From positions 1-35,443 of the forward strand of contig NZ_JAJUJR010000002.1 in the NCBI RefSeq assembly GCF_029265225.1: 35,443 nt of DNA. The letters are read 5' to 3'. The translations under genes and the position numbers were made by a program. This document shows, in pieces, positions 1 to 35,443 of the stretch. The notes under the pieces are model-generated. The model was given only the letters and a program-made list of their open reading frames with translations, was not told the DNA's origin and did not search any database. Numbering within the stretch: the first letter of the stretch is position 1; every line of letters starts with the position of its first letter. The stretch comes from Sedimentibacter sp. (GTDB lineage Bacteria; Bacillota; Clostridia; Tissierellales; Sedimentibacteraceae).

Positions 1-2
1 AG

Positions 3-1397
3 AATTTCTTTCCTGCTTCTGTAATTCTGGTTCAAATCCACACGCCTGTTCATTTCGTCAGAATCCATGTTAGGATATTCATCGCTTTTCTGATTGAAAA
101 TGCTCGGGTCAGCAAGCCTGAAGCGGTAAATGCTCTGCTTCACGTCTCCGACCATGAACAGATTGTTTTCGTTTTTCACTGAATTCAGGAGCTCTTCCTG
201 CAGCCTGTTGCTGTCCTGATATTCATCAATAAAAATATATTTGAACTTATTTTTGTACGTATTGCTGATTTCTGTCTGCCTTAGTATCTGAAGTGCATAG
301 TGTTCCACATCATTGAAATCAGCTATAGACTTTTCAAGCTTCACGGCTTTGAATTTCTCACTGAGCTCCTTAATCAGTTCAAAAAGAGCTCGCATTGGAA
401 CGTGCATATATTGAATGTCACATGCAAATTCTTCAAGTGTCCTTTGAGGAATCAGGGAGATGATGGTCTTGATAACCTTTTTATACTCTTCTCTTGATTC
501 CTTCACATCCTCCTGCTTGCTTAAGTCTGTCTCATCCTTTGCTTTTCCTCTCAAAGCTTTGAGGGACGGAAAAGCAACACTGTGTGTACGTCTTATAAAT
601 TCCGTAAAATCACTTTTAAGAGTTTCTTTAAGATTTTTTAAATTGTTTAAATCTTCAGCTATGGTATCCTCGTATACAGCCGGACCGTCAGGTTCGCGGC
701 AAAGCTCAATTGCAAATTCAAGTGCTTCTTCCGCTCCGTCAAGAAGAAGATTTAAATTTTCCTTTACTGCCTCAAGCCACAGTGAGTTTTTAAGCTCATC
801 ACCTGAAATGTGGAGCATGTCTACCTTTTCTTCAAGCCATTTCAAAGGGTCAGGGAAGCTCAGTATAAATCTGTACACATCTTTTATTATTTCATTAAGT
901 TCCTTATCGCCCCTGTTGCCCGTAAAACTTTCAACGAGCCTGATGAAGCCTTCTGTCTTTTGTGCATATGCATTTTCCAGCACTTCATCAATGGCATCAT
1001 TGAGCAGTATATCCACCTCGTTCACATCTCCTATGCGAAAGTTCGGATCTATGCCCACCACATGGAAATTTCTCCTGACAACGTCAATGCAGAATGAGTG
1101 TATAGTAGATATGCTGGATTTGCTGAGCATGTTAAGTTGTTTTCTCAGATGGTCATTTCCTGACCCCTTTAAAACCTCCTTCACAAGTGCCTTATGAATT
1201 TTCTGCTTCATTCCTGCGGCAGCTGCATTTGTGAAAGTCACAATTAGAAATTTGTCTATATCTTCATTCTCATTTATTATCAAATTTATTATTCTTTCAA
1301 CAAGCACCGTTGTCTTTCCTGAACCGGCGGCGGCCGACACAAGAATATTCTTGTTTCTCAAGTCTATTACAGTCTGCTGACTTTTGCTAAATTTCAT
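3..1397 (-). CDS. addA: AddA helicase-nuclease subunit, N-terminal part (cut by window edge)
   Basis: This is the UvrD-type helicase subunit of the AddAB enzyme, which processes double-strand DNA ends for recombination. The ORF track omits it because it has no stop in the window, but the frame is open for about 465 codons from an ATG at 1397 to the left edge. The translation shows Walker A AAAGSGKTTVL near residue 22, the Walker B-like FIDEYQD near residue 387, and the superfamily I motif NYRSR close to the edge. The C-terminal helicase half and the nuclease domain lie outside the window. The start overlaps the end of addB by 11 bp, so the two are translationally coupled. Family assignment is secure from motifs and partner; the rest of the gene cannot be judged. 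Confidence 0.95.
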   Translation of the reverse strand, partial: MKFSKSQQTVIDLRNKNILVSAAAGSGKTTVLVERIINLIINENEDIDKFLIVTFTNAAAAGMKQKIHKALVKEVLKGSGNDHLRKQLNMLSKSSISTIHSFCIDVVRRNFHVVGIDPNFRIGDVNEVDILLNDAIDEVLENAYAQKTEGFIRLVESFTGNRGDKELNEIIKDVYRFILSFPDPLKWLEEKVDMLHISGDELKNSLWLEAVKENLNLLLDGAEEALEFAIELCREPDGPAVYEDTIAEDLNNLKNLKETLKSDFTEFIRRTHSVAFPSLKALRGKAKDETDLSKQEDVKESREEYKKVIKTIISLIPQRTLEEFACDIQYMHVPMRALFELIKELSEKFKAVKLEKSIADFNDVEHYALQILRQTEISNTYKNKFKYIFIDEYQDSNRLQEELLNSVKNENNLFMVGDVKQSIYRFRLADPSIFNQKSDEYPNMDSDEMNRRVDLNQNYRSRKEI

Positions 1398-4300
1398 CTG
1401 GCTCGCCTTCCTTCATTATTTCAAGTAAAATTTCATCTTTCTTGAGCTTCTTGATTTTTCTGTAGCTGTTTTTGTCAGAAGACGGGTCAAACTGGCACAC
1501 GCCCCTGAAATCGCAGAATGTGCACGGAACCTTATCTCCTGCTTCCTTTTTATAGGGATTTATTCCAATGTTTCCTCCGAGAATTTTTCCTGCAATATCT
1601 TTAGCAACACTGTCTGTCTTGTTTAATAATGCCTTGAATTCCTTATCTGTAAGAGTCTTGGATGATTTTGAAGTGCTTCCGTCCTTGTTGAATGTTACAG
1701 GAATAATGTCAGAAGCTTTCTTATCCCCTATTTCGTTGTCCATGCCTGTTATGATATGTGAATCTTCAAGAACATATCCCTTGAGAGAAAGCTTGTTGAA
1801 TATAACATCCTGAGGGTTAGTTTCAGCAATGGAGTCACCGTCTACTAAAGGATCGTCAATGCAGAAATAATATGCACCGCCTATTTCCGGCCTGGATGCA
1901 AAAAGTTTTTCGCCGTTTTTCATTATGGCTGACATATACACAAGCAGCTGAAGCTGAAGGCCCTGCACTGCATCTGACAGGTCAATGTCCTTGTAGGACG
2001 ACTTGTAGTCAATGATGTTCACATAGGTGCCCTGTTCTTTTTCAAGTGTATCCACCCTGTCGATTCTTCCCTGGAAATAAATGCTCAAATCGTCGTCTAT
2101 TTTAATTTCTACGGGTTCAACAAATGTCCGTCCTTCATTGTCACCAATTGAAAGCTCTGTAAACCTTGGCCTGAAGCTTCCTCTCTGAAGCTGCTTTATG
2201 ATTGTATCTGCAGCTCTGTTAACAAGTCTTTTGATTTTTTCCTTCATGTACTTGTTGCGCTCGTTGGCGTCAAGAGCAATGTAATCCATTGCTCCTTCTG
2301 CAAGAATTCTTTCAGTGCAGGATAAAGAAATTTCCCTTACAGTATCCTGGTCCATGGTGTTTATGTCTTTGTCTGACTTTGTGATCTCATTAGTAAACTG
2401 TTCAACTGCCTGGTGGTATATGTTTCCAAGATCATAAAATTCAACCTTCTGAACGATCCTTGGCTGAGGCTTTATGATATTTTCCATAAAAAATTTAAAA
2501 GGGCAGGCTGCAAAGCTCTCAAGCCTTGAAACCGACATGGTAACAGGCATCTGATATATTTTTTCAAGATTTTCCCTGTTTATGTTTTCAGCCCTGTTGT
2601 CGTAGAGAAGACCAAGCTTTATGAGATTGGCAGTGTCTTCGTCATTTTTTTCATACCAGGCGTAGACATTTTTCCACACATCTTTTATATCATCACCTTC
2701 GCAAAAATCACGGAGTTTTGAAACAAGCGTGTCCACAGTTCCTCCAATACCTGAAACATTGTCCATTTCAGATGTTTCACTAAGATCAGACTTTTCCTTA
2801 ACAAACGGAAACAATGATTTAAGCCTTTCTGTGTACATTGATGGCTGCAGCGATTTTCCTTCGGCAGTTCCCATGGCATAGCTGAAGTACAGTCTTTCAG
2901 AAGCAGAAGTAAAAAGCTTGTACAGCATGTGCTTTTCCCTGTACATGTAATAATCTGCATTGTTTATGATTTTCATGCCTGATGCAGCAAGAATTTCTCT
3001 TTCGTCATTGAGAAGAAGTCCGCTTTCCGAGCTTCTTGAATCAAGTTTTCCTTCATTGGCCCCAAGTATGAATACAGATTTGTAGGATTTCACTGAAATT
3101 TTATCGGTTTCTCCAACTGTTACCTTGTCAAGGGTTGGAGGTATTATGCTTATTTTTACTTCTCTGAATCCGGCTTCAATCATTTTCCTGTAATCAGACG
3201 GGGTGATTTCCATGCTGCCCCCTGTCAATATTATCTGCTCGAGAATTTCCACAACATAATTCCATACCTGGGCGTTTTCGCTTGACAGTTCATAGAAGCC
3301 TGATTTTTTAAACACATTGACCTGTCTTTCTATTTTTTCCTGTACAGTGAATTTATTCAGGAAATCAAACAGAAACAATGTTATGTCAAGGGCATTGTCA
3401 AGTTTTTTGAATTCTTTTTTTGCTTCTTTCATCCCGCCTGTAAATTTTTCTCTCAGGCTGTTGAAATATTCAATTCCATCACATTTAAAGCGGAAAACCC
3501 TGAACCATTTATCACCTTCAATGCCGTATTGCAGGGCAAAGTTTTCAAGCTTGCTCACTTCATCATAGTTAAGTGCAGAAAACCCGGTCTTCAGAAATTC
3601 AAACACACTGTCGTGCCTGAAATTATAAATAAACATATCAAACAGGGACAGTATGAATTTTGTTAGAGGGTTACCCATGATGTCTCTTTTCATGTCCAGG
3701 AAAAACGGTATTTCAAACTGTGTAAAAACTTTCTTGATGTTAATGCTGTAGGAATCAATGTCACCGACTGCAACTCCTATATCCTTCCATCTGTATCCAT
3801 GATCTCTTACAAGAGTTATAATTTCAAGGGCTGTTTTTTCAGTTTCAGTGTAAGGGTTCAGAGAAGAACGTATTTGTATTTTGTCAGATGTTTTCGCGAA
3901 CTTCATGTCTCCCAAGGAAAACATGCTTTTTTCAAGAACTTTTATTTCTTCTGAAAATGAGTCTTCATTAAGTTTTACAATTTCAAAATGAACTTCATCA
4001 TCAGTAAGTGACTTGAACGTATCGTGAACAGTTTTAAATGCTTCCCAGTCTTGTGCACTCGAAAGATTATGAAGGCAGGACGGGTCGATGTTTAATGATA
4101 GTGTTACAGACCCTGCATATTTCACAAGTTCCTTAATAAGCTTAAGCCTTTGTCCGTTGAAGCTTTCAAAACCGTCAATCCATATTTTTGAATTTCGTAT
4201 GTATTCCGATTTTGCCACAGCAGAAATAAACAGGTCCATTTTGTCTTCTTCGTCAAAAAACCTGTCCTTTGTGTACTTGTTGACTTCTGTGTAAATTGTC

Positions 4301-4788
4301 AGTATATCTTCTAGTTTTGAGCTTAAGAGGTGGTTGTCCTTTTCCGTTACCTTATGCTTTAATATTTGTTCAAGAAATTCTACGCTGACCATGTTTTGCT
4401 TTAGTTCGCTCACAAGATTGTCAAATTCTCTTAAAAATCCTTCCTGTCTTGAAGCTTTTTTAAAGAGCTTGAGATTATCCTTGTTTTCCTCAAATATTTT
4501 TTTTAAAAGCATAATTTTGCCGTACTGGTTTATTTCCTGAACCTTAAGTCCTCCGACCTCTTCAAATACCTTGTACCCAAGACGCTTGAAACTTAAAACT
4601 TCCACAGACATTATGCCGCTTGAGCTTATTCTGTCAATGATTTCATATTCGGATTGATATGTCATCTGTTCAGGAACAACCAGAAGCAGGTTTTTTTTGC
4701 TCTTGCCTGTTATTTCCTTGTTTATTTCATCGTAAATATACGTTGATTTTCCCGTCTTGGCCCTTCCCGCTACAATTTTAAGTCCCAT
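1387..4788 (-). CDS. addB: AddB helicase-nuclease subunit
   Basis: AddB is the second subunit of the AddAB double-strand-break resection enzyme in Firmicutes. The 1133-residue length is normal. Walker A GRAKTGKST is at residues 8-16. The C-terminal nuclease domain carries the IIDYKSS motif. Four cysteines in the arrangement known to hold the AddB [4Fe-4S] cluster are visible: C762 in FAACPFKFF, and C1089, C1092 and C1098 in CTFCDFRGVC. The start has a GGAGGG ribosome site. The gene follows yhaM on the same strand after a 173-bp gap holding repeats, and overlaps addA by 11 bp. I saw no clear consensus promoter directly upstream, so it may be read through from yhaM. Confidence 0.97.
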   Translation of the reverse strand: MGLKIVAGRAKTGKSTYIYDEINKEITGKSKKNLLLVVPEQMTYQSEYEIIDRISSSGIMSVEVLSFKRLGYKVFEEVGGLKVQEINQYGKIMLLKKIFEENKDNLKLFKKASRQEGFLREFDNLVSELKQNMVSVEFLEQILKHKVTEKDNHLLSSKLEDILTIYTEVNKYTKDRFFDEEDKMDLFISAVAKSEYIRNSKIWIDGFESFNGQRLKLIKELVKYAGSVTLSLNIDPSCLHNLSSAQDWEAFKTVHDTFKSLTDDEVHFEIVKLNEDSFSEEIKVLEKSMFSLGDMKFAKTSDKIQIRSSLNPYTETEKTALEIITLVRDHGYRWKDIGVAVGDIDSYSINIKKVFTQFEIPFFLDMKRDIMGNPLTKFILSLFDMFIYNFRHDSVFEFLKTGFSALNYDEVSKLENFALQYGIEGDKWFRVFRFKCDGIEYFNSLREKFTGGMKEAKKEFKKLDNALDITLFLFDFLNKFTVQEKIERQVNVFKKSGFYELSSENAQVWNYVVEILEQIILTGGSMEITPSDYRKMIEAGFREVKISIIPPTLDKVTVGETDKISVKSYKSVFILGANEGKLDSRSSESGLLLNDEREILAASGMKIINNADYYMYREKHMLYKLFTSASERLYFSYAMGTAEGKSLQPSMYTERLKSLFPFVKEKSDLSETSEMDNVSGIGGTVDTLVSKLRDFCEGDDIKDVWKNVYAWYEKNDEDTANLIKLGLLYDNRAENINRENLEKIYQMPVTMSVSRLESFAACPFKFFMENIIKPQPRIVQKVEFYDLGNIYHQAVEQFTNEITKSDKDINTMDQDTVREISLSCTERILAEGAMDYIALDANERNKYMKEKIKRLVNRAADTIIKQLQRGSFRPRFTELSIGDNEGRTFVEPVEIKIDDDLSIYFQGRIDRVDTLEKEQGTYVNIIDYKSSYKDIDLSDAVQGLQLQLLVYMSAIMKNGEKLFASRPEIGGAYYFCIDDPLVDGDSIAETNPQDVIFNKLSLKGYVLEDSHIITGMDNEIGDKKASDIIPVTFNKDGSTSKSSKTLTDKEFKALLNKTDSVAKDIAGKILGGNIGINPYKKEAGDKVPCTFCDFRGVCQFDPSSDKNSYRKIKKLKKDEILLEIMKEGEPDEI

Positions 4789-4800
4789 AATCCCTCCGTT

Positions 4801-4843
4801 ATTAAAATTAAGAATTAAGAGTTAAGAATTAAAAATTAAATGC
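4801..4843. repeat. A/T-rich degenerate tandem repeat (AAGAATT-like units)
   Basis: About six imperfect units of the type AAGAATT/AAAAATT/GAGTTAAG stand directly upstream of the addB ribosome site. The block sits next to the dispersed GTAGGGGCGG element. It has no coding potential. Its role is unknown; it could be simple-sequence expansion, or an A/T-rich upstream promoter segment. Confidence 0.6.
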
Positions 4844-4857
4844 ACATTATTTTCAAC

Positions 4858-4915
4858 AAATCGTAGGGGCGGATCTTGTGTCCGCCCGCGTCATTGATTC
4901 ATTATTTATAAATTT
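4858..4915. repeat. Dispersed palindromic repeat, copy A (half element)
   Basis: It contains GTAGGGGCGGA followed by a 7-base loop and TCCGCCC, giving a 7-bp GC-rich stem, then an A/T tail resembling TCATTGATTCATTATTT. The first ~60 bases match copy B (6145-6240) and copy C (20736-20813), including the flanking ACAAATC shared with copy B. It lies between yhaM and addB. The second hairpin of copy B is not recognisable here. Confidence 0.75.
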
Positions 4916-4961
4916 AGTCATGCAACCAAGAATTTATAGATTAAATTCTGCATTAGTGTTG

Positions 4962-5987
4962 TTACTGATTGCTGTCTGTTGGTTTATACAAATTTCTGTT
5001 GTCCAGAAGCCATATTTTGTCTGTGAACTGACCAGGCTCTATTCCTTCAAGTGCATGTTCAAAATCAAACATGCGCGCATCTATGATATCAAGAAAGTGA
5101 AGTATTTCAGCTTCAGGAGTCATAGGTTTTTTGGGGCTTCCGAATTCAGGCTCATAGTGATGAGACAGAACCATGTGCTGTAAAATAATGCTTTTTTCCC
5201 TGCTTAAGCCTATTTTTTCGCCTTCGATTTCAATTTCCTTTATTCCCTGTATGATGTGTCCCAATAGTTTTCCTTCCATGGAATAATCTGAAACAACACC
5301 GTATTCGTCTGAATCCATTTCTAGTATCTTGCATATGTCATGAAGCAGCACACCAGCGTATATATAATCCATTCTCAGGAATCCATAAACCTGACCGAGT
5401 TTTTCCCCAGACTGCAGCATTCTGAGAGTGTGGTACAAAAGGCCTCCCATGTAGGAATGGTGGTTCTTTTTTGCTGCCGGATAATAATAAAGCTTTTTTT
5501 CATATTTGTTCAATATGTTTGAAACCAATAGCTTTATTTCTGAATCCTTGATTTTTTTCCCGTACCCTTTTACAGATGCAAGCATTTCCGATGGTTCTAT
5601 AGGAGCTGAAGGTATAAGTTCGCTTATTTTTATGTCATCTTCGGCATTCCTGCCTCTTACTTTGTTGACCTTGAGCTGTCTTGTTCCGCTCCACTCAAGA
5701 ACCTCACCCCGTACTTTTACTACGGAATTTTCAGCTACAATATCTTCTGTTTCTTTTGAATATTCCCATATTTTCGCATTTATTTCTCCGGTTTTGTCAA
5801 CCAGTTCAAGATCTATGTATTGCTTTCCGTTTGTTGTTTTCTTGACTTCAAAGCTTTTCACAAGATAAAAGCCGTCAGCTTTCTCGCCAGCTTTAAGCTC
5901 TGAAATAGTTTTGCCCATGCCTGACATGCTCTTCATCTGTTCTCTTGCTTTTTCGTTGAGCATATCGCCAATACTTGCCTGACCCAT
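4962..5987 (-). CDS. yhaM: 3'-5' exoribonuclease YhaM family (OB-fold plus HD domain)
   Basis: YhaM-type enzymes are cytosolic 3'-5' exoribonucleases that trim RNA ends. The 341-residue protein has the family layout: an N-terminal helical stretch, an OB-fold nucleic-acid-binding domain at about residues 27-115, and a metal-dependent HD domain at about 160-325. HD residues visible are the HH pair near 176-177, LLYH186, LLH216-D217, and LSHH further on. The ATG follows GAGG in a short leader. An extended -10 promoter is present upstream. It precedes addBA on the same strand; I do not know of a functional link between the two. The symbol is by family resemblance. Confidence 0.9.
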   Translation of the reverse strand: MGQASIGDMLNEKAREQMKSMSGMGKTISELKAGEKADGFYLVKSFEVKKTTNGKQYIDLELVDKTGEINAKIWEYSKETEDIVAENSVVKVRGEVLEWSGTRQLKVNKVRGRNAEDDIKISELIPSAPIEPSEMLASVKGYGKKIKDSEIKLLVSNILNKYEKKLYYYPAAKKNHHSYMGGLLYHTLRMLQSGEKLGQVYGFLRMDYIYAGVLLHDICKILEMDSDEYGVVSDYSMEGKLLGHIIQGIKEIEIEGEKIGLSREKSIILQHMVLSHHYEPEFGSPKKPMTPEAEILHFLDIIDARMFDFEHALEGIEPGQFTDKIWLLDNRNLYKPTDSNQ

Positions 5988-6017
5988 AATTTGCCTCTTT
6001 TCATCATATAATAGTTA

Positions 6018-6045
6018 ATTATAGCATAATGAATGCCGCTATAAA
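6018..6045 (-). promoter_or_regulatory. Probable sigma-A promoter of yhaM
   Basis: On the minus strand TTTATA and TATAAT are separated by 16 bp, and the -10 is preceded by TGC, giving an extended -10 (TGCTATAAT). The predicted start lies about 25 bases before the yhaM ATG. Confidence 0.65.
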
Positions 6046-6096
6046 ATAATTTTTTGCGATTTTATAAATAAAACATAGGGGACTGTTTTAGGGCAT

Positions 6097-6116
6097 AAAA
6101 AAAGGGCAACGCCCTC
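6097..6116 (-). terminator. Rho-independent terminator of the sigma/anti-sigma operon
   Basis: On the minus strand AGGGC-GTT-GCCCT is followed by seven T residues. The stem is short but GC-rich. It lies downstream of the anti-sigma gene, after repeat copy B, and upstream of the yhaM promoter, so it probably ends the 8146-6269 transcript. Confidence 0.7.
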
Positions 6117-6142
6117 AGACTACTGACAAACCTAATTTTATA

Positions 6143-6240
6143 CAAATCGTAGGGGCGATCTTGTATCCGCCCGTGTTATCAATTCAATAATTTTGTTATT
6201 TTCGGGAGGACACAAGGTCCTCCCCTACATTATTGAAATA
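6143..6240. repeat. Dispersed palindromic repeat, copy B (full element with terminal inverted repeats)
   Basis: The element starts GTAGGGGCG and ends TCCTCCCCTAC, so its termini are inverted (GTAGGGG / CCCCTAC). It contains two hairpins. The first is GGGCG...CCGCCC, and the second is GGGAGGAC-N5-GTCCTCCC with an 8-bp stem. An A/T-rich spacer (TCAATAATTTTGTTATTT) separates them and is shared with copy C. The organisation is like a small non-autonomous palindromic element. Confidence 0.8.
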
Positions 6241-6268
6241 GCTTTGTCATCAACCTGAGGCAGAGCCC

Positions 6269-7552
6269 TTAAAGTTTGTGTCTGTTTTTCATGTATTTTT
6301 TTACCTTAACAAGAACAACAACCAAAATGATTATTACAGGTATCAATATTGGAGAAACAGAAACAATATAAATCAAAAGATTTTCAAACGTCCTTATGAT
6401 GGAATTAACAGTGTTGATAAATCCTTCCTTTGATTTTTCCCACATGCTGTCCTGGCCTGCAATGTTGAAATTAGCTGCAAGAACTTCATTCACATCAAGA
6501 TTGACTGTTGACATGCCTGCTCTGTCGTCAATGTCCTTCAAGCTTATGTTAAGGGCATCTATTTCAGTCCTCACGCGTCTTAATTCATTTTCAATAAGGA
6601 GCATTTCTTCTACAGTCTGAGCCTTGTCAAACAATGACCTCAAATGCTCTTCCTGAACCTCAAGGTTTTTAACCTTGTTGTCCTTTTCATAATAATCCTT
6701 TGTAACGTCAGTTTCGCTTAGGTTCTTGCTTTTAACTTCGCTTGAATTTTCAACATATTTTATAAATTCATAAAAGTTTTCCTGAGGAACGCGGATTTTG
6801 AGGTTTCCATACATAAGCTTCTCATCATTTTCAAATACCTGGTATACCTCTGAGCTGCTGTTTTCCAGATATCCTCCCAGACTTTGAACTTCTGATGTGA
6901 GATTGTTTATGAAACTTTCATAATCATTTGTTTCAACCCTCAAATTTCCTGTCTTTATTATTTTCATTTCACTTTCAGGAACGCTCATCAGACTGTATTG
7001 ACTTTCATCTTTTGCCTTAGATTCTTCTGCTTCCGATGTGCCCCTTACATCCATTGTGAAGCCGTAATCTGCCGATTCAGCAGGGGCTGCGGGAGCTGCA
7101 GGAGCTTCTGTTGCTCCATTATACTGTGCAGTATCATAAGACATTTCCGACTTTGCGTTTTTCATGCCAAGGTTGTTCATGCCGTAAACCAGGAAAACCA
7201 GCGCCAAAGCAGCAGCAAGGCTTCCATACTTAACCCATCTTGACATCTTGTTTTTTGACCTTCTTGGAATTTCTGTTATTTCAACAGTCTTTTCATTAAC
7301 AGATGGCTTATGAAGCTCAGCTTTTTCAGCCTCAGCAGCAAGAAGTTTTTCATGAAGCCTTTTGCAGTAGCCTAAAGGTGGTTCTTCATCAGGAATTTCC
7401 TGCAACGCTTGTATAATTTTTTTGTATTCCTCAAGCTCTTTTTGGCATTCTTCGCACATTTGAAGGTGCTCTTCAACCAGGAGCTTTTCATTTTCATCCA
7501 GTTCGTCATCAATGTATAATGACAATAAGTCTCTCACTTCATTGCAATTCAT
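6269..7552 (-). CDS. Zinc-finger anti-sigma factor fused to a DUF4349 extracytosolic domain
   Basis: This 427-residue membrane protein probably holds the neighbouring ECF sigma factor inactive. The N-terminus is a zinc-binding anti-sigma domain with C3, H29, C33 and C36 (the H-x3-C-x2-C core reads HLQMCEEC). A transmembrane helix lies near residues 108-126. The following extracytosolic part begins with a low-complexity Ala/Pro stretch, then a DUF4349-like domain with a long coiled-coil-like segment (around LEVQEEHLRSLFDKAQTVEEM). A second transmembrane helix near residues 395-418 and a basic tail close the protein. It starts 12 bp after the sigma gene, so the two form an operon. What the outer domain senses cannot be told from sequence. 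Confidence 0.88.
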   Translation of the reverse strand: MNCNEVRDLLSLYIDDELDENEKLLVEEHLQMCEECQKELEEYKKIIQALQEIPDEEPPLGYCKRLHEKLLAAEAEKAELHKPSVNEKTVEITEIPRRSKNKMSRWVKYGSLAAALALVFLVYGMNNLGMKNAKSEMSYDTAQYNGATEAPAAPAAPAESADYGFTMDVRGTSEAEESKAKDESQYSLMSVPESEMKIIKTGNLRVETNDYESFINNLTSEVQSLGGYLENSSSEVYQVFENDEKLMYGNLKIRVPQENFYEFIKYVENSSEVKSKNLSETDVTKDYYEKDNKVKNLEVQEEHLRSLFDKAQTVEEMLLIENELRRVRTEIDALNISLKDIDDRAGMSTVNLDVNEVLAANFNIAGQDSMWEKSKEGFINTVNSIIRTFENLLIYIVSVSPILIPVIIILVVVLVKVKKYMKNRHKL

Positions 7553-7564
7553 TTTATCACCACC

Positions 7565-8146
7565 TTAGCTCTGAATGTTAAGTTCATTTTCAAGTATTTC
7601 TTTCAGACTTTTTCTGGCCCTGTTGAGCCTCGATTTAACCGTACCTAGATTGCAGTTGAGTATTTGTGATATTTCACTGTAGGAAAATCCCTGAATGTCT
7701 CTCAATATTATGATTGTTTTAAAATCATCCTCCAGTCTTCCAACTGCATCATTTATGAGCCTGCTGTTGAAATTCTTTTCAATTAATATGTCCGGGTTGT
7801 TGGAATCATCAGCTATTTCTATTTGAAATTCTTTATTTCCGCCTAAATCAATATTTTCATCGATGGAAACGGCATTAATATTTTTTTTGCGCTTGAAATC
7901 AATGCATGTGTTAACAACAATCCTGTACATCCAGGATTTGAAGGAAGACTGCATATTAAAATTCTGTATGCTTTTATAAACCTTTATAAGCGCTTCCTGA
8001 GAGGCGTCTTCTGCGTCCTCAACATTTCGAAGCACTCTCAAGGCAATGTTGTAAGCTGTTCTCTTATAATCCTTTATAAGCTCTTCGAAAGCATCAACAT
8101 CGCCACTCCGGCTTTGTTCCACAAGCCATAGTTCATTGCCTTTCAT
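7565..8146 (-). CDS. ECF RNA polymerase sigma factor (SigW/RpoE-like)
   Basis: The 193-residue protein has only the two domains of group IV sigma factors. Region 2 (about 10-80) includes RNVEDAEDASQEALIKVYK and SSFKSWMYRIVVNTCID. Region 4 (about 125-185) includes the helix-turn-helix YSEISQILNCNLGTVKSRL. It redirects RNA polymerase to stress-type promoters. The anti-sigma gene follows by 12 bp. A matching ECF-type promoter (TGGAAC-17-CGTC) lies just upstream, which is typical for an autoregulated ECF unit. The signal and regulon are unknown; I found no second copy of this promoter in the intergenic regions I checked by eye. Confidence 0.94.
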   Translation of the reverse strand: MKGNELWLVEQSRSGDVDAFEELIKDYKRTAYNIALRVLRNVEDAEDASQEALIKVYKSIQNFNMQSSFKSWMYRIVVNTCIDFKRKKNINAVSIDENIDLGGNKEFQIEIADDSNNPDILIEKNFNSRLINDAVGRLEDDFKTIIILRDIQGFSYSEISQILNCNLGTVKSRLNRARKSLKEILENELNIQS

Positions 8147-8174
8147 CTTTTCACTCCGTTCGGTTATATTATTA

Positions 8175-8202
8175 GACGTTAACTTATTTTTATTTGTTCC
8201 AA
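8175..8202 (-). promoter_or_regulatory. ECF-type autoregulatory promoter of the sigma operon
   Basis: On the minus strand TTGGAAC is followed after 17 bp by CGTC, the pattern of SigW/SigX/SigV-class ECF promoters (xGxAAC-N16/17-CGTx). It lies 28 bp before the sigma factor ATG. No convincing sigma-A promoter is closer. Confidence 0.8.
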
Positions 8203-8212
8203 TAAATTTATA

Positions 8213-9430
8213 TTAAATATAAGTTTTTACAAACTGTACTGCAGTCCTTCCGGTCCTGCCTCCGTTCTGCATAGCAAATTTCTTTGCATCGGCAAGCAGC
8301 TGTTCTTTAGAACTGTATTTAACCTGATACTTTTCAGCAAGTCCAAGGACAATTTCAAAATATTCGTTTTGATTTGGTTCGCTGTAAAGTATTGTGAGTC
8401 CAAAACGGTCTGCAAGGGACGTCTGTTCATTTATGGCATCTCTTAAGTGAACCTCGTTCTGCCTGTCAATCATGCTTTCCTTAATGAGATGCTTCCTGTT
8501 TGAGGTAACATAAAACAAAATGTTTGAAGGCTGTTCGTATATGCTTCCTTCCACTGCAGACTTAAGATATTTGTATGAATTTTCATTGCTTTCAAATGAC
8601 AGGTCGTCAATGAAAATGATGAAGTACATGCCTCTGTTTTTCAGTATATCTATGATTTTTGTTATGTAGTGCAGATTTTTCTTGTCAACCTCAAGAAGTC
8701 TCAGTTTGCTCTTTCCAAACATTGGTATGAGCGCCTTGACGCTTGTTGACTTTCCTGTTCCGCTGTCTCCCACCAGCAGAGCATTCAGGGCAAATTTTCC
8801 CTGAAGGAATTTTTCAGTATTGTTTATTATTTTATTTTTTTGATTTTCATATCCATAAATATTTTCCATGGCTACAGGTTTGAAATTGTCAACAGTTACA
8901 ATTTTTCCCTGGTCGTTTATACTGAAGGCATAATTGTTTCTGTATTCACCGCATCCTGTTTTTTCATATTCAGCATAAATGAAGTCATATATTTCTTCTG
9001 TCTTGCTGCTTTTGAATATTTCAGTCAGGGACTCACTGTTTTGATAATTTATGAAGTTATTCATGTCTCCTGCCTTGTCAGCCATTCCTTTTAACGGAAT
9101 ATCATATATTTTTTTAAACAGTGATATATCGTGAAGAACTGCCTTTTTTATCTTAGCATCTATATCCAGTCCTTTTTCCCTTCTGAGACTGAATATGTTT
9201 TCATCCGACAGAATCTTATTTGACAAATAGTCGCCTATGGAATCCATTCCGCTTAAAAGCAGCCTGCCGCACAAATTGTAGTACTCGTTTGAGTACTGTT
9301 CCTTGTTTTCAAAATTTGAATTGTCGCTGTATTTAAAATATTTCTGGCACAATAAGTCATAGCTTTTTATAATTTCATCTTCTAGAATATTTCTGTAAAC
9401 CAGCAGGTTTGATAATAATGTGTCTGTCAT
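8213..9430 (-). CDS. AAA-family ATPase, DUF815 type
   Basis: The 405-residue protein has a poorly conserved N-terminal half and a C-terminal P-loop ATPase resembling DUF815 (PF05673). Walker A is VGDSGTGKSTS at about 220-230. Walker B is IIFIDDLSF near 275, and a sensor-like FYVTSN follows near 310. An arginine-containing DRFG motif follows. DUF815 ATPases have no settled function. A consensus-like promoter is upstream. The ECF sigma gene lies 66 bp downstream on the same strand with no terminator seen between them, so read-through into the sigma operon is possible. The ATG has an AAGGAG ribosome site. Confidence 0.85.
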   Translation of the reverse strand: MTDTLLSNLLVYRNILEDEIIKSYDLLCQKYFKYSDNSNFENKEQYSNEYYNLCGRLLLSGMDSIGDYLSNKILSDENIFSLRREKGLDIDAKIKKAVLHDISLFKKIYDIPLKGMADKAGDMNNFINYQNSESLTEIFKSSKTEEIYDFIYAEYEKTGCGEYRNNYAFSINDQGKIVTVDNFKPVAMENIYGYENQKNKIINNTEKFLQGKFALNALLVGDSGTGKSTSVKALIPMFGKSKLRLLEVDKKNLHYITKIIDILKNRGMYFIIFIDDLSFESNENSYKYLKSAVEGSIYEQPSNILFYVTSNRKHLIKESMIDRQNEVHLRDAINEQTSLADRFGLTILYSEPNQNEYFEIVLGLAEKYQVKYSSKEQLLADAKKFAMQNGGRTGRTAVQFVKTYI

Positions 9431-9457
9431 AGCTGTTCTCCTTAGGTATTTTCAATA

Positions 9458-9486
9458 ATTATATCATCATAAAAACCTATTAGCAA
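9458..9486 (-). promoter_or_regulatory. Sigma-A promoter of the DUF815 gene
   Basis: On the minus strand TTGCTA and TATAAT are separated by exactly 17 bp. It lies between the hutH terminator and the DUF815 start codon. Confidence 0.75.
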
Positions 9487-9516
9487 TATAAAAGGCTTCA
9501 AAACCGAATCATTTCA

Positions 9517-9544
9517 GCAAAAAAAGCGCCCCGAGGGACGCTTA
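9517..9544 (-). terminator. Rho-independent terminator of hutH
   Basis: On the minus strand AAGCGTCCC-TC-GGGGCGCTT (9 pairs including one G-T, tight loop) is followed by seven T residues. It lies 15 bases after the hutH stop codon. Confidence 0.88.
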
Positions 9545-9558
9545 AACTTTTTTAAATT

Positions 9559-11088
9559 TTAAAACAATATTTCTCCTGCACTTTCCTCGCAAACTTTGAC
9601 CAATGTTCCATCTATTATCAATTCTTCGCACTTGTTTATATCTTCGTAGAGAGGTCTGTCTTCTGTAAGCATAGGAACTGATTTTCTAACAGCTTCATAC
9701 ACTGTCTTTGTTCCTTTGCCAAGACCCTTGTTTCCTCTCATGTCGATTCCCTGGCACGCGCACATGATTTCCATGGCAAGGACTCTTCTTACATTTTCCA
9801 TTATTTCTCTTGACTTTCTGGCTGCTATTGTACCCATTGACACGTGATCTTCCTGATTTGCAGAAGAAGGAATTGAGTCAACAGATGCAGGATGAGAAAG
9901 CACCTTGTTTTCTGAAACCAATGAAGCTGCAGAGTACTGCACTATCATGAAACCTGAATTTATTCCGCCGTGTTCCACAAGGAATGCAGGAAGTCCGCTG
10001 AGAGCAGGATTCACAAGTCTTTCCAGCCTTCTTTCAGAAATGTCGGCCAATTCTGCCAGCGCAATTCCAAGAAAATCAAAGCTTAGGGCCATAGGCTGTC
10101 CATGGAAGTTTCCTCCTGATATTCCTTCCTTTGTTTCCGGGAATATAATTGGGTTATCTGTTACTGAGTTTATTTCAATTTCAACTTTTTCCTTAACGTA
10201 ATTTACTGCATCCTTGCTTGCTCCGTGTACCTGAGGCGTGCATCTTAGAGAATAAGCATCCTGTACTCTTATGTCTCCCTGTCTTGTAGTCATTTTGCTT
10301 TCAGCTAACAAATCAAGCATTATTCTTGCAGTGTCCATCTGACCCTTGTGAGGTCTTACATCATGAACCTTGTGGTCAAGGGCATCAACTATTCCGTGGT
10401 GAGCTTCAAAGCTTAATGCTGCAGCAATGTCTGATATTTTAACAAGATTTAAGGCATCGTACACAGTCAGTGAACCAACTGCAGTCATAACCTGTGTTCC
10501 GTTAATAAGTGCAAGACCTTCCTTTGATGTAAGTTCAATTACCGGAATTCCTGCTTTTTTCATGGCTTCTTCCCCTGTCATTACAACTCCTTCATATTCT
10601 GCAATTCCAAGGCCGATCATAGGAAGAACCATATGTGATAATGGAGCCAGGTCTCCGCTTGAACCAAGGGAACCCTTCTGAGGAACAACCGGATGAACTT
10701 TCTTGTTAAGCATTTCAATCATTGTGAGGATAGTTTCCAGTCTTGCTCCGGAATAACCCTTGGCAAGGTTGTTAATTCTCAGTAAAATTATGCCTCTTAC
10801 TATTTCAGTGTCAAATGGCTTGCCTGCTCCAACTGCATGTGTTATTATGAGATTTTTCTGAAGCAGTCTTGACTCGTCTTTAGAAATTGAAACGTCGCTG
10901 AACTTTCCGAAGCCTGTTGTTATGCCGTAAACAACATCACCGTTATCTACAAAATCATCCACTATTTTTCTTGATGCCAATATTCTATCAACAGCTGACT
11001 TGGACAATTCAACGCTGCAATAATTTCTGCACACCTCTGCAATTTCCTCAAGGGTTAATGTATTGCCTGTTATAATAACCTTTTCCAT
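9559..11088 (-). CDS. hutH: Histidine ammonia-lyase
   Basis: HutH removes ammonia from L-histidine to give urocanate, the first step of histidine degradation, in the cytosol. The 509-residue length is standard. Conserved active-site stretches are visible: YGITTGFG (Tyr54), GSLGSSGDLAPL around the cofactor site, VQDAYSLRCTPQVHG, SGGNFHGQP and SSANQEDHVSMG. The MIO cofactor is built from residues 143-145. These read Ser-Ser-Gly here, where most family members have Ala-Ser-Gly. The start has an AAGGAG ribosome site. Other hut genes are not next to it: the gene stands alone between a leader terminator and its own terminator. The leader suggests histidine-dependent antitermination. Confidence 0.96.
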   Translation of the reverse strand: MEKVIITGNTLTLEEIAEVCRNYCSVELSKSAVDRILASRKIVDDFVDNGDVVYGITTGFGKFSDVSISKDESRLLQKNLIITHAVGAGKPFDTEIVRGIILLRINNLAKGYSGARLETILTMIEMLNKKVHPVVPQKGSLGSSGDLAPLSHMVLPMIGLGIAEYEGVVMTGEEAMKKAGIPVIELTSKEGLALINGTQVMTAVGSLTVYDALNLVKISDIAAALSFEAHHGIVDALDHKVHDVRPHKGQMDTARIMLDLLAESKMTTRQGDIRVQDAYSLRCTPQVHGASKDAVNYVKEKVEIEINSVTDNPIIFPETKEGISGGNFHGQPMALSFDFLGIALAELADISERRLERLVNPALSGLPAFLVEHGGINSGFMIVQYSAASLVSENKVLSHPASVDSIPSSANQEDHVSMGTIAARKSREIMENVRRVLAMEIMCACQGIDMRGNKGLGKGTKTVYEAVRKSVPMLTEDRPLYEDINKCEELIIDGTLVKVCEESAGEILF

Positions 11089-11124
11089 CTTTTTCTCCTT
11101 TTGCCTGATTTACAAAAAATAAAA

Positions 11125-11161
11125 AGCAAATTTCAGCATACTAAGTATGCTAAAATTTGCC
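11125..11161 (-). terminator. Leader terminator (attenuator) of hutH
   Basis: On the minus strand a hairpin of two 17-base arms with one mismatch and a 1-base centre (GCAAATTTTAGCATACT / AGTATGCTGAAATTTGC) runs into TTTTTATTTTTT. It lies downstream of the hutH promoter and 36 bp before the hutH start codon, so hutH transcripts must pass through it. It is therefore an attenuator rather than the end of the preceding gene's transcript alone. Confidence 0.85.
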
Positions 11162-11163
11162 TC

Positions 11164-11180
11164 CTGCTATCTATTGTCTA
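11164..11180 (-). promoter_or_regulatory. HutP-like RNA box (UAG-N4-UAG-N4-CAG) in the hutH leader
   Basis: The hutH leader RNA reads UAG-ACAA-UAG-AUAG-CAG, which is three NAG triplets with exact 4-base spacers. Bacillus subtilis HutP, with histidine and Mg2+, binds NAG triplets with this spacing and opens a terminator ahead of hutH. The box here lies between promoter and terminator. No hutP gene is in the window, so the protein partner is inferred. Confidence 0.65.
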
Positions 11181-11200
11181 TAGGCTTATTTATTACAATA

Positions 11201-11229
11201 ATTATATTACAAAATATAATTATTGTCAA
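11201..11229 (-). promoter_or_regulatory. Consensus sigma-A promoter of hutH
   Basis: On the minus strand TTGACA and TATAAT stand exactly 17 bp apart, a full match to consensus. The -35 begins one base after the stop codon of the preceding lipoprotein gene. The predicted start near 11194 gives a leader of about 105 bases. Confidence 0.92.
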
Positions 11230-12015
11230 TTACTCAGACTTTTTTACAATTAATTTGGCATCCACGCTGGCTGGGACACTTCCGTCGGTTTTTTCAGGAT
11301 ACACGGTAATCTGGTCCCCTTCCTTAAGAGTGGAGTGTGCAAAATTAGTAATTGTTTCAGAATTCACCTTTATGTCATATTCCCTGTTGTCGTCAGAAAC
11401 TCCGTATACTCTGAGCATTCCGTTTGTGTCTCTTGAAATTTCCCTTACTGTTGCATTTATCTTTGAAGTCTCGTCATAAAAAGACAGAAGCTCATTTCCG
11501 TTGTTATCTTCAACATAATCCGCTATGAACTGGTCCCCTTCTTTCAAATTGAAACCTTCCGGATATTTTAACTTCAAGTCTCCCATTTCAGTTATTGCTG
11601 TAATGAAATCTTCTCCAACTTCTCCCACTGTTGCTGTAACTCGTTTGATATCAACACCGTCCTGAGTCTTTCTTTGAGTATAGTCGTAATACTGATCCGA
11701 TACAGCATCGAATGTTCCTCCCTCAAGCTGGTTTATTCCCACGTACTCACCGAGAAAAAAATTGCTTGACCTTGCCTGGTCAACCTTGTAAGTATTGACA
11801 TTTTCTCCTTCCTGAACATGAATACCATCCTGGTCAATTTTAATAATCTTTCCCTGAGCATTATACCTTCCCGGAATATTCTCGTCAGAGCTGCTTTCGT
11901 TTCCGGATTTTAAATTTTCCTGATACTTCTCCTTTTGTTCTGATCCAGCACAACCTGCCAATGAAAAAGCAAGAGCTACTATTATAAATATGATAATTTT
12001 TTTATTATTTTTCAC
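11230..12015 (-). CDS. Lipoprotein of unknown function (beta-rich)
   Basis: The 261-residue product has a signal peptide and lipobox ending LAGC, so it should be anchored to the outer face of the membrane. The remainder is rich in short beta-strand-like segments of the type GKIIKIDQDGIHV, VTATVGEVGEDFITAI, INATVREISRDTNGMLRVYG and KEGDQ(I/F). These suggest two or three OB/SH3-like barrels. I do not recognise a named family. The start is GTG: the overlapping ATG one base earlier would read ATG-TGA and stop at once, and GGAGG stands 6 bases before the GTG. It lies upstream of hutH, but the hutH promoter begins right after its stop, so no common function follows. It diverges from the Lrp-type gene. 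Confidence 0.85.
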   Translation of the reverse strand: MKNNKKIIIFIIVALAFSLAGCAGSEQKEKYQENLKSGNESSSDENIPGRYNAQGKIIKIDQDGIHVQEGENVNTYKVDQARSSNFFLGEYVGINQLEGGTFDAVSDQYYDYTQRKTQDGVDIKRVTATVGEVGEDFITAITEMGDLKLKYPEGFNLKEGDQFIADYVEDNNGNELLSFYDETSKINATVREISRDTNGMLRVYGVSDDNREYDIKVNSETITNFAHSTLKEGDQITVYPEKTDGSVPASVDAKLIVKKSE

Positions 12016-12208
12016 ATTTTACCTCCGCGTATTGATTTGTTTTTTTATTTTTTCCTGTTGCGTCTGTTATATTCTGCATATTGACAAATTAGTTTTAATA
12101 TTTAAGAAAAAATCATTTACAAATTATAATACTTTGTGCTATATTAATACTGTTTGTAGATTTTATTTTAATAAAATTTACGAAATGAAAATATTAATGA
12201 GGTACTGT

Positions 12209-12643
12209 ATGGATTCGTTAGATATGCAAATAATTAAGAACATTGAGAAAGAAGGAAGAATTTCTCATGAAGAGCTTTCAAAGAGACTGAACTTATCAAG
12301 ACCTGCTATACATAACAGAGTCACCAAACTTGAAGAACAGGGTATAATTTCAGGCTACAGAGCGACTATTGACTGGGTTAAACTTGGTTTCACAACTAAA
12401 GCAATGATTTCATTGAGAGTGAGAACCACAGATTACGATAAACTGTTGCTGCAATTAAAAAAACTCGAAATATCGAATTTAGTAATTGAAGAATGCCACA
12501 TCGTTACCGGTACATGGTGTATAATAATGAAAGTCAGATGCACAACACCACTTGAGTTAAAAGCAATTCAGGATGAGCTGCATAAAATCGAAAGTATTAA
12601 AGAATCATCAACATCTTTGATTTTGTCTTCAATTTATGATTAG
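12209..12643 (+). CDS. Lrp/AsnC-family transcriptional regulator
   Basis: The 144-residue protein has the standard size and layout of the family. An N-terminal winged helix-turn-helix (about 2-55) includes LDMQIIKNIEKEGRISHEELSKRLN and LSRPAIHNRVTKLEEQGII. A C-terminal ligand-binding RAM domain (about 65-140) includes TGTWCIIMKVRC. Such regulators respond to amino acids. The ORF track extends it to 11990, but GAGG stands 6 bases before the ATG at 12209 and the upstream residues look like translated intergenic DNA. It diverges from the lipoprotein gene and lies about 1.1 kb from hutH. Control of amino acid genes nearby is possible but not shown. Confidence 0.9.
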   Translation: MDSLDMQIIKNIEKEGRISHEELSKRLNLSRPAIHNRVTKLEEQGIISGYRATIDWVKLGFTTKAMISLRVRTTDYDKLLLQLKKLEISNLVIEECHIVTGTWCIIMKVRCTTPLELKAIQDELHKIESIKESSTSLILSSIYD

Positions 12644-12645
12644 CA

Positions 12646-12735
12646 ATAAAAAAACCAGCATTTAAATGCTTAAGTTAAAGATTTTACTAAGAACAGGGCA
12701 ACCTGTTCTTTTACTTTACTGTGTCATTTAGCTGG
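12646..12735. terminator. Long bidirectional terminator with branched or bulged stem
   Basis: The outer arms ATAAAAAAACCAGC and GCTGGTTTTTTAT pair over about 13 bp, giving a T-tract on either strand. Inside, TAAATG pairs with CATTTA. The tip is AGAACAGG-GCAA-CCTGTTCT, 8 bp capped by a GNRA-type loop. It separates the convergent Lrp-type gene and FMN_bind gene and should stop transcripts from both sides. Confidence 0.8.
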
Positions 12736-12745
12736 TTTTTTATAG

Positions 12746-13216
12746 TTATTTGTCTTCCAGTGCCTTATCTACTGCTTCCTTGATGGCATTGCTTGTTACA
12801 GTTGCTCCGGATACACCTTCAACATCTGTTGAGTCTTTTTCTTCAATTTTATCAGGCAGCTCTTCGATAGCTTTTGAGCCAACGCCTTGAGTTTCTTTTT
12901 CTCCAACAGCTTCAACTGAAACTATGTCATCACCGTCAACAGTTACTGTTACAGTTACTTCCCCTCCGTATCCCTGAGCCGAACCTTGAAGTGTACCTGC
13001 TCCGGCTGCACCATTACCGCCGTTTGTTCCTGTTCCGTTTGTTCCGGTCCCGTTTGTTCCGTTCCCTTTTGCATCGGTTCCGTTTGTTCCAGTTCCATTT
13101 GTTCCTGTGTTGTTGTCTGTATTGCCTGTGTTGTTGTTATCATCATTGTCCGCACATGCAACCAAGCCCAAACTCATGATTATCATCACACATAATATCA
13201 ATGCTATTTTTTTCAT
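12746..13216 (-). CDS. Small FMN_bind lipoprotein
   Basis: This 156-residue protein is likely an extracytosolic electron carrier with covalently bound FMN. The signal peptide ends in the lipobox LVAC (Cys21). Residues about 25-75 are a flexible linker of N-G-T repeats. A single FMN_bind domain (about 78-154) ends in SGATVTS at 136-142, the motif where ApbE attaches FMN through a threonine. The ORF track starts at 13258, but the ATG at 13216 follows GGAGG by 5 bases and opens directly on the signal peptide, so I chose it. It lies downstream of the large FMN_bind gene on the same strand, separated by a terminator. The physiological partner is not visible. Confidence 0.88.
   Translation of the reverse strand: MKKIALILCVMIIMSLGLVACADNDDNNNTGNTDNNTGTNGTGTNGTDAKGNGTNGTGTNGTGTNGGNGAAGAGTLQGSAQGYGGEVTVTVTVDGDDIVSVEAVGEKETQGVGSKAIEELPDKIEEKDSTDVEGVSGATVTSNAIKEAVDKALEDK
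12990..13125. repeat. In-gene degenerate microsatellite encoding the N-G-T linker
   Basis: Degenerate GTTCC-(G/A)-TTTGTTCC units repeat about eight times on the plus strand. They encode the N/G/T linker between the lipobox and the FMN_bind domain. The array may vary in copy number between strains. Confidence 0.75.
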
Positions 13217-13308
13217 AATAACCTCCATGTTATTTAACTTCAAAAATAGTATAACCAACCAATATTATTCCATTCATCAAAAATTTTCATAAAAAAGTTG
13301 CTCGCAAA

Positions 13309-13341
13309 TAAAAAAACCGGCAATTAATTTGCCGGTATTTT
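13309..13341. terminator. Bidirectional-looking terminator after the large FMN_bind gene
   Basis: On the minus strand ACCGGCAA-ATTAA-TTGCCGGT is followed by TTTTTTTATT, and the plus strand has a T-tract as well. It lies immediately after the stop of the 15030-13342 gene and before the small FMN_bind gene, giving the two separate transcripts at least in part. Confidence 0.85.
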
Positions 13342-15030
13342 TTATTTAATTGTTAAATCCAGTTCAACTTTGTTTTCAAAAGATTTAACTATTGCAGCTA
13401 TTATGTCTCCATGTGCATCAGTCAAGCTCATTGTTGCTGTTGATGTAACATCTGCAAGCATTGCTTTTTCATCAGCAGATAAAGCATCATATTTAGCCTT
13501 GTCTTCAGGTTTATCAGATCCATCTTTTAATGGTCTTCCGTTTAAATCAGAAGTGTATTTATCATTCCATTCCTGGATTTCTTCAACAGTCTTTCCAAGG
13601 AACATGTCTTCAAAATAATCCATCTGATCTGTCCAAGTTCCTGTATTGAGTCTGTAAGAGTCTCCTCTTTCTCTCTTAGTTACCCAGCCTTCAACTTCTT
13701 TCAGGAAGCTTTCGTCAGTAACTGTCAGAGTTGCATCAACTTTTTCATCATGGTTTTCATCATAGTTGTATGATTGTCCTGTAAAACCAGAGAAATGAGG
13801 CATTTCAGCTCCGTCATAGTTTGGTGTTGCAACTTCAAGAATGTCTACGTTAAGAGATACAAGTTTTCCGTCCTTGTCAAACAATGAGTTTGCAAAAACC
13901 TTGTTGATGCTGTAAACCTGTACATCTTTGTCATCTTTTCCAGGGCCCACACGCGGAACGCTTACAAGAGCAGTTCCCTGTGAAGCTATTTCTTCAGTTT
14001 CTACAGGAATGCGGTTTTCATATGCTTCTTTTATTGCAGCAACTATGTCACCGTGAGCATCTTTCAAGCTCATCGTTGCGCTACCGATAACATCAGCAAG
14101 CATTGCTTTGTCTTCTTCGCTTAAAGCCTTATATTTTGCCTGATCTTCTGGTTTGTCAGAATCAGCTTTCAAAGGTCTGCCGTTTACATCTGATGTGTAT
14201 TTATCAAACCAGTTCTGTACTTCTTCAACAGTCATTCCTACGAACATGTCCTGGAAATAATCCATTTGGCTGGTCCAAGTTCCTGTAGCAAGCTTATAGC
14301 TGTCTCCTCTTTCTCTCTTTGTGTTCCAAGAGTTTACTTCAGCTTTAAAATTATCTTCAGTGTCAACAGTCTTTGAGTCTACAACTTCATCATGATTTTC
14401 ATCATAGTTGTATCCGCCTTGTCCTGGGTATCCGCTGAAATGAGGCATTCCTTCTCCGTCATAGTTAGGAGTTGCTACTTCTAATATATCTACGTAAAGA
14501 GAAAGAATTTTTCCGTTTTCATCGAACAATGCATTTGCAAATACATCATTTGTACTGAAAACCTGAGTTTCAGTATTATCCTTGCCAGGTCCCAGACGTC
14601 CGATGCTTGCAAGTCCAAATCCCTGGAATACTTTTGCAGCAGACTGAGAGATAGGATCTTTTTCTTCTTTAACTTCTTCTGTAGGAGCCGGATACTTTGC
14701 AGGATCCAATGCATTGTTTACAGCATATATTATTGCTTCGCTTGTATATGTAGCACCTGCAATAACGTCTACATCAGTTGAATTTGCTTCAACTATTTTC
14801 GCAGGAAGCTGCTCAATTGCATTTGAACCGATTCCCTTTGTTTCGTTTTCGCCAACTGCTTCTACTTTTACTATTTTGTCTCCTTCTTTAGTTACTGTAA
14901 CAGTAACTTCTCCGCCGAAACCTTTGCCAACTCCTGTCAAAGTTTCTGTTGCCGGAGCTTGTTCCTTGGCACATGCAACAATGCTTAAAAGCATCAAGGC
15001 ACATACCGTGATTGAAACTAGTTTTTTCAT
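13342..15030 (-). CDS. Large FMN_bind lipoprotein with two ~200-residue tandem repeats
   Basis: The 562-residue product has a signal peptide with lipobox IVAC (Cys20). A classical FMN_bind domain at about 33-109 carries the flavinylation motif AGATYTS at 91-97. Two long repeats follow, at about 138-340 and 351-553, with a period of 214 residues and mostly identical sequence. Each holds GPGKD, VDILEVATPNYDG, MPHFSG, NYDENHDE, TKRERGDSY, MDYF(Q/E)DMF, NGRPLK and ATMSL-DAHGDI. I do not recognise the repeat as a named domain; its beginning and its ATMS motif resemble FMN_bind in outline. The ATG at 15030 follows GGGAGGG, and the ORF track start at 15069 has no such site. It is probably membrane-anchored outside the cell and redox active. 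Confidence 0.85.
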   Translation of the reverse strand: MKKLVSITVCALMLLSIVACAKEQAPATETLTGVGKGFGGEVTVTVTKEGDKIVKVEAVGENETKGIGSNAIEQLPAKIVEANSTDVDVIAGATYTSEAIIYAVNNALDPAKYPAPTEEVKEEKDPISQSAAKVFQGFGLASIGRLGPGKDNTETQVFSTNDVFANALFDENGKILSLYVDILEVATPNYDGEGMPHFSGYPGQGGYNYDENHDEVVDSKTVDTEDNFKAEVNSWNTKRERGDSYKLATGTWTSQMDYFQDMFVGMTVEEVQNWFDKYTSDVNGRPLKADSDKPEDQAKYKALSEEDKAMLADVIGSATMSLKDAHGDIVAAIKEAYENRIPVETEEIASQGTALVSVPRVGPGKDDKDVQVYSINKVFANSLFDKDGKLVSLNVDILEVATPNYDGAEMPHFSGFTGQSYNYDENHDEKVDATLTVTDESFLKEVEGWVTKRERGDSYRLNTGTWTDQMDYFEDMFLGKTVEEIQEWNDKYTSDLNGRPLKDGSDKPEDKAKYDALSADEKAMLADVTSTATMSLTDAHGDIIAAIVKSFENKVELDLTIK

Positions 15031-15152
15031 GATACCCTCCCATTGTGATATATATTCAGTATTAATCATACTGAATGCATAAAAATTTTCCTCAGCAAGA
15101 ATGTTAAAAAATCTACATTTTTATTCAAACTGCTGCAAGAAAACGTATCTTT

Positions 15153-15181
15153 ATAATAACACCTAAAATTATTTTAGTCAA
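15153..15181 (-). promoter_or_regulatory. Sigma-A promoter of the large FMN_bind gene
   Basis: On the minus strand TTGACT and TATTAT are 17 bp apart. The leader is about 115 bases and contains a hairpin TTCAGTAT-N5-ATACTGAA near 15054-15074 ahead of the start codon. Confidence 0.8.
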
Positions 15182-15202
15182 TATAAACATAAGTCATAAA
15201 CC

Positions 15203-15297
15203 GTGTTAAGAAAGCATAAAGAAAAGTTCATTCTTACTTATGAAATCTTAACACTCATGGCATAACCTTAACACGGAATTAATGCTTTCAGTGTTAA
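15203..15297 (+). promoter_or_regulatory. Four TTAACAC/GTGTTAA operator-like repeats upstream of the ktr operon
   Basis: GTGTTAA occurs at 15203-15209 and 15291-15297, and TTAACAC at 15248-15254 and 15268-15274. The two inner copies are direct repeats exactly 20 bp apart (two helical turns), both preceded by C. The outer copies are inverted relative to them. This is the kind of array bound by a dimeric response regulator. The adjacent KdpE-like protein is the obvious candidate, which is an inference. Confidence 0.55.
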
Positions 15298-15325
15298 AAT
15301 ATTATTGCAATCAAGGAGGTGTCAT

Positions 15326-15811
15326 ATGGAATTAATTATAGTATTAATGCTGATTGCATTGTATTTTGTAGGCTTCAAATTCATTGACAGCATTTATAAA
15401 CTTGCTTCTCCCTGCGAAAAAAAACCAGTCTCTGAAAAACATGATGAGAGCAGCAAACTCAGCGTTTCCGATGAAAAGAAAACGTTTGATGCCTTAATAT
15501 ACGGAAACGAGGATTATTGCAATGAAATTTCAGATTCATTGAAAACATACAACATAAGTTCCGAAACGCTCAATGATTTAAATGCAGTTAACATGTCAAA
15601 CTCCTATAAATTTTTGATTGCAGCAGGAAACTCAGATCTTGACAATCTGACCATTTGCTCCATAGGGACAAAGATGATGGAAATAGATAAAGTATTTGCT
15701 GTGTGCAACCAGACTTACAGCAGGAAATTATATGAAGAAAACAACATAAACATATTCAAATCATGCTGCGCTGCAGATGACATTGCACGCACAGTTGCAA
15801 CATTCAGCTAG
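15326..15811 (+). CDS. Membrane-anchored protein with degenerate TrkA-N (RCK)-like domain
   Basis: This 161-residue protein begins with one transmembrane helix (about 2-21), then a polar linker (about 30-52) and a domain that resembles a TrkA/RCK Rossmann fold in outline. FDALIYG begins the first strand, a central FLIAAGNSDLDNLTICSIGTKM matches the TrkA 'not detected, N-rich' helix region, and VFAVCNQTYSRKLYEENNINIF matches the strand and helix after it. The glycine-rich GxGxxG nucleotide loop is replaced by YGNEDYC, so NAD(H) or ATP binding is doubtful. It is the first gene of the ktr operon, 10 bp before ktrB. The start is the ATG with AAGGAGG 6 bases upstream, not the TTG at 15305. A role as a membrane-bound accessory or regulatory subunit is inferred. 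Confidence 0.75.
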   Translation: MELIIVLMLIALYFVGFKFIDSIYKLASPCEKKPVSEKHDESSKLSVSDEKKTFDALIYGNEDYCNEISDSLKTYNISSETLNDLNAVNMSNSYKFLIAAGNSDLDNLTICSIGTKMMEIDKVFAVCNQTYSRKLYEENNINIFKSCCAADDIARTVATFS

Positions 15812-15821
15812 GAGGGACATT

Positions 15822-17165
15822 ATGTTTGAATTAAAAAAAATTAAACTTAATTATACAGAAATAATAGTCTTTGGTACATTTGCCATAATTTTTCTTGGAG
15901 GTGTTCTGTTAAGCCTTCCTGTTTCTTCACGAGAAGGAATTTCCACTCCTTTTCTGGACTCACTGTTCACGGCTGCATCAGCCTTTTGTGTCACAGGCCT
16001 GGTGGTTTATGATACATACACACACTGGTCCATGTTCGGCCAGACAGTCATACTTTTACTTATTCAAATAGGCGGCTTGGGATTCATGACAGTCATAACG
16101 CTGTTTTCTCTTTTCCTCAGGAGAAGAATAGGGCTTAAGGAAAGAAGACTGTTGATGGAATCAGCAAACACGTTAAAAATTGGCGGAATAGTTCTTCTGG
16201 TAAAAAAAATCATTATAAGAACATTTATTTTTGAAAGCATAGGTGCCTTTGTTCTTACCTTAAGCTTCTACAGGCGTATGGGCCTTAGGGAAGGATTATA
16301 CAACGGAATATTCCATTCAATATCTGCCTTTTGCAATGCAGGATTTGACCTTATGGGTAAATACGGACAAAATTCATCCCTGACGCACTTCTATGATAAT
16401 CCTGCAGTCAACATTACAATTATGTCGCTTATAGTAATAGGCGGCCTTGGTTTTGTGGTTTGGGACGATGTGGCTTTAAACCGCAGTGATTTTAAGAAGT
16501 ACCAGCTTCATTCAAAACTTGTGCTTGTTGCAACAACTGTTTTAATTTTCGGCGGAGCACTGATATTTTTCATGGTAGAAAGAAATTTCAGCATGCTGGG
16601 AATGAACATTGGGGAAAAAATACTTGCATCGCTGTTTCAATCCGTAACAACCAGGACAGCAGGATTCAATACAATCAATCTTAACGGAATGTCAGAAGGC
16701 GGAACACTCTTAACCATTATACTTATGATAATCGGCGGAAGCCCAGGCTCCACTGCCGGAGGAATTAAAACCACCACATTTGTTGTTCTTTTGCTTGGAG
16801 CCTTGTCAAATGCAAAACAAAGCTCTGAAATTTCAGCATTCAAGCGAAGACTTGAAAGTGATGCTTTAAAAAAAGCAAGCGCCATAACGGTTATTTATAT
16901 AACTACGGCACTTGTTGCGGTAATGACCATATGTTCTGTTCAGAATTTTTCACTGACGGAAGTTATGTTTGAAGTATTTTCAGCACTTGGAACAGTTGGT
17001 CTTTCATTGGGAATTACACCAAGCTTAAGCATGGTTCCAAAAATAATAATAACTCTTCTTATGTACGGAGGAAAAGTCGGCGTCTTGTCTGTTGCCATTG
17101 TTCTGGCAGAAAGAAAAGAACCATCACTGTTAAGCAGACCTCTTGGAAAAATTATAATCGGATAG
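15822..17165 (+). CDS. ktrB: Potassium uptake channel subunit KtrB/TrkH
   Basis: KtrB is the membrane pore for K+ (or Na+-coupled K+) uptake. The 447-residue protein has the four pore loops of the superfamily, each with its selectivity glycine: SAFCVTGLVVYD, SISAFCNAGFDL, SVTTRTAGFNT and SALGTVGLSLG. The hydrophobic segments between them fit four M1-P-M2 units. The length is that of KtrB rather than the longer TrkH. The ORF track start at 15777 overlaps the previous gene; the ATG at 15822 is preceded by AGGAGGG 5 bases away and is the better start. It lies between the TrkA-like gene and ktrA. Confidence 0.95.
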   Translation: MFELKKIKLNYTEIIVFGTFAIIFLGGVLLSLPVSSREGISTPFLDSLFTAASAFCVTGLVVYDTYTHWSMFGQTVILLLIQIGGLGFMTVITLFSLFLRRRIGLKERRLLMESANTLKIGGIVLLVKKIIIRTFIFESIGAFVLTLSFYRRMGLREGLYNGIFHSISAFCNAGFDLMGKYGQNSSLTHFYDNPAVNITIMSLIVIGGLGFVVWDDVALNRSDFKKYQLHSKLVLVATTVLIFGGALIFFMVERNFSMLGMNIGEKILASLFQSVTTRTAGFNTINLNGMSEGGTLLTIILMIIGGSPGSTAGGIKTTTFVVLLLGALSNAKQSSEISAFKRRLESDALKKASAITVIYITTALVAVMTICSVQNFSLTEVMFEVFSALGTVGLSLGITPSLSMVPKIIITLLMYGGKVGVLSVAIVLAERKEPSLLSRPLGKIIIG

Positions 17166-17174
17166 GAGAATAAT

Positions 17175-17825
17175 ATGAAATCAGTATTAATTATAGGAAT
17201 GGGCGCCTTTGGACGTCATTTGGCGCTTAAAATGACAGAATTAAAAAATGACGTTATGATAGTTGACAAGGATGCTGCAATTATTGAAGACATGTCTTCT
17301 CAGGTAACAGATGCTCAAATCGGCGACTGCACAAAGGAAGATGTTTTAAGAGCTCTTGGTGTCGGTAATTTTGATGTTTGTTTTGTAACAATAGGCGATA
17401 CATTCCAATCATCCCTTGAAATAACTTCACTTTTAAAGGATTTGGGTGCAAAGTACGTGATTTCCAAAGCCAGCAGGGATATTCAGGCAAAGTTTCTTTT
17501 AAAAAACGGCGCAGATGAAGTTGTCTATCCAGACAAGGACATGGCTGACAAGCTTGCCATCAGATGCAGCGCAAACAACGTTCTTGATTATTTTTCAATA
17601 TCCAACGACTACTCCATATTTGAAATACCCATTATGAAAAGCTGGACCGGAAGAAGCATAGAGGAAATAAATGTAAGAAAAAAACACCATATAAATATTC
17701 TTCTTATTAAAAACGGAAGCAAAATTATGACTCTCCCAAAGGCAGATTACATTTTTAAAGAAGATGATTTAGTACTGGTTCTGGGAAGGTCAGAAGATGT
17801 TCTCAGATTTTCAGACAGCATATAA
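17175..17825 (+). CDS. ktrA: KtrA/TrkA regulatory subunit (RCK)
   Basis: KtrA forms the cytosolic ring that gates KtrB. The 216-residue protein has an N-terminal NAD/ATP-binding domain with IIGMGAFGRHLALKM (glycine loop at 7-12) and acidic VDKD after the second strand. The C-terminal TrkA_C domain runs over about 135-214. A single RCK unit of this size matches KtrA rather than the double-length TrkA. It starts 9 bp after ktrB with a GGAG site and ends just before a bidirectional terminator. Confidence 0.95.
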   Translation: MKSVLIIGMGAFGRHLALKMTELKNDVMIVDKDAAIIEDMSSQVTDAQIGDCTKEDVLRALGVGNFDVCFVTIGDTFQSSLEITSLLKDLGAKYVISKASRDIQAKFLLKNGADEVVYPDKDMADKLAIRCSANNVLDYFSISNDYSIFEIPIMKSWTGRSIEEINVRKKHHINILLIKNGSKIMTLPKADYIFKEDDLVLVLGRSEDVLRFSDSI

Positions 17826-17830
17826 ACATA

Positions 17831-17853
17831 AAAAGTGCCCTAGGGCACTTTTA
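17831..17853. terminator. Bidirectional terminator between ktrA and kdpE
   Basis: AAAAGTGCCC-TA-GGGCACTTTT is a near-perfect palindrome with a T-tract on both strands. It serves the convergent ktr and kdpDE-like transcripts. Confidence 0.88.
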
Positions 17854-18537
17854 TTCATCTGCAAACCTGTATCCCACACCTATTTCAGTAAGTATGAACC
17901 TTGGATTTGAACTGTCCTTTTCAATTTTTCTTCTGAGGCTTGCCATGAAAACCCTTATGCTTTTGGAATCCCCTGCTTCTCCGTATCCCCACACTTCCTT
18001 TGAAATCTGACTGTGGGTCACAACCTTTCCGCGGTTTGCAATCAATAGCAAAAGGAGCTTAAATTCTATGGGTGTGAGATGCACCTCTGTTTCATCAACA
18101 AATATCCTTCGTTTTTCGCTGTCCACTGTCAGGCAATCAAATTTATACACGCTTTCAGGCATGTGGGCTATTTCTCTTTCAATAAGTCTTTCCATTACAC
18201 GCAATCTTGCAAGGAGCTCTCCCATGGAAAAAGGCTTTGTCACGTAATCGTTGGCTCCTTCATCCAAAGCCTGAATTTTATCGCTGTCCTGTTCCCTTGC
18301 TGATACAACAATGATTGGAATGTTTGAAACGTTACGTACCTGTTTAATGATGTTTATGCCGTCCATGTCAGGAAGTCCCAGGTCCAGGATTATTATGTCG
18401 GGATTTTCTGTGCAGAACGAAAGAATTCCTTCATTTCCGTTATGTGCTGTCACAATGGAATACCCCTTGGCCTTAAGGGCCATGGTCACAAAATTAAGTA
18501 TTTTGTTGTCATCTTCAATTACCAGAATTTTAGCCAT
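17851..18537 (-). CDS. kdpE: KdpE-like response regulator (OmpR family)
   Basis: The 228-residue protein has a receiver domain (about 1-118) with the acidic pocket EDD at 8-10, phosphorylation site Asp52 in ILDLGLPDMDG, and conserved SARE and KPF. A C-terminal winged helix (about 128-226) carries LTPIEFKLL and RVFMASLRRKIE. The closest resemblance is KdpE. It overlaps the kinase stop by one base (TAATG), so the pair is translationally coupled. No kdpFABC genes are present. The ktr operon faces it, making ktr the likely target, in my inference. Confidence 0.88.
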   Translation of the reverse strand: MAKILVIEDDNKILNFVTMALKAKGYSIVTAHNGNEGILSFCTENPDIIILDLGLPDMDGINIIKQVRNVSNIPIIVVSAREQDSDKIQALDEGANDYVTKPFSMGELLARLRVMERLIEREIAHMPESVYKFDCLTVDSEKRRIFVDETEVHLTPIEFKLLLLLIANRGKVVTHSQISKEVWGYGEAGDSKSIRVFMASLRRKIEKDSSNPRFILTEIGVGYRFADE

Positions 18538-19976
18538 TATTCAACCTCCAAAGGGAGCCTGACTTTAAACACCGCTCCGCCTGTAATATTATTTTCTGCT
18601 GTTATTACTCCCTTGTGGGCAGTTACAATTTCCTTGCAAATTGTCAGTCCAAGACCAACACCCAGGTGCGAGTCCACAATGTTGTTCTTATGCTTGGTCA
18701 CAAAACCGTCAAACACCCTGTTCAGTATTTCCGGGTCAATGCCTGCACCGTTGTCAGAAATTTCAAAAACAGCAAATGCACCGTCAGTATATACCTTAAG
18801 AAAGACAGATGCTCCCTCCCCTGCATATTTGTAGGCATTGTCTAGCAGATTGACCAGAACCTGCACAATTAATTTTCCCTCAACAGGAACAAGAATTATT
18901 TCCTCAGGAACAATCACATGAAGCCTTCCTGAGGATGTCAGAGAAGGAACATGAGACAATGCCTGGTTTACAATGTCATCAACAGCTTCAAAATCTTTGT
19001 TCAGGGTTATTATTCCCTCTGAAAAACGTGTCATGTCCAATATGTTTTGAACGGTTTTTATGAGCCATGCAGATTCATCGCATATGTCTGAAGCAAGTTT
19101 TTTTACGGACTTTGGATCAAGACTGTCATAGCTTTCCAGAATAAGCTCCCCTGCTCCCTTTATTCCTGTCAGCGGAGTGCGCAGGTCATGGGAAATGCTT
19201 CTTAGAAGAGTGCTTTTCAAATGTTCGCTTTCCATATCAACTCTTATTTTTTGTCTTTCCTCATAAATAAACTCCCTGTCCAGCACTATTGCCATCTGAT
19301 GGACTATTGCCTTAATGAGCATGTCAATTTCGTTTGTTATGGGAACATTGCAGTTAACTATTTTCATAACTCCCAACTTTTTACCTACACCCTTAATAGG
19401 AATTATGTTTATATTTGTTGTAACGGAATCTGCATAGTCCGGAAGTCCTTCAGTGCTGTAAACCTGTTCGCAGGCATCTAACTTCACGTAGCAGTCAAAA
19501 CCAACATAATCCTTTATAAAGTTAATGCCTTTCAAAACAATGTTGTCCCTGCCTGTGACATTTAAAAAACCCTTTGTTACATCATATAGGAGTTTTGCAG
19601 TTCTTTCATTTCTTTTTGACACCTCTGTCTGATACTGAAGCTTTGAAGTCATTGTGCTTGAAATCAGCGAAGCAATCAAAAAAAACACAATGAGTATAAC
19701 ATCATCTGAATTGCTTATCTGAAGGCTGTGGTACGGCTCAGTAAAAAAATAATTGAACAGGAGAACACTGAGAACAGCAGCAATGGCGCTGTATATGTAT
19801 CCCCTTGTAAATATGGTTACCGTAAGAACACCCACTATAAAAACCATAAGTGAGTTTTCTTTCCCTATGCCTAGACTGTTCATTATGAAAGAAAGGATTA
19901 CGGACAAGACACAGATTAAAATTACATTTAAAAAATATTTAAAATTCAATTTATTGTTATGGAAATAATTTTTCAT
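18537..19976 (-). CDS. KdpD-like histidine kinase lacking the N-terminal KdpD/Usp domains
   Basis: The 479-residue kinase opens directly with the four-helix DUF4118 membrane domain (about 12-105), continues with a GAF-like domain (about 125-235), a HisKA domain with His263 in ISHDLRTPLTG, and a HATPase domain with NLLDNAYKYA, DNGAGID and GVGLGLTICKEIV. Full-length KdpD is about 900 residues and has a cytosolic sensor region before the membrane domain; that region is absent. The ATG lies in a normal position with GAGGG upstream and I see no broken upstream reading frame. The regulator gene follows with TAATG overlap. It probably senses ionic or membrane conditions through the transmembrane or GAF part. 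Confidence 0.9.
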   Translation of the reverse strand: MKNYFHNNKLNFKYFLNVILICVLSVILSFIMNSLGIGKENSLMVFIVGVLTVTIFTRGYIYSAIAAVLSVLLFNYFFTEPYHSLQISNSDDVILIVFFLIASLISSTMTSKLQYQTEVSKRNERTAKLLYDVTKGFLNVTGRDNIVLKGINFIKDYVGFDCYVKLDACEQVYSTEGLPDYADSVTTNINIIPIKGVGKKLGVMKIVNCNVPITNEIDMLIKAIVHQMAIVLDREFIYEERQKIRVDMESEHLKSTLLRSISHDLRTPLTGIKGAGELILESYDSLDPKSVKKLASDICDESAWLIKTVQNILDMTRFSEGIITLNKDFEAVDDIVNQALSHVPSLTSSGRLHVIVPEEIILVPVEGKLIVQVLVNLLDNAYKYAGEGASVFLKVYTDGAFAVFEISDNGAGIDPEILNRVFDGFVTKHKNNIVDSHLGVGLGLTICKEIVTAHKGVITAENNITGGAVFKVRLPLEVE

Positions 19977-20046
19977 AAAGCCCTCTTTATTATTGATTAT
20001 ATTATTATATCACATGGACAGAAAAACAAAATACTATTTTACTTCC

Positions 20047-20075
20047 TTGTAATAATATTATTTATTTAGTATAAT
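20047..20075 (+). promoter_or_regulatory. Sigma-A promoter of the flavoprotein gene
   Basis: TTGTAA and TATAAT are separated by exactly 17 bp and end 26 bases before the ATG at 20102. Confidence 0.75.
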
Positions 20076-20101
20076 TGAAAAAATGATAATTGGAGGAATT
20101 T

Positions 20102-20734
20102 ATGAAGGTAGTAGCATTTAACGGAAGTCCGAAAAAAGAAGGCAATACATATGAAGCATTAAAAATCGTGGCAGAGCAGCTTGAAAAGGAAAATATTGAA
20201 GTAGAAATAATCCATGTGGGAAACAAAAAAATTCTTGGCTGCACAGCTTGCAACTCTTGCTTTAAAACGAGAGATGAAAGATGCATCATTAATGATGAAG
20301 TTAATGAATGGATTCAGAAAATGAAAGAGGCTGACGGAATAATTCTTGGTTCTCCTGTTCATTTTTCAGCAATAAGCGCTACGATGAAATCATTTCTTGA
20401 CAGAGCGTCCTATGTGAGCAGCGCAAACAGAGGTCTTTACAGAAACAAGGTTGGAGCAGCAGTTGTTGCAGTAAGACGATCAGGCGGGCTTCCAGCATTC
20501 AACCAGCTAATAAATTACATCACGTATGCTGAGATGGTAATGCCCACATCCAACTACTGGAACGTTATTTACGGTCAAAAACCCGGTGAAGCTCTTCAGG
20601 ATGATGAAGGAGTTCAAATAATGAGAATACTTGGTAAAAATATGGCATGGATAATGAAGCTTATAGAACTTGGCGAAGGTAAAATAGAAAAGCCTGAACC
20701 TGAGAAAAAAATAGGCATGAATTTTATAAGATAA
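20102..20734 (+). CDS. NADPH-dependent FMN reductase / iron-sulfur flavoprotein-like
   Basis: The 210-residue flavodoxin-fold protein has the FMN phosphate loop FNGSPKKEGNT at 6-16 and the second flavin-site stretch GIILGSPVHFSAISATMKSFLDR at about 80-103. Cysteines C47, C50, C53 and C61 form a compact CX2CX2CX7C motif like that holding the [4Fe-4S] cluster in Isf-type proteins. Cytosolic electron transfer is likely; the donor and acceptor are unknown. The ORF track start at 20090 is replaced by the ATG with TGGAGG 7 bases upstream. Repeat copy C follows its stop codon by two bases and may serve as its terminator. Confidence 0.87.
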   Translation: MKVVAFNGSPKKEGNTYEALKIVAEQLEKENIEVEIIHVGNKKILGCTACNSCFKTRDERCIINDEVNEWIQKMKEADGIILGSPVHFSAISATMKSFLDRASYVSSANRGLYRNKVGAAVVAVRRSGGLPAFNQLINYITYAEMVMPTSNYWNVIYGQKPGEALQDDEGVQIMRILGKNMAWIMKLIELGEGKIEKPEPEKKIGMNFIR

Positions 20735-20735
20735 C

Positions 20736-20813
20736 AGTAGGGGCGGACCTCGTGTCCGCCCGTTATTATTTCAATAATTTTGTTATTTGGGAGTAGTAGC
20801 CTCTCCTAATTAT
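20736..20813. repeat. Dispersed palindromic repeat, copy C
   Basis: It starts GTAGGGGCGGAC and forms the hairpin GGGCGGAC-CTCGT-GTCCGCCC with an 8-bp stem. TCAATAATTTTGTTATTT, identical to copy B, follows, then a decayed second arm (GGGAGTAGTAGCCTCTCCTAAT). It sits between two convergent genes, so its GC hairpin could stop transcription of the flavoprotein gene. Confidence 0.8.
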
Positions 20814-20815
20814 TA

Positions 20816-21424
20816 TCAGTCAAGGGAAAATGAAACCAATCCTCCCCCAAGAGTGGTTGTTTCATACCAAAGAGGAAGGTTTATTTTTTTAACCATGCAT
20901 TCATCGAGTATCTCCACTGCAGCCAAACAATTATCCTCTTCATATTCAAGAGAAATTATTGTTACCCAGTGCCATTTGTAAAGACACTTTTCTTCTCCGT
21001 TGCATAAATTCAAAAATGCAAGCGGAACATCATTATCCAAAGATGATTCAATAAAATCAAACATTGTTTCATATGAAGGACGTCTTTCTTTTTCCTTTGG
21101 TATGTCTAATACCTTAAATGAAGCGCTTCTTCCAATTTCATCTGCATATTTCATAAAACCTTCATAGAAAATTTTTGTTGTGTTCACTCCCTTTAAAGTA
21201 GGAGTTACATAATTCCACAATTCATTCATTATATCTAAAGCGCCGTTCTTGCTTGTTTTATTCTTGTTGCTGTATATTACAACGTTGGATGCTGTCGTCG
21301 GACCGCAGCCAGCCATCTTCTGCCATTTCTTCTTATACCATTCCTGGCTGCAGCCTTTGTATACCAGACCATCTTCATCCAGGATTTCAAAATATTCAGG
21401 ATTTCTCAAAACTTTTTTTGTCAT
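20816..21424 (-). CDS. Putative C39-like cysteine peptidase fold protein
   Basis: I do not recognise this 202-residue protein as a named family. It contains MAGCGPTTASNVVIY, similar to the catalytic-cysteine helix of C39-like/papain-fold peptidases (CGPxxxAxxL). Here Cys40 would be the nucleophile. WHWVTIISLEYE with His152 resembles the HxxxVxGxD strand that brings the catalytic histidine. A following LDE near 173-175 could supply the third residue. No signal peptide is seen, so a cytosolic or non-classical role is likely. It stands alone, convergent with the flavoprotein gene and divergent from rbsR, with its own promoter. Peptidase activity is inference only. Confidence 0.6.
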   Translation of the reverse strand: MTKKVLRNPEYFEILDEDGLVYKGCSQEWYKKKWQKMAGCGPTTASNVVIYSNKNKTSKNGALDIMNELWNYVTPTLKGVNTTKIFYEGFMKYADEIGRSASFKVLDIPKEKERRPSYETMFDFIESSLDNDVPLAFLNLCNGEEKCLYKWHWVTIISLEYEEDNCLAAVEILDECMVKKINLPLWYETTTLGGGLVSFSLD

Positions 21425-21480
21425 AATTTCACCGCCATGCTTCTTTGTTCATAACCACAAAAATTTTGGTTATGTAATGA

Positions 21481-21510
21481 ATTATAACATATATTCTCAT
21501 CCATATACAA
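21481..21510 (-). promoter_or_regulatory. Probable promoter of the C39-like gene
   Basis: On the minus strand TTGTAT and TATAAT are 18 bp apart. The predicted start lies about 50 bases before the ATG at 21424. Confidence 0.6.
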
Positions 21511-21692
21511 ATGAAACATTATTGAATATGTTGAACAATATATAATTAATTTGGCAGCATTTTTACGTCATATTAAACATCAGCTATAGTATATGTTTAG
21601 AAAATATTCCTATTTTTCAATGAATTGTAGCATATACAACCGTTGCTATACAAATATGTTATACTGTTTGCCGAAAATGTTTCCAAATTGTA

Positions 21693-21721
21693 TTGACTTT
21701 TAACAAATTTCATCTTATAAT
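21693..21721 (+). promoter_or_regulatory. Sigma-A promoter of the rbs operon
   Basis: TTGACT and TATAAT are exactly 17 bp apart. The operator palindrome begins one base after the -10 hexamer, so repressor binding would cover the transcription start. Confidence 0.9.
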
Positions 21722-21741
21722 TTACTTAAACGTTTAAGTAA
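21722..21741 (+). promoter_or_regulatory. RbsR (LacI-family) operator
   Basis: TTACTTAAACGTTTAAGTAA is a perfect 20-bp palindrome with the central CG typical of LacI/GalR-family operators (AAACGTTT core). It covers the start region of the rbs transcript, immediately before rbsR, which indicates autoregulation. Confidence 0.88.
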
Positions 21742-21752
21742 AAGGGAAAATC

Positions 21753-22793
21753 ATGAAGATAACTATAAAAGAAATAGCAAAAGAAGCCAATGTATCCATA
21801 GCAACTGTTTCAATGGTCATAAACAAAAAGGATCACAACATTACAGAAGCTACAAGAAATCGTGTTCTTGAAGTTGTAAAAAAGTACAATTATCTTCCAA
21901 ACGCCATGGCAGGAAGTCTTGTCACTCAAAGAACGCACATTATCGGTCTTGTGCTGCCTGACATTACAAATCCTTTTTTCCCTGGCATTGCAAGAGGGGC
22001 TGAAGACAAGGCCAATGAAGCAGGCTACAGCATAATTTTCTGCAACACGGACGATAAGCTGGAAGTACAGGAGAAATATATTGAGTCTCTTACAAAAAAA
22101 ATGGCTGACGGAATAATAATAGCCCATTCATCAAGCAGCGAGAAAATGCCTGAAATATTGGAAAGATGCAAGGTTCCCATAATTTTAATCGACAGGGACT
22201 TTGATTCAGAAAATATATGCGGAAAGGTTCTTGTTAACAATTCAAAGGGTGCCCATATGGCTGTTTCATACCTGATTGAGCAGGGATACAAAAAAATTGC
22301 GTATCTTTCAGGACCATTAAAGACAAGGACTGCTTATGAAAGGCTTGAAGGCTATAAAAAAGCACTCAGTGACAATGAAATCCAGTTTAATGATAAGCTC
22401 GTAAAATTCGGGGACTACAGAATTGAATGGGGACAAAAAGGAGTAAATGAACTTCTTAATGAACCGGAAGATTTTGATGTAATATTCTGCGGCAATGACC
22501 TTATTGCAATTGGAGCCATGAAGGAACTCAAGGAAAAAGGATATAACGTTCCGGATGAAATCGGAGTTATGGGGTATGATGATATTTATATGGCAAGCCT
22601 GGTTGATCCATCCCTCACAACTGTAAGACAGCCAAATTACCAGATGGGTTACAAGGCAATGGAGCTTTTGGAAGAAAGGCTAAAAAAGGCTCCGGGAAGC
22701 GATAACAATTCAGGTGAAATGAAAACAATCACACTTGATACTGAAATCATTGTGAGAAATTCAGTAAAGATAAATAAGAAGGTGAAACCATGA
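21753..22793 (+). CDS. rbsR: LacI-family ribose operon repressor
   Basis: The 346-residue protein has the LacI helix-turn-helix and hinge at 3-60 (IKEIAKEANVSIATVSMVIN, then NYLPNAMAGSL) and a periplasmic-binding-protein-like effector domain for the rest (GLVLPDITNPFFPGIARG, GFDV-type VIFCGNDLIAIGAMKEL, IGVMGYDD, LTTVRQP). It is the first gene of an rbs transport operon, which supports ribose as effector. Its stop overlaps the rbsD start (ATGA). The ribosome site AAAGGG is weaker than those of its neighbours, fitting low repressor level. Confidence 0.93.
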   Translation: MKITIKEIAKEANVSIATVSMVINKKDHNITEATRNRVLEVVKKYNYLPNAMAGSLVTQRTHIIGLVLPDITNPFFPGIARGAEDKANEAGYSIIFCNTDDKLEVQEKYIESLTKKMADGIIIAHSSSSEKMPEILERCKVPIILIDRDFDSENICGKVLVNNSKGAHMAVSYLIEQGYKKIAYLSGPLKTRTAYERLEGYKKALSDNEIQFNDKLVKFGDYRIEWGQKGVNELLNEPEDFDVIFCGNDLIAIGAMKELKEKGYNVPDEIGVMGYDDIYMASLVDPSLTTVRQPNYQMGYKAMELLEERLKKAPGSDNNSGEMKTITLDTEIIVRNSVKINKKVKP

Positions 22794-23209
22794 AAAAAGG
22801 AACATTATTAAATTCAGAAATTTCATATGTCATCAGCAAAATGGGACATACCAACACTCTTACCATAGGTGACTGCGGCCTCCCTGTTCCGGAAGGTGTT
22901 CAGAGAATAGATCTGGCTGTTACAAAAGGACTGCCTGAATTCATGCCTGTATTAAAAGCTGTACTTGAAGAGCTGTCAGTTGAAAAAATAATACTGGCTG
23001 AAGAAATAATGGATAAAAGTCCGGATATTCTTAAAAATATAATGGAAATAATAAATCTGACTGAAACAGAAGAAAACAAGAAAATAGATGTGGAGTATGT
23101 TCCTCACGAAGTGTTCAAAGAAAGAACAAGAAATTCAAAAGCTGTAATACGCACAGGAGAATATAAACCCTTTGCCAACATCATCCTTGTTTCTGGCGTA
23201 ACATTTTAG
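22790..23209 (+). CDS. rbsD: D-ribose pyranase
   Basis: RbsD interconverts the pyranose and furanose forms of D-ribose so that the sugar can be phosphorylated. The 139-residue protein shows the family start MKKGTLLNSEISYVISKMGH with catalytic His20, the GDCGLPVP stretch, and the C-terminal TGEYKPFANIILVSGV. It overlaps rbsR by four bases (ATGA) and is followed after 23 bp by rbsA. Confidence 0.96.
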   Translation: MKKGTLLNSEISYVISKMGHTNTLTIGDCGLPVPEGVQRIDLAVTKGLPEFMPVLKAVLEELSVEKIILAEEIMDKSPDILKNIMEIINLTETEENKKIDVEYVPHEVFKERTRNSKAVIRTGEYKPFANIILVSGVTF

Positions 23210-23232
23210 TAAATTAACCAGGCGGTGATCTA

Positions 23233-24723
23233 GTGAAAGAAATTGTAGTATCCATGCAGCATATAAGCAAGGATTTTTCAGGAGTAAAGGTTTTAAAGGA
23301 TGTAAGCCTTAACATATATAAAGGCAGCGTAATGGCCCTTGTGGGTGAAAACGGAGCAGGCAAATCAACGCTCATGAAAATACTCACAGGCGTTTATTTA
23401 AAAACCCAGGGTGAAATATTCCTGGACAATGAATCAGTAAATTTTCCCGACACCAGAGCATCACAATCAAAGGGAATAGCAATAATTCATCAGGAACTCA
23501 ACCTTGTAAAAGACCTTTCCATTGGAGAGAATATTTTCTTAGGAAGAGAGCCTGTTTCATCAGGCAGAATAATGTGGAATAAGCTCCACGAGGATGCCGG
23601 ATACTGGCTTGGCAAGCTTGGCCTGAAGGAAGATCCAAGAGAACTTGTCAAAAACATAAGTGTTGGAAAGCAGCAGCTTGTAGAAATAGCAAAGGCACTT
23701 TCCATTGACGCCAAAGTAATCATAATGGATGAACCAACAGGAGCACTCACTCCTGCTGAAACCGACAAGCTTTTTGATGTTATAAAAGATTTGAAAGAAA
23801 GCGGAAAAAGTATAGTATACATTTCCCACAGGCTTCATGAAATTTTTGAAATATGCGATGACGTAACTGTTTTAAGGGACGGTGAGCTAATCGGTGAAAA
23901 ATCCATTGAAAGTCTTGATGAAGATAAAATCATAGAAATGATGGTAGGAAGAAAATTAAGTGAGCAATACCCAAGAATCGAATCTGAACCAGGTGAGGAA
24001 ATACTCAAAGTAGAAAATTTGTCCAATCAGTTTGTGAAGGAAGTTTCATTTTCTCTTAAAAGAGGTGAAACTCTTGGAGTTGCAGGTCTCATGGGTTCTG
24101 AAAGAACAGAGCTTATGCGAAGCATTTACGGCATTTATCCTGCGAAAGGTTCCGTTTACTTAAACGGAGAAAAAGTAAAAATAAATTCTCCATTGGACTC
24201 GCTCCGCTATGGAATTGCCTATGTTACAGAAGACAGGAAAGCCAACGGCATCATAACGGGAATGAACGTACGTGAAAATATAACACTTTCTTCCCTTGAG
24301 CTTTTCAAGGGCCCTCTTGGATTTATCAGCAAGGGCAAAGAAGAAATTTCATCAAAAGAATATATTGAAAAAATGTCAATTAAAACTTCAGGAACAAAGC
24401 AACAGCTGAGGTTCTTAAGCGGCGGCAACCAGCAGAAAGTATCTATAGCAAAAAGTCTTATGACAAACCCTAAAATACTTATTTTGGATGAACCCACAAG
24501 AGGCGTTGACGTTGGAGCAAAAAAAGAAATTTATGACCTCATCAACAAGTTTAAATCTGAAGGCATGAGTATCATAATGGTTTCTTCGGACATTCCTGAA
24601 GTGCTGGGAATTTCGGACAGAATAATGGTAATGCACGAAGGCCGCGTTTCGGGTTTTCTTAACAGAGATGAAGCAACACAGGAAAGCATAATGACTCTTG
24701 CAGTAGGAAAGGATGTGATTTAG
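23233..24723 (+). CDS. rbsA: Ribose ABC transporter, double ATPase subunit
   Basis: The 496-residue protein carries two fused ABC domains, as in all RbsA/MglA-type importers. The first has Walker A GENGAGKST, signature SVGKQQLVEIAKAL and Walker B VIIMDEPTGAL. The second has the usual degenerate Walker A (GLMGSERTELM), an intact signature LSGGNQQKVSIAKSL and Walker B ILILDEPTRGVD. The start is GTG, with GGCGG upstream, and no better ATG exists before the first beta strand. The next gene begins directly after its TAG. Confidence 0.95.
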   Translation: MKEIVVSMQHISKDFSGVKVLKDVSLNIYKGSVMALVGENGAGKSTLMKILTGVYLKTQGEIFLDNESVNFPDTRASQSKGIAIIHQELNLVKDLSIGENIFLGREPVSSGRIMWNKLHEDAGYWLGKLGLKEDPRELVKNISVGKQQLVEIAKALSIDAKVIIMDEPTGALTPAETDKLFDVIKDLKESGKSIVYISHRLHEIFEICDDVTVLRDGELIGEKSIESLDEDKIIEMMVGRKLSEQYPRIESEPGEEILKVENLSNQFVKEVSFSLKRGETLGVAGLMGSERTELMRSIYGIYPAKGSVYLNGEKVKINSPLDSLRYGIAYVTEDRKANGIITGMNVRENITLSSLELFKGPLGFISKGKEEISSKEYIEKMSIKTSGTKQQLRFLSGGNQQKVSIAKSLMTNPKILILDEPTRGVDVGAKKEIYDLINKFKSEGMSIIMVSSDIPEVLGISDRIMVMHEGRVSGFLNRDEATQESIMTLAVGKDVI

Positions 24724-25668
24724 ATGAACAATGTAAAAAAGATACTTAAAAACAAGCCGCTGATTGTGCTCATAGCAGCCTCTGTGGCAATAGCACTTTT
24801 AAACCCCAGATTTCTTTCCTGGAGCAACATATTGACTGTATTGAGACAGACATCCATCAATGCTGTAATTGCAACTGGAATGACATTCGCCATCTTAATA
24901 GGAGGTATTGACTTGTCTGTCGGTTCTGTTCTCGGGCTATGCGGAGCCATAGCAGCTACAATGGTTTCTTCAGGAACAAATGTTGTGCTTGCAGTCCTGA
25001 CAGTCCTGGTGCTGGGAACAGCCATAGGTTATTTTAACGGAACGTTGATCACGGCAGGAGGGCTTCAGCCTTTCATTGCCACTTTGGGAACTGTTACACT
25101 GTTAAGAGGAGCCATACTTGTATTCACCCAGGGCCGCCCTATTAGCACAGGTAACACCGCAGCTTCTGAACACTTTTCAGAAATAGGAACAGGGTTTTTA
25201 GGCCCCATACCCATTCCGGTATACATCATGTTATTGGTTTTCATTGTTGCTTACTACATTTTAAACCATACACGCATAGGAAGATATATTTACGCTACAG
25301 GATCAAACGAGGAAGCTACAATGTATTCAGGCATTAAGACAGCACGTGTGAAGCGTTTTGTATATGCAGTTTCCGGCATGATGGCAGCTCTTGCAGGAAT
25401 ACTTCTTACGGCAAGGCTTGGTTCTGCTCAGCCAACTGCAGGTGCCGGTTATGAACTTGATGCCATTGCTGCGGTTGTTCTCGGAGGAACAAGCATGGCC
25501 GGAGGCATAGGAACCATTGGAGGAACAGCAATAGGAGCACTGATAATAGGTGTTCTTAACAACGCGCTCAACCTCATGAAAGTATCATCTTACTATCAAG
25601 ACGTTGCAAAAGGTATTGTAATACTGATTGCCGTTTTATTAGATAGAAAACAAAAATCATCAAGGTAA
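24724..25668 (+). CDS. rbsC: Ribose ABC transporter permease
   Basis: The 314-residue membrane protein belongs to the RbsC/BPD_transp_2 family. It is almost entirely hydrophobic helices and contains the family signatures [19 protein letters not shown] near 58-76, the [11 protein letters not shown] segment, and [19 protein letters not shown], the cytosolic loop that contacts the ATPase. The ATG directly follows the rbsA stop codon (TAGATG). Confidence 0.95.
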
Positions 25669-25696
25669 TAAAAAAAATATTATATGGAGGAGTATC

Positions 25697-26635
25697 ATGA
25701 AAAAATTATTAAGTCTTATAGTAGCATCAATAATGATAATGTCATTATTTGTTGGATGCGCTAACACACAGGAACAACCTGCACCTGAAAAGCCTGCAGA
25801 AAATCAGCAGCCAGCTGAAGAAGCAAAAACAATCGGTCTTGCAATTTCAACTTTGAACAACCCGTTCTTTGTTGACCTTGAAGCAGGAGCAAAAGCTAAA
25901 GCTGAAGAGCTTGGTGCAACTCTTGTAACTTTGGATTCACAGGATGACTCAGCAACAGAAATGTCAAATGTGGAAGATTTAATCAATCAAGGCGTTGATT
26001 TAATCCTCATTAACCCTACAGATTCAGATGCTGTAAAGAGTGCAGTTGAAGCTGCCAACAAGGCAGGAATACCTGTTATAACTCTTGACAGAAGCGCTAA
26101 CGGCGGAGAAGTTGTATCTCACATTGCTTCTGACAACGTAGCTGGCGGAAAACTTGCCGGAGAATACATAGTAGAATTATTAGGCGGAAAAGGAAATGTT
26201 GTTGAACTTGAAGGAGTACCCGGAGCATCTGCAGCAAGAGAAAGAGGCGAAGGCTTCAACGCTGCAATAGCTGAAAGCGACATAAAAGTTGTTGCTAAAC
26301 AAACTGCTAACTTCGACAGAGCAGAAGGTTTGACAGTTATGGAAAATATTCTTCAGGCTCAGCCTGAAATAGATGCTGTATTTGCACACAATGATGAAAT
26401 GGCTTTAGGAGCACTTGAAGCTATAAAGGCTTCAGGAAGAGAAATAATAGTAGTTGGATTTGATGCAACTGACGATGCTAAAGCTGCTGTTGAAAGCGGC
26501 GAAATGGCTGCAACAGTTGAACAGCTTCCAAAAGAAATAGGATCATTGGGAGTTGACACAGCAATTAAATTATTAAAAGGCGAAACAGTAGAAAAATCTA
26601 TACCAGTAGCATTGCAGCTTGTTACAAAAAAATAA
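25697..26635 (+). CDS. rbsB: Ribose-binding lipoprotein
   Basis: The 312-residue substrate-binding protein has a signal peptide with lipobox FVGC, then a short Glu/Pro/Gln linker and the type I periplasmic binding fold. Family stretches include [51 protein letters not shown] and [16 protein letters not shown], matching sugar-contacting regions of RbsB. A strong GGAGG site precedes the ATG. It is the last gene of the operon, followed by a terminator. No ribokinase gene is found with it. Confidence 0.95.
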
Positions 26636-26641
26636 ACATAA

Positions 26642-26669
26642 CAAAAAGGAGACGCAAGTCTCCTTTTTA
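26642..26669. terminator. Bidirectional terminator between rbsB and glnQ
   Basis: AAAAAGGAGAC-GCAA-GTCTCCTTTTT is a perfect hairpin with a GNRA loop and T-tracts on both strands, between convergent rbsB and glnQ. Confidence 0.92.
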
Positions 26670-26670
26670 A

Positions 26671-27402
26671 TTAAATGTTGTACAATATTTTAGAAAGAAA
26701 TTCCTTTGACCTTTCATGGACAGGATTTGAAAAGAAATCCTGCGGGTTGTTTTCTTCAAGAATCTGCCCTTCATCCATGAATAAAATTCTGTTTGCCACA
26801 CTTTTAGCAAAACCCATCTCATGAGTAACAACAACCATTGTCATACCGTCTTCTGCAAGGTCTTTCATGAGCTTTAAAACCTCTCCTATCATCTCCGGAT
26901 CAAGAGCCGATGTAGGCTCATCAAACAGCATTATTTCAGGTTTCATGGCCAGTGAGCGCACTATTGCAATTCTTTGCTTCTGACCGCCGGAAAGCATTGA
27001 AGGATATTCGTCTTTCTTGTCACCTAGCCCAATTCTTTCAAGCAGTTTCAACGCATTTTCTTCTGCTTCTTCCTTAGTCTGAAGATTTAACTTTACAGGC
27101 GCCAGCGTTATGTTTTCCATTACTGTCAGGTGAGGAAACAAATTGAAGTGTTGAAAAACCATTCCCATTCTCTGCCTTATTCTGTTAATATCGCTCTTTT
27201 TATCTGTGATGTTGTCTCCCTGAAAAATAATGCTGCCTGATGTGGGGGTTTCGAGAAGGTTCATGCATCTTAAAAGCGTGCTTTTCCCGGAGCCTGAAGG
27301 ACCTATTATTACGACCTTGTCACCTTTTTTGATTTCAGTGTTTATGTTTTTTAAAACTTCATTTTTACCGAAGCTTTTTTTTATATTTTTAATTTCTATC
27401 AC
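26671..27402 (-). CDS. glnQ: Polar amino acid ABC transporter ATPase
   Basis: The 243-residue ATPase has Walker [11 protein letters not shown]-loop [13 protein letters not shown], signature [15 protein letters not shown], Walker [15 protein letters not shown] and switch histidine [10 protein letters not shown], as in GlnQ/HisP-type importers. The ORF track starts at an ATG at 27423, but that ATG lies inside the ribosome site (AAAGGAGG). The GTG at 27402, ten bases after AGGAGG and opening on the first beta strand, is a better start. It overlaps glnP by 14 bp. The exact amino acid cannot be told from sequence. Confidence 0.93.
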
Positions 27403-28087
27403 TTTCAGACAGCCTCCTTTCAAGCCTTTTCTGAACTGCAGTAAGTCCTACTACCATTACAAGATAAAACAATGCAACTGAATACAGCGGAAAAAACGGC
27501 TCCCATGTCCTGCTTCTCACTATGTCTCCTGCCTTTGTAAGATCTATGATGGGAACATATCCTGCTACCGAAGTTTCCTTAAGCAGTGCAATGAACTCGT
27601 TTCCCAGGGCAGGCAGAATGTTTTTCAATGCCTGTGGAAATATGATGTAAATCATTGTCTTTTTTCTGTCCAGTCCCAGGGACATGCCTGCTTCTATCTG
27701 ACCTTTGTCCACTGAATCTATTCCCGCCCTGGCAATTTCAGAAACATAAGCCCCTGAGTTGATGCCGAATGTGAGTATCGCAACCAATATGCTGTTGTCA
27801 ATGTTTACGAAAATTACATAGTACATAATAAGCAGCTGGACTACAACCGGTGTTCCCCTTATGACAGTAACATAAAGACTGCATATTTTATCAAGAATAA
27901 AAAGCTTCCTGTTGTCTTTTGCATTTGTTTTTACCAAAGCAATAAAAATTCCTATTGCTATTCCCATCAATGTTGCAAAAAAAGCAATAAAAACAGTGTT
28001 GGATATACCTGAAGCAAATAACTTGTATCTTCCTTCGACTATAAATGTTTTATTAAAGCTGTTTATAAAATTTTCTAGTTTTGTCAT
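27389..28087 (-). CDS. glnP: Polar amino acid ABC transporter permease
   Basis: The 232-residue permease belongs to the HisM/GlnP family: several transmembrane helices, the N-terminal [16 protein letters not shown] and the EAA loop region around [23 protein letters not shown]. The ORF track begins at 28141, but AGGAGG stands 4 bases before the ATG at 28087, and the earlier codons overlap the attenuator hairpin. It follows glnH and overlaps glnQ. Confidence 0.94.
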
Positions 28088-28100
28088 GGTGCCTCCTGTG

Positions 28101-28133
28101 GAAAAAAAAAGCGATAATAACAAATTATCGCCT
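28101..28133 (-). terminator. Intra-operon attenuator between glnH and glnP
   Basis: On the minus strand GCGATAAT-TTGTT-ATTATCGC is followed by nine T residues, placed between the glnH stop codon and the glnP ribosome site. As glnP has no evident promoter of its own here, the hairpin probably lowers glnPQ expression relative to the binding protein. Confidence 0.8.
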
Positions 28134-28144
28134 TTAAGCATCTA

Positions 28145-28966
28145 TTATTTTGAATGATTTTCTATGAACTCTGCGATCTTGCCTTCGTCAAGCAATCTCT
28201 GAAGTGTTGAGTTTATTGAGTTTAACAGTTCCTCGTTTCCTTTTTTGACACATATGCCGTAAGCTTCGCTTATGTCACCGAATACTACCGTCTTAAGACC
28301 TTCGTTGCCATTTACAATTTCTTCAGCTGGCAGCTTGTCTATTACCACTGCGTCAATTCTTCCTGCCAAAAGGTCCTGGGAAGCTTCAAGTGCATTTTTG
28401 TATGTTTTCACTTCAGCACCTGAGTTATACAAATCCCCTTCCGGAAGATTAACAGCATCTGATATGGCAAGGTCACCTGTTGTACCAAGCTGGACGCCTA
28501 TTTTCTTTCCTTTTAAACCTTCCATGTCCAGTATTTCAGCGTCTTTTTTAGAGATGATGTGCTGAATTGATTCAACATAACTGATTGAAAAATCAACCTG
28601 CTCCTGTCTTTCAGCAGTGATTGTCATTCCAGCTGCTCCAAAGTCAGCTTTGTCATTTAAAACTGCCGGAATTATGCTTGAAAAGTCTATGTGTTCAACA
28701 ACTAGTTCTTTTCCCATGTCTTTTGCAATTTCATTTGCAATGTCAACGTCAACACCTACTATTTTTTCGCCTTCAAAATATTCAAATGGCGGGAATTCCG
28801 CATTTGTGTACATTACCAAAGTGTTGTCTTCCTCTTTTTCTGCCTGTGCAGCTGTATCCTGATTTGTTGTATTTTCTGCTGGTTGTTCATCTGTCTTTGA
28901 ACTGCAGCCTGTAGTTAATGCAAAAATCATTGTCATGATCAATAATAACGATAATACCTTTTTCAT
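28145..28966 (-). CDS. glnH: Polar amino acid-binding lipoprotein
   Basis: The 273-residue protein has a signal peptide with lipobox TTGC and a family 3 solute-binding fold. TNAEFPPFEYFEG, GVDVDIANEIAKDMG, ADFGAAGMTITAERQEQVDFS and GKKIGVQLGTTGD are typical amino acid contact regions. The ORF track starts at 29014, but the ATG at 28966 follows GGAGG by 6 bases and opens on the signal peptide. It is the first gene of the importer operon. Glutamine is the default guess from family naming; other polar amino acids are equally possible. Confidence 0.92.
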   Translation of the reverse strand: MKKVLSLLLIMTMIFALTTGCSSKTDEQPAENTTNQDTAAQAEKEEDNTLVMYTNAEFPPFEYFEGEKIVGVDVDIANEIAKDMGKELVVEHIDFSSIIPAVLNDKADFGAAGMTITAERQEQVDFSISYVESIQHIISKKDAEILDMEGLKGKKIGVQLGTTGDLAISDAVNLPEGDLYNSGAEVKTYKNALEASQDLLAGRIDAVVIDKLPAEEIVNGNEGLKTVVFGDISEAYGICVKKGNEELLNSINSTLQRLLDEGKIAEFIENHSK

Positions 28967-29004
28967 TTTTTTCCTCCAAAGAATGTAATTTTTACGATAA
29001 ACGT

Positions 29005-29033
29005 ATGGTATCACTTTTCGGAGTCAATGTCAA
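29005..29033 (-). promoter_or_regulatory. Sigma-A promoter of the glnHPQ operon
   Basis: On the minus strand TTGACA and TACCAT are exactly 17 bp apart. The predicted start gives a short leader of about 35 bases without room for a riboswitch. Confidence 0.8.
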
Positions 29034-29117
29034 ATATTTTATCATATTTTTGTATAATTATATTTTTATTCCCCAAATGAATTCTTATACTTAGCATCTG
29101 ACTATTGAAAATGCAGT

Positions 29118-29540
29118 TTATTTATTGTCAATTCGTTTTCCAACTTGAAAAAGTTCTGAATTTTTTTTCATTTTCTGTTTATCAATCAATTTTAAAACAA
29201 GCTGAGCAGCTATGATGGAGACAATGACAGCAAGCGCAGAAATACTTTCTTTGTTTTTTATTCCCGGCAGCATCTGTACAATAATTACGGAACATATGAC
29301 AAGAATTGCGGACAGGGCATAAAGCATGGCGCTGCTTTTTGCAGTCACTTCGCCTTGAGCTCGTATTTCAACGTAATCTCCTTCCTTAATATTGTCTTCA
29401 ACTTCCTTTTCTATCCTTGCGGAATAGTGTTTGCATCCGGCGGTACAATTTCTGCAGTTATCACCGCATGGAAGCACTTTTTTAATGTATATGGTTGCAG
29501 TTGTGCCTTTCTTTTTTTCAATTTTGCCAATAAGAGCCAT
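29118..29540 (-). CDS. RseC/SoxR-reducing-system family membrane protein
   Basis: The 140-residue protein has an N-terminal soluble part with cysteines C25, C29, C32 and C36 (CGDNCRNCTAGC) and a short beta-rich domain (VEDNIKEGDYVEIRA). Two transmembrane helices follow, at about 72-90 and 100-116, then a basic tail. This is the layout of RseC, which in proteobacteria works with the Rsx/Rnf electron-transfer complex and sigma-E control. No Rnf/Rsx genes are in the window. The cysteines could bind an iron-sulfur cluster. It is a single gene following the MBL-fold gene terminator. Confidence 0.85.
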   Translation of the reverse strand: MALIGKIEKKKGTTATIYIKKVLPCGDNCRNCTAGCKHYSARIEKEVEDNIKEGDYVEIRAQGEVTAKSSAMLYALSAILVICSVIIVQMLPGIKNKESISALAVIVSIIAAQLVLKLIDKQKMKKNSELFQVGKRIDNK

Positions 29541-29579
29541 TAAATTTTTCCTTTCAATAATTATTAAAAAATTTTACAA

Positions 29580-29601
29580 CTATGGGTATATTTTTACCCA
29601 A
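29580..29601. repeat. Inverted repeat TGGGTA-N6-TACCCA upstream of the RseC-like gene
   Basis: A 6-bp inverted repeat with a 6-base A/T centre, in an A/T-rich region otherwise lacking GC, 45 bp before the RseC-like start. It looks like a dimeric-regulator operator. Confidence 0.45.
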
Positions 29602-29636
29602 TTTCTAACAATTCAAATTTTAATAAATTGTAACAA

Positions 29637-29660
29637 ATAAAAAAGGACTTAGTCCTTTTT
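29637..29660 (-). terminator. Terminator of the MBL-fold gene
   Basis: On the minus strand AAAAAGGAC-TAA-GTCCTTTTT is a 9-bp hairpin ending in T residues, overlapping the stop codon of the 30384-29659 gene. It probably ends the long minus-strand operon that comes from the right edge. Confidence 0.8.
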
Positions 29661-30384
29661 ACTCAACTATTTCTATCTGAACTTCATTCAGCCAGCTTAT
29701 GAGTTCCTTTTTTTCAAAAGGTTCCATGTGGCCAAACAATGCAGTTTCAAATTCAAGTTCCTTGAACTTTTCTGTAAGTTTTACAAGCTTATCCTTGTAG
29801 TAAACAGGTTTACCGTGATGAAAATCCTCACTTATTATGTCTCCTATGAATATTGTTTTTTCCTCCGGAATAAATACTACAACACAGTCATCGGCATGAG
29901 AGCTGTCAAGCTTCATAGCTTGCGCATGAATGCCTCCCAGATCTATGTTCAAATTTTCTTCAAACACAATGTCAGCAGTTGTAACGTGTATTTCTTTTCT
30001 GTCCGGATATTCTCTGCGTATCATTGTATCGCAAAATTCTATGTCTTCTCCGGACTGAAGTCTTTTTTCCATTGCCTTGTCAGACCACTGCCACCTGCTC
30101 ATAATTTCAAGATACTCATTTGTTCTTCTGCAGGCAATGGTTGGTGCGTCAACATACATCATGCCATATGTGTGATCCCAGTGTGAATGGGTTATGACAA
30201 CGAAATCAGGATATTTTAGACCTTCTTTCTTAATTTCCTCCATGAATAAATCAACATGTTTTTTTGAATTTCCGGCATCCACCATCAGAGAATATTTTTC
30301 TCCTTTAATATAACCCAAAATAGGTCTGTCCGTTTCTTCATTGAAAGGCAGGTAATAAATTTTATCAGTTAATTTTTTAAGCAT
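29659..30384 (-). CDS. MBL-fold metallo-hydrolase
   Basis: The 241-residue protein carries the metal-binding signature THSHWDH at 65-71 (HxHxDH), a later HADD segment DSSHADDCVVVF and GHMEPF, the usual third and fifth metal-site regions of the metallo-beta-lactamase fold. No signal peptide is seen, so it is cytosolic. The substrate is unknown; the family includes lactonases, thioesterases and glyoxalase II-like enzymes. It starts 17 bp after the FtsX-type permease gene on the same strand with no terminator between them, so it is probably the last gene of that operon. It has its own AAGGAG site. Confidence 0.88.
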   Translation of the reverse strand: MLKKLTDKIYYLPFNEETDRPILGYIKGEKYSLMVDAGNSKKHVDLFMEEIKKEGLKYPDFVVITHSHWDHTYGMMYVDAPTIACRRTNEYLEIMSRWQWSDKAMEKRLQSGEDIEFCDTMIRREYPDRKEIHVTTADIVFEENLNIDLGGIHAQAMKLDSSHADDCVVVFIPEEKTIFIGDIISEDFHHGKPVYYKDKLVKLTEKFKELEFETALFGHMEPFEKKELISWLNEVQIEIVE

Positions 30385-30401
30385 ATAATTCTCCTTTATT
30401 A

Positions 30402-31607
30402 TTATTCGTACCTAAGTGCTTCTATGGGGTCTGCCTTGGCAGCCTTCCTGGCGGGATAGTAACCAAAAAATATACCGATTACCATGGCAAATACAACTGC
30501 TGCAACCACTGATACGGGATTTACTACTATGGGAATGGAAATAAAAGCCCCTCCTATCATTACAAGACCAATTCCAAATGCTGTTCCTGCAATGCCTCCT
30601 ATGGCAGAAAGAGTTGCAGATTCAATTAAAAACTGAAAGAGGACGTCTTTTGTCCTGGCTCCAAGAGCTTTTTTTATTCCTATTTCCCTTGTTCTTTCAG
30701 TAACAGAAACAAGCATTATGTTCATTATTCCTATTCCTCCCACAAGAAGGGATATGGCAGCTATGCAGGCAACTGCTATGGACAATCCTCCTAATATGCT
30801 GTCAACCTGTGCCTGGTCTTCCTCAACGGTGTAAAAAGTGTAGTTGTCAGGATTTCTGTTTTTCAAGTTTGCAATGTAGCCAAGCATTTCATCCCCAACC
30901 GGCTCCACAGAATATTTTTCAGCAATAAACACATCAAGGCTGTAAAAACCGTAGCTGGACGAAAAAGCCTTTGTATATGGTATAAAGCTGTCCTCATATT
31001 CATCCTGTCCCTCAAGAAGAGCCAGAACAGGTGATTTTTCATCCTTGTAAACTCCAACCACCAGAAGGTCTTCCATGCTGTTGTCAATTTTAACCCGCAC
31101 TGTCATTCCTGTTGCATTTTCCCTTCCAAACATCTTCACTGCAGCATTTTGCTCAAGGACAATTACTCCAGCCTTCCTGTCAACGTCGTTTTTGTTGATC
31201 ATTCTGCCATAAAGCATCTTGATTTCCTGAACATTGTCATATCCCCCATCGACACATGCCATTCGCAGTTTCACAGTCTTCTTTTTAATTGTTACATCGC
31301 TCCTTAAGCTTTCATTGGGGCCTAAATATTCAATTTTGTCCCCAAACCTTTCCTTTAGCAGTTCAATGTCGTCAATGTAGAAAAAATCCGTCGACCTGAA
31401 GTCGTCAATGTTGCCCACATAAAGGACGGCTCTGTTTTTGCCTATTCCCTTGTATATGTCATCCATAACTCCTTTCATGCTGTCCCCTATTGACACTATT
31501 GCAATTACTGAGCTGATTCCTATTATTATGCCAAGCATTGTAAGAAGGGAGCGCATTTTATTCGAGAGAATCGACCGGAATGCTATTTTAATGTTTTCCA
31601 GCCACAT
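30402..31607 (-). CDS. MacB/FtsX-type ABC transporter permease
   Basis: The 401-residue membrane protein has the MacB permease layout: a first helix (about 18-40, MRSLLTMLGIIIGISSVIAIV), a long extracytosolic MacB_PCD-type domain (about 45-265), and three C-terminal helices from about 275 on with the FtsX core (SVTERTREIGIKKALGA). Two start codons are close; the ATG at 31607 (MWLENIK) is 8 bases after GGAAGG and preferred to the one at 31616. It overlaps the ATPase gene by 20 bp. It forms a tripartite-type unit with the adaptor and ATPase. In a cell without an outer membrane it would export, or extract, a substrate at the membrane. Confidence 0.92.
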   Translation of the reverse strand: MWLENIKIAFRSILSNKMRSLLTMLGIIIGISSVIAIVSIGDSMKGVMDDIYKGIGKNRAVLYVGNIDDFRSTDFFYIDDIELLKERFGDKIEYLGPNESLRSDVTIKKKTVKLRMACVDGGYDNVQEIKMLYGRMINKNDVDRKAGVIVLEQNAAVKMFGRENATGMTVRVKIDNSMEDLLVVGVYKDEKSPVLALLEGQDEYEDSFIPYTKAFSSSYGFYSLDVFIAEKYSVEPVGDEMLGYIANLKNRNPDNYTFYTVEEDQAQVDSILGGLSIAVACIAAISLLVGGIGIMNIMLVSVTERTREIGIKKALGARTKDVLFQFLIESATLSAIGGIAGTAFGIGLVMIGGAFISIPIVVNPVSVVAAVVFAMVIGIFFGYYPARKAAKADPIEALRYE

Positions 31608-32301
31608 CACATTCACCTTCCTTCCTGCTGTCTTTTACAATTTCTCCGTCTTTGAACATTATAACCCTTTTTGCGTGTTCCGCAATATCAGGTTCGTGAG
31701 TTACAAGTATTATGGTGTTTCCTTCCTTGTTCAGTTCCTTGAAAATGCTTATAATCTCTTCGGAAGACTGTGTATCCAGGTTACCCGTTGGTTCATCGGC
31801 AAGGATTATGGGAGGATTGTTTGCCAGGGCTCTTGCTATGGCAGCCCTCTGTTTCTGCCCTCCTGAAAGTTCATTAGGAAGGTGGTTTATCCTGTCTCCA
31901 AGACCAACCTTCTCAAGAAGTTCCAGTGCTCTTTCGTGCCTTGCTGAGGATTTCATTTTTGCATAAATCATGGGAAGTTCAACATTTCTTAAGACGTTGG
32001 TTCGCGGTATGAGATTGAATGCCTGGAAAACAAAGCCGATTTTTTTGTTTCTTATGAGAGAAAGCTCATCTGTATTTTGTTTTTCTATTTCAAGCCCGTC
32101 AAGATAATATTTACCTGATGATGGTCTGTCAAGGCAGCCTAAAATATTCATGAGCGTTGATTTTCCTGAGCCTGAATGTCCCATTATGGCAATGAAGTCT
32201 CCCTTTTCTATTTCAAGGTTAACATTTTTCAAGGCATGCACTTCAACAGAGCCTGTCTTATATATTTTATTTAAATTAACAATACTGATTAACTTTTCCA
32301 T
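31588..32301 (-). CDS. MacB/LolD-type ABC transporter ATPase
   Basis: The 237-residue ATPase contains Walker [11 protein letters not shown]-loop [14 protein letters not shown], signature [15 protein letters not shown], Walker [13 protein letters not shown] and switch LVTHEPDIA, matching the LolD/MacB/FtsE branch that powers FtsX-type permeases. It lies 7 bp after the adaptor gene and overlaps the permease gene by 20 bp, so all three are co-translated. Confidence 0.94.
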
Positions 32302-32308
32302 AACATAC

Positions 32309-33553
32309 CTATTCTTTTTCTTTATTTACGTCATTAAGTATTGCTGCCATGCCATCTGTCAATGTGTAGTCTGGATTCACAACCACATTCATTCCTTCTT
32401 CAAGTCCTTCTCCGGATATTTCAGTCTCCAGGTCTGTTTCAAGACCTATTTCAACTGCAACGGATTTTACGGTGTTGTCGCCGGTCAGAACAAAAATTTT
32501 ATATTTTTCATTTTCATCCTGCAGAATTGCTCCGGCTGGAACTGCAAACACATTTTCCGACTTGTCAACATTGATTTTTGCAGATGCAATTACTCCTGCT
32601 ATGAGGCTGTCCGGCTTTTTAACAACATCAATGAGAACCGGTATGACTCTTTCCATGTCATTGCTGTCCTTTTGCTCAGCTGTTGGTGAAATTCTTGCAA
32701 CTGTTCCTTCAGCAAATTCGTTTCCAAGAATATCTGAATAAATTTGAACACTCTGACCGTTCTTGATCTTTCCTATGTCAAATTCACTGACTGAAACCTT
32801 CATTTGAAGGCTGTCAAGATTCTCCACAACAAACATTGCCTTTTCATCTTCTGTGTCCTTTGCATATCTTCCTATGTTTACATTGACTCTTGTGACTGTT
32901 CCGTCAATGGGACTCTTAATATATATTTTTTCTAGTTCCTCTTTTTTTTGTTCAAGCTCCTGCCTTTGTATTTCTAGTTGTTTTTCTTCGGCACTGCTTA
33001 AAGCTACCTTGCCGTTTACTGCATTGTACCCTTCCAAATTTTTTCTTGCCTCAGCAAGACTTGTTTCTATTTTTTTGAAGTTTTCCTCTGTTATTATATC
33101 ATTTTCAAAAAGCTCCTTGTTGCTTGCATAGCTTTCTTCCGTATTTTTCAGTTCAAGAACGGCCTTGTCGTACTCAAGCTGCAGTGATTTTAGTTTTTCC
33201 TGCTGCTGAAGATATGTAAGCTCTATTTGATTTTCTTCAGCCATTATTTGTTTTTCAAGTTCTTCTCCGTCAAGAACTGCCAGAACCTGGTCCTTCTTGA
33301 CAATGTCTCCTTCTTTAACCATTATGTCAATAATTTCATAGTTCAGTGCAGAAACAACATCCGCCTTTTCTATTCCTTCCAATGGAGCCTTAACAGATAT
33401 TATCTGTTCAATTGTCTTTTTCTCCAATGGTGCAACATTTGCAGCAAAAACATCTTCTGCCTTTGAATTGTTTGCAATGTTGAATATCACAATTCCTGCA
33501 GCTGCTGCGACAAGTAAAATCACAATTCTTTTTCGTGTAAATATTTTTTTCAT
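32309..33553 (-). CDS. MacA/HlyD-type adaptor protein
   Basis: The 414-residue protein has one N-terminal transmembrane anchor (about 8-24), then a biotinyl-lipoyl-like half (KAPLEGIEKADVV, IMVKEGDIVKKDQVLAVLDG), a long coiled-coil hairpin (about 100-200, rich in E/K/Q/L), and beta-barrel segments (IDGTVTRVNVNIGRY, VSEFDIGKIKNGQSV). This is the MacA/HlyD membrane-fusion layout, common in Gram-positives with MacB-type pumps. The ATG at 33553 lies 6 bases after AGGAG, and the one at 33559 is too close to that site. It precedes the ATPase gene by 7 bp. Confidence 0.91.
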   Translation of the reverse strand: MKKIFTRKRIVILLVAAAAGIVIFNIANNSKAEDVFAANVAPLEKKTIEQIISVKAPLEGIEKADVVSALNYEIIDIMVKEGDIVKKDQVLAVLDGEELEKQIMAEENQIELTYLQQQEKLKSLQLEYDKAVLELKNTEESYASNKELFENDIITEENFKKIETSLAEARKNLEGYNAVNGKVALSSAEEKQLEIQRQELEQKKEELEKIYIKSPIDGTVTRVNVNIGRYAKDTEDEKAMFVVENLDSLQMKVSVSEFDIGKIKNGQSVQIYSDILGNEFAEGTVARISPTAEQKDSNDMERVIPVLIDVVKKPDSLIAGVIASAKINVDKSENVFAVPAGAILQDENEKYKIFVLTGDNTVKSVAVEIGLETDLETEISGEGLEEGMNVVVNPDYTLTDGMAAILNDVNKEKE

Positions 33554-33562
33554 TTCCATCTC

Positions 33563-34336
33563 CTAATTATAATTCAAATTCATGCTGGTTTTAAATCCTG
33601 TAAAATCAATTTTTAAATAATCAATGTTGTTTTCTTTAATGGTTGTTATGGCTTTTATATTTTTATATTTGCTGATTGTTTTAATGTTTTCAAAGCCAAA
33701 GCCCACAAAATTATAAAAACTTATTCTGCGCTGTCCATTTTCATTTTCCTCAAGCACTGCTGCCACGTCAAAACCAAGTCCGAAATAATCTCCAAATGTT
33801 ATGTCTTTTAAATTCCATGAACTGAAAAACGAACCAAGCCATTTCTTGTTCAGCTTTTCGCCGTCCCATGTATAAAAAAACGGTCTTCTGCTAACATCGC
33901 TGTAAAACCTTGTGTCTTTTTCAACTCCTATGAATATGTCAGCATTAGGGTCATTGTCAATATTGCATGCATCAATTCTCCATGGCTTTATATCAGAAAA
34001 ATCCTGTCTGTAAATTTCCTCGGCAATAATTTTTTCTGATGAAATTTTTATGTCATAAAAAACTGCCTCACTTCCCCATGAACCTGAGCCTTTTGTCCTG
34101 GTCAGTGCAATAATTTCCTCATTTCCGTCGCTGTCCAGGTCATAAATTATGTAATCAAACAGTCTTTCAGCAATTATTTTCTCAACTTCAAAATTGTTTC
34201 TTGAATATATATAACCGCCGATATCAAATAAATTATATGTTCCTCCTTCATTTTCAATGCATAACTCAGGCTGCCTTGTTAAAAACCAGACAGCCGGAAG
34301 GATTAAAAATATTAAAATTGTGAGTTTCTTTGTCAT
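33563..34336 (-). CDS. Membrane-anchored FG-GAP/VCBS-like repeat protein, unknown function
   Basis: The 257-residue protein has an N-terminal hydrophobic segment (about 4-20) that serves as signal or anchor. I see no clear lipobox. The outside part contains several stretches like FG-GAP/VCBS propeller blades with Asp-rich calcium-type loops: YDLDSDGNEEIIAL, DACNIDNDPNADIFIG and ITFGDYFGLGFDVAAV. Such modules bind proteins or glycans. It overlaps the DUF3160 gene by four bases (ATGA) and lies 9 bp before the adaptor gene, so it is part of the same transcript. No named family is recognised. Confidence 0.75.
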   Translation of the reverse strand: MTKKLTILIFLILPAVWFLTRQPELCIENEGGTYNLFDIGGYIYSRNNFEVEKIIAERLFDYIIYDLDSDGNEEIIALTRTKGSGSWGSEAVFYDIKISSEKIIAEEIYRQDFSDIKPWRIDACNIDNDPNADIFIGVEKDTRFYSDVSRRPFFYTWDGEKLNKKWLGSFFSSWNLKDITFGDYFGLGFDVAAVLEENENGQRRISFYNFVGFGFENIKTISKYKNIKAITTIKENNIDYLKIDFTGFKTSMNLNYN

Positions 34337-35443
34337 TTTGACCAGTCAAGCTCCATATCCTCTTTAATTGTAACATTGTTGCTTTCCGCAGAAACAAACG
34401 AATTTGTCCATTCAGGCTTAGAAACCACAGGTTGATCAGGCTCTTCTATTTCAATGATTTCATAGTAATCTGAATTTTCAGTAAGTGATTGAATTACGTC
34501 ATCAGAGACATCTTTTTCTTCATACTGGCCGGTTGCAGAATTTAAAGCCATAACAACCCTTTTCACTCCAATCATGTCATGCCATTTTAAATCTGTAAGC
34601 CTTTCATGGGACAAAAATTCATAGTAATTAAAAAGTGCACCTCTTGCAAGAAACGTCTTATTGTTTGTATGGCATACCACATAAATTTCAAGAGGCAGTC
34701 CGTTTCCTACTTCAAGATAAGTTGACGCCGGATAATATGTATTTGGAGCTATTGTTGCAATATCTGCCACAAGAGCTGAAGTATAGTCATTTCCTGTATC
34801 AATGTTTTCTTCCCACATCATCATGTTTATGAGCTGGACCATGCTGTCTATTCTTCCGCCGTATGAAAACAGCATTTCATTTTCTTCCGGTGTAATGTCC
34901 TGATTTGTAAGTTCCTTTACAGAAACGTTCATGAGAACATCCTGCATTTGTATCATGCTGTCAAGAACATTGGCTGAAGGCTCATTTAACATGCCCCTGA
35001 TTCTCAGATGTTCCTTGGTATATTCCGCAAGCCATTTTAGATTTGCGTACACTTCTGCATTAGGCTCCACATAATTGTAAGGAATGGTAAAGTCAGGTCC
35101 TCCTCCCATTTCTGCAGCTGCCTGCTTCATGTACAAAATCGTGTCATGCTTAAGCTCCGCATAGCTTCCAAGGGCAGTGTGGATGTTCTTGTCAGTCCAC
35201 TTTTCACTTCTCATGAACCTCGGCATTCCATCAGTGTTTTCAAAATTTGCAGCAGATGCTTTTACAGCCCTGAGCCACCCCTTGTATAAATCCTTCTGCC
35301 AGTCATCAACTGTAAATCCTTCCTGTTTATCACGAAGCAGATTCAAGTTGTATTCGTATTTGTCCCACTTGGTTTTGGGCTGGTAGTACATGTCAAGAAT
35401 TTCTTCGGCCCTTTTGCTTCCAAGAGATGCAACAACGTCAAGC
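34333..35443 (-). CDS. DUF3160-family protein, C-terminal part (cut by window edge)
   Basis: The frame is open to the right edge (about 369 residues), so the ORF track start at 35391 is not the true start: codons before it continue the family sequence (VASLGSKRAEEILDM). Recognisable DUF3160 stretches are SYAELKHDTILYMKQ, the YNYVEPNAEVYANL segment, and GNGLPLEIYVVCH. The last ~40 residues are less ordered. Proteins of this family are usually secreted, but the signal region lies outside the window. The function is unknown. The stop overlaps the next gene by ATGA, tying it to the FG-GAP-like and MacAB-type genes. Confidence 0.85.
   Translation of the reverse strand, partial: LDVVASLGSKRAEEILDMYYQPKTKWDKYEYNLNLLRDKQEGFTVDDWQKDLYKGWLRAVKASAANFENTDGMPRFMRSEKWTDKNIHTALGSYAELKHDTILYMKQAAAEMGGGPDFTIPYNYVEPNAEVYANLKWLAEYTKEHLRIRGMLNEPSANVLDSMIQMQDVLMNVSVKELTNQDITPEENEMLFSYGGRIDSMVQLINMMMWEENIDTGNDYTSALVADIATIAPNTYYPASTYLEVGNGLPLEIYVVCHTNNKTFLARGALFNYYEFLSHERLTDLKWHDMIGVKRVVMALNSATGQYEEKDVSDDVIQSLTENSDYYEIIEIEEPDQPVVSKPEWTNSFVSAESNNVTIKEDMELDWSK

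Follow-up and report, generated by a model that had tools for sequence, protein, structure and literature searches.

The analyzed stretch of Sedimentibacter DNA (35,443 nucleotides in full; here called the window) carries hutH on the minus strand at positions 9559 to 11088, with its start at 11088. The encoded histidine ammonia-lyase of 509 amino acids matched the TIGR01225 equivalog model in a profile search (676 bits; the cut-off of the model is 539) and also PF00221. Upstream of the gene, the same strand carries a core promoter (11201 to 11229), three NAG triplets (11164 to 11180), an intrinsic terminator hairpin with a T-tract (11112 to 11164), and the ribosome binding site AAAGGAG (11095 to 11101). 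The first-pass annotation had listed promoter, triplets, hairpin, and hutH in this order, and the arrangement was confirmed. The promoter, described there as perfect, matched the consensus at 12 of 12 positions (TTGACA at 11229 to 11224, a 17-nt spacer, and TATAAT at 11206 to 11201). The triplets, for which exact 4-base spacing had been claimed, were found as UAG (11180 to 11178), UAG (11173 to 11171), and CAG (11166 to 11164), forming the predicted HutP-type site UAG-ACAA-UAG-AUAG-CAG, which reads in the DNA as TAG-ACAA-TAG-ATAG-CAG at 11180 to 11164. The hairpin, given as a 17-bp terminator, has arms of 17 nt that are 94% complementary and lie 1 nt apart; counting G-U pairs, the predicted terminator extends to 20 pairs (11164 to 11122) before the T-tract.

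The gene upstream of the promoter (11230 to 12015, 261 amino acids) matched no Pfam or NCBIfam family, and several other Sedimentibacter genomes seem to have a reading frame resembling it ahead of hutH. The core promoter is covered by a perfect 14-bp inverted repeat (11195 to 11226); this palindrome was rejected as an operator, since on inspection by eye the two nearest relatives do not keep it.

The pattern NAG-N4-NAG-N4-NAG occurred 19 times in the window against an expectation of 15.4. Because the bare pattern is near its chance frequency, the spacing alone has no significance, and the argument was moved from spacing to conservation. As judged from the sequence comparison, what makes the triplets significant is that they stand at a set position, after the promoter and before the terminator, and that 20 other hutH leaders conserve them. 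Two triplet clusters are described in a review for the HutP-bound hut leader of Bacillus subtilis (PMC7430163), whereas one was found in the window. Neither reading nor the pattern count revealed a correctly spaced second cluster about 20 nt downstream in the window hairpin, and the idea of a further HutP site within the terminator was rejected. A second three-triplet cluster was not seen on reading the leaders of the B. subtilis group either. At the sequence level, such a cluster therefore does not appear to be a defining trait of the family; it is the sole textbook feature of a HutP leader that the window leader lacks.

Leader conservation and co-occurrence with HutP

HutH homologues were detected in 51 of 61 related genomes. 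Besides the window's own, 20 hutH leaders from Sedimentibacter and its relatives shared the block GCCUAUAG-NNNN-NAG-NNNN-NAG-GAGGC, with the leader shape GCCTAWAGAYAWNAGAYAWNAGGRGGC followed by a covarying terminator; of its 17 consensus pairs, 11 showed compensatory changes in the leader alignment. Sedimentibacter and more distant genomes kept the triplets with their spacing, the terminator, and the position of the promoter; close relatives had similar -35 and -10 elements at the same distance, placing a consensus-like promoter just upstream of the triplets. The third triplet was the weakest (CAG in the window, UGG in G007).

A covariance model of 74 positions, built from 21 leaders including the window's own, scored the window site at 87.9 bits (E = 4.8e-18), a value that is not independent because the window leader is in the training set. 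Independent matches were obtained in G006, G069, G077, G081, and G086 and for a second copy in G026. Where the model matched, it mostly gave a single strong match in a genome, in nearly every case ahead of hutH, and a regulon search of the window's own genome gave no second strong match. The second leader of G026 precedes a gene of the Na+/H+-antiporter family, and in G011 hutH is followed by a gene of that same transporter family.

HutP was not found in the window's own draft genome, in a search of an assembly that is 81.4% complete and divided into 490 contigs. Among the other genomes of the genus, 17 of 24 had HutP above the family cut-off. In S. saalensis, whose HutH is 97% identical to that of the window, hutP stands at the end of hutU-ftcD-hutI-fchA-hutP, some 42 kb away from hutH. 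The 11-kb hutP region of S. saalensis aligned to only two contigs of the window's genome (C431 and C8), whose ends coincide exactly with the two borders of the stretch expected to hold fchA, hutP, and a LysR gene, leaving a gap of about 2.5 kb. Because these three genes all fall between the contig ends, the missing HutP is best explained, as far as synteny indicates, by an assembly gap, and the view that HutP is absent and the proposal thereby refuted was rejected. The search for a HutP homologue, which the first-pass annotation had offered as a check, was thus negative in the draft assembly and positive in the nearest relatives, where the syntenic place corresponds to the contig gap. Its description of a solitary hutH in a clostridial setting, with the regulator encoded elsewhere, fits Sedimentibacter, in which hutP, judged by S. 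saalensis, ends a separate hut operon. Other layouts were also found: G009 has hutH-hutU-ftcD-hutI-fchA-hutP, and a neighboring family (G028, G045, G058, G069, G077, and G081) has hutP-leader-hutH.

Across 100 relatives, leader and true HutP were both present in 25 genomes and both missing in 73, with one genome having the leader only and one HutP only (Fisher test, 2.8e-21, with kinship not corrected for). The leader-only genome is the window's own, and the HutP-only genome is G004, whose contig starts inside hutH. The 25 include G081, in which the model score was only 53.8 bits and the leader was intact by eye. The NAG spacing of hutH leaders in related genomes, a further check put forward in the first-pass annotation, was kept, and the triplets had decayed where HutP was missing: the HutP-less Sedimentibacter genomes G012 and G023 retained the hairpin with altered triplets (CAAG-AAAA-TGG and AAG-AAAA-TTTG, respectively). 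In G018, hutH was present with neither leader nor HutP. The three HutP-less genomes are 82%, 84%, and 94% complete (G012, G023, and G018, respectively); for the first two, the absence of HutP is likely yet short of certain.

The relatives' HutP belongs to the same family as B. subtilis HutP, and the Sedimentibacter protein showed homology to its solved structures (1wmq, E = 4.5e-37; also 1vea). The residues H73, H77, H138, R88, T56, E81, and E137 were kept and E90 was replaced by Q, in a numbering based on the B. subtilis sequence as it appears in the alignment, completed by a few residues at the ends. We take the conserved residues to have roles in metal, histidine, and RNA binding. The relatives' HutP, with its metal-binding histidines, is accordingly predicted to keep the histidine and Mg2+ site.

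The sequence elements, their conservation and covariation, the co-occurrence with HutP, and the relatives' hutP context form the basis on which the HutP antitermination reading of the first-pass annotation is supported. The conserved block, covarying terminator, and HutP co-occurrence all agree with the HutP-type logic claimed before hutH, with HutP itself not in the assembly. The window leader is very probably a HutP-controlled transcription antitermination leader before hutH; from this comparison we infer HutP binding, its dependence on histidine and Mg2+, and read-through.

The hutU operon promoter lies upstream of hutU without a HutP leader in L039 (about 10860 to 10900) and also in L040, L053, and L057. 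A direct repeat, AGACG-N6-CGACG, was conserved around its -35 region in these four loci, which suggests a separate hutU activator, perhaps the product of the LysR gene beside hutP.

A probable competing stem and the proposed mechanism

The four bases before the first triplet (GCCU, 11182 to 11185) can pair with AGGC at 11162 to 11159, which is also the 5' base of the terminator stem, and the two pairings are mutually exclusive. The resulting stem, here called P1, closes a loop of 19 nt with the three triplets. It was missed in the first-pass annotation and would be an antiterminator stem holding the predicted HutP site in its loop.

P1 was assessed in leaders picked by triplets and terminator only, blind to the pre-triplet bases. 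From 64 distinct perfect-triplet cores, manual inspection excluded two that were out of register and two that did not look related to a hut leader. In the remaining 60 leaders, 96.7% of P1 cells were paired; shuffles gave 82.8%, and slid versions no more than about 62%. Two-sided changes were seen in 55 cells against 13.9 in shuffles, and none of 500 shuffles reached this level; these counts are inflated by related sequences, yet the same changes recur in separate lineages, ACCC:GGGU being found in Sporomusa and in one Bacillales genome. P1 covaried at three of its four pairs across a wide range of Firmicutes, with the pair types GCCU:AGGC, ACCU:AGGU, GCCC:GGGC, ACCC:GGGU, ACUC:GAGU, and GCUC:GAGC, to which Cytobacillus adds GUCC:GGAC. 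It was in leaders from plasmid records (Peptoclostridium, Cytobacillus, Priestia, and Niallia) that complementarity between the four pre-triplet bases and the 5' terminator base had first appeared. All 29 readable leaders of an additional Bacillales set paired at four of four positions, in a scan that constrained the 3' strand. In one Bacillales clade (L204, L205, L209, and L211 to L214), UGA replaced the middle NAG, and the outer two triplets and P1 were kept.

In stepwise folding of the growing window RNA, P1 was predicted as the most favorable structure for as long as the 3' arm of the terminator was incomplete; once the final bases of that arm were added, the terminator was favored. P1 alone was estimated at about -2 kcal/mol. 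Because it has only four weak pairs and is far weaker than the terminator, it could matter only cotranscriptionally or when bound by protein.

We propose that RNA polymerase would initiate some 10 nt ahead of GCCUA and, as the default outcome, stop at the hairpin before hutH. During transcription, GCCU would pair with AGGC at the terminator base to form the short P1, with the three NAG triplets in the 19-nt loop. When histidine and Mg2+ are present, a HutP hexamer would bind the triplets and hold P1 closed; with P1 locked, the terminator would lose the base next to its U-tract, and polymerase would read into hutH. HutP would act in trans, encoded last in hutU-ftcD-hutI-fchA-hutP elsewhere in the chromosome. 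In crystal structures of HutP with RNA, the three triplets follow a path about the three-fold axis of the HutP hexamer. By analogy, this path would bring the loop ends together as P1 needs.

The leading alternative is a direct opening of the terminator, in which HutP would grip the triplets together with the stem next to them, as has been proposed for B. subtilis, and P1 would be no independent structure. The window triplets abut the terminator base and P1 is weak by itself, as direct opening would have it; plain protein contact, however, would not require the covariation of P1 at three of four pairs in many Firmicutes, nor was a second cluster of three spaced triplets read in the window hairpin or in the B. 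subtilis-group leaders. We regard direct opening as unlikely, though it deserves to be kept in mind. Our cautious leaning is that HutP works in all these systems by clamping a small hairpin, in which P1 closes the 19-nt triplet loop and shares terminator bases. The element would then be a portable switch, used by HutP in trans on many genes across Firmicutes (hutH, hutU, hutI, hutP itself, permeases, and an arginase-family hydrolase), not a terminator-melting device of one operon, and P1 offers a concrete, mutable prediction of how HutP prevents termination.

The hairpin could also be simply the terminator of the upstream gene, with hutH expressed constitutively through read-through or from another start. 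A same-strand gene does end just before the promoter (at 11230), but the consensus promoter sits between that gene and the hairpin, and relatives that differ in the upstream sequence keep promoter, triplets, and hairpin; this explanation is very improbable. Slightly less probable still is that the triplets arose by chance and that the RNA senses histidine by itself or through a T-box or other riboswitch. The chance frequency of the bare spacing pattern in the window would allow this, but the leader is strictly conserved and linked to HutP, and it is too short for a T-box. No Rfam family reached its cut-off for the leader, the low-scoring list being attributable to chance, and a known riboswitch or T-box was rejected on this ground; with no Rfam family covering it, the element is likely to go unannotated in genomes. 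A TRAP-like protein on the NAG repeats was rejected as scarcely credible, for although TRAP also binds such repeats (PMC4347634), it needs 9 to 11 of them where the window leader has three, its family PF02081 was found in none of 41 relatives with the B. subtilis control detected, and the downstream gene is hutH, with HutP co-occurring.

The idea that HutP uses P1 has a parallel in LicT/SacY-type antitermination, in which a protein-stabilized antiterminator shares bases with the terminator, as proposed for the window leader. Those systems differ in protein family and RNA site, and the window leader is without a phosphorelay. In a literature search outside the primary HutP papers, no text on a stem such as P1 was found. 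The title of Oda et al. (2004) reportedly names a "hut antiterminator RNA." An antiterminator has therefore already been proposed, P1 may be that element, and we do not claim priority for it; the family-wide occurrence of the stem and a trans-acting regulon in anaerobes appear to be less known.

Known HutP systems, regulon, and sister proteins

The window leader belongs to the known HutP leader kind: as in B. subtilis, three NAG triplets with 4-nt spacing stand directly before a terminator ahead of hutH. Leaders of the B. subtilis group, from genomes with HutP 92 to 93% identical to that of B. subtilis, read AGCCCAUAG-AUCU-UAG-ACGA-UAG-GGGGC, the P1 complement included. In Bacillus, hutP lies directly upstream of hutH in one operon, whereas in the window species hutH stands alone and hutP, judged by the nearest relatives, ends the separate hutU-ftcD-hutI-fchA operon. 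Peptoclostridium acidaminophilum, a named clostridial species with HutP, has the same leader (ACCCAUAG-CUAU-UAG-ACAU-UAG-AGGGC plus hairpin); it differs in having a single contiguous operon, hutP-leader-hutH-hutU-ftcD-hutI-fchA-hutD, with hutP first, on plasmid EAL2_808p. The window leader would extend the textbook antitermination of Bacillus to amino-acid-fermenting anaerobes, with the regulator acting in trans.

The fetched loci, which overlap in part between searches and come from genomes that are not all distinct, gave 84 leader candidates; the next gene was hutH in 59, hutP in 4, hutI in 3, and hutU in 3. Other candidates precede amino acid permeases, an antiporter-family transporter, and an arginase-family hydrolase that is likely a formimidoylglutamase; some few of the unassigned candidates are chance matches. 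In Syntrophomonadaceae-like genomes, HutP-type leaders stood before hut genes in tight groups of two or three (L113:7509 and 7596; L119:5456, 5954, and 6062; L120:2244 and 2343).

HutP-family proteins of other kinds were also observed. In an Armatimonadetes bin (L149:6621), a HutP relative was accompanied by triplets before a hairpin with no P1 complement; this case may reflect chance or contamination. Away from hut genes, some genomes with true HutP encode a HutP-family protein of a third kind as well (L046:2512-2958, 116 bits; also in G045, G058, and G086). Elsewhere in the order, other families have HutP-family proteins that lack the HALYH motif (L099:7842-8441 and L035:1471-2124; PF09021, about 155 bits); the gene immediately downstream encodes an ABC transporter substrate-binding protein (PF04392). 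A TAG/NAG-rich hairpin region lies between the two genes, and these loci may represent a sister system of antitermination that responds to a different ligand.
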